Part shown: positions 1-64,000 of the stretch, piece by piece | Position numbering within the stretch: the stretch's first letter is position 1 | Layout of the letters: each line of letters opens with the position of its first letter | Assembly: GCF_003063315.1 (NCBI RefSeq) | Contig: NZ_NERV01000001.1 | Location: 1,240,001-1,304,000 of the forward strand | Reading direction: 5' to 3' | Length of the DNA stretch: 64,000 nucleotides | From: Limnohabitans sp. T6-5 | GTDB lineage: Bacteria; Pseudomonadota; Gammaproteobacteria; Burkholderiales; Burkholderiaceae_C | Notes under the pieces: generated by a model | Told to the model about the DNA's origin: nothing | The model's database searches: none | Seen by the model: only the letters and a program-made list of their open reading frames with translations | Program-made: the position numbers and the translations under genes

Positions 1-154
1 CGTGCACGATGCCGGCGTAGTGCTGCTGAACCCGCTCGGGCGTCAGCGTTTTTTCGAGCAGCGCAAAGTCTTTTTTGTCGTAGGCAATCACCGACAGGGT
101 GGAGCGGTTGCCTTTGTCTCCGGTGCGGGTGTGGGCGATGTCGCGCAGCAGCAT
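1..154 (-). CDS. AtuA-associated small protein, 3' part missing (partial)
   Basis: The N-terminal 51 codons of a minus-strand gene run off the left edge. The start ATG at 154 lies one base after the AtuA stop (156-158), so the two are translationally coupled. The visible segment carries HTRTGDKGNRSTLSVIAYD, which I recognise as typical of the small ferredoxin-fold domain fused to, or encoded just after, AtuA/DUF1446 proteins. Function is unknown beyond partnership with AtuA in acyclic terpene or branched-acid breakdown. Confidence 0.75.
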   Translation of the reverse strand, partial: MLLRDIAHTRTGDKGNRSTLSVIAYDKKDFALLEKTLTPERVQQHYAGIVH

Positions 155-155
155 G

Positions 156-1511
156 TCAGAGTCCTTCGGCGTTGAGCAGCACGGTGCTGGTGTGCACCGC
201 GTCACGGGGCATCAGCACCGCCGCAGCGGCGATGACTTCGCGCACCGCGCGTGTGGCGCCGCCGCCGCCCGCCGGGCCGTTGAGGTAAAGCGCTTCGACT
301 TCGTGCGCCACGTGTTGGGCCTGGCGCTGTGTGGGCACGCGCAGCGCCACGCGGGCGCGGACCTCGGCCGGTTCTGTGGGGGTGATCGGTCCGCCCGCAA
401 TGGCGTTGACGCCGATCAGGTCATAGCGGCCTTGATATTCGTTGTAGCCAGCATCGGCCAGCCGCGCGCGCACCAGATCGAGCGCGAGTTGTCCGCGTGC
501 TTGTGCGCCCGGGCCTGCGTAAGAAATTTGACCCTCACCGATGAAGCCATCGCGGTAACCCACGGTGACTTTGAGCGTGTCGGTGCGCGGGCTGCCCTTG
601 CCGCCCGTGACCTGCACGCGGTCGGGGCCGATCTGCGTCAGCTGCACTTGCGAGAAGTCGGCCACCACATCGGGCTGCAAGTAGCGCGCGGGGTTTTCGA
701 TTTCATAAAGCAGTTGTTCGGTGCAGGTGGCCACCGTGACGCAACCGCCCGAGCCCGCCACCTTGGTGATGACGGCATCGCCCGATGCGCTGACCTCGGC
801 CAGCGGAAAGCCCAGACGCGCCATGTAGGGCACATCCTTGTAGCCCGGGTCGGCAAAGTAGCCCCCGGTGATCTGCGCCGCGCACTCGAGCAAATGGCCG
901 ACCAGCACGCCTTTGCCCAGGCGCGGCCAGTCGTCCAGCGCCCAGCCAAAGTGGTGCATCAAGGGTGCCAAAAACAGCGCCGGGTCGGCCACGCGGCCGG
1001 TGATGATGACCTGTGCGTCGGACTGCAAAGCGGGCAGTAAGGCCTCGGCGCCCAGGTAGGCGTTGGCCGAAATCAGTTGCGGCTGCAGTTCGGCCAGGGT
1101 CTGCTTGGATTCGAGCACGGGCAGTGACAGGTGGTTTGCCGTCAGCGTGGTCAGCACATCGTCGCCCAGCACCACAGCCACCTTGATCTGGGGCAGACCG
1201 AGTTCGCGCGCGATGGCCAGCACCGCGTGCCCGGCCTGCAAGGGGTTGGCCGCGCCCATGTTGCTGATGATGCGCACGCCTTGGCGGATGCAGGCGGGCA
1301 ACACCGCCTCCATACGGGCCTGGAGCAGCGGGTCGAAACCTGCGGCCGGGTCTTTGGAGCGTTCAAGTTGTGCCAAGGCAATCGTGCGCTCGGCCAGGCA
1401 CTCGAACACGAGATAGTCCAGCTGGCCTTTTTCTGCCAGCTCAAGTGCGGGCGGGATGCGGTCGCCCGCATAACCGGCACCAGCGCCAATTCGGAGTGTT
1501 GAGTTGTCCAT
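156..1511 (-). CDS. AtuA family protein (DUF1446), acyclic terpene utilization-like
   Basis: A 451-residue protein opening with GAGAGYAGDRIPPALELA and LDYLVFECLAERT, both hallmarks of the AtuA/DUF1446 family. AtuA takes part in citronellol/geraniol degradation in Pseudomonas, but the family is much wider and is found in many Burkholderiales beside acyl-CoA genes, so the substrate here is unknown. I start it at ATG 1511 (MDNSTLR); a TTG two codons upstream is less likely. No strong ribosome site is visible. Its stop is one base from the start of the next gene, which encodes the usual small C-terminal partner, so the pair works as one unit. The rest of the operon lies outside the window. Confidence 0.8.
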   Translation of the reverse strand: MDNSTLRIGAGAGYAGDRIPPALELAEKGQLDYLVFECLAERTIALAQLERSKDPAAGFDPLLQARMEAVLPACIRQGVRIISNMGAANPLQAGHAVLAIARELGLPQIKVAVVLGDDVLTTLTANHLSLPVLESKQTLAELQPQLISANAYLGAEALLPALQSDAQVIITGRVADPALFLAPLMHHFGWALDDWPRLGKGVLVGHLLECAAQITGGYFADPGYKDVPYMARLGFPLAEVSASGDAVITKVAGSGGCVTVATCTEQLLYEIENPARYLQPDVVADFSQVQLTQIGPDRVQVTGGKGSPRTDTLKVTVGYRDGFIGEGQISYAGPGAQARGQLALDLVRARLADAGYNEYQGRYDLIGVNAIAGGPITPTEPAEVRARVALRVPTQRQAQHVAHEVEALYLNGPAGGGGATRAVREVIAAAAVLMPRDAVHTSTVLLNAEGL

Positions 1512-1561
1512 CCGCAAAGCTTAATCGCACAAGCGCGAGTTGGCAGTCACCCAGGGAGGGC

Positions 1562-3109
1562 TCAATACAACACAGCAACAGGCACCCGACCCACGGTGGG
1601 CAAGCCCGCTTGGGTCCATGCCTTGAAGCCCCCTCGGTACCAAATGACTTGGGTGTAGCCCAGTTGGCGCGCACGCATGGCCGCATTCACGGACAACCAG
1701 CTTTCCGAGTGGCTGCAGTAAAAAACCACTGGTTTGTTCAGGTCTGGGGCGGCTGCCCGCAGCATCTGGCCAAAGCGCTCGGCATAGGGCTGCTCCAACT
1801 TGTCATCCTCGAAAGCCAGGCCGCTGTTGATGAAGCTCAGTGCACCGGGAATCACCGGGCCAAAGCTGGCCGCATCAATGACCACCGGGCGATCGGTTTG
1901 CCGCAAGGCTTGGGCCAATGTTCCTGTATCCCAGCGTTGAATGCCATCCAGTGATTTGGGGGTCATGCCCGTGAGCGCCTGACCCCAACGCAATTTGGAC
2001 GGGGTGCTTGCACCCGGTTCATCGCGCTCTGCCTGAAGGTGTTCGAGAGAAGGTGTTGGCAACTGGCCCAACATGGCAGCGGCTTGGGCACTCTCCTCGT
2101 CGTAAAGGGGCAGCACCTCATGCTCGTTGACGGACACCAAACGGCAAAGTTTGGCGTTGTTTTTGGCGTGGTTGCAGTGATACAGCGCCCCCAGCATGGC
2201 CAGTCCGGGGTCATCCACACCCCAGCGCACGCCATAACCCGATTTGCCCCAGCCAATCGCCATGGCTTTGTTGTGATTGGCACTCAGATAGTTGTTGAAA
2301 GTGCGTTGTCCAATGGTCTTGCACAGCAATTGGCCTTTGCAAAGTCCTTCAATCAGTACCCCGGCGCGGTCATGCATGTCCACCATGGGCTCGCCCAGAG
2401 ATTTGCCAAAAAAGCCCAGCTGTACTTTCATGCTGGCGGGCAATTGCAGCGGCACGGTCTCGGTTTGCGTCACCACACCCAGACTGAAGGCGTCTTTGCC
2501 GGTATGTTGTTGGCATTGATCGAAAGGCGTTTGACCGGTTGGGCAGAACCAGGGCGTTCTGTCTTTTTCTTGCGTGCGTTTGAGTTCGCGGATTCTTAAA
2601 AATCCAGAAGCCTCTTGGATGTCGTTCAGCGCTTGGTTGATGACCTGGGCCTCAAATTTGTCGCCCATTTGCTGTTTGTACCAGTCGAACATCTGGGGCA
2701 TAAAAGTTGAATTGACGCGTTTGGAGTCCCGGTCGTGTGCGCCGTGAATGCCGACCATGGTGACTCTTGGCAAGCTTCCCGTGCCAAAGGCTCTTACTTG
2801 TCCGGCCATGAAAATCAGCGAGCATGCCGACATGCAGGCCCCCGAAGCCAAGGTGGTGATCTTGGCGTCTCGGACCATGCGTGCCACTTGCATACCAGTC
2901 CAGAGGTCACCCCCAGGCCCGTTGACCAAAATCAGCCGCTCAATGCCGCCTTGAGCAAGTGCATCCTTGAACTGCACAAAGTCATGATCGACGGTGGGTC
3001 CCGTAGCGAATAGGTCCTTGCCCACGCGTTCCAGTGTCATGGCCTGCGAGTTGGCGGACAGCCAAAACGAGAGGCACAAAATCAATGCTTTGAAAACACG
3101 GCTCATCAT
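1562..3109 (-). CDS. Exported ClpP/SDH-like protease domain fused to a rhodanese-like domain
   Basis: About 515 residues. The start at ATG 3109 (a second ATG follows at 3106) is preceded by GCGAGG and gives a clean signal peptide, MSRVFKALILCLSFWLSA, so the protein should be periplasmic. Residues about 25-170 look like the periplasmic ClpP-like family (COG3904): a glycine-rich strand (NGPGGDLWTG), the SGACMSACSLIF segment in the position of the nucleophile serine, and GIHGAH as a candidate histidine. The middle (WGKSGYGVRWG ... paired Cys) resembles DUF4189-type cysteine-containing domains. The last 120 residues are rhodanese-like, with the loop YCSHSESW and then WYRGGFKAW, close to the CxxCW rhodaneses linked to PQQ-dependent catabolism. 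I do not know a characterised protein of this arrangement; protease activity is inferred only. Confidence 0.6.
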   Translation of the reverse strand: MMSRVFKALILCLSFWLSANSQAMTLERVGKDLFATGPTVDHDFVQFKDALAQGGIERLILVNGPGGDLWTGMQVARMVRDAKITTLASGACMSACSLIFMAGQVRAFGTGSLPRVTMVGIHGAHDRDSKRVNSTFMPQMFDWYKQQMGDKFEAQVINQALNDIQEASGFLRIRELKRTQEKDRTPWFCPTGQTPFDQCQQHTGKDAFSLGVVTQTETVPLQLPASMKVQLGFFGKSLGEPMVDMHDRAGVLIEGLCKGQLLCKTIGQRTFNNYLSANHNKAMAIGWGKSGYGVRWGVDDPGLAMLGALYHCNHAKNNAKLCRLVSVNEHEVLPLYDEESAQAAAMLGQLPTPSLEHLQAERDEPGASTPSKLRWGQALTGMTPKSLDGIQRWDTGTLAQALRQTDRPVVIDAASFGPVIPGALSFINSGLAFEDDKLEQPYAERFGQMLRAAAPDLNKPVVFYCSHSESWLSVNAAMRARQLGYTQVIWYRGGFKAWTQAGLPTVGRVPVAVLY

Positions 3110-3174
3110 GACCTCGCGCAACAGTGGACAAACTGGCCCGTATTTTTGCATTTAAGAGTAGTGCTTTGAGGCTC

Positions 3175-3203
3175 AATTTAATTGGGGTCAGATCCCAATT
3201 AAA
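3175..3203. repeat. REP-like palindrome, left copy
   Basis: A perfect 10-bp stem (3177-3186 with 3194-3203) and a 7-base loop GTCAGAT. Bases 3176-3202 recur as an exact 27-bp inverted copy at 3966-3992, so the two bracket the RAYT gene. Such palindromes are the usual substrate of the neighbouring tyrosine transposase. Confidence 0.9.
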
Positions 3204-3229
3204 CTGCGAATCTCACAAAGGGAGTCACC

Positions 3230-3925
3230 ATGGCCCGCCAACCCCGCCTGACCGTTTCAGGCTATCCCCACCACGTCATTCAGCGCGGCAATGACCGCCA
3301 GGCCATCGTGCGCGACGATGCGGATCGCGAGCGCTTGCTGGCACTGTGGCAAGAGCATGCGCAAACTTTCAAGGTGGCCATTCATGCCTACGTGATCATG
3401 GACAACCATTTCCATTTGCTGCTCAACCCAGAAACCGATGAGAGCCTGCCTCAGATGATGCAGGCGGTTGGCCGGGCGTATGTGCGCTATTTCAATCTTC
3501 GGCATCAGCGCACGGGCACACTGTGGGAGGGGCGCTACCGCAGCAACCTCATTGAGAGTGAGCGCTATCTTTTAGCCTGCATGGTCTACATTGATCTGAA
3601 TCCTGTGCGAGCAGGCATGGTGGCACAAGCGGCTGATTTCAAATGGTCCAGCCACAGGCACTGTATTGGGCTGGTGAGCGACAAATTGGTGACGCCGCAC
3701 GCCCTGTTTTGGGGCTTGGGCAACACCCCTTTTGCGCGCGAAGCGGCTTATGCCGAGCTGGTTCAGACCGGTCTGGAGTTGTCGAAGAAGGATCAATTGA
3801 CCCGCAGTGCGCTGGCGGGTTGGGCTTTGGGGTCACCCGGTTTTGTCAACGAACTACAGCAAGCGACCACTCGTCGGCTCTTGCCTGGCAAGGCGGGGCG
3901 GCCGTTCAAAAAGTCTGTGGATTGA
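3230..3925 (+). CDS. REP-associated tyrosine transposase (RAYT, Y1 family)
   Basis: A 231-residue single-domain transposase of the Y1_Tnp family. HFHLLL is the HUH metal-binding motif, and YVRYFN lies about 30 residues later in the position of the catalytic tyrosine region. The opening RLTVSGYPHHVIQRGN, and LNPVRAGMV further on, are typical of RAYTs. These domesticated relatives of IS200/IS605 enzymes act on REP palindromes. The gene is preceded by a GGGAG ribosome site at about 3220 and flanked by inverted REP-like palindromes, which supports the call. There are no terminal repeats or target duplication of a conventional insertion sequence. It looks intact. Confidence 0.9.
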   Translation: MARQPRLTVSGYPHHVIQRGNDRQAIVRDDADRERLLALWQEHAQTFKVAIHAYVIMDNHFHLLLNPETDESLPQMMQAVGRAYVRYFNLRHQRTGTLWEGRYRSNLIESERYLLACMVYIDLNPVRAGMVAQAADFKWSSHRHCIGLVSDKLVTPHALFWGLGNTPFAREAAYAELVQTGLELSKKDQLTRSALAGWALGSPGFVNELQQATTRRLLPGKAGRPFKKSVD

Positions 3926-3942
3926 ATCTGTCCCCAATTAAA
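3926..3942. repeat. Partial third copy of the RAYT-linked palindrome
   Basis: ATCTGTCCCCAATTAAA differs by one base from 3975-3991 of the right palindrome and has the same orientation. The left arm of the hairpin is missing, so this is a half unit just after the transposase stop codon. Confidence 0.7.
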
Positions 3943-3965
3943 AATGGGATTGTCAAAACCGTAAA

Positions 3966-3992
3966 TTAATTGGGATCTGACCCCAATTAAAT
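3966..3992. repeat. REP-like palindrome, right copy
   Basis: A 9-bp perfect stem (3966-3974 with 3982-3990) with loop ATCTGAC. It is an exact reverse complement of 3176-3202 over 27 bp. It ends four bases before the -35 box of the gltB promoter. Confidence 0.9.
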
Positions 3993-3995
3993 AGC

Positions 3996-4024
3996 TTGGC
4001 ATGGTTGCTGCAGTGCACTATGAT
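3996..4024 (+). promoter_or_regulatory. Sigma-70 promoter of gltBD
   Basis: TTGGCA (3996-4001), a 17-base spacer and TATGAT (4019-4024) lie 34 bases before the gltB start codon. The ribosome site AGGAG (4048-4052) lies in between. This is one of the best promoter matches in the window. Confidence 0.75.
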
Positions 4025-4057
4025 CGACCCCCTGCGTATAAACCCTAGGAGTGCGCC

Positions 4058-8803
<4,746 letters not shown>

Positions 8804-8832
8804 GCCCCAAGTCAAGAATCGAAGGAAACATC

Positions 8833-10314
8833 ATGGGAAAAATCACCGGCTTCATGGAATTTGAGCGCATCGAAGAGGGCTACAAACCCGTCGCCGACCG
8901 CTTGAAAAACTACGGCGAATTCGTGATCGGGTTGACCGAAGAGCAGTCCAAGACGCAAGCTGCGCGTTGCATGGATTGCGGCACACCGTTTTGCAACAAC
9001 GGCTGCCCGGTCAACAACATCATTCCGGACTTCAACGACCTGGTGTACCAGGGCGATTGGAAGAACGCGATCGAGGTGCTGCACAGCACCAACAACTTCC
9101 CCGAGTTCACAGGCCGCATCTGCCCCGCGCCTTGCGAAGCAGCTTGCGTGGTCAACTTCAACGACGACGCCGTGGGCATCAAGTCCATTGAGCACGCCAT
9201 CATCGACCGCGCCTGGGCCGAAGGTTGGGTCACGCCCCGCCCTGCCAAGGTCAAGACCGGCAAAACCGTGGCTGTGATCGGTGCAGGCCCTGCAGGCCTC
9301 GCCGCAGCCCAGCAGCTGGCACGCGCTGGCCACGACGTGACCTTGTTCGAGAAGAACGACCGCGTGGGTGGTTTGCTGCGTTACGGCATTCCTGACTTCA
9401 AGATGGAAAAGTCGCACATCGACCGCCGCGTCCAGCAGCTTGAAGCCGAAGGCGTGAAGATCCGCACCAGCGTGCTGGTGGGGGGGTGGCCCAAGGATTC
9501 CAAGGTCACCAACTGGGCCAAAGAAACCATCAGCGCCGAACAGCTCAAGAAAGACTTTGACGCCGTGCTGCTGACTGGCGGCTCTGAGCAGTCGCGTGAC
9601 CTGCCCGTGCCTGGACGCGATCTGGACGGCATCCACTTTGCGATGGAGTTCCTGCCCCAGCAAAACAAGGTGAATGCGGGCGACAAGCTCAAGGGCCAGC
9701 TGCGCGCTGACGGCAAAAACGTCATTGTGATCGGTGGCGGCGACACCGGCAGCGACTGCGTGGGCACCAGCACACGCCACGGCGCGGTCAGCGTGACCCA
9801 GTTCGAGGTGATGCCCGAGCCACCCGAAAAAGAAAACAAGTTGATGGTCTGGCCTTACTGGCCCATGAAGCTGCGCACCAGCTCCAGCCACGACGAGAGC
9901 GCCGAAAAAGGCCTGTTGCAACGCGAGTTCGCCATTTCCACCAAAGAGTTCATCGGTGAAAAAGGCAAGCTCAAGGGTCTGAAAACCGTGCACGTCGAAT
10001 TCAAAGACGGCAAGATGGTCGAAGTGCCCGGCACCGAGAAGGAATACAAAGCCGACATGGTCTTGCTGGCCATGGGCTTCACCAACCCGGTCGCCACTGT
10101 GCTCGACGCCTTCGGCATCGACAAAGACGCCCGTGGCAACGCCAAGGCCACAACCGACTTCACCGGCGGCTATGCCACCAACGTGAACAAAGTGTTTGCT
10201 GCCGGTGACATGCGCCGTGGCCAGTCGCTGGTGGTATGGGCGATCCGTGAAGGCCGTCAGGCAGCACGGGCGGTGGACGAGTTCTTGATGGGCCAAACCG
10301 ACTTGCCCCGTTGA
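8833..10314 (+). CDS. gltD: Glutamate synthase (NADPH) small subunit
   Basis: The 493-residue beta subunit oxidises NADPH on FAD and passes electrons through iron-sulfur clusters to GltB. The N-terminal cysteine motifs [14 protein letters not shown] and CPAPCEAAC are the two [4Fe-4S] sites. [16 protein letters not shown] binds FAD and [13 protein letters not shown] binds NADPH. The start ATG at 8833 follows AAGGAA by six bases. It is the last gene of gltBD and is followed by a strong terminator at 10387-10416. Confidence 0.98.
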
Positions 10315-10346
10315 GGTTTTTTGTTCTAGGTAAAATCCCTAGAGCT

Positions 10347-10373
10347 CCAAGATTTACAAATTGTTGATCTTGG
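10347..10373. repeat. Inverted repeat upstream of the gltD terminator
   Basis: CCAAGAT (10347-10353) pairs with ATCTTGG (10367-10373) around a 13-base AT-rich loop. A second small palindrome, CTAGG/CCTAG, lies just before it (10326-10342). Their role is unknown; they fill the short space between gltD and mlaF. Confidence 0.5.
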
Positions 10374-10386
10374 GCCATTAACATCA

Positions 10387-10416
10387 CAAGAGCCGGTTTG
10401 CCCGGCTCTTGTTTTT
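10387..10416 (+). terminator. Intrinsic terminator after gltBD, touching mlaF
   Basis: A perfect 10-bp stem (10387-10396 with 10402-10411), loop TTTGC and five T (10412-10416). The T run ends one base before the mlaF start codon at 10418, so a transcript stopping here ends at the mlaF start. mlaF must then have a promoter inside or after this region, depend on read-through, or start differently. Confidence 0.9.
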
Positions 10417-10417
10417 C

Positions 10418-11233
10418 ATGAATACACCGACTACATCCTCTCTTGTTGAAATCCGTGACCTGAGCTTTGACTACGGGGACCGCGTCATTTTGAAGAACCT
10501 GAGCTTCAATGTGCCGCGAGGGAAAGTTACGGCCTTGATGGGCGTGTCGGGTGGCGGAAAAACCACGGTGCTGCGCCTGATCGGTGGGCAAATTCGGGCC
10601 ACCCAGGGGCAGGTGCTGGTGAACGGTCACGATGTGAGCCGCATGAACCAGCAAGAGCTGTACGCCGCGCGTCGCCGCATGGGCATGCTGTTCCAGTTTG
10701 GCGCGCTTTTCACCGACATGAGCGTGTTCGATAACGTGGCCTTCCCCTTGCGTGAACACACGGCTTTGTCGGAAGACTTGATCCGTGACATCGTGCTCAT
10801 GAAGCTCGATGCCGTGGGCCTGCGCGGCGCCCGGGATCTGAAGCCTTCCGAGATATCCGGCGGTATGAGTCGTCGTGTGGCTTTGGCCCGCGCCATTGCC
10901 CTGGACCCTGATCTGATCATGTACGACGAACCGTTTGCCGGTTTGGACCCCATTTCATTGGGCACGGCGGCGCGTTTGATTCGGCGCCTGAACGACAGCT
11001 TGGGTATCACCAGCGTGATCGTCTCGCACGATGTGACGGAAACCTTCGAGATTGCCGACCATGTGGTGATTTTGGCCAATGGCGGTGTGGCCGCCCAAGG
11101 TACACCGGCCGAGTTGCGCGTGAGTGAAGACCCCTTGATTCACCAGTTCGTGCATGCGCTCAGCGATGGCCCGGTGCCGTTCCACTACCCCGCGCCCGCC
11201 GCCGCGCAAGACTATGACCGGAGGACGGCATGA
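10418..11233 (+). CDS. mlaF: MlaF, ATPase of the phospholipid ABC transporter
   Basis: The 271-residue ATP-binding subunit of the MlaFEDB inner-membrane complex, which maintains outer-membrane lipid asymmetry. Walker A is GVSGGGKTT, the signature is SGGMSRRVALARA and Walker B is LIMYDEPFAGLDP. The ATG at 10418 is the only sensible start before the ABC domain (LVEIRDLSF), yet it has no ribosome site; the bases before it are the 3' arm and T run of an intrinsic terminator. It overlaps mlaE by ATGA. Gene order mlaFEDACB, with mlaA inside the operon, suits a betaproteobacterium. Confidence 0.95.
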   Translation: MNTPTTSSLVEIRDLSFDYGDRVILKNLSFNVPRGKVTALMGVSGGGKTTVLRLIGGQIRATQGQVLVNGHDVSRMNQQELYAARRRMGMLFQFGALFTDMSVFDNVAFPLREHTALSEDLIRDIVLMKLDAVGLRGARDLKPSEISGGMSRRVALARAIALDPDLIMYDEPFAGLDPISLGTAARLIRRLNDSLGITSVIVSHDVTETFEIADHVVILANGGVAAQGTPAELRVSEDPLIHQFVHALSDGPVPFHYPAPAAAQDYDRRTA

Positions 11234-12015
11234 ATGTGTTGAACATGCTGGCCGCATTGGGCGCGAACACCCGCCAGGCCTTGGCTGATTGGGGCTATGG
11301 CGCACGCTTGTTTTTCAAGCTGTGCAAGATGTCCGGCACCACGCTGCGGCGCTTTGGTCTGGTGCGAGACCAGGTGCATTTCCTGGGCAACTATTCGCTG
11401 GCCATCATCACGGTGTCTGGTTTGTTTGTGGGCTTTGTGCTCGGCTTGCAGGGCTATTACACCTTGCAGCGTTATGGCTCGGCCGAGGCTTTGGGCTTGC
11501 TGGTGGCGCTGAGTCTGGTGCGTGAATTGGGACCAGTCGTGGCTGCTTTGCTCTATGCCGGTCGTGCGGGCGCGTCGCTCACTGCCGAGATCGGCCTGAT
11601 GCGTGCGGGTGAGCAATTGACGGCCTTGGAGATGATGGCGGTGGACCCGATTCAGCGCATATTGGCGCCCCGTTTTTGGGGCGGCATCATTGCGTTGCCC
11701 TTGCTGGCTGCGGTGTTCAGTGCAGTGGGCATTCTGGGCGGTTATGTGGTGGGCGTCTTGCTCATTGGCGTGGACGCAGGATCGTTTTGGAGTCAGATGC
11801 AAGGTGGGGTCGATGTCTTCAAGGATGTGGGCAACGGCATCATCAAGAGCGTGGTGTTTGCCATTGCGGTGACGTTCATTGCCTTGCTCCAGGGCTATGT
11901 CGCCAAGCCCACGCCTGAGGGAGTGGCCAGTGCCACGACCCGCAGTGTGGTGGTTTCTTCTTTGTCGGTTTTGGGTTTGGACTTCATCCTGACCGCGATG
12001 ATGTTCAGCATTTGA
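11230..12015 (+). CDS. mlaE: MlaE, permease of the phospholipid ABC transporter
   Basis: A 261-residue inner-membrane protein of the MlaE permease family. It has five or six hydrophobic segments, the conserved RELGPVVAALLYAGRAGA loop and the EQLTALEMMAVDP coupling helix. It pairs with MlaF through a four-base overlap and passes phospholipid between MlaD and the membrane. The direction of transport is still argued over in the literature and cannot be read from sequence. Confidence 0.96.
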   Translation: MNVLNMLAALGANTRQALADWGYGARLFFKLCKMSGTTLRRFGLVRDQVHFLGNYSLAIITVSGLFVGFVLGLQGYYTLQRYGSAEALGLLVALSLVRELGPVVAALLYAGRAGASLTAEIGLMRAGEQLTALEMMAVDPIQRILAPRFWGGIIALPLLAAVFSAVGILGGYVVGVLLIGVDAGSFWSQMQGGVDVFKDVGNGIIKSVVFAIAVTFIALLQGYVAKPTPEGVASATTRSVVVSSLSVLGLDFILTAMMFSI

Positions 12016-12025
12016 GGAGGACGGC

Positions 12026-12505
12026 ATGCAACGTTCAAAAAATGATATCTGGGTGGGTTTGTTTGTGCTTTTGGGCGCTTTGGCCGTGTTGTTTTTGGCG
12101 CTCAAGTCGGCCAATTTGCTGACGCTGAATTTCAGCTCGGATTACCAGGTCAGTGCCAAGTTCGACAACATTGGCGGTCTCAAGCCCGGTGCTGCGGTCA
12201 AGAGCGCAGGGGTTGTGGTGGGCCGTGTCAAGAAAATCGAATTCGATGGTGAGTCGTATCAGGCCAAGGTGACCCTGGGCTTGCAGTCGCAAAACACTTT
12301 TCCGCAAGATAGCTCGCTGAAAATCTTGACCAGCGGGCTGCTGGGCGAGCAATACCTGGACATCGTGCCCGGTGCCGACGAAAAGAATCTGGTGGCTGGC
12401 GACAAAATCGGATCGACCCAATCGGCGGTCATTCTGGAAAACCTGATCAGCCAGTTCCTGTACAGCCAGGCTGAAAAGCCCAAGGCCGAAAGCGCCAAGC
12501 CATGA
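12026..12505 (+). CDS. mlaD: MlaD, MCE-domain substrate-binding subunit
   Basis: A 159-residue protein with an N-terminal membrane anchor (about residues 9-29, VGLFVLLGALAVLFLALK) and one MCE domain (YQVSAKFDNIGGLKPGAAVK, then VVVGRVKKI). MlaD forms a hexameric ring in the periplasm and receives lipid from MlaC. GAGGAGG at 12014-12020 is a good ribosome site. It ends in an ATGA overlap with mlaA. Confidence 0.95.
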   Translation: MQRSKNDIWVGLFVLLGALAVLFLALKSANLLTLNFSSDYQVSAKFDNIGGLKPGAAVKSAGVVVGRVKKIEFDGESYQAKVTLGLQSQNTFPQDSSLKILTSGLLGEQYLDIVPGADEKNLVAGDKIGSTQSAVILENLISQFLYSQAEKPKAESAKP

Positions 12506-13233
12506 TGGTGCGAATCAAAAAAGGCGCGATGACCCTGGCGGTTGTCGTCCCCATGCTGTTGCAAGGCTGCGCTACGGTCAAAAGTGCAGATGTCCGCGAT
12601 CCCTGGGAGTCCATGAACCGCAGCGTGTACAACTTCAACGACACGCTGGACGCAGCTGTCCTCAAACCCGCTGCCAAGGCTTATGTGGCGGTGTTGCCCA
12701 GGCCAGTCCGCACAGGCATTCACAATTTCCTGGGCAATCTCGGTGATGTGTGGTCCATGGCCAACAGTGCCTTTCAATTGAAAGGGCAAGCGACCGCTGA
12801 AACATTCATGCGCATCAGCGTCAACACGATTTTTGGCCTGGGGGGCGTGCTGGATGTGGCCACAGAGATGCGACTTGAAAAACGCAAGGAAGATTTTGGT
12901 CAGACCCTCGGGTATTGGGGTGTCAAGCCGGGGCCATACCTGATGCTGCCACTCTTGGGGCCTTCCACCTTGCGCGATGCACTGGGCACGCCCCTGGACA
13001 TCAAGGGCAATGCGGTGCAGCAATTCAACGATGTGGCAACCCGCAATGTGTTGACCGCCACGGGCGTGATTGATACGCGCGCAAGCCTGATCAAGACGGT
13101 GGATGTGGTCAAAGAAGCCGCACTGGACCCTTATTCCTTCGTGCGAGACGCCTATTTGCAAAAGCGCGAGAACGATATTTATGATGGCAATCCGCCATCC
13201 AATTTTGACTACAGCGAATCTGAAACGCCATGA
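12502..13233 (+). CDS. mlaA: MlaA (VacJ), outer-membrane lipoprotein
   Basis: A 243-residue lipoprotein with lipobox LLQGC (Cys23), followed by DPWESMNRSVYNFND, the standard MlaA opening. It sits with porins in the outer membrane and removes misplaced phospholipid from the outer leaflet for MlaC. In E. coli the gene lies apart from the mla operon; here it is inside, between mlaD and mlaC, as in other Burkholderiales. The start at 12502 overlaps the mlaD stop; ATG 12505 is an alternative. Confidence 0.93.
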   Translation: MMVRIKKGAMTLAVVVPMLLQGCATVKSADVRDPWESMNRSVYNFNDTLDAAVLKPAAKAYVAVLPRPVRTGIHNFLGNLGDVWSMANSAFQLKGQATAETFMRISVNTIFGLGGVLDVATEMRLEKRKEDFGQTLGYWGVKPGPYLMLPLLGPSTLRDALGTPLDIKGNAVQQFNDVATRNVLTATGVIDTRASLIKTVDVVKEAALDPYSFVRDAYLQKRENDIYDGNPPSNFDYSESETP

Positions 13234-13321
13234 ATCTGAACCGACTTGGCGCGTTACAGTTGTTCACAACGACTGACCCAAGTCCTATGGATTGACTGCC
13301 CGATCCCACTATATTCACTGT

Positions 13322-13972
13322 ATGAAAAACATTCTGAACTCCTTTTCCCGTCGCTATTTTGTGGGCGCCGTGCTGGCTGTGGGCCTGAGCGCCACGGTTG
13401 GCGCGGCTTGGGCTGCAGATGAAGCGCCCGAAGTGTTCATCAAACGCATCACCAATGAAACGCTGGACAGCATCAAAGCTGACAAGGCTTTGCGCAATGG
13501 TGACATGAACAAGATCATGCTGTTGGTCGATGGCAAGCTGATGCCGCATGTCAACTTCCGTCGCATGACCGCGCTGGCGACAGGTCCGGCCTGGCGCAAA
13601 GCCACGCCGGAGCAGCAAAAAAGGTTGCAGGACGAATTCAAGATTTTGCTGGTGCGCACTTACGCGGGTGCCCTCAGTCAGGTGAACGACCAGGTGGTTC
13701 AGGTCAAGCCTTTGCGCCCCGGTCAGGAAGACAAAAACCTGGTGGTGAACACGGAAGTGCGTGGCAAAGGCGATCCGATTCAATTGGACTATCGCCTTGA
13801 AAAAACCCCGGGCGAAGGTTCGGGTTGGATGATTTTTGACCTCAATGTTCTGGGCGTTTGGCTGATTGAGAACTACCGTACGCAGTTCACCAAAGAAATC
13901 AACGCCGGCGGTATTGATGCCTTGATCGCCAGTCTGGCGGCGCGCAACAAGTCCAATGCGGGCAACTCTTGA
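13322..13972 (+). CDS. mlaC: MlaC, periplasmic phospholipid shuttle
   Basis: A 216-residue member of the Tol-Tol-Ttg2/MlaC family (KIMLLVDGKLMPHVNFRRMT; FKILLVRTYAGAL). It carries phospholipid between MlaA and MlaD. The signal peptide is MKNILNSFSRRYFVGAVLAV ending in AWA: SRRYFV fits the twin-arginine consensus S/T-R-R-x-F-x with a mildly hydrophobic core, so export through TatABC (encoded at 29.4-30.9 kb) is plausible. The start ATG 13322 has no clear ribosome site, and 88 bases separate it from mlaA. Confidence 0.92.
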   Translation: MKNILNSFSRRYFVGAVLAVGLSATVGAAWAADEAPEVFIKRITNETLDSIKADKALRNGDMNKIMLLVDGKLMPHVNFRRMTALATGPAWRKATPEQQKRLQDEFKILLVRTYAGALSQVNDQVVQVKPLRPGQEDKNLVVNTEVRGKGDPIQLDYRLEKTPGEGSGWMIFDLNVLGVWLIENYRTQFTKEINAGGIDALIASLAARNKSNAGNS

Positions 13973-13989
13973 TCTGCCAAGGCCTGACG

Positions 13990-14271
13990 ATGAGCGATCT
14001 GACACTGCCTGCGACCTTGATGCATGACCAGGCCAATGCCTGTCTGGCGCAGTGGGTTGCCCGGTTGCAGGCGCAACAAGCGTCGACAGCGCCGGTCCAA
14101 CTCGACGCATCGGCCCTGCAAGATTTTGATTCTTCGGCGCTGGCTGTCTTGCTGGGCTTGCGCCGGGAAGTTCGTGAATTGGGGCGCAGCTTGCAGGTGC
14201 AGGGCATGACCGCTCGTCTGCGTGAGTTGGCCACTTTGTACGGCGTACTGGATTTGCTTGAATCGGCCTGA
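13990..14271 (+). CDS. mlaB: MlaB, STAS-domain subunit
   Basis: A 93-residue cytoplasmic STAS-domain protein. DFDSSALAVLLGLRRE matches the conserved serine-containing loop (DSSALA) of STAS proteins. MlaB binds MlaF and is needed for a stable, active complex. It starts at ATG 13990 (MSDLTLPATL), 17 bases after mlaC. Confidence 0.85.
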   Translation: MSDLTLPATLMHDQANACLAQWVARLQAQQASTAPVQLDASALQDFDSSALAVLLGLRREVRELGRSLQVQGMTARLRELATLYGVLDLLESA

Positions 14272-14394
14272 TTCATGCCATTTGATTTTTTTTAAGCGTT
14301 TCGTCTGAACGGCGGCCCTTTTGGGCTTCTTTTGACACGATCTTCGTCATGACGCAGCGCCAGAGCGGGGCAGCACTTAAAATAAAGCCCTGAC

Positions 14395-15330
14395 ATGTCT
14401 GCACTCTCATTCCAATCCATCTCTAAAACTTACCCTGCCAAACAGGCTGGCGCAGCCGCGTTCAAGGCGCTCGACCAGGTCACCCTGGAGGTGCAAGAGG
14501 GTGAGTTTTTCGGCCTTCTGGGTCCCAATGGCGCTGGCAAAACCACCCTGATCAGCATCCTGGCGGGCTTGACCCGTGCGACCGAAGGCACGGCCCGGGT
14601 GCATGGCCATGACGTGCAGGCCGACTATGCGGCGGCTCGCCGTTTACTGGGCGTGGTACCTCAAGAGCTGGTGTTTGACCCGTTTTTCACGGTGCGCGAG
14701 TCGCTGCGCATCCAGTCGGGTTATTTTGGGGTCAAGAAAAACGACGCCTGGATTGATGAACTGCTGGAAAGCCTGGGCCTGACCGACAAGGCGGGCGCCA
14801 ACATGCGCCAGCTCTCGGGCGGCATGAAACGCCGAGTGCTGGTTGCCCAAGCCCTGGTGCACAAGCCCCGCGTGATTGTTCTCGACGAACCGACCGCAGG
14901 CGTCGATGTGGAATTGCGCCAGACCTTGTGGGCCTTCATCGCCAAACTCAACAAGCAAGGCCACACGGTGTTGCTGACCACGCACTACCTCGAAGAAGCC
15001 GAAGCCCTGTGCGGCCGCATTGCCATGCTCAAGCGCGGCCAGGTGGTGGCCCTTGAGCGCACCTCTGATCTGCTCAAGTCCGCCACCAGCCAGGTGCTGC
15101 GCATGAAGCTCGATGGTGATTTGCCTGCTGCCCTTGCTGCCATGGCGCGCGTGACAGGACGCATCGTTCAGCTGCCGGTGCACAACGCGCTCGAAATTGA
15201 AAACCACCTGGCCACCATCCGCGCGGCGGGCCTGGTGGCCGAAGACGTGGAAATCCGGCAACCTGATCTGGAAGACGTCTTCCTCGAAGTCATGAACCGA
15301 AAACAACCCGCACACGGAGTCTCGGCATGA
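14395..15330 (+). CDS. ABC-2 type exporter, ATP-binding protein (YadG-like)
   Basis: A 311-residue ATPase with Walker A GPNGAGKTT, signature LSGGMKRRVLVAQA and Walker B VIVLDEPTAGVD, plus the C-terminal extension common in YadG/NodI-type exporters. It overlaps the following permease by ATGA. The substrate is unknown. The pair sits between mlaB and ibaG, a usual place in Burkholderiales, which hints at an envelope role but does not show one. About 120 bases before it hold no gene. Confidence 0.9.
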   Translation: MSALSFQSISKTYPAKQAGAAAFKALDQVTLEVQEGEFFGLLGPNGAGKTTLISILAGLTRATEGTARVHGHDVQADYAAARRLLGVVPQELVFDPFFTVRESLRIQSGYFGVKKNDAWIDELLESLGLTDKAGANMRQLSGGMKRRVLVAQALVHKPRVIVLDEPTAGVDVELRQTLWAFIAKLNKQGHTVLLTTHYLEEAEALCGRIAMLKRGQVVALERTSDLLKSATSQVLRMKLDGDLPAALAAMARVTGRIVQLPVHNALEIENHLATIRAAGLVAEDVEIRQPDLEDVFLEVMNRKQPAHGVSA

Positions 15331-16082
15331 CCGGCTGGCAAACACTGCTTTACAAAGAAGTGCTGCGCTTTTGGAAAGTCGCTTTCCAGACCATTGCGGC
15401 GCCCGTGCTCACCTCGGTGCTCTACATGCTGATCTTCGGCCATGTGCTGGAAAATCATGTGAAGGTTTATGACCAGGTGGCCTATACCTCGTTCTTGCTG
15501 CCTGGCCTGATCATGATGGGGGTGCTGCAAAACGCCTTTGCCAACAGTTCGTCGAGCCTGGTGCAAAGCAAGATCATGGGCAACATCGTCTTTTTGCTGC
15601 TTACGCCCTTGTCGCACTGCAGCTGGTTTGTGGCCTATGTGGGCTCGTCGGTGGTGCGTGGCTTGGCCGTGGGCCTGGGCGTGTTTGTCATCACCGGCTG
15701 GATGGTCAACATCCAGTTCATCTACCCCTTGTGGATTTTGGCCTTCGCCATTTTGGGCGCGGCCATGATGGGCGCCTTGGGCGTGATTGCAGGGCTGTGG
15801 GCCGAAAAATTCGACCAAATGGCCGCCTTCCAGAACTTCGTCATCATGCCCATGACCTTCCTGTCGGGCGTGTTCTACTCCATCCACTCGCTGCCTGCCT
15901 TTTGGCAACAACTGAGCCACCTCAACCCCTTCTTTTACATGATCGATGGCTTCCGCTACGGCTTTTTTGGCCACAGCGATGTCTCCCCCTGGATCAGTCT
16001 GGCGGTGGTGGGCACAGCCATGGTGTTGGTGAGCAGCGTGACCCTTTATCTTTTGCGCACCGGCTACAAAATCCGGAGCTGA
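15327..16082 (+). CDS. ABC-2 type exporter, permease (YadH-like)
   Basis: A 251-residue inner-membrane protein with six hydrophobic segments and the ABC-2 signature around NFVIMPMTFLSGVFYSI, HLNPFFYMIDGFRYGFFG. It forms the channel half of the exporter with the preceding ATPase. Substrate unknown. Confidence 0.9.
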   Translation: MTGWQTLLYKEVLRFWKVAFQTIAAPVLTSVLYMLIFGHVLENHVKVYDQVAYTSFLLPGLIMMGVLQNAFANSSSSLVQSKIMGNIVFLLLTPLSHCSWFVAYVGSSVVRGLAVGLGVFVITGWMVNIQFIYPLWILAFAILGAAMMGALGVIAGLWAEKFDQMAAFQNFVIMPMTFLSGVFYSIHSLPAFWQQLSHLNPFFYMIDGFRYGFFGHSDVSPWISLAVVGTAMVLVSSVTLYLLRTGYKIRS

Positions 16083-16087
16083 AACAC

Positions 16088-16330
16088 ATGAACGCAGAGC
16101 AACTTCACGCCATCATTGCCGCAGGACTCGAATGCACCCACCTTGAAGTCGACGGCGATGGTCGACACTGGAGTGCCGTGGTCGTGTCTGACGCGTTTGC
16201 GGGTATGCGCCCAATTGCCCGCCATCAGCGGGTGTATGCCACGTTGGGGCAAAAAATTCACAACGACGAGGTGCATGCCTTGTCGATGAAAACCTATACA
16301 CCAGCTGAATGGGCCACCCAAGGCCGTTGA
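16088..16330 (+). CDS. ibaG: BolA/IbaG family protein
   Basis: An 80-residue BolA-fold protein (GDGRHWSAVVVSDAFAGMRP; RHQRVYATLG). It keeps its conserved histidine (DEVHALSMKTYTPAEW) and a Cys near the N-terminus (LECTHLEVDG). IbaG/BolA proteins pair with monothiol glutaredoxins around [2Fe-2S] clusters; a Grx4-type protein is encoded at 58.3 kb. Its place before murA matches E. coli ibaG (yrbA)-murA, which supports IbaG rather than BolA. Confidence 0.88.
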   Translation: MNAEQLHAIIAAGLECTHLEVDGDGRHWSAVVVSDAFAGMRPIARHQRVYATLGQKIHNDEVHALSMKTYTPAEWATQGR

Positions 16331-16373
16331 ATGGCTTTGAAGAGTCGTCAAGACACTGAACAGATCAAAACCC

Positions 16374-17639
16374 ATGGACAAACTGAAAATTAGAGGCGGC
16401 CAGCGCCTGCAAGGGACGCTGGATGTGGCCGGTGCCAAAAACGCCGCCTTGCCCGAGCTGTGTGCGGCCTTGTTGAGCGCCGACCCCGTCACGTTGGCCA
16501 ATGTGCCTCGCTTGCAGGACGTGTCCACCATGCTCAAGCTGATCCGCAACATGGGCGTGACCGCTGAGCACCACGAAGACGGCCGCGTCACGCTGGATGC
16601 CGGTGCTTTGAACAACCCCGAAGCTCCCTATGAGCTGGTGAAAACCATGCGTGCCTCGGTGCTGGCCTTGGGGCCTTTGCTGGCCCGTTTTGGCCACGCC
16701 AAAGTCTCGTTGCCCGGTGGCTGTGCCATCGGCTCGCGTCCGGTGGACCAGCACATCAAGGGCTTGCAGGCCATGGGGGCCGAAATTTCGGTCGAGCATG
16801 GCTACATGCTGGCCAGCCTGCCCGCAGGCCGCACACGCCTGAAGGGCGCGCACATCACCACCGACATGGTGACCGTGACCGGCACCGAAAACTTCATGAT
16901 GGCTGCGGCTTTGGCCGAAGGTGAGACGGTGCTCGAAAACGCCGCCCAGGAGCCCGAAATTGGCGATCTGGCTGAAATGCTCATCAAGATGGGCGCCAAG
17001 ATCGAAGGCCACGGCACACGCCGAATCCGGATTCAGGGCGTGGAGCGTTTGCACGGTTGCGAACACCAGGTGGTGGCCGACCGCATCGAGGCGGGCACTT
17101 TTTTGTGCGCGGTCGCTGCAACCGGTGGTGACGTGGTGTTGCGCCACGGGCGTGCCGATCACCTGGAAGTGGTCATTGAGAAGCTGCGCGATGCCGGTGC
17201 CACGATTGAAGCTGGTGATGGCTTCATCCGCGTCCAATCCGAAGGGCGCTTGAAAGCCCAGAGCTTTCGCACCACCGAATACCCCGGTTTCCCGACCGAC
17301 ATGCAGGCCCAGTTCATGGCGCTCAACTGCATCTCGCAAGGCGCGAGCAAAGTGACCGAGACGATTTTTGAAAACCGTTTCATGCACGTCAACGAACTGG
17401 TGCGCCTGGGCGCGCACATCCAGATCGACGGCAAGGTGTCGGTGATCGAAGGGGTTGAAAAATTGTCGGGTGCCATCGTCATGGCCACCGACCTGCGCGC
17501 ATCCGCCAGCCTGGTGATTGCCGGTTTGGTGGCCGAAGGCGAAACCATTGTCGACCGCATCTACCACCTGGACCGCGGCTATGACCGCATGGAATTGAAA
17601 CTGCGCGGCCTGGGTGCCGACATCGAAAGAGTGAAATGA
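16374..17639 (+). CDS. murA: UDP-N-acetylglucosamine 1-carboxyvinyltransferase
   Basis: The 421-residue MurA adds enolpyruvate to UDP-GlcNAc, the first committed step of peptidoglycan synthesis. [10 protein letters not shown] holds the active-site lysine, and [16 protein letters not shown] holds the cysteine that reacts with PEP and fosfomycin (equivalent of Cys115). Cys is present, so no natural fosfomycin resistance by Asp replacement is expected. The stop overlaps hisG by ATGA. Confidence 0.98.
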
Positions 17640-18277
17640 TCACGCTGGCCCTGTCCAAAGGACGCATCTTTGACGAAACCCTGCCGCTGCTCAAAGCCGC
17701 TGGCATCGAGGTGCTCGAAGACCCCGAAAAATCCCGCAAGCTGATCTTGCCCACCAACCAGGCCAATGTGCGCGTGGTGCTGGTGCGCGCCAGCGACGTG
17801 CCCACCTATGTGGAATACGGCGGCGCCGATTTGGGCGTGACCGGGTTGGACACGTTGATCGAACACGGCGGCCAAGGCCTTTACCAGCCGCTGGACCTGA
17901 ACATCGCCAAATGCCGCATGAGCGTGGCGGTGCGTGCCGACTACGACTACGCCGCGCAAGTGCGCACGGGCGCGCGCCTGAAAGTGGCGACCAAGTACAC
18001 CACGATTGCCCGCGACTTTTTTGCCACCAAAGGCGTGCACGTCGACCTGATCAAGCTTTACGGCAGCATGGAACTGGCACCGCTCACGGGCTTGGCTGAT
18101 GCCATCGTCGATCTGGTGTCCACGGGCAACACCCTCAAGGCCAACCACCTGGTTGAAGTCGAACGCATCATGGACATCAGCTCGCGTCTGGTCGTGAACC
18201 AGGCAGCTCTCAAACTCAAGCAAGCACCGATCCGCGCCATCATCGACGCCTTTGCGGGCGCGGTGAAGAAAGACTGA
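17636..18277 (+). CDS. hisG: ATP phosphoribosyltransferase, short form
   Basis: A 213-residue HisG that condenses ATP and PRPP, the first step of histidine synthesis. It lacks the roughly 80-residue C-terminal regulatory domain of the long form, so it should need the HisRS-like partner HisZ for activity and feedback control; hisZ is not in this window. [13 protein letters not shown] matches the PRPP-binding loop. It is coupled to murA by overlap. Confidence 0.97.
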
Positions 18278-18282
18278 ACCCC

Positions 18283-19635
18283 ATGGACACGTTAGGCTTG
18301 CAGGCCAAACCCTTGCAACTGAACACGGCGGATGCCGGTTTTGAAGCGGCCTTCGCGGCGCGCCTGCATTGGTCTGCCGACACCGACGCCGCCATTGAGC
18401 AGCGCGTGGCCGACATCCTGGCCGATGTGCAGCAGCGCGGCGACGCGGCCGTGCTGGAGTACACCCAGCGTTTTGATGGCCTGCAAGCCGCCGATGTGAA
18501 GGCCCTGGAGATCACCCAAGCCGAATTGCAGGCCGCTTTGGATAGCCTGCCTGCCGTGCAGCGCGAAGCCTTGCAAGCGGCTGCACAACGTGTGCGCATG
18601 TACCACGAGGCGCAAAAGAAAGCATCGGGCGAAAGCTGGTCTTACCGCGACGAAGACGGCACCTTGCTTGGCCAAAAAGTCACACCGCTCGACCGCGTGG
18701 GCATTTATGTGCCCGGTGGCAAAGCCGCTTACCCTTCGTCGGTGTTGATGAACGCTATTCCCGCGCATGTGGCGGGTGTGCAAGAGATCATCATGGTCGT
18801 GCCCACGCCGCAAGGCGTGCGCAATCCGCTGGTGCTGGCTGCTGCCTGTGTGGCGGGCGTGAGCCGCGCCTTCACGGTGGGGGGGGCGCAGGCCGTGGCG
18901 GCGCTGGCTTATGGCACCGCCACCATCCCCAAAGTGGACAAGATCACCGGCCCCGGCAACGCCTATGTGGCCAGCGCCAAAAAGCGCGTGTTCGGCACCG
19001 TGGGCATCGACATGATCGCTGGCCCCAGCGAAATTTTGGTGCTGGCCGATGGCACCACGCCCGCCGAATGGGTGGCGATGGATCTGTTCAGCCAGGCTGA
19101 GCACGACGAATTGGCGCAAAGCATTTTGCTGTGCCCTGATGCGGCATACATCGCTCAAGTGCAAGCCGCCATCGACCGCCTGCTGCCCGAGATGCCGCGT
19201 CGCGAGATCATTGCCAAGAGCCTGAACGACCGGAGTGCGCTGATCCTTACGCGCAACATGGAAGAAGCCTGCGCCATCAGCAACCGCATCGCGCCCGAGC
19301 ACCTGGAGGTGTCGAGCCGCGACCCGCACCGCTGGGAGCCACTGCTGCGCCACGCGGGTGCGATCTTTTTGGGCGCTTTCACCAGCGAGTCGCTGGGCGA
19401 CTACTGCGCTGGCCCCAACCACGTTTTGCCCACCAGCGGCACGGCGCGTTTCTCGTCGCCACTGGGTGTGTACGACTTCCAAAAGCGCAGCAGTCTGATT
19501 GAAGTGAGCGAAGCGGGTGCCCAGACGCTGGGCCGCATTGCCGCAGAGCTGGCTTATGGCGAAGGCCTGCAAGCCCACGCCCGCGCTGCCGAATTGCGTT
19601 TGAACCCTGTGCCCCCGATGCGAGATACCCAATGA
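18283..19635 (+). CDS. hisD: Histidinol dehydrogenase
   Basis: A 450-residue zinc enzyme that oxidises histidinol to histidine in two NAD-dependent steps. [16 protein letters not shown] (catalytic Glu-His) and [15 protein letters not shown] are the conserved zinc and catalytic segments; [20 protein letters not shown] is the family signature. It begins five bases after hisG and overlaps hisC by ATGA. Confidence 0.98.
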
Positions 19636-20717
19636 GCCACGTCAGTCCCCAACTCATGCAACGCATCCGCCAGGACGTGCAGTCCATGCACGCCTACGCC
19701 ATCCAGGATTCGGTCAGCATGGTCAAGCTCGACGCGATGGAAAACCCGCACCGCCTGCCCGCTGAGTTGCAAAAGGCTTTGGGCGAGCGCCTGGGCGCGT
19801 TGGCGCTCAACCGCTACCCTGATGGCCGTGTGAACGACCTGCGCGCTGCGTTGGCCCAGCACGCGGGCATGCCTGAAGGTTTCGACATCATGCTGGGCAA
19901 CGGCTCAGACGAATTGATCTCGCTCTTGGCCATGGCCTGCGACGTGCCCGGCGCGTCCATCTTGGCGCCACTGCCCGGCTTTGTGATGTACGCCATGAGC
20001 GCCCAGCTGCAAGGCCTGGCCTTCCACGGCGTGCCGCTCACGGCCGATTTTGAGCTGGACGAAGCTGCCATGCTGGCCGCCATTGCCGAGCACAAGCCGT
20101 CCATCGTTTACCTGGCTTACCCCAACAACCCCACCGGCAACCTCTGGAACGACGACACGATCGAAAAGATCGTGCTGGCCCAGGGCGAACAAGGCGGGCT
20201 GGTGGTCATGGACGAGGCCTACCAGCCTTTTGCCAGCAAGACCTACATGGACCGCATCACGCGCCACTCGCATGTGCTCTTGATGCGCACGCTCTCCAAG
20301 TTTGGCCTGGCCGGTGTGCGCTTGGGGTATATGGTGGGCCCCAAAGCTTTGGTGGCCGAGATCGACAAAGTGCGCCCGCCTTACAACATCAGCGTGCTCA
20401 ACTGTGAATGCGCCCTGTTCGCGCTGGAGCATGCCGAGGTGTTTGCCGCACAAGCCAAAGACCTGCGCGAGCAGCGTGCCCGCCTCTTGAAAGAGCTGGC
20501 CACCTTGCCTAGCGTGCAGCCTTTCCCCAGCGAAGCCAACATGATCCTGGCCCGAGTGCCCGATGCGGCCAAAACCTTCGAGGGTATGAAAGCCCACAAA
20601 GTGTTGGTCAAGAACGTTTCTAAAATGCACCCATTACTGGCCAATTGCCTGCGCCTGACAGTGGGCACCGCTCAAGAAAACGACCTGATGCTGGCCGCCC
20701 TGAAAGAATCGTTATGA
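19632..20717 (+). CDS. hisC: Histidinol-phosphate aminotransferase
   Basis: A 361-residue PLP enzyme (class I/II fold) that makes histidinol phosphate from imidazole acetol phosphate. [16 protein letters not shown] carries the Schiff-base lysine. [10 protein letters not shown] and DEAYQPF are the PLP-contact motifs. ATGA overlaps join it to hisD and hisB. Confidence 0.97.
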
Positions 20718-21304
20718 ACCGTACCGCCGAAGTCAGCCGCAAGACGGCAGAAACCAACATCCGCGTCGCCATCAACCTAGACGGTACAGGCCAGGCCAAG
20801 CTGGCCAGCGGCATTGGTTTTCTGGACCACATGCTCGACCAGATCGCCCGCCACGGCTTGATCGACTTGGACATCGCTTGCGAAGGCGACTTGCACATCG
20901 ACGGCCACCACACGGTGGAAGACATCGGCATCACCTTGGGCCAAGCATTTGCGCAAGCCATTGGCGACAAAAAAGGCATCCGCCGTTATGGCCACGCCTA
21001 TGTGCCGCTCGACGAAGCTTTGAGCCGCGTGGTGGTGGACTTTTCGGGTCGCCCCGGTCTGCACATGGACGTGAAATTCACTTCGGGCTCGCTGGGCGCG
21101 CTCGACACGCAGCTGGTGTACGAATTCTTCCAGGGCTTTGTGAACCACGCCCTGTGCACGCTGCACATCGACAACCTCAAGGGCGTCAATGCGCACCACC
21201 AGTGCGAGACCATCTTCAAGGCCTTTGCACGGGCTATTCGCGCGGCGCTCGAACTCGACCCCCGCTCGGCGGGTGTGATCCCTTCCACCAAAGGCAGCCT
21301 CTGA
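20714..21304 (+). CDS. hisB: Imidazoleglycerol-phosphate dehydratase
   Basis: A 196-residue monofunctional HisB; the histidinol-phosphatase domain of the enterobacterial fusion is absent. The metal-binding histidine clusters [23 protein letters not shown] and [11 protein letters not shown] are intact. The start is ATG 20714 ([11 protein letters not shown]), overlapping the hisC stop. Confidence 0.97.
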
Positions 21305-21305
21305 C

Positions 21306-21962
21306 ATGAGCTCCAACCGCGTCGCTGTCGTCGATTACGGCATGGGCAACCTGCGCAGTGTGGCGCAAGCGGTGATCCATGCGGCCTCCAGCGTGGACCA
21401 TGCCGAAGTGACGGTGACCTCTGACCCGCAAGTCGTGCGCAACGCGCACCGCGTGGTCTTGCCAGGGCAGGGCGCCATGCCCGACTGCATGCGCGAGTTG
21501 CGCGAGTCGGGTTTGATGGACGCCGTGCTCGAAGCCGCCGCCAGCAAACCGCTTTTTGGCGTGTGTGTGGGCATGCAGATGCTGCTGGACCACAGCGACG
21601 AAGGCAACACCCCCGGCCTCGGCTTGATCCCCGGCCGCGTGGTCAAGTTCGAGCTGGCGGGGCAAATTCAGCCTGACGGCACCCGCTACAAAGTGCCGCA
21701 AATGGGCTGGAACCAAGTCTGGCAAGACACCCCAGCGCACCCGCTGTGGAGCGGCATTGCCGATGGCAGCTGGTACTATTTTGTGCACAGCTTCTACGCC
21801 CAAGTGGCCAACCCGGCGCACAGCGCGGCCCAGACCGATTACGGTGGCCGCTTTGCCTGCGCCATTGCCCGTGACAATATTTTTGCCACCCAGTTTCACC
21901 CCGAAAAAAGCGCGGATCAGGGTTTGGCCTTGTTCCGCAATTTCCTCCACTGGCAGCCTTGA
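21306..21962 (+). CDS. hisH: Imidazole glycerol phosphate synthase, glutaminase subunit
   Basis: A 218-residue class I glutamine amidotransferase. [10 protein letters not shown] contains the nucleophile Cys and TQFHPEKS the His-Glu pair. It supplies ammonia to HisF, whose gene here is displaced 2.4 kb downstream by inserted genes. It starts one base after the hisB stop. Confidence 0.97.
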
Positions 21963-22005
21963 GTTTTTGCTGCCGTTTGTTCTTTCAACAGCTTTTTAAT
22001 TCGCC

Positions 22006-22746
22006 ATGATTCTGATCCCCGCCATTGACCTCAAAGACGGCCACTGCGTTCGCCTCAAACAGGGCGATATGGACCAAGCCACGACCTTCGGTGAAGACCC
22101 GGCTGCCATGGCGCGCACCTGGCTCGAAAAAGGCGCACGCCGCCTGCACCTGGTGGATCTGAATGGCGCCTTTGCTGGCAAGCCGCAAAACTTCAGCGCC
22201 ATCAAGTCCATCCTCAAGGCCGTGGGCGACGACATCCCGGTGCAGCTGGGTGGCGGCATCCGCGATCTGGACACGATCGAAAAATACATCGACAGCGGCT
22301 TGCGCTACGTCATCATCGGCACCGCAGCCGTGAAGAACCCCGGCTTCTTGAAAGACGCCTGCACCGCCTTTGGCGGCCACATCATCGTCGGCCTGGATGC
22401 CAAAGACGGCAAAGTCGCCACCGACGGCTGGAGCAAGCTCACGGGCCACGAAGTGGTGGACCTGGCCAAGAAGTTCGAAGACTGGGGCGTCGAGTCCATC
22501 ATCTACACCGACATCGGCCGCGACGGCATGCTCAGCGGCATCAACATCGACGCCACCGTCAAGCTGGCCCAAGCCCTCACCATCCCCGTCATCGCCTCGG
22601 GCGGCCTGTCCAACATGGCCGACATCGAGCAGCTGTGCGCGGTTGAAGACGAAGGCGTGGAAGGCGTGATTTGTGGCCGTGCTGTGTATTCGGGCGACCT
22701 GGACTTCGCGCTGGCGCAGCAACGCGCCGACGAATTGAACGGCTGA
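22006..22746 (+). CDS. hisA: ProFAR isomerase (HisA)
   Basis: A 246-residue TIM barrel that opens the ribose ring of ProFAR (Amadori rearrangement). [15 protein letters not shown] supplies the first catalytic Asp, [11 protein letters not shown] the second, and IASGGLSN a phosphate-binding loop. It follows hisH by 43 bases. Confidence 0.97.
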
Positions 22747-22765
22747 ACCTTCAAGAAAACGCCAG

Positions 22766-23620
22766 ATGACCGGCTTGGCCACTTGTCGCGACACCACGTT
22801 CGCAGGCCTGCCGGCTTGTGAGTTGGCGTTGCCAGCGGGCGACCGCTTGGTGGTGGCACTGCACGGCGCGCATGTGCTGTCCTGGGCCTCGGGCGGGCAA
22901 GAGCGGCTGTACCTCAGCCCCCAAAGCGTGATGGACGGTCAGGCCGCTATCCGAGGCGGTGTGCCCGTCTGCTTTCCGCAGTTCAACCAGCGCGGCCCCC
23001 TGGCCGACCGCTTGCCCAAACACGGCTTTGCCCGCAACGTGGCCTGGCAGGCCGATGCGGCTCAATTGAGCGATGACCATGCCCGCCTCACGCTGCGCCT
23101 GAAAGACAACGCCCAAACCCGCCAGTGGTGGCCGCAGGCCTTTGAAGCGGAGCTGCACATCGACCTGAGCCCCGGTGAGCTGCAAATCACTTTGGGTGTG
23201 CACAACACCGATGCGCAGCCCTTGGCGTTTTCGGGCGCACTGCACACCTACATGGCCGTGCCCGACGTGACGCAAGCCACGCTGCAGGGCTTGGGCGGCC
23301 AGCCCGAGTGGGATTCGCTCACCGACACCCATGTGACCGCTGCCGACACGATCCGCTTTGACGCCGAGTTTGACCGCGTGTACGAAGCTGCGCCGAATCC
23401 GATGACGCTGAACCAGACCCTGCAGATCAGCCAAAGCCCAAGCTGGGCCAACACCGTGGTCTGGAACCCCGCGCAAGACCTGTGCAAGCGCCTGGCCGAC
23501 ATGCCCGATGACGGCTGGCGGCACATGCTGTGCGTCGAAGCCGCGCAGGTCTATGCGCCCATCACCTTGCCTGCGGGCGGGCGCTGGGCGGGCTGGCAGC
23601 GCTTGAGCTTGTATGCATGA
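22766..23620 (+). CDS. D-hexose-6-phosphate mutarotase / aldose epimerase family
   Basis: A 284-residue galactose-mutarotase-fold protein of the YeaD type (RGGVPVCFPQFNQRG, KHGFARNVAW, FSGALHTYMAVPD). It probably interconverts the anomers of a hexose 6-phosphate. It has no known role in histidine synthesis and lies 19 bases after hisA, so it is carried along in the operon. It ends in an ATGA overlap with the kinase gene that follows. Confidence 0.85.
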   Translation: MTGLATCRDTTFAGLPACELALPAGDRLVVALHGAHVLSWASGGQERLYLSPQSVMDGQAAIRGGVPVCFPQFNQRGPLADRLPKHGFARNVAWQADAAQLSDDHARLTLRLKDNAQTRQWWPQAFEAELHIDLSPGELQITLGVHNTDAQPLAFSGALHTYMAVPDVTQATLQGLGGQPEWDSLTDTHVTAADTIRFDAEFDRVYEAAPNPMTLNQTLQISQSPSWANTVVWNPAQDLCKRLADMPDDGWRHMLCVEAAQVYAPITLPAGGRWAGWQRLSLYA

Positions 23621-24147
23621 CTCAAGCCCATTCTGATCTTGAGGTTTTCATCATTGCTGGTCCGAATGGGGCGGGAAAGACTACCTTTGCGCGTGAGTTT
23701 TTGCCGCAAGAGGCACACTGCAAAGTGTTTGTGAATGCCGATTTGATTGCAGCGGGATTGGCTCCATTTGAACCTGAAACAGCTGCATTTCAGGCGGGCC
23801 GTCTGATGATTGAACAGCTGGATCAAAGTTTTCAAAAACGACAATCTTTTGCCCTGGAGACCACTTTGTCTGGTCGTGCGTACCTGAATTCAATTGCGTG
23901 TTGGCAAGCTGCAGGCTACCGAGTGACTTTGATTTTCCTCAAGCTTTCCAATGTTCAAGAGGCGGTGGCTCGGGTTCGTCAAAGGGTTTTGCAAGGTGGG
24001 CACAACATTCCTGAAGACGTCATTGCACGCCGCTTTGCATCAGGCTATCGCAATTTTGAGAAGATCTACAAGCCCATCGTCGATGCTTGGGCTGTGTACG
24101 ACAATGGTGGGCCAGAGCCGGTTTTATTGGATTGGGGTGAAAAATGA
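23617..24147 (+). CDS. Zeta-toxin-like P-loop kinase (COG4185 type)
   Basis: A 176-residue P-loop protein. Walker A is GPNGAGKTTFAREF (residues about 15-28); FVNADLIA, ALETTLSG and GGHNIPEDVIARRF are the conserved substrate and arginine segments of the COG4185 group, related to zeta/PezT kinases that phosphorylate UDP-sugars. It is shorter than PezT. The start ATG 23617 overlaps the mutarotase stop, and its own stop overlaps the small gene that follows, a layout usual for toxin-antitoxin pairs. Base use is visibly less GC-rich than hisA or hisF, which suggests later arrival. Toxicity is inferred, not shown. Confidence 0.8.
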   Translation: MTQAHSDLEVFIIAGPNGAGKTTFAREFLPQEAHCKVFVNADLIAAGLAPFEPETAAFQAGRLMIEQLDQSFQKRQSFALETTLSGRAYLNSIACWQAAGYRVTLIFLKLSNVQEAVARVRQRVLQGGHNIPEDVIARRFASGYRNFEKIYKPIVDAWAVYDNGGPEPVLLDWGEK

Positions 24148-24365
24148 GTCAGATGATGTCAATTGAACAAGCACGCAGCAGCAGCCTAAGAGGATCAGTG
24201 GCTGCCATGGCCAGGGCGGCCAATCAAGCCCGACGAACAGCTGCGCAAACCCAAACCGCTGTGGTCGTTGAGCGCAATGGTGTTCTGGAGCATCTGTACA
24301 TCTCGGCCACACAAGCCGACATCAAGCCCATTACCGTCTCCATCGAACCACAAGAGAGTCACTGA
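24144..24365 (+). CDS. Small partner of the zeta-like kinase, possible antitoxin
   Basis: A 73-residue protein starting at ATG 24144, which overlaps the kinase stop; later ATGs at 24153 or 24156 are possible. The first half is an Ala/Arg/Gln-rich probable helix (AAMARAANQARRTAAQ), and the second half looks like short beta strands (AVVVERNGVLEHLYI). I know no family name. Its position and tight coupling make it the natural candidate for the kinase-neutralising partner. It ends three bases before the hisF start. Confidence 0.65.
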   Translation: MSQMMSIEQARSSSLRGSVAAMARAANQARRTAAQTQTAVVVERNGVLEHLYISATQADIKPITVSIEPQESH

Positions 24366-24368
24366 AAC

Positions 24369-25169
24369 ATGCTCGCCAAACGCATCATCCCTTGCCTCGA
24401 CGTGACTGGCGGTCGCGTGGTCAAGGGCGTCAACTTTGTTGAACTGCGCGACGCCGGAGACCCGGTTGAAATCGCGGCCCGCTACAACGAGCAAGGCGCT
24501 GACGAACTCACGTTTTTGGACATCACCGCCACCAGCGACGGGCGCGACGTGATCCTGCACATCATCGAAGCCGTGGCCAGCCAGGTCTTCATCCCGCTCA
24601 CCGTGGGCGGCGGTGTGCGCACCGTGGAAGACGTGCGCCGATTGCTGAATGCCGGGGCCGACAAAACCAGCTTCAACTCGGCCGCCATTGCCAACCCACA
24701 AGTCATCCGCGAAGCGTCTGCCAAATACGGCGCGCAATGCATCGTGGTCGCCATCGACGCCAAACGCCGCAGCGCGGAAGACGAGCAGCGCATCGGCACC
24801 AACGGTTTGCCCATGGGCCCCGGCTGGGACGTGTACAGCCACGGTGGCCGCAAAAACGTGGGCTTGGACGCCGTGGCCTGGGCCACCCAAATGGCCGAAT
24901 ACGGCGCGGGCGAAATCCTGCTGACCAGCATGGACCGCGACGGCACCAAAAGCGGCTTTGACCTGCAACTGACCCGCGCCGTGAGCGACGCCGTGAGCGT
25001 CCCCGTGATCGCATCGGGCGGCGTGGGCAACCTCGACCACCTGGCCGACGGCGTGAGCATCGGCGGCGCGGATGCGGTGCTGGCTGCGAGCATTTTTCAC
25101 TACGGTGAATACACGGTGCAGCAGGCTAAAGAACGGATGCGGGAGCGTGGGATTCCTGTGCGCTTATGA
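24369..25169 (+). CDS. hisF: Imidazole glycerol phosphate synthase, cyclase subunit
   Basis: A 266-residue TIM barrel that joins PRFAR and HisH-derived ammonia to give IGP and [23 protein letters not shown] contains catalytic Asp11, and [15 protein letters not shown] contains the second Asp. The gene is intact although inserted sequences lie on both sides. Confidence 0.97.
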
Positions 25170-25176
25170 GGTCTGT

Positions 25177-25603
25177 TCAGACTTGAAGCAATAAATCCAA
25201 AGGGCTGGCGGTGACACCCGCCAGCAGCGCGGTCATTCCTTTCATTTGTGCCAATAGGCCAGGTAGCTCGTTCTTGGTCAGCACCGCTGGAATGCGCTTG
25301 GTCTGCTGCGGTCGCCCAATGTTGTTGAGCCAAGGCAAATCAATGCCCAGTACCTCGCGATAGAAAAACAGCACAGCATTGAGCGCTTGGTTGTGAGCGG
25401 AGGCAGATACCTTGCGCTCATTGACCAGTATGGACAAAAACGCTTCCAAATCGGCCACACCCTTCTCGCGTGGGTGGCGAATGCTTCCAGCCTGACTAGC
25501 ACTCCAGTGAATGAAAAAAACGAATTCAATAGCGGTAATTTTTTTGTTTTTGAGGCTATAGTGCAGAAACCGAACCTGCTCGCTCGCATGAGCGAGCGAG
25601 CAG
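25177..25603 (-). pseudogene. Integron-type tyrosine recombinase (IntI-like), degraded remnant
   Basis: Reading the minus strand from about 25603 gives VRFLHYSLK, then a frame change to NYRY*IRFF with a TGA where such proteins have Trp. The first frame returns with RHPREKGVADLEAFLS, ALNAVLFFYREVLGIDLPWL and NIGRPQQTKRIPAVLTKNEL. These segments match the N-terminal SAM-like domain and the domain junction of IntI/XerC-type integrases in order. Similarity stops near 25215 just before the catalytic domain, so no R, H or Y catalytic residue remains. It is truncated, frame-shifted and surely inactive. It lies eight bases after hisF. Confidence 0.8.
25204..25225. repeat. GC-rich hairpin after hisF
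   Basis: An 8-bp perfect stem, GCTGGCGG (25204-25211) with CCGCCAGC (25218-25225), loop TGACAC. No T run follows on the plus strand, so termination of the his transcript here is uncertain. It lies at the point where integrase similarity is lost. Confidence 0.5.
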
Positions 25604-25605
25604 GT
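25574..25605. repeat. Perfect 14-bp hairpin
   Basis: Bases 25574-25587 pair perfectly with 25592-25605 around the four-base loop ATGA. The core is a CTCG/CGAG repeat (CTGCTCGCTCGC). It covers the 5' end of the integrase remnant. There is no T run on either side, so it is not a plain terminator. Possible origins are a REP unit, a recombination site arm or a scar of integration. Confidence 0.8.
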
Positions 25606-25876
25606 GGACTATAAGGAAGGGGCACCGGGTTACGGGGTTAAGACCACATGGGAAATTTATGCCTGTGCGAAATCACAGCATATGAACCTGTATACCAAGG
25701 CGCGAGCGGCTTGCAGCTATTTAATCCAAAAAATGTATCGACTGCGCCCGGATGTATCCACAGGGTTTTGCGGCCTACATCACGTTAGGCTTTGTTGCTT
25801 AACGCAATGACCAAAATTCTGAACCAACTCACGGAGTCAGGCATCCTTCAAATTTAAAAATATGTGAAATGTAACC
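25606..25876. other. Gene-free gap between integrase remnant and protease
   Basis: About 270 bases with no convincing gene. GTTAGGC at 25784-25790, followed by GCTTAAC at 25797-25803, forms an imperfect inverted repeat (25783-25804); GTTAGGC fits the GTTRRRY core of integron recombination sites. The base composition falls towards AT from about 25840 into the protease gene. No promoter is clear. Confidence 0.4.
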
Positions 25877-25889
25877 ATGTTGAAATTAT

Positions 25890-27548
25890 TTGTTTTTAAT
25901 ATTTTTTTTTCTATGCTCATTTGGGCTTCATGCTAATGAGGCTGAAATTTACGACTGTAGTCGTGATACGGATATTAAAATTAATCGACTATGGGTCAAA
26001 TATCGAAGTGTTGTAACAGAGTCGCTACAGAAGGATCTTACTTTCTCTGAGATCCAGTCTCTTTATAAACAAACTTTAGATCGTAAAGTTTTTTCCTCGT
26101 GCCTTCGACAAGTTAGGGCTGAGTTTGATTTCTTTAAAAAACTAGAATCTATACAAGAATGTTCCAATAATATATTGGGATCACATAACATCTCACATAA
26201 AGACATCTTCGTACTGAATCGTCTACGACAAAATCGCTACGTTGACTATACTGAAACTGGTGCTAAGTTGGCTCATACTTGCATTTCAAAATTCTATGAA
26301 ATAGAGATGCCAAAAGTTTGCACTAGGGAAAAATGGGGCGATATTGAGACATCCAAGACGAATGATTTTTATTCTAAATCCTTGGATGCACAGGAGGCAG
26401 AAATTAGGCAGATGACATCTTCAATGCAAACGCCGAGTTACACAGACTTAGGTCCAATGGGGAAAAGTTTATTTGCAGACTGTTTGGCGTTAAAAAATGC
26501 ATCAACGAGTGATCGAATTAGATTCGCACAGTATCTTGATGCCCGGGTTTTTTGGCTTTCTTCCGAACAGAAAGTTTTAGAGATCGTTTCGAGATTTAAA
26601 GCAACAAGTTCCCCTTATCAAAAACTTATTGACGACAAAAGATATGAAGTAAGTACAGTTACAGCCCAGCCTATCAATACACTTGTGCGAGTAGAAGCCA
26701 AGATTGGCAGCATTTGTTCTGGTGCATTTATAGTTGATTTGCAAACTATTGCCACAGCGGCACATTGTTTTGGAAATAAAGGAAATAACAGTCTACCGAT
26801 TAAAGTGCATTTAGTTCGAGAGAATGGCCAAATCATTGAAAGTCTTCCAGCAATTATCGCCGAAATGGGTGATTATGAATTTAATGGCAAAAAAGTCAGA
26901 CCCAATACCCATGATGATGCCTCTGTTGATTGGGCCATTCTTCGACTTGCATACAAACCAAAATCGCAACATGTTCAAGCGCTTGAGGTCATTGAAGATA
27001 ATTTCAAATTCGGAACCATACCTCGTGCAATATCCCCATTTTTGAGTATGGGTTTTCCTGGGGATTGGCCGGGGGGGCGACCAGTCTTTAAGCAATGCAA
27101 GCCAATTCTCAGAGAGGATACTCATTCAAAGCGACAGGTGGAATCCAGACGCAGAGTTAATGATACAAACTTGGTCTTTGACCAAAAGTGCGCAATGTAC
27201 CCAGGCGATTCTGGGGGGCCTATGATTTTTTGGGATCGTGATGCTGATGTATATAGACTTGCTGGAATTTTGACTGGTGGTACTGGATTTTGGGCCCCAG
27301 ACCTAACAGCTTTACCGAAAGAGGTCGGAGGTATAAGAGCAAAGCTGAAGGGGTTAGGTGCTATGAAAGATCGGTTCGGTGATGAGTTTGATGCTGTTGA
27401 ATTTGATGGAAGCCTCATGCAACGCGATAGCAAATTCCTCATGAACTCCACGTTTCTTTGCGCACTTTCAAAGTACCATCCAAATCTTGCATCCAGTTGT
27501 AACCTTTCCCAAATACCAGAGTTGATGACTATGCCGTTCGAGTGGTAA
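25890..27548 (+). CDS. Secreted trypsin-like serine protease (start frame broken)
   Basis: 552 residues are open in this frame, from TTG 25890. The C-terminal half is an S1 protease domain with all three catalytic residues visible: TIATAAHCF (His), SVDWAILRL (Asp) and YPGDSGGPMI (Ser). The N-terminal 240 residues, rich in Cys and charged helices, match nothing I recognise. A good signal peptide appears only if ATG 25877 is joined to this frame by loss of one T from the T9 run; the in-frame TTG has no ribosome site. Codon use is strongly AT-rich compared with every neighbour, marking horizontal transfer. It may be silent, phase-variable or expressed by slippage. The substrate is unknown. Confidence 0.75.
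   Translation: MFLIFFFLCSFGLHANEAEIYDCSRDTDIKINRLWVKYRSVVTESLQKDLTFSEIQSLYKQTLDRKVFSSCLRQVRAEFDFFKKLESIQECSNNILGSHNISHKDIFVLNRLRQNRYVDYTETGAKLAHTCISKFYEIEMPKVCTREKWGDIETSKTNDFYSKSLDAQEAEIRQMTSSMQTPSYTDLGPMGKSLFADCLALKNASTSDRIRFAQYLDARVFWLSSEQKVLEIVSRFKATSSPYQKLIDDKRYEVSTVTAQPINTLVRVEAKIGSICSGAFIVDLQTIATAAHCFGNKGNNSLPIKVHLVRENGQIIESLPAIIAEMGDYEFNGKKVRPNTHDDASVDWAILRLAYKPKSQHVQALEVIEDNFKFGTIPRAISPFLSMGFPGDWPGGRPVFKQCKPILREDTHSKRQVESRRRVNDTNLVFDQKCAMYPGDSGGPMIFWDRDADVYRLAGILTGGTGFWAPDLTALPKEVGGIRAKLKGLGAMKDRFGDEFDAVEFDGSLMQRDSKFLMNSTFLCALSKYHPNLASSCNLSQIPELMTMPFEW
25902..25910 (+). repeat. Run of nine T inside the protease signal-peptide codons
   Basis: With nine T, the frame from ATG 25877 (MLKLFVFNIF...) stops at 25934. 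With eight T, that ATG would read straight into the protease frame and give a normal signal peptide. This is the pattern of a slippage or phase-variation tract, or of a sequencing error. Confidence 0.85.
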
Positions 27549-27736
27549 CTTAAAGTTGGGTCATTCGTAGGCGTTGATATAAGTTGTAGTCTTTCGAGCA
27601 TCTTCCTAAGTCATAGCTTCCAATTCAGGCTGCACAGTTTTACAGACAATGCCGAGTCGTAGATGGTCACAACTGCGCATGGGTTGGTGCATATATGCCT
27701 AACTGTCGCATCCCAATGTCTTAAGATCAACCCCCT
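27549..27736. other. Gap between protease and hisI, right end of island
   Basis: 188 bases without a gene. GCCTAAC at 27697-27703 is the exact complement of GTTAGGC at 25784-25790, so the two core-like heptamers face each other around the protease gene. No complete attC structure or terminator is visible, and no convincing promoter for hisI could be picked out. Confidence 0.35.
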
Positions 27737-28126
27737 ATGAACTGGCTCGATCAAATCAAATGGGACGACAAAGGCTTGGTGCCGGTCATTGCCCAAGAAA
27801 AAGACACTGGCGACGTGTTGATGTTCGCCTGGATGAACCGCGAGGCGCTGCAAAAGACGGCCGAACTCAAGCGGGCGGTGTATTTCAGCCGTTCACGCAA
27901 CAAGCTGTGGTTCAAGGGTGAGGAGTCGGGCCATGTGCAGACGGTGCACGACATCCGCATCGACTGCGACAACGATGTGGTGCTGCTCAAAATCACCCAG
28001 CTGGGGCACGAGCCGGGCATTGCCTGCCACACGGGCCGCCACAGCTGCTTTTTCCAGAGCTTGCAGCCAGATGGCTGGCAGGCGACCGATCCGGTCTTGA
28101 AAGACCCAGAAACCATTTACAAGTGA
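27737..28126 (+). CDS. hisI: Phosphoribosyl-AMP cyclohydrolase
   Basis: A 129-residue monofunctional HisI that hydrolyses the adenine ring of PR-AMP. The metal-binding segment [11 protein letters not shown] and [11 protein letters not shown] (zinc cysteines) are intact. hisE is a separate gene, as in most betaproteobacteria. The island upstream cuts it off from hisF, so hisI-hisE and the genes after them need another promoter or long read-through. Confidence 0.97.
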
Positions 28127-28131
28127 ATGCG

Positions 28132-28500
28132 ATGAGTTCTACAGATACCTTAGATAGACTGGCCGCCGTGATTGAAAGCCGCAAAGTGGCTAATGGCGGC
28201 GACCCCGAAAAAAGCTATGTGGCCCGCCTGCTGCACAAGGGGCCTGACGCCTTTCTGAAAAAAATCGGCGAAGAAGCCACCGAAACCGTGATGGCCGCCA
28301 AAGACGTCGACCACGGCGGCGATGCCTCCAAGTTGGTCTATGAGGTGGCCGATTTGTGGTTTCACAGCATGATCGCATTGGCTCACTACGGCTTGACGCC
28401 CGCCGATGTGGTCAACGAATTGGCCCGCCGAGAGGGGCTGAGTGGGCTGGAAGAAAAAGCATTGCGCAAGGCCACCGAGCGGGAACGCCTGGGTGAGTGA
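28132..28500 (+). CDS. hisE: Phosphoribosyl-ATP pyrophosphatase
   Basis: A 122-residue all-helical MazG-like enzyme, second step of the histidine pathway. [16 protein letters not shown] and [15 protein letters not shown] are typical of HisE. I choose ATG 28132 ([10 protein letters not shown]); GTG 28123, overlapping the hisI stop, would add three residues. Confidence 0.95.
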
Positions 28501-28523
28501 GTTCAAACTTTGGAGACAATCCG

Positions 28524-28886
28524 ATGCAGCAAGATCCTCTGAATGACAACACCCGTACGGTGAGCTGGGTCAGCTATATCCTGCACCTGATTGTGGCTGT
28601 CAGTGCCATCATCCCGGGGGCTCAGTTGGGGCCGACTTTACTGGTGGTGGCGCTGATCATTGACTTGGTGAAAAGAGGCGATGTCACGGGTTGGGAGGCG
28701 ACGCATTTCAGTTACCGCATTCGTACCGTGATGTGGGTCGCCTTGCTTTATCTCCTGACGGCTCCCCTGTGGTTTCTTTTCATCTTCCCGGGTTTTGTAG
28801 CCTGGGGACTGATTTCAATTTGGTTTTTGTACCGCATTGTGCTGGGCATGGTGCGTTTGAGTGGGCACCGTCCCATGACTGAGTGA
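28524..28886 (+). CDS. Small membrane protein, DUF4870-like
   Basis: A 120-residue protein with three hydrophobic segments (ILHLIVAVSAIIPGAQLGPT; VMWVALLYLLTAPLWFLF; GLISIWFLYRIVLGMVRL). The start ATG 28524 follows GGAGA. It lies between hisE and the HIT gene, its usual place in Burkholderiales. No function is known. Confidence 0.8.
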   Translation: MQQDPLNDNTRTVSWVSYILHLIVAVSAIIPGAQLGPTLLVVALIIDLVKRGDVTGWEATHFSYRIRTVMWVALLYLLTAPLWFLFIFPGFVAWGLISIWFLYRIVLGMVRLSGHRPMTE

Positions 28887-28905
28887 GTTGTAAGGTATTT
28901 GTCTC

Positions 28906-29262
28906 ATGAGTGAATTGAACTGTATTTTTTGCAAAATCATTGCGGGTCAAATCCCGTCTCGCAAAGTGTATGAAGACGAGCATGTGTATGCTTTTCATGA
29001 CATTGCGCCTTGGGCTCCTGTTCATTTTCTGATTGTTCCAAAGCTGCATATCCTGTCCATGGCCCAGTTGACGCAAGACGATTCGGCTTTGATGGGGCAC
29101 ATGATGACGCTCGCTCCCCGATTGGCTTTGCAAGAGGGTTGCCGACCATACCCGGATGGGGGGTTTAGGGTGGTGATCAACAATGGCGCCGAAGGCGGTC
29201 AGGAAGTACATCATTTGCACATGCATGTCATGGGCGGTCCCCGTCCCTGGCTCAGGGGTTGA
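28906..29262 (+). CDS. hinT: HIT family (HinT-like) purine nucleoside phosphoramidase
   Basis: A 118-residue histidine-triad hydrolase. CIFCKIIAGQIPSRKVYED opens the protein and HHLHMHVMGG is the histidine triad. It cleaves AMP-lysine type phosphoramidates and aminoacyl adenylates in vitro; the cellular role is unclear. It sits in the his-tat run. Confidence 0.92.
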   Translation: MSELNCIFCKIIAGQIPSRKVYEDEHVYAFHDIAPWAPVHFLIVPKLHILSMAQLTQDDSALMGHMMTLAPRLALQEGCRPYPDGGFRVVINNGAEGGQEVHHLHMHVMGGPRPWLRG

Positions 29263-29360
29263 TCAGAGGCTTGGCACCCACAAGCCCCTGATCCAGGAAG
29301 GCCGTTCCGTTCGGGGCGTTCTATCCCCTTAGAATCCGTTCATCTAGACAGGAGAATTTC

Positions 29361-29597
29361 ATGGGTTCCTTTTCCATTTGGCATTGGCTGATCGTGCTGT
29401 TGATTGTGGTCATGGTGTTTGGCACGAAAAAGCTCAAAAACATCGGCTCTGATCTGGGGGGCGCGGTCAAGGGCTTCAAAGATGGCATGAAAGACGGCGG
29501 TGCTGCTGCCGATGACAAGCCAGCTACAGGTCAGGTGTCTGCACCTGCCACCGCTGAAAAAACCACCATCGATGTTGAAGCCAAGACCAAGTCTTGA
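29361..29597 (+). CDS. tatA: Sec-independent translocase subunit TatA
   Basis: A 78-residue protein with one N-terminal membrane helix ([15 protein letters not shown]), the hinge [15 protein letters not shown] and an amphipathic helix GFKDGMKDG, followed by a flexible acidic tail. TatA oligomers form the pore for folded proteins. CAGGAG (29349-29354) is a good ribosome site. TAGAAT at 29332-29337 is a candidate -10 with a weak -35. Confidence 0.96.
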
Positions 29598-29623
29598 GCG
29601 CTTGATGCAACGGATCACTTGCT

Positions 29624-30091
29624 GTGCTTGATTTAGGTATTTCAAAAATGGCGCTGATCGGCGTCGTGGCGTTGATCGTCATCGGTCCCGAGAAGCTGCC
29701 AAAGGTAGCGCGCACGGTGGGCACCCTGATCGGCAAAGCACAGCGCTATGTGTCCGATGTCAAAGCCGAGGTCAGCCGGTCCATGGATCTGGAAGAGCTC
29801 AAAAAGATGAAGGAGTCGATGGAGTCGGCTGCGCGCGATGTGGAGCAATCGGTGCAAACGACGGCTTCCGAGTTTGAGAAAGACTGGGCGCAAACCACTG
29901 CGGGTATGACCAGCAGCATGCCCGATGTGGAGCCGCTGCCCCCGACTTATAAACATCCGGACAAAAACTGGCGTCTCAAGCGCGGCGCTATGCCTCAGTG
30001 GTACAAAGCCCGTACAGGTGTTCGCACCAAGGCGCTGTCAGGGGCTGCACGCGTGGCGCGTTATCGGCCCAAGTCTTTCAACTCCTTGTGA
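29624..30091 (+). CDS. tatB: Sec-independent translocase subunit TatB
   Basis: A 155-residue protein starting at GTG 29624 ([14 protein letters not shown]), which matches where TatB proteins start. The membrane helix (residues about 5-22), [13 protein letters not shown] and a long amphipathic helix follow. TatB binds twin-arginine signal peptides with TatC. Its Arg- and Lys-rich C-terminus is longer than average. Confidence 0.95.
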
Positions 30092-30133
30092 TCGCCAGGC
30101 GCCTTGGGTGCTGGCTTTCCAACTGATTTTTCC

Positions 30134-30916
30134 ATGTCCGATTCCAATTCCCAAGATGAACTCGCTGGCTCTGAACAGCCTTTCGTGGCCCATTTGATCG
30201 AGTTGCGTGATCGGCTGGTGCGTGCCGTGATCGCCATCGGTGTTGCTGCCGCCGTGCTGGCTATTTTCCCGGGCCCGGGAGAGTTGTATGACATTCTCGC
30301 GCAGCCCTTGGTGGCGCATTTGCCCAAAGGGGCGACGCTGATCGCCACTTCGGTGATCTCGCCATTCATGGTGCCGCTCAAGATTTTGATGATGGCCGCT
30401 TTCTTGATCGCCTTGCCTGTAGTGCTCTACCAGGTGTGGGCTTTCGTGGCGCCGGGTTTGTATGCGCACGAGAAAAAACTGGTGCTGCCCTTGGTGGTGT
30501 CCAGCACTGTGTTGTTTTTCATGGGGGTGGCGTTTTGCTATTTCTTCGTGTTTGGTCAGGTGTTCAAGTTCATTCAGGGCTTTGCGCCCAAGAGCATCAC
30601 GGCTGCGCCAGACATCGAAGCTTATTTGAGTTTTGTGCTGACCATGTTCCTGGCCTTTGGTCTGGCCTTTGAGGTGCCTGTGGCCGTGGTGGTGCTGGCC
30701 CGCATGGAGGTGGTCAGTGTGCAAAAGCTCAAGGATTTTCGGGGCTATTTTGTGGTGCTGGCATTCGTGATTGCGGCTGTGGTCACGCCACCGGATGTGG
30801 TTTCCCAGTTGGCGCTGGCGATTCCCATGTGTCTGCTTTACGAGATGGGTATTTGGGCGGCGCAGATTTTCATCAAGCACACGCAAGCGCCGGACGAGGC
30901 GGCCAATGCAGGTTGA
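30134..30916 (+). CDS. tatC: Sec-independent translocase subunit TatC
   Basis: A 260-residue, six-helix membrane protein and receptor for twin-arginine signals. PFVAHLIELRDRLVRAV is the conserved cytoplasmic N-terminus, and VWAFVAPGLYAHEKKL the first periplasmic-loop motif. The start is ATG 30134 (MSDSNSQDEL). Likely clients in this window are the Rieske protein PetA and perhaps MlaC. Confidence 0.97.
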   Translation: MSDSNSQDELAGSEQPFVAHLIELRDRLVRAVIAIGVAAAVLAIFPGPGELYDILAQPLVAHLPKGATLIATSVISPFMVPLKILMMAAFLIALPVVLYQVWAFVAPGLYAHEKKLVLPLVVSSTVLFFMGVAFCYFFVFGQVFKFIQGFAPKSITAAPDIEAYLSFVLTMFLAFGLAFEVPVAVVVLARMEVVSVQKLKDFRGYFVVLAFVIAAVVTPPDVVSQLALAIPMCLLYEMGIWAAQIFIKHTQAPDEAANAG

Positions 30917-30949
30917 GTCCTTATGGGGGGTAATCCCCATCCATCCATG

Positions 30950-30976
30950 AAGGGGCCAGTTGGCCCCTTATTTTTT
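30950..30976 (+). terminator. Intrinsic terminator after tatC
   Basis: An 8-bp stem AAGGGGCC (30950-30957) with GGCCCCTT (30962-30969), loop AGTT, then ATTTTTT. It lies between tatC and the converging DegS-like gene and ends the his-tat transcript. Confidence 0.85.
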
Positions 30977-31028
30977 GATTCTTTGAGACTTTGACCAAAG
31001 GTGGGAAGGCCTACTCAAAGTGGTCAGT

Positions 31029-32180
31029 TCAGCGGGGCCTTTTAGCAGTGGGGCGTTCTGCGGGGGTCACGCGTAAGCTGGTTTCGCCCTGTCGGCGCCA
31101 AATTTGAACATCGGCAGGCGTGCCGGGCTTGAGCGCAGACACCTGGGTGAGTAAATCTGAGACGTTGGTGACGGGTGTGCCCGCTATTTTCAAAATCACA
31201 TCGCCTGGGCGCAGGCCTGCTTTGGCAGCTGGACCGTTTTGCAAAACGCCCGTGATCACCACGCCTTGGGGCAAGACGTTTTGTGTTGCTTTGGGCAGCT
31301 GAAAGCTTTCAGCCAATTCGGTGGTCATGTCTTGCGGTTCCACCCCGATCCAGCCGCGTGTGACTTTGCCGTCTTTGAGCAGGTCTTGCATGACCTGGCG
31401 GGCTGTGGACACTGGAATGGCAAAGCCAATGCCCATGTTGCCACCAGAGCGTGAATAAATGGCGGTGTTGATGCCCATCAAGTGACCATTGACGTCGACC
31501 AATGCGCCGCCAGAGTTGCCCGGGTTGATGGCCGCATCGGTCTGGATGAAGTTTTCAAAGGTGTTGATGCCCAATTGGTTGCGTCCCAAAGCACTCACAA
31601 TGCCGGATGTGACGGTTTGCCCCACGCCAAACGGATTGCCGATGGCCAGCACCACATCGCCAACTTGGAGGGCTTGGATTTGCCCCAGGACAATCACAGG
31701 CAGTTTGTCCAGCTTGATTTTCAGCAGTGCCAAGTCGGTGTCGGGGTCGGTGCCGATGACTTTGGCCGCAGCGTGGCGGCCATCGGTCAAGACGACCTCA
31801 ATGTCGTCGGCATCTTCGATGACGTGGTTGTTGGTCAGGATGTGTCCCTCGGGGCTGACGATGACGCCACTGCCCAGTCCTGCGGTGTTTTGTTCGTCCT
31901 GTTCGCCGTAGAAGAATTTGAACCAAGGGTCTTGCGGAGTCTGGCGGTTGGCTTTGCTGGTGTTGATGCTGACCACGGCGGGTGAGGCTTTTTGGGCTGG
32001 GGTACTCAAACTGCCGGCTGGGCGGCTGAGCGAGGAGCTCGCCGGGGCTTGCTGGAGCGTGATGTCGCTGGTGGCGTGTTTTGCGCTGCGCAGCCATTCG
32101 GGCTGGAGTGTGGCAACGACGAACCAGACTGCCACAAGGACCGTCACCCATTGAGAAAAGAGAAGCCAATAGCGTTTCAT
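31029..32180 (-). CDS. DegS/DegQ-like periplasmic serine protease, membrane anchored
   Basis: A 383-residue HtrA-family protein. One N-terminal membrane segment (WVTVLVAVWFVVATL) not followed by a signal cleavage site, a trypsin-like domain with TNNHVIEDAD (His), DTDLALLKI (Asp) and GNSGGALV (Ser), then a single PDZ domain (about residues 280-370). One PDZ plus an anchor is the DegS layout; DegP and DegQ have two. Whether it cleaves an anti-sigma factor as DegS does is not known here. ATG 32180 is chosen because it puts the membrane segment at the N-terminus; an extension to 32231 adds a charged stretch and is less likely. Confidence 0.88.
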   Translation of the reverse strand: MKRYWLLFSQWVTVLVAVWFVVATLQPEWLRSAKHATSDITLQQAPASSSLSRPAGSLSTPAQKASPAVVSINTSKANRQTPQDPWFKFFYGEQDEQNTAGLGSGVIVSPEGHILTNNHVIEDADDIEVVLTDGRHAAAKVIGTDPDTDLALLKIKLDKLPVIVLGQIQALQVGDVVLAIGNPFGVGQTVTSGIVSALGRNQLGINTFENFIQTDAAINPGNSGGALVDVNGHLMGINTAIYSRSGGNMGIGFAIPVSTARQVMQDLLKDGKVTRGWIGVEPQDMTTELAESFQLPKATQNVLPQGVVITGVLQNGPAAKAGLRPGDVILKIAGTPVTNVSDLLTQVSALKPGTPADVQIWRRQGETSLRVTPAERPTAKRPR

Positions 32181-32326
32181 AGGTGGGAATTGTCCTTGAT
32201 CTGCGCGCCGTCTTGTGTGTTTTTGGGGCATAAGGGGCGATGCCAGGGGTGAATGTGGTGTCTCAAATTCACCTCTGGTGGTATCGGCTTCAGAGACAAT
32301 AGAACGTTACTGCAAGAGACTCACTC

Positions 32327-33079
32327 ATGACCGATGCCAAAACCTTAGGCCAGGCTTTAGATGCCTTGCTCCAACCGGAAAAATTTCGCGATTACGGCCC
32401 CAATGGCCTGCAGGTCGAAGGGGACCGGGACATTCGTTTACTGGTCAGCGGAGTGACTGCCAGCCGAGCCTTGATTGAAGCGGCCATTGAGGCGGGAGCG
32501 GATGCCATGCTGGTGCACCATGGTTTGTTTTGGCGTGGCCAGGACGGACGCATCACAGGTTGGATGCGTGAACGTTTGCGTTTGCTTCTGGCCCATGGCA
32601 TTCATCTGTTTGCCTACCATTTGCCTCTGGATGCGCACCCTGAGTGGGGCAACAATGCACAACTCGGCCGTGTGCTGGGCTTGCAGGCCGATGGCCGCTT
32701 TGGTGAGCAGGACTTGGGTTTTGTCGGCGTTGGTGCCCAGACTTGGGCACTGCCTCAGGCTCTGGCGGATCATGTGGCTGCGGCACTGGGGCGGCAGGTG
32801 ATTTGTGTGGGCGATGCCTCGCGGCCAGTTCGACGTGTGGCTTGGTGTACGGGTGGTGCACAGGGCTACTTCGAGTCAGCCATTGCTGCCGGGGCTGATG
32901 CGTTCATCACGGGCGAAATTTCTGAACCGCAGGCCCATTTGGCGCGAGAAACCGGTGTGGCCTTTTTGGCTTGTGGTCACCATGCCAGCGAGCGCTATGG
33001 TGCGCTTGCTGTGGGTGCTCATATCGCGCAGGAGTTGGGGCTTGAGCATCGTTTCATTGAAATCGACAACCCCGCTTGA
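32327..33079 (+). CDS. NIF3-like dinuclear-metal protein
   Basis: A 250-residue member of the NIF3/YbgI (GTP cyclohydrolase I type 2) family. MLVHHGLFW and AYHLPLDAHPEWGNN supply metal-binding His/Asp/Glu residues, with a second set near LACGHHASERYG. It is a conserved hexameric protein whose reaction is still unsettled. Divergent from the DegS-like gene. Confidence 0.9.
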   Translation: MTDAKTLGQALDALLQPEKFRDYGPNGLQVEGDRDIRLLVSGVTASRALIEAAIEAGADAMLVHHGLFWRGQDGRITGWMRERLRLLLAHGIHLFAYHLPLDAHPEWGNNAQLGRVLGLQADGRFGEQDLGFVGVGAQTWALPQALADHVAAALGRQVICVGDASRPVRRVAWCTGGAQGYFESAIAAGADAFITGEISEPQAHLARETGVAFLACGHHASERYGALAVGAHIAQELGLEHRFIEIDNPA

Positions 33080-33089
33080 AATAAGCTGA

Positions 33090-34151
33090 ATGAAAACTGC
33101 CATGAACATTTTGACAAAGCCTGTTGCCATCACACCCGGTGATCCCTGTGGCATCGGCCCCGAAATCATCGCGCGGACCTGGTGTGAAGCACCGGATGTC
33201 GTGCAGGGCTGCTTTGTGGCCGGGGATGTCCAGTTGATGCGCCGCGCCATGGCGCTGGTGCAATCTACGCCTGCTTTTCCTGTCTGCGAAATCCTGGAGC
33301 CATCGGATGCTTTGCATGTGCCGCCACGTTGTTTGCCCGTGCTGCAAGTCGTGAGCGCTGCGCCCCCATTACCTTGGGGGCAAATTGATGCGCGGGCTGG
33401 GCAGTTGGCCGGGGAGGCGGTGTTGTGGGCAGCGCATGCAGCCTTGCGTGGGGAGGTGGCGGCGCTTGTGACAGCGCCGCTGCACAAAGAGGCCTTGCAC
33501 GCAGCTGGCGCGCCGTATGACCAATATCCCGGGCATACCGAATTGCTCCAGGCTGAAGCTGCGCGTCATGCGGGGGTGTCGCTGGCGCAGATGCCTGTGC
33601 GCATGATGCTGGCCAATGAAGAATTGCGCACGGTGTTGGTCAGTATTCATGTGTCTTTGCGAGAGGCGCTGGATGCTGTCACGCCAGATCGCGTTCTGCA
33701 AACATTGCGGATCACGGATGCGGCTTTGACCCGAATGCTGGGGCACAAACCCCGCATGGCCGTCGCTGGCGTGAATCCACATGCGGGCGAGGGGGGCTTG
33801 TTTGGCCGGGAGGAAATCGAGGTGTTGCAGCCTTGCCTGGCTTTGGCACGCCGGGAGGGGCTGGATGTGCATGGTCCTTTTGCGCCAGACACCGTGTTCA
33901 TGCGCGCTCGCAAGCAGGCCGATGGTCGGCGTGAATTTGATGTGGTCATCGCGATGTACCACGATCAAGGCTTGATACCGGTCAAGTACCTGGGCTTGGA
34001 GCAGGGGGTCAATGTGACCCTGGGCTTGCCATTGATCAGAACCAGTCCTGACCATGGCACCGCCATGGACGTGGCCGGAAAAGGCCAGGCCGATGCTCGC
34101 AGCATGATGCAAGCCATCCGCATGGCGCGGCAACTGGTGAGTGGCGGCTGA
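33090..34151 (+). CDS. pdxA: 4-hydroxythreonine-4-phosphate dehydrogenase
   Basis: A 353-residue enzyme of the DXP-dependent pyridoxal phosphate pathway. ITPGDPCGIGPEI opens the fold; YPGHTELLQ, AVAGVNPHAGEGG and YHDQGLIPVKYLG provide the metal-binding histidines and substrate contacts. ATG 33102 (MNILTKPVA) is an equally possible start; neither has a clear ribosome site. Confidence 0.96.
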   Translation: MKTAMNILTKPVAITPGDPCGIGPEIIARTWCEAPDVVQGCFVAGDVQLMRRAMALVQSTPAFPVCEILEPSDALHVPPRCLPVLQVVSAAPPLPWGQIDARAGQLAGEAVLWAAHAALRGEVAALVTAPLHKEALHAAGAPYDQYPGHTELLQAEAARHAGVSLAQMPVRMMLANEELRTVLVSIHVSLREALDAVTPDRVLQTLRITDAALTRMLGHKPRMAVAGVNPHAGEGGLFGREEIEVLQPCLALARREGLDVHGPFAPDTVFMRARKQADGRREFDVVIAMYHDQGLIPVKYLGLEQGVNVTLGLPLIRTSPDHGTAMDVAGKGQADARSMMQAIRMARQLVSGG

Positions 34152-34165
34152 GTTGCCTCCGGTAC

Positions 34166-34582
34166 TCAACCTTTGTTTTTCAGGCTGTCGCGGATTTCAC
34201 GCAATAACTGCACATCCTCGGGGGTTGCAGGTGTTTCTGCGGGGGCGGTTGAGATGAGTTTGTTCATCTGACGAATGATCACAAAGATGATGAGCGCCAG
34301 GATGATGAAGTTCAGGGCCACGGTGATGAAGTTACCGTAAGCGAAAACTGCACCGAGTTTTTTGGCTTCAGCCAGAGGCAGACCCGCAGTTTGCCCCGCC
34401 AAGGCCAGGTAATAATTGGAAAAATCCAGACCACCAAAGGCTTTGCTGATGAGCGGCATGATCAGATCGCCAACGACTGAATCCACAATTTTGCCAAAAG
34501 CTCCGCCGATAATCACCCCGACAGCCAGATCCATGACGTTGCCTTTGAGGGCGAAAGCTTTGAATTCTTGAACTAAGGACAT
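34166..34582 (-). CDS. mscL: Large-conductance mechanosensitive channel
   Basis: A 138-residue protein with the MscL N-terminus ([17 protein letters not shown]) and pore helix [16 protein letters not shown]. The second membrane helix ([20 protein letters not shown]) precedes the C-terminal helical bundle. It opens under membrane tension to release solutes on osmotic downshock. Convergent with pdxA, divergent from petA. Confidence 0.97.
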
Positions 34583-34722
34583 AAAAATTCTCTATAACAG
34601 TTGAGTGAAGCTCATGATTGTGAATCAAGAATTGTCACTCGCTTCAAGTTGTAAGACGCTTGTCTGTTTCACTCCGCTACAATCCCGGGTTGACCCTGAT
34701 AACGACTCGCTAGAGGAATCCC

Positions 34723-35319
34723 ATGAGTGACACCCCAGTCGACAGCAGCAAACGGACATGGCTTGCAGCCACCGTTGGCGTGGGCGCCGTAGGCGCTGGC
34801 TTTGTGGCCACCCCCTTCGTCAGCAGCTTTCAACCATCTGAACGAGCCAAAGCCGCCGGCGCAGCCGTCGAAGTGGACATCTCTGCACTCAAGACGGGTG
34901 AAAAACTCACCGTCGAGTGGCGTGGTAAGCCCGTTTGGATCATGAAGCGCTCGCCTGAGCAGCTCGAAGGCTTGAAAAAGATCGAAGGCAATCTGGCTGA
35001 TCCAAACTCCAACCGCACGGCCTACCCCATCCCTGCATACGCAAAGAACGAATTCCGTTCTATCAAGCCTGAAATCATGGTGGCTGTGGGCATTTGCACC
35101 CACTTGGGTTGCTCGCCTGGCGACAAATTCGCAGCGGGTCCTCAGCCTTCTCTGCCTGATGACTGGCAAGGCGGTTTCTTGTGTGCTTGCCATGGCTCGA
35201 CATTCGACCTGGCTGGCCGCGTGTTCAAGAACAAGCCTGCACCTGACAACCTCGAAGTGCCGCCGCACATGTACCTGTCCGACACCAAGTTGCTCATTGG
35301 TGAAGACAAGAAGGCCTGA
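34723..35319 (+). CDS. petA: Cytochrome bc1 Rieske iron-sulfur subunit
   Basis: A 198-residue protein. The cluster ligands are in CTHLGCSP and CACHGSTFD. The N-terminal anchor follows SSKRTWLAATVG, a Lys-Arg form of the twin-arginine motif; Rieske proteins are Tat clients. It transfers electrons from ubiquinol to cytochrome c1. CTAGAGGA (34710-34717) is the ribosome site. TACAAT at 34677-34682 is a candidate -10 without a good -35. Confidence 0.96.
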   Translation: MSDTPVDSSKRTWLAATVGVGAVGAGFVATPFVSSFQPSERAKAAGAAVEVDISALKTGEKLTVEWRGKPVWIMKRSPEQLEGLKKIEGNLADPNSNRTAYPIPAYAKNEFRSIKPEIMVAVGICTHLGCSPGDKFAAGPQPSLPDDWQGGFLCACHGSTFDLAGRVFKNKPAPDNLEVPPHMYLSDTKLLIGEDKKA

Positions 35320-35330
35320 TGGAGACCGAC

Positions 35331-36740
35331 ATGGCTGAATTCAAAGAAATCTCTCCCAACGCCCCTGCTGGCGAAAAATTGCTCAATTGGGTGGACAACC
35401 GCTTCCCTCTGTCCAAGCTCTACAAAGAGCACATGAGCGAGTACTACGCACCGAAGAACTTCAACTTCTGGTACATCTTCGGCTCGCTGTCGCTGTTGGT
35501 GCTGGTCATCCAGATCGTCACTGGTATTTTCCTGGTCATGCATTACAAGCCTGATGCAGCCGTGGCATTTGCTTCGGTTGAATACATCATGCGTGATGTG
35601 CCTTGGGGCTGGTTGATCCGTTATATGCACTCCACGGGCGCTTCAGCGTTCTTCATTGTGGTTTACCTGCACATGTTCCGGGGCCTGATTTATGGCAGCT
35701 ACCGCAAGCCACGTGAACTGGTCTGGATCTTCGGTTGTGCGATTTTCCTGTGCCTGATGGCAGAAGCCTTCATGGGTTATCTGTTGCCTTGGGGTCAAAT
35801 GTCTTACTGGGGCGCTCAGGTGATCGTGAACCTGTTCTCCGCCATTCCTTTCATTGGCCCTGATCTGGCTTTGTTGATTCGTGGCGACTTCGTGGTGGGC
35901 GATGCCACCCTGAACCGCTTCTTCAGCTTCCACGTGATTGCAGTGCCATTGGTCTTGCTGGGTCTGGTGGTGGCGCACATCATTGCGTTGCACGAAGTGG
36001 GCTCCAACAACCCCGATGGCGTGGAAATCAAAGGCCCGAACGCACCAAAAGATGCTCAAGGTCATCCTTTGGACGGCATTCCTTTCCACCCTTACTACTC
36101 TGTGCACGACATCTTTGGTGTGGGCGTCTTCTTGATGGCCTTCACTGCGATTGTGTTCTTCGCGCCTGAGTTCGGTGGTTATTTCCTCGAATACAACAAC
36201 TTTATCCCGGCCGATCCACTGACCACACCGTTGCACATTGCACCAGTCTGGTACTTCACACCGTTCTATTCGATGTTGCGTGCGATCACCAGCGAGATGA
36301 TGTACGCCCTGATCGCTTGCGTGGTGTTGGGAGCTGTTTTGGCGGTGATCAAAGGCAAATTGCCTCAGGTGCTCAAGGGTGCTGTGATCGGTGCCGCTGT
36401 GGTGATTTCTGCCCTGATGCTGTCGATTGACGCCAAATTTTGGGGTGTGGTCGTGATGGGTGGCGCTGTTGTCATCCTGTTCTTCTTGCCATGGCTCGAC
36501 AACAGCCCGGTCAAATCGATTCGTTACCGCCCTGATTGGCACAAGTATCTGTATGCCGTGTTCGTGATCAACTTCCTGATCCTGGGCTATTTGGGTGTGC
36601 AGCCACCTTCGCCTATCGGTGAGCGTGTCTCTCAAGTGGGTTCACTGTTCTATTTTGGCTTCTTCCTGTTGATGCCTTGGTGGAGCAAGCTGGGTACGCC
36701 CAAGCAGGTTCCAGACCGTGTGACCTTCACGCCTCACTGA
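35331..36740 (+). CDS. petB: Cytochrome b of the bc1 complex
   Basis: A 469-residue integral membrane protein holding two b hemes. YMHSTGASAFF and FHVIAVPLVLLGLVVAH contain heme histidines, and LLPWGQMSYWGAQV lies at the Qo site. The Qo loop reads PVWY (LHIAPVWYFTPFYS) instead of PEWY. The start ATG 35331 (MAEFKEIS) is preceded by GGAG; ATG 35319, overlapping the petA stop, would add four residues. About 40 residues beyond the usual eight helices form an extended C-terminus. Confidence 0.96.
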   Translation: MAEFKEISPNAPAGEKLLNWVDNRFPLSKLYKEHMSEYYAPKNFNFWYIFGSLSLLVLVIQIVTGIFLVMHYKPDAAVAFASVEYIMRDVPWGWLIRYMHSTGASAFFIVVYLHMFRGLIYGSYRKPRELVWIFGCAIFLCLMAEAFMGYLLPWGQMSYWGAQVIVNLFSAIPFIGPDLALLIRGDFVVGDATLNRFFSFHVIAVPLVLLGLVVAHIIALHEVGSNNPDGVEIKGPNAPKDAQGHPLDGIPFHPYYSVHDIFGVGVFLMAFTAIVFFAPEFGGYFLEYNNFIPADPLTTPLHIAPVWYFTPFYSMLRAITSEMMYALIACVVLGAVLAVIKGKLPQVLKGAVIGAAVVISALMLSIDAKFWGVVVMGGAVVILFFLPWLDNSPVKSIRYRPDWHKYLYAVFVINFLILGYLGVQPPSPIGERVSQVGSLFYFGFFLLMPWWSKLGTPKQVPDRVTFTPH

Positions 36741-36760
36741 GATCCCGGAGATTCAAGAAC

Positions 36761-37528
36761 ATGAAAAACATCAAGAAACTCGCATTGGGCTTTGTGATGG
36801 CCCTGGGCCTGATGGCCGGTGCACAAGCTTCCAGTGGCGGTGGCATTGCATGGGATAAAGCGCCCGTCAAAACCAATGACCTGGCATCTTTGCAAAATGG
36901 TGCCAAGTTGTTTGTCAACTATTGCCTCAATTGCCATTCGGCCGCTTTCATGCGATTCAATCGCCTGAAAGACATCGGTTTGACTGAGCAGCAAATCAAG
37001 GACAACCTGTTGTTCCCGACGATCAAAGTCGGTGACACCATGAAGTCTGCGATCGATCCGCTGCAAGCCAAAGAGTGGTTCGGCAAGAATCCACCTGACC
37101 TGACTTTGATGGCACGTTCGCGTTCTGGTCATGGCGGCACAGGTGCTGATTATCTCTACACTTACCTGCGCAGCTACCACCGTGATGCATCCAAGCCAAC
37201 AGGCTGGAACAACATGGCTTTCCCGAACGTGGGCATGCCCAACGTGTTGTGGGAATTGCAGGGTGAACGTGAACCTGTCTTCGAAGAAAAAGAAGAGCAC
37301 GGTCACACGGTTCAAATTTTCCAAGGATGGAAGCAAGTCAAGCCAGGCACAATGACACCTTTGCAATATGACCAGGCCGTGGGAGATTTGGTCAATTACA
37401 TGCAGTGGATGGCCGAGCCAGCCCAAAATACCCGAGTTCGCATTGGCGTCTGGGTCCTGATTTTCTTGTCGTTCTTCACCTTTATCGCCTGGCGTCTGAA
37501 TGCAGCGTACTGGAAAGACATCAAGTAA
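36761..37528 (+). CDS. petC: Cytochrome c1 of the bc1 complex
   Basis: A 255-residue c-type cytochrome with a signal peptide ending near AQASSGG. CLNCHS is the heme attachment site, and a C-terminal membrane anchor (VWVLIFLSFFTFIAWRL) is present. Start ATG 36761 follows CGGAG. It is the third subunit gene and is followed by a strong terminator. Confidence 0.96.
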   Translation: MKNIKKLALGFVMALGLMAGAQASSGGGIAWDKAPVKTNDLASLQNGAKLFVNYCLNCHSAAFMRFNRLKDIGLTEQQIKDNLLFPTIKVGDTMKSAIDPLQAKEWFGKNPPDLTLMARSRSGHGGTGADYLYTYLRSYHRDASKPTGWNNMAFPNVGMPNVLWELQGEREPVFEEKEEHGHTVQIFQGWKQVKPGTMTPLQYDQAVGDLVNYMQWMAEPAQNTRVRIGVWVLIFLSFFTFIAWRLNAAYWKDIK

Positions 37529-37563
37529 TTGATCTTTCACCCGGCTATTCGTCGGGTTCTGTG

Positions 37564-37597
37564 GAGTGGTGGGTCCAAAAGACCCCCCACTCTTTTT
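37564..37597 (+). terminator. Intrinsic terminator after petABC
   Basis: A 12-bp stem (37564-37575 with 37581-37592) with a single mismatch, loop CAAAA, then TTTTT and a second run of six T. It lies 24 bases before sspA, so sspA needs its own promoter or partial read-through. Confidence 0.9.
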
Positions 37598-37620
37598 GAT
37601 TTTTTGAGGAGCCTCTTGCC

Positions 37621-38232
37621 ATGATGGTGCTTTATTCCGGAACCACTTGCCCTTTTTCCCATCGTTGCCGATTTGTGCTGTTTGAAAAAGGCATGGACTT
37701 CGAAATCCGTGATGTGGACCTGTACAACAAGCCCGAAGACATCAATGTGATGAATCCCTACGGCCAGGTTCCAATTCTGGTCGAGCGCGACCTGATTTTG
37801 TACGAATCCAACATCATCAATGAGTACATTGATGAGCGCTTTCCGCACCCTCAACTGATGCCTGGTGACCCGGTTGACCGCGCACGAGTGCGTTTGTTCT
37901 TGCTCAACTTTGAGAAAGAGCTCTTTGCCCATGTGCTGACACTTGAAAATCGTGCTCTCAAAGGCAATGACAAGGCGCTGGAGAAAGCCCGTGCCCACAT
38001 TCGTGACCGTTTGACGCAGTTGGCCCCTGTGTTCTTGAAGAACAAGTTCATGTTGGGTGACAACTTCTCGATGCTTGATGTGGCCATCGCACCGTTGCTG
38101 TGGCGTCTGGACTACTACGGGATCGAATTGAGCAAAAATGCAGCTCCATTGCTGAAATATGCCGAACGCATCTTTTCACGCCCAGCATATATCGAAGCTT
38201 TGACCCCATCTGAAAAGGTCATGCGCAAATAA
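37621..38232 (+). CDS. sspA: Stringent starvation protein A
   Basis: A 203-residue GST-fold protein without the GST catalytic residues (CPFSHRCRFVLFEKGMDFE; NPYGQVPILVERDLILYESNII). SspA binds RNA polymerase and alters stationary-phase and stress transcription. GAGGAG precedes ATG 37621. Position after petABC and before sspB is the usual proteobacterial order. Confidence 0.93.
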   Translation: MMVLYSGTTCPFSHRCRFVLFEKGMDFEIRDVDLYNKPEDINVMNPYGQVPILVERDLILYESNIINEYIDERFPHPQLMPGDPVDRARVRLFLLNFEKELFAHVLTLENRALKGNDKALEKARAHIRDRLTQLAPVFLKNKFMLGDNFSMLDVAIAPLLWRLDYYGIELSKNAAPLLKYAERIFSRPAYIEALTPSEKVMRK

Positions 38233-38250
38233 ACTCGCATGGAGTCCACA

Positions 38251-38694
38251 ATGATCAGTGACACCGAATTGCCTTCAACGCGCCCGTATTTGATTCGGGC
38301 GCTGTATGAGTGGTGCTCTGAAAACGGCTTCACTCCCTATGTTGCTGTGAAAGTGGACAACTCTGTGCAGGTGCCGCGGGAGTATGTTCAAGGTGGTGAA
38401 ATTGTGTTGAACGTGAGCATGGACGCCACCAGCTCCCTGAAATTGGGCAATGACTTCATAGAGTTCAAAGCCCGGTTTGGGGGCAAGCCGCGTGACATCA
38501 TGGTTCCCATATCGCGCGTGATGGCCATTTATGCCCGTGAAAATGGCCAAGGCATGGCTTTCCCAGTCAGCGAAGAAGAACCTGCTGCATCCAGTCTGTC
38601 TGAAGCACGGATACAAGAACACGTATCAACCGATGATGACGCGACACCACCCCCTTCAACGCCTCCTAGGCCGACATTGAAACGTATCAAATAA
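38251..38694 (+). CDS. sspB: ClpXP specificity-enhancing factor SspB
   Basis: A 147-residue adaptor that delivers ssrA-tagged proteins to ClpXP. The substrate-binding domain (RPYLIRALYEWCSENGFTPY; GGEIVLNVSMDAT) is followed by a flexible acidic/Pro linker and a basic C-terminal ClpX-binding tail (RPTLKRIK). ATG 38251 has GGAG six bases upstream; ATG 38239 is an alternative. Confidence 0.93.
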   Translation: MISDTELPSTRPYLIRALYEWCSENGFTPYVAVKVDNSVQVPREYVQGGEIVLNVSMDATSSLKLGNDFIEFKARFGGKPRDIMVPISRVMAIYARENGQGMAFPVSEEEPAASSLSEARIQEHVSTDDDATPPPSTPPRPTLKRIK

Positions 38695-38750
38695 AAAATA
38701 ACGCCATGTGTCCTGGAATGTGCACTGGAGCACGTTAAAATCTAGCCCGT

Positions 38751-38826
38751 GCCGCTTTAGCTCAGTTGGTAGAGCACCCGCCTTGTAAGCGGTAGGTCGT
38801 CAGTTCGAATCCGACAAGCGGCACCA
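38751..38826 (+). tRNA. tRNA-Thr (anticodon TGT)
   Basis: 76 bases including the encoded CCA. The acceptor stem is GCCGCTT/AAGCGGC with discriminator A. The anticodon loop CTTGTAA gives TGT, and the T loop is TTCGAAT. A strong terminator follows. Confidence 0.97.
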
Positions 38827-38831
38827 AAATC

Positions 38832-38865
38832 AAAAGGCCCTGATCATCCGATCAGGGCCTTTTTT
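38832..38865. terminator. Bidirectional terminator between tRNA-Thr and dciA
   Basis: A perfect 14-bp stem (38832-38845 with 38850-38863), loop ATCC. The run of T on the plus strand and the A run upstream let it work for both the tRNA and the converging dciA gene. Confidence 0.93.
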
Positions 38866-38882
38866 CTTGAGGGGGTGACGAA

Positions 38883-39191
38883 TCAACCGATTCGGCTTTG
38901 AACTTTGATCCGTATGGAGTTGACGGCCATCCCTTTGGTGTTGAGGTGTGCCTGCAAGGCGGGCACCAATTGACGCAACTTGGCAGCAACAGCGTTGGAA
39001 CTCACCAGCAAACACCAGGCGCCGTCTTCAATAGGGCCTGCCTGAACACTGGCTCGCAGTGGTGCAGGTAACAAGTTACGTATGGTTTGCAGGCGTTCTG
39101 ACGATTCGCGCAGTCTGCTGGCCAAGAGTGCAAAAGTGGGTGACTCTTGCACGGCTTGTTGCAGGGGAATGGCGTGATGTCGTCTTTGCAT
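38883..39191 (-). CDS. DciA-like protein (DUF721)
   Basis: A 102-residue DUF721 protein (SRLRESSERLQTIRNLLPAP; LVSSNAVAAKLRQLVPAL). DciA is the ancestral helper that loads the replicative helicase DnaB in bacteria lacking DnaC, and its gene often lies beside secA or lpxC as here. I start it at ATG 39191 (MQRRHHAIPL); a TTG at 39245 would add 18 residues. Confidence 0.8.
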   Translation of the reverse strand: MQRRHHAIPLQQAVQESPTFALLASRLRESSERLQTIRNLLPAPLRASVQAGPIEDGAWCLLVSSNAVAAKLRQLVPALQAHLNTKGMAVNSIRIKVQSRIG

Positions 39192-39234
39192 GGCCAGCCG
39201 ATTATCCGGCAGATGCTCCTCACAGGATGACGTC

Positions 39235-39265
39235 TTGAAAACCAAGTGGGCACAGAGGCTAAAAT
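39235..39265 (+). promoter_or_regulatory. Candidate secA promoter
   Basis: TTGAAA (39235-39240) and TAAAAT (39260-39265) are separated by 19 bases, longer than ideal. It would leave a leader of about 140 bases before secA. Confidence 0.35.
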
Positions 39266-39376
39266 CCCACGATTGAGCTGGCGTCCTTGGCGCTCAGCAT
39301 GGCAAGTAGGGTCTTGTTACCCGGCGGCCTGGCTTCATATGAAACTTTTAACCTGACAGGATAGACGGTCTGTTTC

Positions 39377-39392
39377 TCAGCCTTTTGGCTGA
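39377..39392 (+). promoter_or_regulatory. Small hairpin in the secA leader
   Basis: TCAGCC (39377-39382) pairs with GGCTGA (39387-39392) around TTTT, ending 17 bases before ATG 39410 and touching the likely ribosome-site region (AAGGTGG, 39392-39398). It could hinder initiation; no SecM-like leader peptide is evident. Confidence 0.4.
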
Positions 39393-39409
39393 AGGTGGAT
39401 CTTGTAGAC

Positions 39410-42157
39410 ATGGCCATCCCATTCCTCACCAAAATTTTCGGCAGTCGCAATGACCGCCTGCTCAAGCAATACCGCAAATTGGTCGAACGCATCAATGCGC
39501 TCGAAACCAGTCTCGAGAGTTTGAGTGATGATGACTTGCGTGCCAAGACCCAAAGTTTCAAAGAACGCGTCGCAGCAGGTGAAACCTTGGACGCCCTGCT
39601 GCCTGAGGCTTTTGCCGTGGTCCGCGAGGGCTCCAAGCGGGTCATGAAGATGCGCCATTTCGACGTTCAGCTGGCGGGTGGCATTGCGCTGCACAACGGC
39701 AAGATCGCTGAAATGCGAACTGGCGAAGGCAAGACACTGACGTCCACACTGCCCGCCTATCTGAATGCGCTGGCTGGAAAAGGCGTGCATGTGGTCACGG
39801 TCAATGATTACCTGGCCAGCCGCGATGCACAGTGGATGGGCAAGCTGTTCAACTTCCTGGGGCTGTCTGTGGGCATCAACTTGCCGCAGATGCAGCGTGA
39901 GGACAAGCAAGGCGCTTACAACGCCGATATCACCTACGGCACCAACAACGAATACGGCTTTGATTACCTGCGCGACAACATGGTCTACGAAGCGCAAGAC
40001 CGTGTTCAACGGCCGCTGAACTTTGCCATCATCGACGAAGTGGACTCGATCCTGATCGATGAAGCTCGCACGCCGCTCATCATCAGTGGTCAAGCCGAAG
40101 ACCACACTGCCACCTACATGGCGATGAAGCAGGTTATTCCGCTTCTCACCCGCCAAGAGGGCGAGGCCGATCCACGCACTGGTGAAGGCATCATCACGCC
40201 CGGTGACTTTACGGTCGATGAAAAGGCGCATCAGATATTCCTGACCGAGCAAGGCCATGAAAAAGCCGAAGCGGTGTTGGCCGAAATGGGCATGATCCCT
40301 GAAGGCGCGAGCCTCTACGACCCCGCCAACATCACGCTGATGCACCACCTGAACGCAGCATTGCGTGCTCAGCATCTGTACCATCGTGACCAGCACTATG
40401 TGGTGCAAGACGGTGAAATCATCATCGTGGACGAGTTCACGGGCCGCCTCATGAGTGGCCGCCGCTGGAGCGATGGCTTGCATCAGGCTGTGGAGGCCAA
40501 AGAGGGTGTGCAAATCCAGGCTGAAAACCAGACGATGGCATCGATCACGTTCCAGAATTATTTCCGTTTGTACAACAAGATTGGCGGCATGACGGGTACG
40601 GCAGATACCGAAGCCTATGAGTTCCAGGAAATATACGGTCTTGAGACGGTGGTGATTCCGCCGCACCGTAAGAGCCAGCGTGAAGACCAGCTTGACCGCG
40701 TCTACAAAACTTCTCAAGAGCGCTACGACGCCGCCATTGCGGACATTCGCGAATGCCATGAGCGCGGGCAGCCCGTGCTGGTGGGTACCACCTCCATTGA
40801 GAACTCGGAGTTGATCTCCGAGATGCTCACGAAGGAGAAACTGGCGCACCAAGTGCTGAACGCCAAGCAGCATGCGCGTGAAGCCGACATCGTGGCGCAA
40901 GCGGGGCGTCCTGGCATGATCACTATCGCCACCAACATGGCTGGTCGTGGCACCGACATTGTGTTGGGCGGCAACATTGAAAAAGACATTCAGGCCTTCG
41001 AAGCCGATGAGTCATTGTCTAAAGAAGAGCTGCAAATGCGCGTAGACGAATTGCGTGAGCAGTGGAAAGTCGTGCACGAGCTGGTCAAGGCCAATGGCGG
41101 TTTGCGCATCATTGCGACAGAGCGCCATGAATCCCGCCGCATTGACAACCAGTTGCGGGGTCGTTCCGGCCGTCAGGGTGACCCCGGCTCATCACGCTTT
41201 TATCTGAGCCTGGATGACCCTCTGATGCGCATTTTTGCGGGTGATCGTGTGCGCGCCATCATGGACCGCTTGAAGATGCCCGAAGGTGAAGCCATTGAAG
41301 CGGGCATTGTCACGCGCAGCATCGAAAGCGCTCAGCGCAAGGTCGAAGGGCGTAACTTCGACATTCGCAAGCAGTTGCTCGAATACGATGATGTGTCCAA
41401 TGACCAGCGTAAGGTGATTTATCAGCAGCGCAATGACATCCTGGATGCCCAGGACATGGAAGGTCAGATTGCCTCGCTGCGTGAAGGATGCTTTACCGAT
41501 CTGGTGCGCCAATATGTGCCCGCTGAATCGGTGGAAGAACAATGGGATCTGGCCAGCCTGGAAAAGGTGCTGGCCGACGAATGGCAGTTGTCCGTGGATT
41601 TGCGTGGCAAGGTGCAGGCATCGAACGCCATCACGGATGAAGACATTCTGGAGACCGTGGTGGCAGCGGCGCATGCCCAATTCCAGGGCAAACTCGATCA
41701 GGTGGGCGCTGCCAATTTCACCCCGTTTGAACGCATGGTGCTGCTGCAAAGCATCGACACGCATTGGCGCGAACACCTCAGTTCACTGGATTACCTGCGC
41801 CAAGGCATTCATTTGCGCGGCTACGCACAAAAGCAGCCCAAGCAAGAGTACAAGCGTGAAGCCTTTGAGTTGTTTGGTCAATTGCTCGACTCAGTCAAAA
41901 ACGAGGTCACGCGCACCTTGATGACGGTGCGCATTTCCTCAGGCGAGGAGATGGAGCAAGCCGCGCATGACATTGAAGAGCGCGCCGAAAACGTCAGCCA
42001 CGTCACCTACACCGCACCCGATGAAAACGGGCAAGCGCAAACAGTGCCCGCAGACTTGGCTGGGATGGCGCCAGAATGGGGCCCTGTGGGCCGCAACGAC
42101 CCTTGCCCCTGTGGCAGCGGCAAAAAATACAAGCAGTGCCACGGCAAACTGGCCTGA
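39410..42157 (+). CDS. secA: Preprotein translocase ATPase SecA
   Basis: The 915-residue motor that drives proteins through SecYEG. The N-terminus [19 protein letters not shown] is diagnostic. Walker A is [11 protein letters not shown] and Walker [14 protein letters not shown]; helicase motif [12 protein letters not shown] lies near residue 585. The C-terminal zinc finger is [13 protein letters not shown]. The start at ATG 39410 agrees with other SecA proteins; an in-frame GTG at 39395 is less likely. Confidence 0.98.
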
Positions 42158-42173
42158 AATGGCATGGCGCATA

Positions 42174-42195
42174 AAAACGGGCCTCGGCCCGTTTT
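42174..42195 (+). terminator. Intrinsic terminator after secA
   Basis: A 9-bp stem AAAACGGGC (42174-42182) with GCCCGTTTT (42187-42195), loop CTCG, ending in TTTT then CTTT. Confidence 0.85.
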
Positions 42196-42271
42196 CTTTA
42201 TGGTGCGCCTTGCTCAATGGCTTGAATGGACTGAATATTTCTGCATTTTTCCTGTTTACTGAAGGATCGAC

Positions 42272-43501
42272 ATGCCCGTGAATTTGCCCCCTCTGGACCC
42301 CGCTCAACTGAGCCCGATTGCCGGTGTTCGCATTGGCATTGCCGAAGCCGGTGTGCGCAAAGCGAATCGCAAGGACTTGACTGTTTTCCTGCTCGATGAT
42401 GGCGCCAGCGTGGCCGGGGTGTTCACCAGCAACCGTTTTTGTGCAGCCCCAGTGCAGGTGTGCCGTGAACACCTGAGCGCGGGCAGTGCGGTGCGAGCGT
42501 TGGTGATCAATACCGGCAATGCCAATGCTGGCACGGGTGCGCCGGGTTTGGCCCATTCACGTCAAACCTGCGAGGCGCTGGCGGCATTGCTGAAGTGCCA
42601 GGCCAGTCAGATCTTGCCGTTTTCTACCGGCGTGATCATGGAGCCCCTGCCTGTGGACCGCATTGTGGCGAGCTTGCCCGCTGCTTTGGCCAACGCGCAG
42701 TCAGCGCATTGGGCACAAGCCGCCGAAGGCATCATGACCACCGACACTCAGCCCAAGGCGGCCAGTGTGCAGGTTCAGGTGGGTGGCAAAACCGTGAGCA
42801 TCACCGGCATCAGCAAAGGCGCGGGCATGATTCGGCCCAATATGGCCACCATGCTGGGATTCGTGGCCACCGATGCCTGCATTGATCCCGCTTTGTTACC
42901 AGCCCTGGTCAAGCACCTGGCCGATGGGTCCTTCAACCGCATCACCATCGATGGCGACACATCGACCAACGATTCGTTCATGCTGATCGCCACGCACCAG
43001 GCGGATCATGACCCCATCACATCACTGGACAGTGTGGAGGGCCAGGCACTGGCAAGCGGGCTGCTGCAAGTGGCCCGACAACTGGCGCATGCCATCGTGC
43101 GCGATGGCGAAGGCGCCACCAAATTCATCACCGTTCAGGTCGACGGTGGCCGCACGGGCGAAGAGTGCCGTCAGGTGGCTTATGCCATTGCCCATTCGCC
43201 CTTGGTGAAAACGGCTTTCTTTGCCAGCGACCCGAATCTGGGCCGCATTCTGGCGGCAGTGGGCTATGCCGGCATCACCGACCTGGACCAGGGACTGATC
43301 GAATTGCATCTGGACGATGTGCATGTGGTCTCGAAAGGCGGACGCCGCGCTGAATACCGTGAAGAAGACGGCCAACGTGTCATGAAGCAAGCTGAAATCA
43401 CGGTGCGTGTGGGTTTGGGGCGTGGCACGGCCAGTGACACGGTGTGGACATGCGATTTGAGCCACGAATATGTCACCATCAACGCGGACTACCGATCATG
43501 A
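42272..43501 (+). CDS. argJ: Bifunctional ornithine acetyltransferase / N-acetylglutamate synthase
   Basis: A 409-residue ArgJ that recycles the acetyl group of N-acetylornithine in arginine synthesis. [14 protein letters not shown] contains the Thr at which the precursor cuts itself into alpha and beta chains and which then acts as nucleophile. GAAGGA precedes the start. Overlaps the next gene by ATGA. Confidence 0.97.
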
Positions 43502-44382
43502 GCAGCACACTGGAACAACTGCTGGCCCAGGTCAGCCAACTCGTGACCCGGATCGAAGCGGTTTTGCCTCAACCCCTTTCTGAACCCGACTGGACGCAGG
43601 CCATTGCCTGGCGCTACCGCAAACGGTCTTCCGGGCACGGTGTGCTGGAGCCGGTTCGTCATGTCGCGGCCATGACGCTGGATGACCTCAAGGAAATCGA
43701 GGATCAGAAAGAGAAGCTGCAACGCAACACCGAGCAGTTTGTGAACGGGCGTCCCGCCAACAACGTCCTGCTGACCGGAGCCCGTGGCACCGGCAAGTCG
43801 TCGCTCATCAAGGCCTGCCTGAACACCTATGCCCCACAAGGCCTGCGCCTGATTGAGGTGGACAAGGAAGACCTGACGGATCTGCCTGACATCATTGAAG
43901 TGGTGGCTGGTCGGTCCGAGAAATTCATTGTGTATTGCGATGACCTGAGTTTTGAAGACGGTGAGCCGGGTTACAAGGCGCTCAAGTCAATTCTGGACGG
44001 CTCAGTGGCTGCGGCCACGCCCAATGTGCTGGTGTATGCCACCAGCAACCGCCGCCATTTGTTGCCCGAGTACATGCATGAAAACCTGACCTACACCCAC
44101 ACCGATGACGGTGAAGTGCATCCGGGTGAAGTGGTGGAAGAAAAAATCTCGCTGTCGGAGCGTTTTGGCTTGTGGATCAGCTTTTATCCGTTCTCGCAAG
44201 ACGAGTACCTGACCATTGTGGCGCAGTGGCTGGGTGCCCTGGGCGCCACGCCAGCACAGATTGAAGCCGCACGGCCTGATGCCCTGCTCTGGGCGCTGGA
44301 GCGCGGGGGCTCACGCAGTGGTCGCATTGCCTACCAGTTCGCCCGAGACATGATGGGCCGTCAGCCCGGTATTGCGGCATGA
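43498..44382 (+). CDS. DUF815 AAA+ ATPase
   Basis: A 294-residue ATPase of the DUF815 (COG2607) family. Walker A is [15 protein letters not shown], Walker [12 protein letters not shown], and sensor-like [11 protein letters not shown] follows. No cellular role is established. It is tied by ATGA overlaps to argJ and mutT, a common arrangement in betaproteobacteria. Confidence 0.88.
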
Positions 44383-44849
44383 CCGATTTGCTGGTCGCGC
44401 ATGGAGATCGTCAGCGCGAAGGCGGCCCGGGCCGTCCGGTCGTGGATGTGGCTGTGGGCGTGCTCTTGCAGGCCGACGGGCAGTTTTTACTGACATCCCG
44501 ACCTGATGGCAAAGTCTATGCCGGGTATTGGGAGTTTCCGGGTGGCAAGCTCGAAGCCGGTGAAACGGTCGAGCAGGCCTTGCGCCGAGAGTTGCAGGAA
44601 GAGTTGGGCATCACCATTGGCGAAGCCGCAGTCTGGAAAACCCAGATGGTGGATTACCCCCATGCCCTGGTTCGACTTCATTTTTGCAAGGTGTGGCAGT
44701 GGCAGGGTGATTTGCAGATGCGTGAAGGCCAGTCACATGCCTGGCAGGCCTTGCCTGTGCAAGTGGTGCCTGTGTTGCCGGGAACGGTTCCGGTATTGAC
44801 CTGGCTGGCCCAAGAGCGCCAGTTTGACCGAGCCACCCACAAGGACTGA
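44379..44849 (+). CDS. mutT: NUDIX hydrolase, MutT-like (8-oxo-dGTP diphosphatase)
   Basis: A 156-residue protein with a full Nudix box (GGKLEAGETVEQALRREL then QEELGI). VGVLLQADGQFLLTSRPDGKVYAGYWEFPGG is too long to be anything but MutT-type in character: it shows the G-x-W-E-F-P-G-G feature of enzymes that clear 8-oxo-dGTP. Substrate choice cannot be fixed by sequence alone. Confidence 0.85.
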   Translation: MTDLLVAHGDRQREGGPGRPVVDVAVGVLLQADGQFLLTSRPDGKVYAGYWEFPGGKLEAGETVEQALRRELQEELGITIGEAAVWKTQMVDYPHALVRLHFCKVWQWQGDLQMREGQSHAWQALPVQVVPVLPGTVPVLTWLAQERQFDRATHKD

Positions 44850-44871
44850 ATGCCCTGCCCGAAGGCATTCA
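44847..44871. terminator. Weak hairpin between mutT and yacG
   Basis: TGAATGCC (44847-44854) pairs with GGCATTCA (44864-44871) around nine bases and covers both stop codons of the converging genes. There is no T run, so termination is uncertain. Confidence 0.4.
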
Positions 44872-45084
44872 CTGCAGCCGGGGGTCTCCAAAACTGTCGT
44901 CTGGCGGTGTGTCGTCCGGTAACTTGAACTCTTCGCTGGCCCAGGCGCCTAAATCCACACCCTTGCAACGGGCGCTGCAAAAGGGACGATAAGGATTGGC
45001 GCTGCTGTAGAGGCTGATGCCACCGCAAGCGGGGCAGCGGACTTTGCGCGGTGTAATTGGGGTGGGCTGATTCAAATCGCTCAT
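44869..45084 (-). CDS. yacG: YacG, zinc-binding DNA gyrase inhibitor family
   Basis: A 71-residue protein with the zinc ligands CPACGG and [12 protein letters not shown], then an acidic C-terminus. E. coli YacG binds GyrB. Start ATG 45084 overlaps the zapD stop, and the order zapD-yacG with coaE nearby is conserved. Confidence 0.92.
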
Positions 45085-45836
45085 GCGCACAAGGACATCT
45101 CAAAAGGCACATCTTCCGAGCAGGACAGCAAATGCCCATCACGCTCTTGCCGCATCATGCGGATCACGACCAGCAAGCGGTTACAGCTGATTTCAGGCGT
45201 GATGCCCATGGACGGATCGATTTTTAGCCGCAGCAATTGGAAGGTCCGGCCTTGGGGCAGCGTCTGTTGCAGCATACCGGAGGGGGCGATCACTTTTTGT
45301 GTGGTGCCTGATTCGCGCAGCATTTTCAGCAGCAGTTGCACGGATTGCGCCAATGGTGCAAAAGGCGCCACCCATTGGTTCAAATCGGCCATGCGCTCTG
45401 AAGCCTCGTGGTGTTGCCAAGCATGGTAAGCGGGCAAGTCAAATTCGCAGGTGCCGCCCGGAATCACGGCGCGGCTGCGCAGTGCCATCAGGAAATCATT
45501 GTCGTGCAGACTTTGGCCGATTTTTCCAGTCAATTGATTGAGCACATCGAAGTATTCATCGAGCTGGCCAATCAGACCATTGAGGGCTTTTTCAGAGATG
45601 GCAGGGTTGCCTCGGTAGCCGTTGTACAGCTGTTTTTGACGCTCCAGGTCCTTCAGCACATCAGACTTGAGCTCTGCGCGCGAAGCCACCTCCATGATTT
45701 CAAACAAGGTGGTCAGGGCAAAGTGATGATCCACCGCTTCAGGGCGGGCCATCAATTGCCCCAGGCGGGTAAAGAGTTGTTGCAGACGCAAATAGGTGCG
45801 GATGCGTTCGTTAAAGGGGTATTCGTACAGTATCAC
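45081..45836 (-). CDS. zapD: Cell division protein ZapD
   Basis: A 251-residue protein that bundles FtsZ filaments at the division site. [19 protein letters not shown] is the standard ZapD opening, so I start it at GTG 45836; GGAAG lies about ten bases upstream. [16 protein letters not shown] and [11 protein letters not shown] close the C-terminal beta domain. Confidence 0.93.
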
Positions 45837-45860
45837 GCGGCATCTTCCAGATGCCGCCAA

Positions 45861-46478
45861 TCATAGCCCGAAGTCAGCGGCCACTTGAGTGATCTGGGCC
45901 TCTAATTCGATCAAGGTCAAAGACTGGTTGAAGATCACCACATCGGCACAGGCCAGGCGTTGCTCTCGGCGGGCTTGCTGGGCGATGATGCGGTCTACCT
46001 CTTCAGCGGGAAGGCCGCTGCGGGCCATGACCCGCTGCCGTTGGGTGTCGGTGTCGCAATCGACCACCAGCACCTGGTTCAACTGGCGGCGCCAGCGTTC
46101 TCCGGACTCCACCAACAGTGGCACATCAAACACCAGACAGCGGCTGCCGTTTTGCAGTGCAGCCTGGACTTGCTCGGTCGTGATGCGACTGACCAGGGGG
46201 TGGATGATGGCCTCGAGTTGGCGTTTGGCGCTGGCGTCCCGAAAAATCCTTTCGCGCATGGCCTGACGATCCATGGCGCCATCCGGCCCGATCATGGCTG
46301 CGCCGAAAGCCCGTCCAATGGGTGCGATCGCCAGGCCACCAGGTGCAGTCACGCTGCGGGAGATGGCGTCGGCGTCCATCACAACGGCACCACGCGCCGC
46401 GAGCATGCCCGCCACGGTGCTCTTGCCGCTGCCGATGCCGCCTGTCAGGCCAAGGCGCCAGATACGTGGATTGTTCAT
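45861..46478 (-). CDS. coaE: Dephospho-CoA kinase
   Basis: A 205-residue kinase for the last step of coenzyme A synthesis. LGLTGGIGSGKSTVAGML is Walker A, DADAISRSVT the substrate site, and FDVPLLVESG and VVDCDTDTQRQRVMAR the core motifs. Start ATG 46478 overlaps the pilD stop by ATGA. Confidence 0.96.
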   Translation of the reverse strand: MNNPRIWRLGLTGGIGSGKSTVAGMLAARGAVVMDADAISRSVTAPGGLAIAPIGRAFGAAMIGPDGAMDRQAMRERIFRDASAKRQLEAIIHPLVSRITTEQVQAALQNGSRCLVFDVPLLVESGERWRRQLNQVLVVDCDTDTQRQRVMARSGLPAEEVDRIIAQQARREQRLACADVVIFNQSLTLIELEAQITQVAADFGL

Positions 46479-47308
46479 GCCATCAAATAAGCAACAGAGG
46501 GCAGGGGGCCAAATACCATCACCCACAAGCCCGCCAAAGTCAAAAAAGGACCAAACGGAATATAGCCGTCTTCGGACAGGCGCTGCGAAGCGCGCATGGC
46601 CAAACCGACCAGGGCGCCGGAGACCGAGGCGATGAGCACCAGCGACACCAGCGCTGGCCAGCCCAACCAAGCCCCAAGGGCGGCCAGCAGTTTGAAGTCC
46701 CCCTGGCCCATGCCCTCTTTGCCCGTGACCAGCTTAAAGAGCCAATACACCGACCACAAAAACAGGTAGCCTGCTGTCGCGCCCCACAAGGCGTCTGTCA
46801 ACGACGTGCCGCTGAGCCCCAGATTGGCGGCCAGCAAACCCGACCAGACCAGGGGTTGGGTGATGGCGTCGGGCAGCAAGGTGGTGTCCGCATCAATGGC
46901 CGCCAGTGCCACCAGTGCTGAAGCAAAGCCCGCCCAGGCACAGGCTTGAAAGCTCAAGCCATGTGTTGCGACGCTCCATGCAAACAGTGCGCTGGTGAAC
47001 AACTCCACCGCCGGGTAGCGCCAGCCAATCGGGGCGTGACACTGACTGCAACGGCCTCGGAGAAAAAGATAGCTGAGGACGGGGATGTTCTCTTTCCACG
47101 ACAAGGCGTGTGTGCAGTGCGGGCAGTGAGAACCGGGAAAGGCAATGTTGTAGCGGCTGCTGGGTTCTGGAGCGTCTTCCGCAGCGAGCTCGGCGTTCCA
47201 CTGGGCTTCCAGCATGCGCGGTAGCCGGTGGATGACCACATTCAAAAAGCTGCCAATCGTCAGGCCCAACAGCGCTGCTAACACCCATCCCAAGTGGTGT
47301 GCGTCCAT
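46475..47308 (-). CDS. pilD: Prepilin peptidase / N-methyltransferase PilD
   Basis: A 277-residue polytopic membrane enzyme that trims and N-methylates type IV prepilins and pseudopilins. CPHCTHALSWKENIPVLSY with a second CSQC pair forms the cytoplasmic zinc site. The aspartyl protease residues are in AIDADTTLLPD and GQGDFKLLAALGAWLG. The GxGD motif is intact. Confidence 0.95.
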   Translation of the reverse strand: MDAHHLGWVLAALLGLTIGSFLNVVIHRLPRMLEAQWNAELAAEDAPEPSSRYNIAFPGSHCPHCTHALSWKENIPVLSYLFLRGRCSQCHAPIGWRYPAVELFTSALFAWSVATHGLSFQACAWAGFASALVALAAIDADTTLLPDAITQPLVWSGLLAANLGLSGTSLTDALWGATAGYLFLWSVYWLFKLVTGKEGMGQGDFKLLAALGAWLGWPALVSLVLIASVSGALVGLAMRASQRLSEDGYIPFGPFLTLAGLWVMVFGPLPSVAYLMA

Positions 47309-47309
47309 G

Positions 47310-48524
47310 TCAGAACACCTGACCCAGGCGAAAAATGGGCAAATACATGGCCACCAGAATGCCGCCGATCAGACCGCCCAGCACCACAATGATGAGGGGC
47401 TCCAGCAAACTCGACAGCCCGTTGACGCGGTCATCCAGTTCCGACTCCATCAGGCCACCGGCCCGCGCTAACAAATTTTCCATGGCCCCTGTCTCTTCTC
47501 CGGTTGCGCACAATTGCACGATCATGGGCTGAAAACGCCCCGTTTGCGCCATCGCCTCACTCAAGCCGCTGCCTTGTGCCACGCGGCGTTGCACTTGAAG
47601 CGTGGCGCGTTCAAAGACCGAATGATCGCATGCCTGCGCCACAGGCCCCAAGGCTTCAGCCAAAGGCACGCCAGCAGCCAGCAAGGCCGAGAGGGTTTGC
47701 GTCCAGCGCGCGACCACGGCACTGCGAATGAGTGAGCCCAGCAGTGGCCAGTGAAGCCACCAACGGTCCAGCCACAGCTTGAACTGTGTGGCCCGTACGG
47801 TGTGACGCTGCCAGAGCCAGCCGCCCAGCAGCAGGCCCGCTGCAACAAAGGGGCCTGAGGCGCTCAGCCCCTGACTCAGTGTCACCACCACTTGCGTGGG
47901 CCATGGCAGGTCCGCCCCAAAAGACTTGAAGACATCCTCAAAAACCGGCACCACAAACACCAGGATCAGCACCAAAACCGCCAAGGCCACCAGCAAAACA
48001 ATGCAGGGGTACATCAAGGCCGACCGCACACGGGAGCGCACGGCTTCATTTTTTTCCAGCGTGCTGGCCAGGCGTTCCATCATGGTGTCCAGAATGCCCG
48101 CAGACTCACCGGCTTGCACCATGCTGATGTACAGCGCAGAAAAGTGTTGTGGATGACGTGCCAGCGCAGCATGCAAGGCCAAGCCGGAGGCCACATCGTT
48201 CTCGATGGTCTGGATCAATTCTTTCAGCAGCACCGAGGGCAAGCTCTGGATGAGCATGTGCAGCGCCTGCATCAGGGGCACGCCCGCACGCAGCAGTGCG
48301 GACAATTGCCGAGTCATTTGTGCCAGATCACGCATGCGCAGCTTGGGTGGGCGGTGCCACCACAAACGGTGCAATTGAACCTGTTCAATGCCTTGCCTGC
48401 GCAACTGGGCGCGTGCCAGATGGGCGTTGACCGCATGCACCTGCCCCTGCAAGGGATGGCCTTGTCGGTCTTGGCCTGTCCAGGCAAAAGTCGGCAGCTG
48501 GCGTGTGGGGGCCGCGCGGTTCAT
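47310..48524 (-). CDS. pilC: Type IV pilus inner-membrane platform protein PilC
   Basis: A 404-residue GspF/PilC protein with two repeated helical domains (SALLRAGVPLMQALHML; ALLAAGVPLAEALGP), each followed by membrane segments. The platform couples PilB to pilin assembly. It overlaps pilB by ATGA and precedes pilD by one base. Confidence 0.93.
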   Translation of the reverse strand: MNRAAPTRQLPTFAWTGQDRQGHPLQGQVHAVNAHLARAQLRRQGIEQVQLHRLWWHRPPKLRMRDLAQMTRQLSALLRAGVPLMQALHMLIQSLPSVLLKELIQTIENDVASGLALHAALARHPQHFSALYISMVQAGESAGILDTMMERLASTLEKNEAVRSRVRSALMYPCIVLLVALAVLVLILVFVVPVFEDVFKSFGADLPWPTQVVVTLSQGLSASGPFVAAGLLLGGWLWQRHTVRATQFKLWLDRWWLHWPLLGSLIRSAVVARWTQTLSALLAAGVPLAEALGPVAQACDHSVFERATLQVQRRVAQGSGLSEAMAQTGRFQPMIVQLCATGEETGAMENLLARAGGLMESELDDRVNGLSSLLEPLIIVVLGGLIGGILVAMYLPIFRLGQVF

Positions 48525-49738
48525 GTGCCGTCCCGTGTGGCGGCCAGCACTTCCTCCAGCGAGGTGATGCCCTGCAAAACCTTGCGCAATCCGGCCTGCC
48601 GCAATGTAGCCACCCCCTCGCGCTGCGCTTGCAAGCTCAATTCCTGGATGCCTGCATCGCGCAACACCAGGTTTTGCATCTCAGCACTGACCGGCATGAC
48701 CTGAAAAATACCCGTGCGCCCTGCAAAACCCTTGTGGCACCGATCGCAACCCGTGGGACCATAGACCTCTACGCACTCGTCGCTCAGCAGGTCTTGCGGC
48801 AAGCCCGCTTTGACCAGCACGGCAGCCGCCAGCCGCAAGCTGTGCTTGCAATGCGGACAAAGGCAGCGCACCAGCCGCTGCGCGGTGATCAAAGTCACGC
48901 TGGCGGCAATGTTGTAAGACGCCGTGCCCATGTTGCGCAAACGCACCAAGGTGCTGGGCGCATCGTTGGTGTGCAGGGTGGACAGCACCAGATGGCCCGT
49001 CTGCGCAGCCTGGATGGCGATGTTGGCCGTTTCCAGATCACGCACTTCGCCCACCATGAGAATGTCCGGGTCTTGCCGCAAAAAAGCCCGCAAGGCCACG
49101 GCAAAGGTCAAACCCGGTTTGTCTTGCACATTGACCTGGTTGATGCCTTGCAGCTGGATTTCGCAAGGGTCTTCGACGGTGGCAATGTTCACCTCGGCCG
49201 TGTTCAGCAGGTTCAAACAGGCATAGAGCGATTGCGTCTTGCCCGAACCCGTAGGGCCGGTGACCAGCACCATGCCGTACGGGTGGCGAATGGCTTGGGT
49301 AAGCCGCTCCAGATCCGCCGTTTCATAGCCCAGACGGTTCAGGTCCAGCTGGGCTTGCGCAGAGTCCAGCACCCGGATCACCAGCTTCTCGCCAAACAGC
49401 GTGGGCAAGGTACTCACGCGCAAGTCCAGATCTCGGCCATCGGGCATGTGCAGCTTCATCCGCCCATCCTGCGGCAAACGCTTTTCAGCAATGTCGAGGC
49501 GAGAGAGCACTTTGATGCGGGAGGACAAACGGTCCTTGAGCACCAGAGGCGGTGTGGCCATTTCGCGCAATTCACCGTCAATGCGCATGCGCACCCGGTA
49601 GTGGTGCTCATACGGCTCAAAGTGCAGATCGGAAGCCTTCACGGTAACGGCTTGTTCCAGCAGTTGCTGCACGTAGTTGACCACCGGCGCATCTTCGATG
49701 GCCCCGATTTTCGATTTGTTGCCCAGACTGTCCTGCAT
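48521..49738 (-). CDS. pilB: Type IV pilus assembly ATPase PilB, short form without N1 domain
   Basis: A 405-residue GspE/PilB ATPase. VKASDLHFEPYEHHYRVRM starts the N2 domain; Walker A is GPTGSGKTQSLY, the Asp box EDPCEIQLQG, Walker B MVGEVRDLETA and the His box STLHTNDAPS. The four-cysteine zinc loop is CPHC ... CDRC. Typical PilB is about 570 residues; the N-terminal MshEN domain, which binds c-di-GMP or PilC-side partners, is missing. AGGAGG sits seven bases before ATG 49738 and no coding remnant is visible upstream, so the short form is real. Confidence 0.9.
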   Translation of the reverse strand: MQDSLGNKSKIGAIEDAPVVNYVQQLLEQAVTVKASDLHFEPYEHHYRVRMRIDGELREMATPPLVLKDRLSSRIKVLSRLDIAEKRLPQDGRMKLHMPDGRDLDLRVSTLPTLFGEKLVIRVLDSAQAQLDLNRLGYETADLERLTQAIRHPYGMVLVTGPTGSGKTQSLYACLNLLNTAEVNIATVEDPCEIQLQGINQVNVQDKPGLTFAVALRAFLRQDPDILMVGEVRDLETANIAIQAAQTGHLVLSTLHTNDAPSTLVRLRNMGTASYNIAASVTLITAQRLVRCLCPHCKHSLRLAAAVLVKAGLPQDLLSDECVEVYGPTGCDRCHKGFAGRTGIFQVMPVSAEMQNLVLRDAGIQELSLQAQREGVATLRQAGLRKVLQGITSLEEVLAATRDGT

Positions 49739-49876
49739 GACGCCTCCTGATGGGTAATGAATACCTCTGTATTCGGATCATGGGGTTTGCAGGCGCGTTT
49801 GTAAATGGACTTTGACGATCAACCAGACAAGAAAAAGCCGCGGACTTTAGATGGGCAGTGGCTTTTGGCAATGATG
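49739..49876. other. Intergenic leader of pilB
   Basis: 138 bases between tRNA-Pro and pilB. It contains the pilB ribosome site (CAGGAGG on the minus strand, about 49743-49749). No promoter I can pick out with confidence and no pilB N-terminal coding remnant. Confidence 0.5.
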
Positions 49877-49953
49877 TGGTCGGGGTGAGAGGATTCGAAC
49901 CTCCGGCCTCTACGTCCCGAACGTAGCGCTCTACCAGGCTAAGCTACACCCCG
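49877..49953 (-). tRNA. tRNA-Pro (anticodon CGG)
   Basis: 77 bases on the minus strand including CCA. The acceptor stem is CGGGGTG/CACCCCG, the anticodon loop TTCGGGA gives CGG, and the T loop is TTCGAAT. Confidence 0.96.
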
Positions 49954-50108
49954 CATTGAAGCGGTGAAAATTCTAGCAAAACGTCTGGCAGCCACTGAGA
50001 CGCTCTCAGGTTTGAAAATTGTGTGGTTTCTATCGAATTTTTAATCTGAACTCATCAATGATTTTTTGATAAAAATGAAAATTCAAACAATCAACGGCGC
50101 ATCAGTTG

Positions 50109-50615
50109 ATGGGAAAAAAGCTCAAAAACACCGTGGAGTGTGTGGCGTGTGCAATAGCTGCGGGTCTGGCGAGCGCAGGTCAAACGTCGAGCGCAGATGC
50201 GACCCAGGACGAAGCGTATACGGCCAGGGTCTGGACCCTGGGAAATTCGTCTTGGATGCCCGATGCTGTGCGGGGCTTGCGCCATGTCAAGTCCACGCAG
50301 GCCTCAGAGGTGTCAGGCTACGATGTCTCGGCCCGCTTCAAGCTGTGTGGCACGTTGGCGTTTGACAGTGCGAGCGTGGTGTATTTGGATGGCAAGCGCA
50401 ATTCGCATTTCAATGTGGGATTGGGCTACTCTGCGACGCATCAGACAGCGTTTGGCAGTGTAGGCGCCAGTGCGGAGTACTTGAAATTGGGGTTGGACTA
50501 TGCGTTCAAACATGCAAAGTTCATGCCATTTGTCGAACTCAATACGCCGGAAAAGCCTGTGGAGGTGAAGTCAGAGCTTGCACCTGTGGTCCTGCCTGCG
50601 TTTGGACCGGTTTGA
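50109..50615 (+). CDS. Hypothetical exported protein
   Basis: 168 residues. The N-terminus (KKLKNTVECVACAIAAGLAS) looks like a signal peptide. The mature part alternates short hydrophobic and polar stretches (FNVGLGYSATHQTAFGSVG; EYLKLGLDYAF), as in small outer-membrane beta structures, and the C-terminus is Pro/Glu-rich. I do not recognise the family. The upstream 155 bases are AT-rich with no clear promoter, and there is no strong ribosome site at ATG 50109, so the exact start and even expression are uncertain. Confidence 0.5.
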   Translation: MGKKLKNTVECVACAIAAGLASAGQTSSADATQDEAYTARVWTLGNSSWMPDAVRGLRHVKSTQASEVSGYDVSARFKLCGTLAFDSASVVYLDGKRNSHFNVGLGYSATHQTAFGSVGASAEYLKLGLDYAFKHAKFMPFVELNTPEKPVEVKSELAPVVLPAFGPV

Positions 50616-50765
50616 GTCGTTCAAGTTTTAACCCCTCCCACCAAAGCCGACTTGACGTCGGATTTTCTCGACGCTTGGTCTGACAGCGGGCTGGTCTGCT
50701 CGCAAGCGTTGAATGGGCTGGGTTGAAGTCTCTTAAATGCGCAAGTCTGGCTGAAACATACATGC

Positions 50766-51749
50766 TCAGGTTCTGCGGTTGAGCAGCTGCGAGGCCAGCA
50801 CCACCATGGCCTGGCGGTAGGCGTTGTCTGGCAGTTGCATGGCGGCATGGATGGCGCGTTGTGCTTCTGCGGCAGCGGCATCTCGAGTCGCGTCCAGGGC
50901 GCCGGTTTCGCGCACGATGCGCACGATGTCGTCGAGCTGGTCGACGCTGCCGGTTTCAATGGCTTCACGCACCACTTGGCTTTGCGCCGAGGTGCCCCGT
51001 TGCATGGCCAAGATGAGTGGCAAAGTGGCTTTTCCTTCGCGCAGGTCATCGCCCAGATTCTTGCCCATTTCTGCGGCATTGCCGTCATAGTCGAGCACGT
51101 CGTCAATGACCTGAAAGGCCGTGCCAAGGGCTTGACCGTATTCGGCGCAGGCGGCTTCGATGTCTGCAGAACTTTGGGCCAGGATGGCGCCCAGCCGGGC
51201 GCTGGCTTCAAACAGCTTGGCTGTCTTGGAGCGGATCACACGCAGATAGCCTTCTTCGTCGAGTGAGGCATCGTGCATGTTCATGAGTTGCAATACTTCG
51301 CCTTCAGCGATCACATTGGTGGCGTCGGCCAAGGTTTGCATGACGCGCATGCTGCCTGCGTCCACCATCATCTGGAAGGCCCGCGAATAAAGGAAGTCGC
51401 CCACCAGCACGCTGGCCGGGTTGCCAAAGTTTTCATTGGCGGTGGGGCGTCCGCGCCGCAGGGTGGATTCGTCCACCACATCGTCGTGCAGCAATGTAGC
51501 CGTGTGGATGAATTCGACCACAGCAGCCAGGTTGTGACGCTGCGCCCCCGTGAAGCCCAAGGCGCCACAGCTGAGCAGCAACAGCACGGGGCGCAAGCGT
51601 TTGCCGCCTGCCGAGATGATGTAACGCGCCACATCGCCGACCAAAGGCACCCCGGAGTCCAGGCGTTGTGCAATGACGCGATCGACCTCGGCCATGTCGG
51701 GGGCCACCAGTGCAAGAACGGCGGCGGTGCTGTTTTCGGAGGCTGACAA
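50766..51749 (-). CDS. ispB: Octaprenyl diphosphate synthase
   Basis: A 327-residue trans-prenyl chain synthase that makes the ubiquinone side chain. The two aspartate-rich motifs are LLHDDVVDESTLRRG and VIDDVLDYDG. Product length is inferred from the IspB group and position next to rplU-rpmA, a conserved divergent arrangement. Confidence 0.94.
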   Translation of the reverse strand: MSASENSTAAVLALVAPDMAEVDRVIAQRLDSGVPLVGDVARYIISAGGKRLRPVLLLLSCGALGFTGAQRHNLAAVVEFIHTATLLHDDVVDESTLRRGRPTANENFGNPASVLVGDFLYSRAFQMMVDAGSMRVMQTLADATNVIAEGEVLQLMNMHDASLDEEGYLRVIRSKTAKLFEASARLGAILAQSSADIEAACAEYGQALGTAFQVIDDVLDYDGNAAEMGKNLGDDLREGKATLPLILAMQRGTSAQSQVVREAIETGSVDQLDDIVRIVRETGALDATRDAAAAEAQRAIHAAMQLPDNAYRQAMVVLASQLLNRRT

Positions 51750-51872
51750 CTTGGAGGTTCCGGAAAAAATTTTTGCCAGCAGGAACTGGCAGGCAGGGGA
51801 GAAAACTCAGCGCATTATAGGGACTGCCCCTGTGCAAGCCGTGCCAAGATGGTGGCGCTGGATCGTGCGCGA

Positions 51873-51901
51873 TTGTCGGGAGTGATATTGCGTGTTAGAA
51901 T
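51873..51901 (+). promoter_or_regulatory. Sigma-70 promoter of rplU-rpmA
   Basis: TTGTCG (51873-51878), 17 bases, TAGAAT (51896-51901). The leader to the rplU start is about 47 bases. Confidence 0.75.
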
Positions 51902-51954
51902 CTTTGGTTCCTTGGGGATTAGCCCTTGGAAACTTCCATTCAAAGAGGTCATTT

Positions 51955-52266
51955 ATGTACGCGGTCATAAAAACCGGTGGCAAACAGTATCGTGTTGTCG
52001 CTGGCGAAAAAATTAAAGTAGAACAGATTGCTGCGGACGTTGGCCAGGAAATCGTGATTGATCAAGTTTTGGCCGTCGGTACCGGCGCTGAACTCAAGAT
52101 CGGCACGCCCCTGGTGTCCGGCGCCACAGTCAAAGCCACAGTTTTGGCGCATGGCAAGCACGACAAAGTGCACATCTTCAAGATGCGCCGTCGCAAGCAC
52201 TATCAGAAACGTCAGGGTCACCGCCAGCAGTTCACCGAATTGCAAATCGGCGCGATCTCTGCCTGA
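51955..52266 (+). CDS. rplU: Ribosomal protein L21
   Basis: 103 residues, [20 protein letters not shown] at the N-terminus, [16 protein letters not shown] near the C-terminus, both standard for bL21. AGAGG precedes ATG 51955. In operon with rpmA. Confidence 0.98.
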
Positions 52267-52278
52267 GGAGAATAGGTC

Positions 52279-52539
52279 ATGGCACAGAAAAAAGGCGGCG
52301 GCTCTACGCGCAACGGTCGTGATTCCAAGCCAAAGATGCTGGGTGTCAAGGCTTTCGGTGGTGAACTGATCAGCGCTGGCTCGATCATTGTTCGTCAACG
52401 TGGTACCAAGTTCCATGCTGGCAGCAATGTCGGTATCGGCAAGGACCACACTCTGTTTGCCTTGGTTGACGGCCACGTGTCGTTCTCAACCAAAGGTGAG
52501 CTCAGCAAGCACATGGTCAACGTGACACCGGCTGTTTAA
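52279..52539 (+). CDS. rpmA: Ribosomal protein L27
   Basis: 86 residues. The N-terminal tail [16 protein letters not shown] reaches the peptidyl transferase centre. It begins directly, without the cleaved extension seen in Firmicutes. GAGGAG precedes the start. Confidence 0.98.
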
Positions 52540-52564
52540 GCCTGTCTCGCCCATTGCGAAGAGG

Positions 52565-52586
52565 AGCCCCGCAAGCCGGGGCTTTT
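52565..52586 (+). terminator. Intrinsic terminator between rpmA and obgE
   Basis: A 7-bp stem AGCCCCG (52565-52571) with CGGGGCT (52577-52583), loop CAAGC, then TTTT and a further TTTT after four bases. It separates the ribosomal genes from obgE and may be partial, since the three are often co-transcribed. Confidence 0.75.
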
Positions 52587-52612
52587 CGCATTTTGGCTCG
52601 CTGGTATTTTGA

Positions 52613-53743
<1,131 letters not shown>

Positions 53744-53791
53744 TCGCCGGTATAACCCAGGTCCCCCGTTCGGGCCGCAGCATCCTTGAGC

Positions 53792-54928
53792 ATGACCACT
53801 CCTGCCCTTTCTTCTGTTTTGCGTGACGCACGTCGCATCGTGGTCAAAGTCGGCTCCAGCCTGGTGACCAATGAGGGTCGCGGTCTGGATGAGGCGGCGA
53901 TTGGTGAATGGTGCCGTCAGATGGCTTTGCTGGTCGGGCAGGGCAAAGAAGTGATCATGGTCTCCAGCGGTGCGATTGCTGAGGGCATGAAACGCCTCGG
54001 CTGGACGACCCGCCCGAGCGAAGTGCCCGCCTTGCAAGCCGCGGCCGCCGTCGGCCAAATGGGCTTGGCGCAAATGTACGAAACCAAACTGCGTGAAAAC
54101 GGCATGGGCAGCGCCCAGGTGCTGCTCACGCACGCGGACCTGGCCGACCGTGAGCGTTACCTCAACGCCCGTTCGACCTTGCTCACTTTGTTGCAACACC
54201 ACGTGTTGCCAGTCATCAACGAAAACGACACGGTGGTCAACGACGAGATCAAGTTTGGCGACAACGACACCCTGGGTGCCTTGGTGGCCAATTTGGTGGA
54301 AGCCGATGTGCTGGTTATCCTGACCGACCAAAAAGGTCTGTACACCGCCGATCCGCGCAAAGACCCTGCGGCCCAATTTGTGCACGAAGCCCGTGCAGGT
54401 GATCTGGCGCTGGAAGCCATGGCCGGTGGCGCGGGATCGAGCATCGGCAAGGGCGGCATGATCACCAAAATCCTGGCGGCCAAGCGCGCAGCGGGTTCCG
54501 GTGCATCCACCGTGATTGCCTGGGGGCGTGAGCCCGATGCGCTGCTGCGCCTGGCGCAAGGCGAAATCATTGGTACCTTGCTGGTGGCCCAAACGGCCAA
54601 GCAGCAAGCGCGCAAGCAATGGATGGCCGATCACCTGCAATTGCGTGGCTCGGTCACGGTCGATGCCGGTGCGGCCCACAAGGTGCTGACCGAAGGCAAG
54701 AGCCTGTTGCCCATCGGCATGAGCAGCGTATCCGGGGAGTTTTCCCGCGGCGATGTGATCGCCATACGCGATGTGCAAGGGATGGAAATCGCTCGCGGCT
54801 TGGCCAACTACGCCAGCGCCGAAGCCCGCTTGCTGTGCCGCAAGCCTTCACACGACCACGAGGCTTTGCTGGGGTACACGGCCGAGCCCGAGATGGTGCA
54901 CCGGGACAACATGATCTTGTCGCACTGA
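53792..54928 (+). CDS. proB: Glutamate 5-kinase
   Basis: A 378-residue enzyme, first step of proline synthesis. The kinase domain has [15 protein letters not shown] and [19 protein letters not shown]; a C-terminal PUA domain ([14 protein letters not shown]) is present. Start ATG 53792 (MTTPALSS). Confidence 0.96.
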
Positions 54929-54969
54929 AAGCGCGGCCGGGCGCTCTGGCATAGACACAGCTCAGACAT

Positions 54970-55037
54970 GTCGGGCTCTTCGAGCGCCGATCTAAGGAGC
55001 GCAGTGCTGCTGTAGTTCGGTACTCGAAGGGTCCGAC
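54970..55037. repeat. REP-like inverted pair between proB and rppH
   Basis: 54970-54994 (GTCGGGCTCTTCGAGCGCCG ...) matches the reverse complement of 55013-55037 at 20 of 25 bases. The centre CGCAGTGCTGC is itself a small palindrome, so the whole 68 bases can fold into one long imperfect hairpin. Related units occur at 60306-60397 and 62341-62413. The rest of the 190-base gap (54929-55120) shows no gene. Confidence 0.7.
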
Positions 55038-55120
55038 GTTGACTATTGACCCATAAAGCCTGAAAAGTCCTGCTGCTACGTGTGCAGGCTTAGTCGGCCT
55101 GCCCATGAAGCAAGCTGCGT

Positions 55121-55738
55121 TCAACCTTGCGGATTGGGATCGAAACTTGCCCCCGGCGGCAACTCCATGTGCAGTGGCGCTTGCATGTCGTGGGATGGGG
55201 GCTCTTGTTCAAACCCATCACGACCGCCCCGAGGCACACCCCGTAAATAGCGGTTGTGTCTTTCTTGGCGGGGCAGAAAACGTGCCAGCTCGGTCAGCGC
55301 CATTTCATACACACCACGCTTGAACTCCACCACCACGTCGAGCGGTACCCAGTAGTCGTTCCAACGCCATGCGTCGAACTCCGGATGATCGGTGGCGCGC
55401 AAGTTCAGGTGGTGGTCGTGCGTAACCAATTGCAGCAGATACCAGATCTGTTTCTGGCCTTTGTAAAAGCCGCGAGCATCCCTGCGGATGAAGCGGTCTG
55501 GCACTTCATAGCGCAACCAGTCACGGGTTCGGGCCACGATACGCACATGCTCCGGGTGGAGCCCCACTTCTTCATGCAGTTCTCTGAACATCGCCTGTTC
55601 TGGACTCTCGCCCCGATCGATGCCGCCTTGTGGAAACTGCCAGCTGTGGGTTCTGATGCGCTTGCCCCAGAAAACCTGATTTCTCTGGTTGAGCAGAATG
55701 ATGCCGACGTTCGGCCTAAAGCCTTCACGGTCAAGCAT
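55121..55738 (-). CDS. rppH: RNA pyrophosphohydrolase RppH
   Basis: A 205-residue Nudix enzyme that removes pyrophosphate from 5' ends of mRNA and so starts decay. [14 protein letters not shown] and [18 protein letters not shown] are the RppH signature, with the Nudix box completed by ELHEEVGL. Starts at ATG 55738. A 45-residue C-terminal extension beyond E. coli RppH is low in complexity. Divergent from proS. Confidence 0.93.
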
Positions 55739-55837
55739 AATCAACCCCAAATTTTTAAATTGTGTCCATTATGCACGCCGCATTGGCGCTCGCTCTTGGA
55801 TGTTTCCCTGATTCCCCTGTTTTGTTAGCGTGCCGCG

Positions 55838-57583
55838 ATGAAAGCTTCCCGATTCCTCATTTCCACTCTCAAAGAAGCGCCCGCAGACGCTGAGGTCGTC
55901 AGTCACAAGCTCATGACCCGTGCCGGCATGATCAAGAAACTCGGCGCTGGCATCTACAACTACATGCCCATGGGCTTGCGGGTGATCCGCAAAGTCGAGG
56001 CCATCGTTCGCGAAGAGATGAACCGCGCAGGCGCCATCGAGATGACCATGCCCGTGGTGCAGCCTGCTGAACTCTGGCAAGAGACGGGCCGCTTTGACAA
56101 GATGGGCCCAGAATTGCTGCGCATCAAGGATCGCCATGGCCGCGATTTCGTGATCCAGCCGACCAGTGAAGAAGTGGTGACCGACGTGGTGCGCCAGGAA
56201 GTGCGCAGCTACAAACAGCTGCCGAAGAACTTCTACCAAATCCAGACCAAGTTCCGCGACGAGCGCCGTCCGCGCTTTGGCCTGATGCGTGGCCGCGAGT
56301 TCATCATGAAAGACGCCTACAGCTTTGACCGTGACATGGTCAGCGCCAAGGCCAGCTACCAGGTGATGGCCGCCGCTTATCGCCGCATCTTTGACCGCTT
56401 TGGCTTGACCTACCGCGCCGTGGCTGCCGATAGCGGGGCCATTGGGGGCGATTTGAGTGAAGAGTTCCAGGTGATCGCAGCCACCGGTGAAGACGCCATC
56501 GTCTATTGCCCCACCAGCAGCTACGCCGCCAACATGGAAAAGGCCGAGGCCCTGGCACCCAGTCAGCCGCGCGGTGCGGCCACGCAAGTGCTGACCAAGA
56601 CGGCGACACCCGGCAAGAGCACCTGCGAAGACGTGGCTGCCTTGTTGAATGTGCCGCTGACCACCACCGTCAAGTCGCTGGTGCTGGCGACTGACACGCT
56701 CAATGAACAGGGCGAAATCGTGAAATCGCAAGTCTGGCTCTTGCTGCTGCGCGGCGACCACGACATGAACGAGGTCAAGGTCGGCAAACTGCCCGGCATG
56801 GAAGGCGGTTTCCGCTTTGCCACGCTGAGCGAAATCGAAGATCACTTCGGCTGCAAGCCCGGCTACCTCGGCCCCTTGAACCTGAAAAAGCCCGTGCACC
56901 TGGTGGCCGACCGCGACGTGGCTGTGATGGCCGACTGGATCTGCGGCGCCAACGAAGAAGACTTCCACATCACCGGCGTCAACTGGGGCCGTGACCTGCC
57001 CGAACCTGCCCTGGTGGCCGACATCCGCAACGTGGTCGCTGGCGACAAGTCGCCCGACGGCCAGGGCGAGCTGGCCATCGAGCGCGGCATCGAAGTCGGC
57101 CATGTGTTCTATTTGGGCACCAAATATTCCAAGGCCATGAACGCCACTTTCCTGGGCGAAGACGGCAAGCCCCAATTTTTGGAAATGGGCTGCTACGGCA
57201 TCGGCGTCACGCGCCTGCCCGCCGCCGCCATTGAGCAAAACCACGACGAGCGCGGCATCATCTGGCCGGACGCGATTGCGCCATTTACCGTGGTGGTCTG
57301 CCCCATTGGCATGGACCGGAGTGAAGCCGTCAAGGCGGAAGCCGAGCGGATCTACGCCGCTTTCCTGGCCGATGGTATTGATGTGATCCTGGACGACCGT
57401 GGCGAGCGCCCCGGCGCCATGTTTGCCGACTGGGAGCTGATCGGTGTGCCGCACCGCATCACCATCGGCGACAAGGGCCTCAAAGACGGCTTGGTCGAAT
57501 ACCAGCACCGCCGCGATGCCGAGTCCAGCAAAGTCGCTGTGGCCGACATCGTGGCCCACCTCAAGGCACGCCTGGCGGGCTGA
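55838..57583 (+). CDS. proS: Prolyl-tRNA synthetase
   Basis: A 581-residue class II synthetase of the bacterial type, with the YbaK-like editing domain inserted (about residues 225-390). Motif 2 ([17 protein letters not shown]) and motif 3 ([16 protein letters not shown]) are present, and the anticodon domain is at the C-terminus. It may charge the tRNA-Pro encoded at 49.9 kb. Confidence 0.98.
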
Positions 57584-57615
57584 AGCCTGTACAAAGGCTG
57601 CTGAGGATTCGCCCG

Positions 57616-58221
57616 ATGCGCCGTGCATTTTTGGCTCAAGTCCTGCTGGGGCTGTGGCCTTCGGGTTTTGTTTGGGCGGGCTCTCAAATTGAAGAGCCGC
57701 TATCTCATTCGGTGCGCTCGGCCTTGAGCGCCGCCATATCGGCCGCTGCTCCGCCTGAACCGCTTTTAAGCACGCCCCAGGAGCAGCAGGCCTACTCCCA
57801 ATGGCAGGCGGCCAGTCAGCAGCGGATTGCGCGCTACAAACACCATCCCACCGAGCGAGTCGAGTTTTTGCAAACCCTTTGGTACGAGGCCCGCCGTGCC
57901 GGCCTGCCTTTGTCACTGATTCTGGGGGTGGTGCAGGTTGAAAGCGCGTTCCGCAAATATGCGGTCTCCAGCGCCGGGGCCATGGGCTACATGCAAGTCA
58001 TGCCATTTTGGGCGCGCACCATTGGAGATGGTGATGCGAGCAGACTGTTTCACATGCAAAGCAATCTGCGCTTTGGTTGTGTGATCTTGCGCCACTACCT
58101 GGATCGAGAGCGTGGTGACACTTTTATGGCACTGGGCCGCTACAACGGCAGCCGAGGGCAGGCGGCCTATCCGCAAGCCGTGCTGGCAGCGCAACGGCAG
58201 TGGCTGCATCCTGCGGACTGA
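57616..58221 (+). CDS. Lytic murein transglycosylase (SLT domain)
   Basis: A 201-residue exported protein with signal peptide MRRAFLAQVLLGLWPSGFVWA. The SLT domain (from about residue 95) has the catalytic Glu in VVQVESAFRKYAVSSAGAMG, then YMQVMPFWARTIG and LGRYNGS. It cleaves peptidoglycan with anhydro-muramic product. It follows proS by 32 bases. Confidence 0.9.
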   Translation: MRRAFLAQVLLGLWPSGFVWAGSQIEEPLSHSVRSALSAAISAAAPPEPLLSTPQEQQAYSQWQAASQQRIARYKHHPTERVEFLQTLWYEARRAGLPLSLILGVVQVESAFRKYAVSSAGAMGYMQVMPFWARTIGDGDASRLFHMQSNLRFGCVILRHYLDRERGDTFMALGRYNGSRGQAAYPQAVLAAQRQWLHPAD

Positions 58222-58227
58222 AAACCA

Positions 58228-58251
58228 CAGAGCCACCCGAAGGTGGCTCTG
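58228..58251. terminator. Terminator between the transglycosylase gene and grxD
   Basis: A perfect 10-bp stem CAGAGCCACC (58228-58237) with GGTGGCTCTG (58242-58251), loop CGAA. On the minus strand it is followed by GGTTTTC, so it chiefly serves grxD. Confidence 0.7.
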
Positions 58252-58274
58252 ATGTGCGGGTGCACGCCAGTCGT

Positions 58275-58598
58275 TCAGGCCTGACCGTTGATCACCTGTT
58301 GCAACTCGCCCGATTCGTACATGTCCATCATGATGTCGGAGCCGCCAATGAACTCGCCCTTGACGTAAAGCTGGGGGATGGTGGGCCAGTTGCTGTATTC
58401 CTTGATGCCTTGACGGATTTCAGCGTCGTCCAGCACGTTCACGGTCTTGACGGTCTTGGTGTCCACGCCACAAGCCTTGAGGATCTGGATCGCGCGGCCG
58501 GAGAAGCCACACATGGGGAAGCTGGCGCTGCCCTTCATGAACAGGGTGATCTCATTGCCTTTGACGAGTTCGTCGATGCGTTGCTGGGTGTCGCTCAT
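58275..58598 (-). CDS. grxD: Monothiol glutaredoxin (Grx4 type)
   Basis: A 107-residue glutaredoxin with active site CGFS (FPMCGFSGRA), WPTIPQLYVKGEFIGG and DIMMDMYESGEL. CGFS proteins carry [2Fe-2S] clusters and pair with BolA/IbaG proteins; ibaG is at 16.1 kb. Start ATG 58598 follows GGAG. Confidence 0.95.
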   Translation of the reverse strand: MSDTQQRIDELVKGNEITLFMKGSASFPMCGFSGRAIQILKACGVDTKTVKTVNVLDDAEIRQGIKEYSNWPTIPQLYVKGEFIGGSDIMMDMYESGELQQVINGQA

Positions 58599-58784
58599 GG
58601 TCTTTACTCCAAATAGGGCCGATTTCGAATGGACTGAATTATCCCCCCGATTGAAAACCTGCAACGCTACAAGGGGTCAGCCCAGGCCTGAGTGGGTGGC
58701 AATCCGAAGGGCTTGGTCAGGGACAATCGGCCAAAATGTGCCTGCATGCTGAGAACCCATGAACGCAAGAATGGAGCCAATCCC

Positions 58785-59177
58785 ATGATTGACCACCTCG
58801 ACCACCTGGTGCTGACCACCTTCAACGAAGACGCCTGCGTCGACTTCTACACCCGTGTCATGGGCATGACGCGGGAGCGCTTTGTGGGTGGCACGCCGCC
58901 CGTGACGCGCCAAGCCTTCAAATTTGGCCACCAGAAAATCAATCTGCATGTGCGCGGCAAAGAGTTCGAGCCCAAGGCCCACTTGCCTGTGCCGGGGGCC
59001 CTGGACCTGTGTTTCATCGCCTCGGTACCGCTGGACGAGGTGATGGCCCGGCTGGCCGCGCAGAACTGGCCCATCGTCGAAGGACCGGTCATGCGCACAG
59101 GGGCTACCCAAAAAATCAGGTCGGTCTATGTGCGCGACCCTGACCTGAACCTGATCGAAATCTCCGAGCTGGCCTGA
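58785..59177 (+). CDS. VOC (glyoxalase/dioxygenase) family protein
   Basis: 130 residues forming two beta-alpha-beta-beta-beta units (DHLDHLVLTTF; VDFYTRVMGM; SVYVRDPDLNLIEISEL). The metal-ligand positions look partly kept (the His of DHL, the Glu near the end). Substrate unknown. GGAG precedes ATG 58785. It converges with the TctC-like gene. Confidence 0.85.
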   Translation: MIDHLDHLVLTTFNEDACVDFYTRVMGMTRERFVGGTPPVTRQAFKFGHQKINLHVRGKEFEPKAHLPVPGALDLCFIASVPLDEVMARLAAQNWPIVEGPVMRTGATQKIRSVYVRDPDLNLIEISELA

Positions 59178-59194
59178 GCAGCAGGGCAGGGGTC

Positions 59195-60181
59195 TCAGTC
59201 GGCGTAGACACCGGCTGAGCGGATCACCGGGCCCCATTTGTTGATTTCAGACTGCAGCCAGGTCCGCAGGCCTTCGGGGGATTGCTTGGATTCCGGCACG
59301 ATCTCGGCCCCCAGGTCGGCCATGCGGGCGGCAAAGGCGGGGTCTTTCAGGCTGGCGCGGATGGCCGAGCCCACCTTCTCGATCACGGCTGCGGGCGTGC
59401 CTTTGGGGGCATAGACGCCGTGCCAGACCAGGACTTCAAAGTCCTTCAAGCCGCTTTCGTTCAGAGTGGGTGCATCGGGCAGTGCGCGGATGCGCTGCTT
59501 GGTGGTCACGCCGTACATGCGCACCGTGCCCGCCTTGATGTGTTGCGTGGTTTGGGTGGTCTGGTCGCACAACAGGTCCACTTGCCCACCCAGCAGGGCG
59601 TTCATGGCAGGCGCCGTGCCCGAAAACGGCACCGTGGTCAGATCGACCCCCATCGCCTGCTGGAACAGCATGCCGCACAGGTGAGACACCGCGCCCAGGC
59701 CCGCGTTGGCCAGGTTGATGGTCTTGGCGTTGGCTTTGACGTAGCTGCTGAGCTCCTGCAGATTTTTGGCCGGCAGGTCCTTGCGGCCCAGCAGGGTCAT
59801 GGGCACGTCCACCACCTGGCTGACGTACTCGAAGTCGGTCAGTGGGTTGAAGGCCATCTTGCGGTACAGCGCGGGTGCGGTCGACATGCCGTTGTGGTGG
59901 ATCAGGAAGGTGTAGCCATCAGGGTTGGCCTTGGCCACGTAGGCGCCAGCCAGCGTGCCCCCGGCACCGACTTTGTTCTCGACCAGCACGGTCTGACCCA
60001 GTGATTTGCCCATGGTGGCGGCCAGCGTGCGCGCCACGATGTCGGTGGGGCCGCCTGCGGCAAAAGGCACCACCAGGGTGATGGGTTTGGCCGGGTAAGT
60101 CTGGGCGCAGACGATGCCGCTGAGCAGCAAACATGCAGCGCTCAGCAAAGTTTGGATGAGGGGTAGGGGCATGAGACGCAT
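59195..60181 (-). CDS. TctC/Bug-family periplasmic binding protein
   Basis: A 328-residue extracytoplasmic binding protein with signal peptide ending SGIVCA. YPAKPITLVVPFAAGGPTD and LVENKVGAGGTLAGAYVAKA are typical of the Bug receptors that are greatly expanded in Burkholderiales. They bind organic acids. No TctA or TctB membrane partner is near, so it is an orphan as most Bug proteins are. Start ATG 60181. Confidence 0.92.
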   Translation of the reverse strand: MRLMPLPLIQTLLSAACLLLSGIVCAQTYPAKPITLVVPFAAGGPTDIVARTLAATMGKSLGQTVLVENKVGAGGTLAGAYVAKANPDGYTFLIHHNGMSTAPALYRKMAFNPLTDFEYVSQVVDVPMTLLGRKDLPAKNLQELSSYVKANAKTINLANAGLGAVSHLCGMLFQQAMGVDLTTVPFSGTAPAMNALLGGQVDLLCDQTTQTTQHIKAGTVRMYGVTTKQRIRALPDAPTLNESGLKDFEVLVWHGVYAPKGTPAAVIEKVGSAIRASLKDPAFAARMADLGAEIVPESKQSPEGLRTWLQSEINKWGPVIRSAGVYAD

Positions 60182-60369
60182 GGAGGTGCCTTTCAGTACA
60201 AAACGGACGAACCGAAAAGCATGCTGCGGCAAATGGGACTCTGGCGCAATGGGAAGAACACCCATAGACCAGTGCTTGCTGACGTATGTGTGGCGCGTTG
60301 TGCATGTCTGACTCTGCGAGTGTCGACCTACGGAGGAGGGGCGCAGCCAAGGCTTGGGGGCGCGGGTTT
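60182..60369. other. Gap between TctC-like gene and prmC
   Basis: 188 bases. The right half holds the first arm of a REP-like repeat (60306-60333). I see no gene, and no promoter that I would stand by, in the remainder. Confidence 0.5.
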
Positions 60370-60397
60370 TCACCGGCCGGTGCCCAAAGCCTCCGAC
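60306..60397. repeat. REP-like inverted pair overlapping the prmC 3' end
   Basis: 60306-60333 matches 54970-54997 at about 20 of 27 bases. 60380-60397 with following bases resembles the inverted arm of the same repeat (TCCGACGTTG is shared exactly). The second arm lies inside prmC and supplies its last codons. Confidence 0.6.
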
Positions 60398-61233
60398 GTT
60401 GGCATGACCAGCCTTGCGCCTGTGCAGCGGTCCACCCCGGCCAGATCCTGGCGGGACTGCACCTCGGTGAATCCGGCTTCTTTGAGCAGGGCCTGCACGG
60501 CGGCGGCCTGGTCCCAGCCGTGCTCGAGCAGCAGCCAGCCACCCGGCGCGAGGCGGCTGGGGGCTTGGGCGATGATCTGGCGGATGTCATCCAGGCCATC
60601 AGCGCCGCTGGTCAGGGCTTGCAGGGGTTCGTGCGTCAGGGCGGCCAGGTGCGGGTCGCCATCGGCCACATAGGGCGGGTTGGAGACGATCAGCTCAAAC
60701 GGACCGGGCACAGCGTCCATCCAGTGGCTCAGCACGCACTGCACGGGCAAATTCAGGCGCTGGGCGTTGGCGCTGGCCACGGCCAGGGCGTCGGCGCTGG
60801 CGTCCACCGCCGTCACCTGCGCGGCAGGGCGTTGATGCTGCAGGGCCAGTGCCACGGCGCCGCTGCCGGTGCCCAGGTCCAGCACGCGGGCTGGCTGCCC
60901 TTTAGGCAGCAGTTCCAGCGCCCATTCGACCAGGATTTCTGTGTCGGGACGCGGGTCCAGCACACGGGCGTCCACGTTCAAGGTCAGGCCAAAAAAGTCT
61001 TTGAGCCCGGTGATATATGCCACCGGCTCGCCCTGCAGGCGGCGTTGCAGGGCTTGGTCCCAGTTGTGTTGTTGCGCTTCGGTCAACATATCGGTGTCGT
61101 GGGTCAGCAGCCAGGCGCGGTCATGCAGCGGGCGCGCCAGAGCGCGCAGCAACAGCATCTGCGCGTCCACCCGCGCCAGGCCCTGGGTTTGAGCCTGGCG
61201 CAGGCATTGGGCCACGGTGTCAGTGGTGAGCAT
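60370..61233 (-). CDS. prmC: Peptide chain release factor N5-glutamine methyltransferase
   Basis: A 287-residue SAM methyltransferase that modifies the GGQ glutamine of release factors. VLDLGTGSGAVALALQ binds SAM and IVSNPPYVADG is the catalytic NPPY motif. The gene overlaps prfA, its substrate's gene, by ATGA. The last dozen residues (VMPTSEALGTGR) are encoded by a repeat arm and are likely a recent extension. Confidence 0.95.
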   Translation of the reverse strand: MLTTDTVAQCLRQAQTQGLARVDAQMLLLRALARPLHDRAWLLTHDTDMLTEAQQHNWDQALQRRLQGEPVAYITGLKDFFGLTLNVDARVLDPRPDTEILVEWALELLPKGQPARVLDLGTGSGAVALALQHQRPAAQVTAVDASADALAVASANAQRLNLPVQCVLSHWMDAVPGPFELIVSNPPYVADGDPHLAALTHEPLQALTSGADGLDDIRQIIAQAPSRLAPGGWLLLEHGWDQAAAVQALLKEAGFTEVQSRQDLAGVDRCTGARLVMPTSEALGTGR

Positions 61234-62321
61234 CAGGCAGCGGCCCCAATCTCCAGCGCTGCCAGTTGCTCTGCGGCTTCGTAGGCCTGCAATGCATCAA
61301 CCACGTCTTTCAAATCGCCTTCCATGATGGTGAGCAGCTTGTACAGGGTCAGGTTGATGCGGTGGTCGGTCAGGCGGCCTTGCGGAAAGTTGTAGGTGCG
61401 GATGCGGTCAGAGCGGTCGCCGCTGCCGATCAGGCTCTTGCGCTCAGCCGCGTCTTTGGCGGCGCGCTCGGACCGGTCTTTTTCCTGGATGCGGGCCGTG
61501 AGCACTTTCAGGGCCTGCGCCTTGTTGCTGTGCTGGCTGCGGCCATCCTGGCATTCGGCCACGATGCCGGTGGGCAAATGGGTGATGCGCACGGCCGAAT
61601 CGGTCTTGTTGATGTGCTGCCCGCCCGCACCGCTGGCGCGGTAGGTGTCAATGCGCAAATCCGACGGGTTGATCTTGATGGCCTCGGCTTCGTCGGGCTC
61701 GGCCAACACCGCCACGGTGCAGGCGCTGGTGTGGATGCGGCCTTGGGTTTCGGTGGCGGGCACGCGCTGCACGCGGTGGCCGCCCGACTCAAATTTGAGC
61801 GCGCCATAAACCTGGTCGCCCTCAATGCGCACCACCACTTCCTTGTAGCCACCCAACTCGCTGACCGATTCGGACACGATCTCGCACTTCCAGCCCTGGC
61901 TTTCGGCAAAGCGCGTGTACATGCGCAGCAAGTCGCCCGCAAACAGGGCCGACTCGTCGCCCCCGGTGCCAGCGCGGATTTCGACAAAGGCCGGGCGGGC
62001 ATCGTCAGGGTCTTTGGGCAGCAGCATGCGCTGCAGTTCGGCTTCGAGGGTTTGCAGTTCGGTGCTGGCGCTGGCGATCTCTTCTTCGGCCATGTCGCGC
62101 AGGTCGGGGTCGTCCAGCATGGCTTGGGCGGCGGTCAGGTCAGCGTTGCGTTGCTGAAAGCGAGCAAAACGCGACGCCACCGCACTGACCTCGGCGTGTT
62201 CCCGCGACAGCTTCAGGAACTGGCTCATGTCGCCCATGATGTCTTCACGCGAGAGCAAAAAGTCCAGCTCGGTCAGCCTGAGGGCGTAGCGTTCGAGTTG
62301 TTGGATCAGAAAGGGTTTCAT
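61233..62321 (-). CDS. prfA: Peptide chain release factor 1
   Basis: A 362-residue RF1 recognising UAA and [21 protein letters not shown] contains the GGQ motif that triggers peptide release; the PxT-type codon-recognition loop lies near residues 185-190 (VPATETQGR). Start ATG 62321 (MKPFLIQQL). Confidence 0.97.
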
Positions 62322-62340
62322 GGCACGGGATTCAGGGGTG

Positions 62341-62413
62341 GTCAGAGCTTCAGCTCCGACGATCAACGCGCGGGGGGCGCCAAAACTTTGTCGGAGCTCA
62401 AGCTCCGACCTAC
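62341..62413. repeat. Pair of REP-like palindromes between prfA and hemA
   Basis: 62390-62409 is a perfect palindrome, GTCGGAGCT-CA-AGCTCCGAC, followed by CTACA. 62341-62360 (GTCAGAGCTTCAGCTCCGAC) is an imperfect copy 49 bases upstream. The form GTCGG...CCGACCTACA is typical of REP elements. Confidence 0.8.
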
Positions 62414-62429
62414 AAAGTCAGGGCCAGCG

Positions 62430-63701
62430 CTAACGCTCTTGCCGCAAAAACAGGCGCTGCACCGCGTGCATGGTCTGCTCGCGGTGGGCCGGGTCGGCGC
62501 TGCGCAATTCGGCCAGTGCGCCGTGCAGCATTTTCTGCGTCAGGCCTTTGGCCAGGGCTTCGAGCACCGCATCGGGGTTATCGCCTTTGGCCAGAAGCTT
62601 GCGGGCGCGGGCCAGTTCGGCTTCGCGCCAGCTGTCGGCTTGTTGGTGCAGTTGCTGGATCAGGGGCACCGCATCGCGCTGGCCCAGCCAGTGGCTGAAA
62701 CTTTGCACACCAGCGTCGATGATGACTTCGGCCTCGGCCACCGCCGCCTGGCGTTGGGCTTGGCCCGCCTGCACCACGCTGGCCAAGTCGTCCACGGTGT
62801 AGAGGTAAACGTCTTCCAGCGCTTTGACTTCGGGCTCGATGTCACGCGGTACGGCCAGATCGACCATGAACATCGGGCGGTGCTTGCGTTTCTTCAATGC
62901 CCGCTCCACCGCGCCCAAGCCGATCAGGGGCAAGGTGCTGGCGGTGCAGCTGATGACGGCGTCAAATTCGTGCAGACGGTCGGGCAGATCGGCCAGGCGC
63001 ATGACTTCTGCGCCAAAGCGGCCAGCGAGCTTCTCGCCACGCTCCAGGCTGCGGTTGGCAATGGCGATGGCCTTGGGCTGGCGGGCGGCAAAGTGCGTCA
63101 CCACCAGCTCAATCATCTCGCCTGCGCCGACAAACAGCACCTTGATGTCCTTGAGGTCTTCAAACAGCTGGCTGGCCAGACGCACCGAGGCGGCCGCCAT
63201 GCTGATTGAATGGGCGCCGATTTCGGTGGCCGTGCGCACTTCCTTGGCCACGGCGAAAGTGCGCTGAAACAGCTGGTTGAGCGTGCTGCCCAAAGCGCCT
63301 GCCTGCTCGGCGGCACGCACAGCGTCTTTCAGCTGACCCAGAATCTGCGCTTCGCCCAGCACCATCGAGTCGAGACCGCTGGCGACCCGAAAGGCGTGCC
63401 GTGCTGCTTCGTTGCCTTCGAGCAAATAGATGTGCGACTGCAGCTCTTGCGCCGAAACACCACCGGCTTCGGCCAACCAGTGCAGTGTCTGGGCGGCAGC
63501 GGTTCGGTCGGCAGCACAATAAATTTCGGTGCGGTTGCAGGTGGACAAGATGGCCGCTTCATGCGCTTGATCGGTGCGTTGGGCCAGATTGGCCCGCAAA
63601 GCCTGCAAAGTGGGGGGCAATTGGTCCACGGCAAACGCAAACCGGCCGCGCAGATCGAGCGGCGCAGTTGTGTGGTTTAAACCGAGGGTCCAGACAGCCA
63701 T
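62430..63701 (-). CDS. hemA: Glutamyl-tRNA reductase
   Basis: A 423-residue enzyme that makes glutamate-1-semialdehyde for heme synthesis. [11 protein letters not shown] contains the catalytic Cys; [12 protein letters not shown] and [10 protein letters not shown] (NADPH domain) follow, and the C-terminal dimerisation helices are complete. Start ATG 63701 ([12 protein letters not shown]). It heads the run hemA-prfA-prmC. Confidence 0.97.
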
Positions 63702-63824
63702 GCGCCGATTATAGGAACCCCCTCTTGGTGGGCAGCTGAGGCCCAGGATCAGGGCCTCTTTCAGGGCACAATCTGTGCGGCGCCGTTGCTTTGAGACCCA
63801 CCGTTTACGCTTTTTCCACCCCAC

Positions 63825-64000
63825 ATGACTGTCTGGTTACTGATCTTGCATCTGTTTAATTTTGTGCTGCCCGCGTTGGCCATGGCCGTGTTCATGCCCG
63901 GGGCCGGTCGTTGGGTGATGGGCCCCAGCCGCAATCGATGGGGGCGACACATGCTGTGGCATGCACTGGCCGGCGTAGTGGTCTTGACAGGGGGCCTGGT
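63825..64000 (+). CDS. Membrane protein, N-terminal part (runs off the right edge)
   Basis: 58 codons from ATG 63825 ([20 protein letters not shown] ...) are open to the end of the window. There are two hydrophobic stretches separated by [16 protein letters not shown]. No family recognised from this fragment. Divergent from hemA. Confidence 0.6.

Follow-up and report, generated by a model that had tools for sequence, protein, structure and literature searches.

A predicted exported trypsin-fold protease with a probable out-of-frame start, probably the last cassette of a dead integron between hisF and hisI of Limnohabitans sp. T6-5

In the window (the whole analyzed stretch of 64,000 nucleotides from contig NZ_NERV01000001.1 of Limnohabitans sp. 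T6-5), the genes hisF and hisI flank a gap that holds the remnant of an integron integrase gene, an attI region, and a gene cassette encoding a trypsin-type protease. The features of this locus are listed below by their window coordinates.

24369-25169, + strand: hisF, left chromosomal flank (ORF; 96.6-99.6% protein identity on 14 of 19 pieces from relatives)
25177-25593, - strand: intI remnant, N-terminal part only, with the catalytic half (~550 bp) missing at 25219-25221 compared with the G118 copy (TIGR02249; breakpoints against L027 and L026)
25640-25790, + strand: attI region, with the core GTTAGGC at 25784-25790 as its right end; the cassette begins inside the core (14-sequence alignment)
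25785-27708, + strand: gene cassette, 40.5% GC; left edge at the attI core, right edge at the common pre-hisI DNA
25877-25936, + strand: ATG frame, a signal-like peptide of 19 residues followed by TAA (frames read from the sequence)
25890-27548, + strand: protease frame, 552 aa from TTG, with the trypsin domain at residues 259-465 and an N-terminal region of unrecognized type (ORF list, Pfam, motifs)
25902-25910, + strand: run of nine T, at which the protease frame is shifted by one base from the ATG frame; the genome has 16 such tracts in all
27697-27708, + strand: probable truncated attC, an R''-type GCCTAAC plus spacer without L'', L', and R' (finder, comparison with relatives)
27737-28126, + strand: hisI, right chromosomal flank (ORF; pieces from relatives)

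Translation from ATG 25877 gives MLKLFVFNIFFSMLIWASC and ends at the TAA at 25934-25936. The protease frame is open from just past the TGA at 25881-25883 through the TAA at 27546-27548, and the first ATG, GTG, or TTG that it contains is TTG 25890. Nine T were read from the sequence at 25902-25910, and the two frames are offset by one base across this run, which confirms the proposal of an earlier note on this DNA that removing one T would join them; the position of the stop that the note gave for the ATG frame was also borne out. The same note had described an intact His-Asp-Ser triad, and the motifs AAHC, DWAIL, and GDSGGP are indeed all present in the long frame. Beyond the start region, the body is free of a second lesion over 552 codons, which counts against a long-neglected gene, since such a gene would tend to gather more. 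That the conserved triad argues against long decay is a fair point, although the same picture would be expected of a cassette that had been captured and had recently gained a single lesion.

The long frame matches the Pfam profile Trypsin (PF00089) with an E-value of 1.2e-11 (residues 259-465; 45.3 bits compared with a cut-off of 20.6), and a match to Trypsin_2 (E = 1.1e-6) is also above its cut-off. No significant Pfam match was obtained for the N-terminal region of the 552-aa protein, none of the NCBIfam profiles matched the protease, and the best match among PHROGs reached only an E-value of 0.095. The best match among solved structures was trypsin (E = 0.085). A single-sequence AlphaFold2 model was too low in confidence to use (pLDDT 32.3), and the fold assignment therefore rests on Pfam. 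A match to LmuA in PADLOC (E = 1.1e-5) covers residues 266-462 only and was rejected as a reflection of the shared trypsin domain. Twelve cysteines remain past the signal region, consistent with an oxidizing compartment, and the protease is predicted to be exported. The residue six positions before the active serine is Ala. We take this position to be 189 in trypsin numbering, which is occupied by Asp in trypsin, and the specificity of the enzyme is therefore probably not that of trypsin.

Close homologues of the protease were found neither in genome contigs or viral contigs, as screened by exact short-peptide searches that would miss distant relatives, nor in the plasmids or phages searched, nor in any of 99 other relatives. 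The gene was also absent from all 89 other genomes of the genus. The order sample (399 genomes) contained one genome besides our own with a trypsin-only match, and the phylum sample (398 genomes) contained two genomes with weak ones. Because the collections searched held no close relative, no homologue settles the start or the length of the tract, and variation of tract length among relatives cannot be seen. The cassette protein resembles exported proteobacterial proteases of PF00089 in its trypsin domain and triad, and one of these, the other match in the order sample (G386, L045), also has a hydrophobic N-terminus. It differs from the latter protein, with which it shares only 29% identity over the trypsin part, and it differs from the family in its N-terminal region and in the Ala that replaces the trypsin Asp.

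On the opposite strand, a 93-aa ORF next to hisF matched TIGR02249 (E = 2e-21) and PRK15417 (E = 4.5e-24) and was identified as a remnant of an integron integrase. It covers profile positions 3-122 of 315, and about 550 bp of the catalytic half are gone in comparison with G118, so that an active integrase with its catalytic domain is lacking. The G118 stretch that matches the missing DNA was recognized by motifs that we take to mark the catalytic half. Integrase profiles matched the own genome seven times and, among the matches listed, two others cover only positions 237-303, as we would expect of XerC and XerD. The single match of PF13495 in the genome is the intI remnant between hisF and hisI. 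DNA similar to 25165-25640 was detected in 20 of 80 genomes of the genus and DNA similar to the attI region (25640-25795) in 33 of 90, the own genome being included in both counts. An integrase match above the family cut-off was present in only one of the 80 genomes, G118, where the N-terminal part beside the match carries two TGA stops. These results indicate that the platform is mostly decayed. A 32-base near-palindrome with GCTCGC repeats was also observed at 25574-25605, in the 5' region of the integrase gene.

An alignment of 14 sequences, comprising the window and 13 of the 19 pieces from relatives (L032, L036, L037, L038, L039, and L041 were left out), showed conserved DNA as far as the core at 25784 and unrelated sequence past it. 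The core reads GTTA in 11 of the 14 sequences and GTTAGG in six, while CATATG stands in G059 and at one place in G026. Blast matches of the window gap ended at 25783-25796 in 14 of the 19 pieces and earlier in the other five. We read this end of similarity at the attI core as the usual edge of a cassette, and the cassettes at the site differ between strains. Five of the 13 aligned pieces are without hisF (L033, L035, L040, L043, and L044), which indicates that this kind of attI is also located at other places or at the ends of contigs. The same edge pattern was found in 14 stretches from named genomes, six of them Limnohabitans and three labeled Comamonadaceae bacterium; the others belong to a Comamonas bin, uncultured Burkholderiales or beta proteobacteria, and CP012157. 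In the own genome, where no second integrase N-terminal match accompanies it, another attI-like copy was located (L161:3693-3776, corresponding to C5:53692-53775), which is followed by frames of 200 and 411 aa.

At the right edge of the cassette, the pre-hisI DNA that is common to relatives resumes at 27709-27714 (seven sequences). Directly before it stands GCCTAACTGTCG, which resembles an attC of G011 in its R'' end and spacer. The attC finder returned no forward match and one reverse match at the window locus. No whole attC was found there, only the GCCTAAC half-site at 27697. It returned 15 forward and seven reverse matches in 19 regions from relatives (72 kb), and 18 + 12 matches in 14 named loci, which are not oriented and represent partly the same DNA. 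As a control, the finder was run on the window beyond the locus (57 kb) and gave four matches on the two strands together, so some of the attC matches in relatives are chance matches. The right-hand attC of the cassette is probably truncated, and the cassette is probably fixed at its site. Another candidate attC, a perfect ACCTAAC/GTTAGGT pair at 27301-27359, was discarded because the finder, which also requires L boxes, gave no forward match for it. This pair has attC-like ends, measures 59 bases end to end, lies in the protease frame just past the trypsin domain, and is probably due to chance.

The 19 pieces from relatives had been chosen for holding integrase-like DNA and are uninformative on genomes without such DNA. 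Six of them carry both hisF and hisI, with 1.5-6.4 kb between the two genes, and the gap comparison was based on window positions 25170-27736 together with L028, L029, L034, L039, L041, and L042. Cassette-like arrays occupy the hisF-hisI gap of relatives. Two attC-like sites were recognized by eye in G022, one of which was also found by the finder. The ORFs of the array in G059 presumably represent acetyltransferase, cupin-like, glyoxalase-like, and toxin-antitoxin types, and two small frame pairs next to hisI (L029:1421-3052) resemble what we take to be toxin-antitoxin cassettes of the RelE/YoeB type. Judged from these comparisons, integrons recur in the gap between hisF and hisI in the genus, with strain-specific content, and the protease gene appears to be the only cassette left in a chromosomal integron of the T6-5 genome that is now dead.

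Where the protease gene starts has to be weighed before the frame break can be interpreted. With the frames counted as one, ATG 25877 is followed by Lys and by 19 residues to an L-H-A site, and by the logic of signal peptides this ATG is the most plausible start. The earlier note had read a good hydrophobic signal sequence from it. The peptide itself is weak evidence. When 25791-25901 was shuffled 5000 times by dinucleotides, 52% of the shuffles contained an open ATG in one or the other wrong frame, and 16% had such an ATG at the offset seen here, with K or R within the first eight residues. Several frames of T-rich DNA encode hydrophobic residues. The ATG-led signal is thus suggestive but no proof of the start, and it may be a chance product. 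A gene that is intact and begins at TTG 25890 with the short signal LFLIFFFLCSFGLHA would make the ATG 25877 peptide an accident of T-rich DNA. The shuffles are in line with this alternative, as is the long frame, which is whole from TTG 25890. The resulting signal of 15 residues passes a crude signal test. A screen with this test covered 1.17 Mb from three genomes, required an ATG with a purine-rich stretch upstream, and retained 55 N-termini with a median signal length of 21. Five of these 55 signals are no longer than 15 residues, so that shortness alone does not argue the TTG away. Against it speak the TTG codon and the lack of any K or R in the signal, as K or R were present in 51 of the 55 N-termini obtained with this ATG-demanding filter; the four exceptions, the only ones inspected, by eye resemble other proteins and not signal peptides. 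A stretch resembling a ribosome-binding site was seen by eye before neither TTG 25890 nor ATG 25877, and this counts against both starts equally. On balance, we regard a start at TTG 25890 as rather unlikely.

The protease frame itself is clearly beyond chance, and the T9 run is not. The cassette has a GC content of 40.5% (measured over 25785-27736) compared with 58% for the window. When the first 20 codons of the long frame were resampled synonymously, given the Phe-rich peptide and the codon use of the protease ORF itself, 42% of the resamplings contained at least nine consecutive T, and 16% of Markov copies of the cassette contained an A or T run of nine. The run is therefore expected by composition and not longer than composition predicts. 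Genome-wide, there are 16 T9 tracts and no longer T tracts, so nine is the maximum for T; by eye, seven of the 16 adjoin GC-rich inverted repeats that resemble terminators. Runs of at least nine G or C amounted to 17 tracts after collapsing, with a maximum length of 11. The 16 T9 contexts revealed no group of tracts placed at the starts of genes, and nothing in them or in the contexts inspected for six of the 17 G/C tracts pointed to a set of phase-variable genes. These data leave unsupported the suggestion that the gene is a contingency locus, in which DNA slippage at T9 would toggle protease export within the population. The location of the run in the signal region, the stop after 19 codons, and the otherwise whole body would suit such a locus. 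However, the tract is short and compositionally expected, nine T are the genome's maximum and occur 16 times, seven of these by eye next to terminator-like hairpins, and relatives with varying tract length are lacking, with the gene in none of the 89 other genomes of the genus. We consider a contingency locus very improbable.

The length of the run may also be an assembly error. A generally error-prone assembly was rejected, because frame breaks were not in excess over 400 kb of own DNA: of 94 and 113 matched ORFs of relatives, three and four, respectively, showed a frame change, and comparisons between or towards relatives gave 4 of 86, 5 of 79, 5 of 96, and 9 of 122 matched ORFs. Many of the flagged pairs are probably shadow ORFs, and none of the seven own frame-change junctions has a run above five. 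This check cannot vouch for one T9, and T9 runs are too few to test.

The explanation that we consider moderately probable combines these observations without an adaptive role for the frame break. An exported protease of the trypsin fold would have been captured as an integron cassette at attI between hisF and hisI. The integron would now be dead, as suggested by the integrase without its catalytic half and the probably truncated right-hand attC. We infer that the frame break is of non-adaptive origin: a homopolymer that is itself expected from composition would be one base off in length, through either a replication-slippage mutation in a gene under weakened selection or an error of assembly. 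As the gene stands, translation from ATG 25877 would yield 19 residues and then stop. The cassette is co-oriented with the his genes and may be co-transcribed with them, and in that case the early stop could lower hisI expression by polarity. A simple scan of 25450-27800 for sigma-70-like promoters returned six sites, where shuffled sequences gave an expectation of 5.0. The + strand ahead of 25877 contained none of the six, so the scan identified no promoter for the cassette.

If the T9 run is real, slippage of RNA polymerase at U9 may rescue a minority of full-length mRNA, and transcriptional slippage at nine T is possible on the published grounds given by Baranov et al. (PMC1088944). The same authors report that, for a large share of genomes, selection against A or T runs is evident once a run reaches nine (Baranov et al. 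2005, PMC1088944). Slippage might even be programmed, so that a small but constant share of the product is full-length protease that can be exported. In line with this, "pseudo pseudogenes" with a slippage-prone run, in which eight A became nine, are described there (PMC1088944), and for Shigella slippage of 15% for mxiA and 20-30% for mxiE is reported (PMC4256274). The cassette shares with the "pseudo pseudogenes" a one-base break in a nine-base homopolymer where slippage on the mRNA could restore the frame, but those are changes from eight to nine A (PMC1088944), whereas here the run is of T and no intact homologue was found that would give the ancestral length. It also resembles mxiE of Shigella flexneri and tssM1 of Citrobacter rodentium, in which a homopolymer joins two overlapping frames; in those genes slippage was measured (PMC1088944, PMC4256274), whereas in the cassette it is hypothetical. 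Moreover, the cassette would need one U lost or two gained, in contrast to the one gained in mxiE as described there, and the required direction thus differs (PMC1088944). As the searches gave no close homologue, the run cannot be shown to be conserved. Programmed slippage therefore appears quite improbable to us. There is likewise only a slim chance that the cassette brought its own slippage switch, with T9 in the signal peptide setting the exported amount of a protease whose gene shares a transcript with the his genes and so permitting variable expression despite the frozen integron. If slippage did occur, cassette genes with nine-base runs would form a testable class of leaky pseudogenes.

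Among the titles listed in literature searches, none concerned the integron locus between hisF and hisI or a cassette gene switched by slippage, which does not by itself establish that such reports are absent. The locus resembles sedentary chromosomal integrons in its intI remnant on the opposite strand, in the end of similarity at the attI core GTTAGGC, and in the cassette arrays with attC-like sites in relatives. It differs from them in the dead integrase, the single cassette without a whole attC found, and the location between hisF and hisI. On the favored reading of a captured and then stranded cassette, a gene that appears "switched" in the raw sequence can be just such a cassette with a composition-driven homopolymer. 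As a by-product, the comparisons point to a recurrent, mostly decayed integron platform between hisF and hisI in Limnohabitans-type bacteria, which places captured genes among biosynthetic genes.
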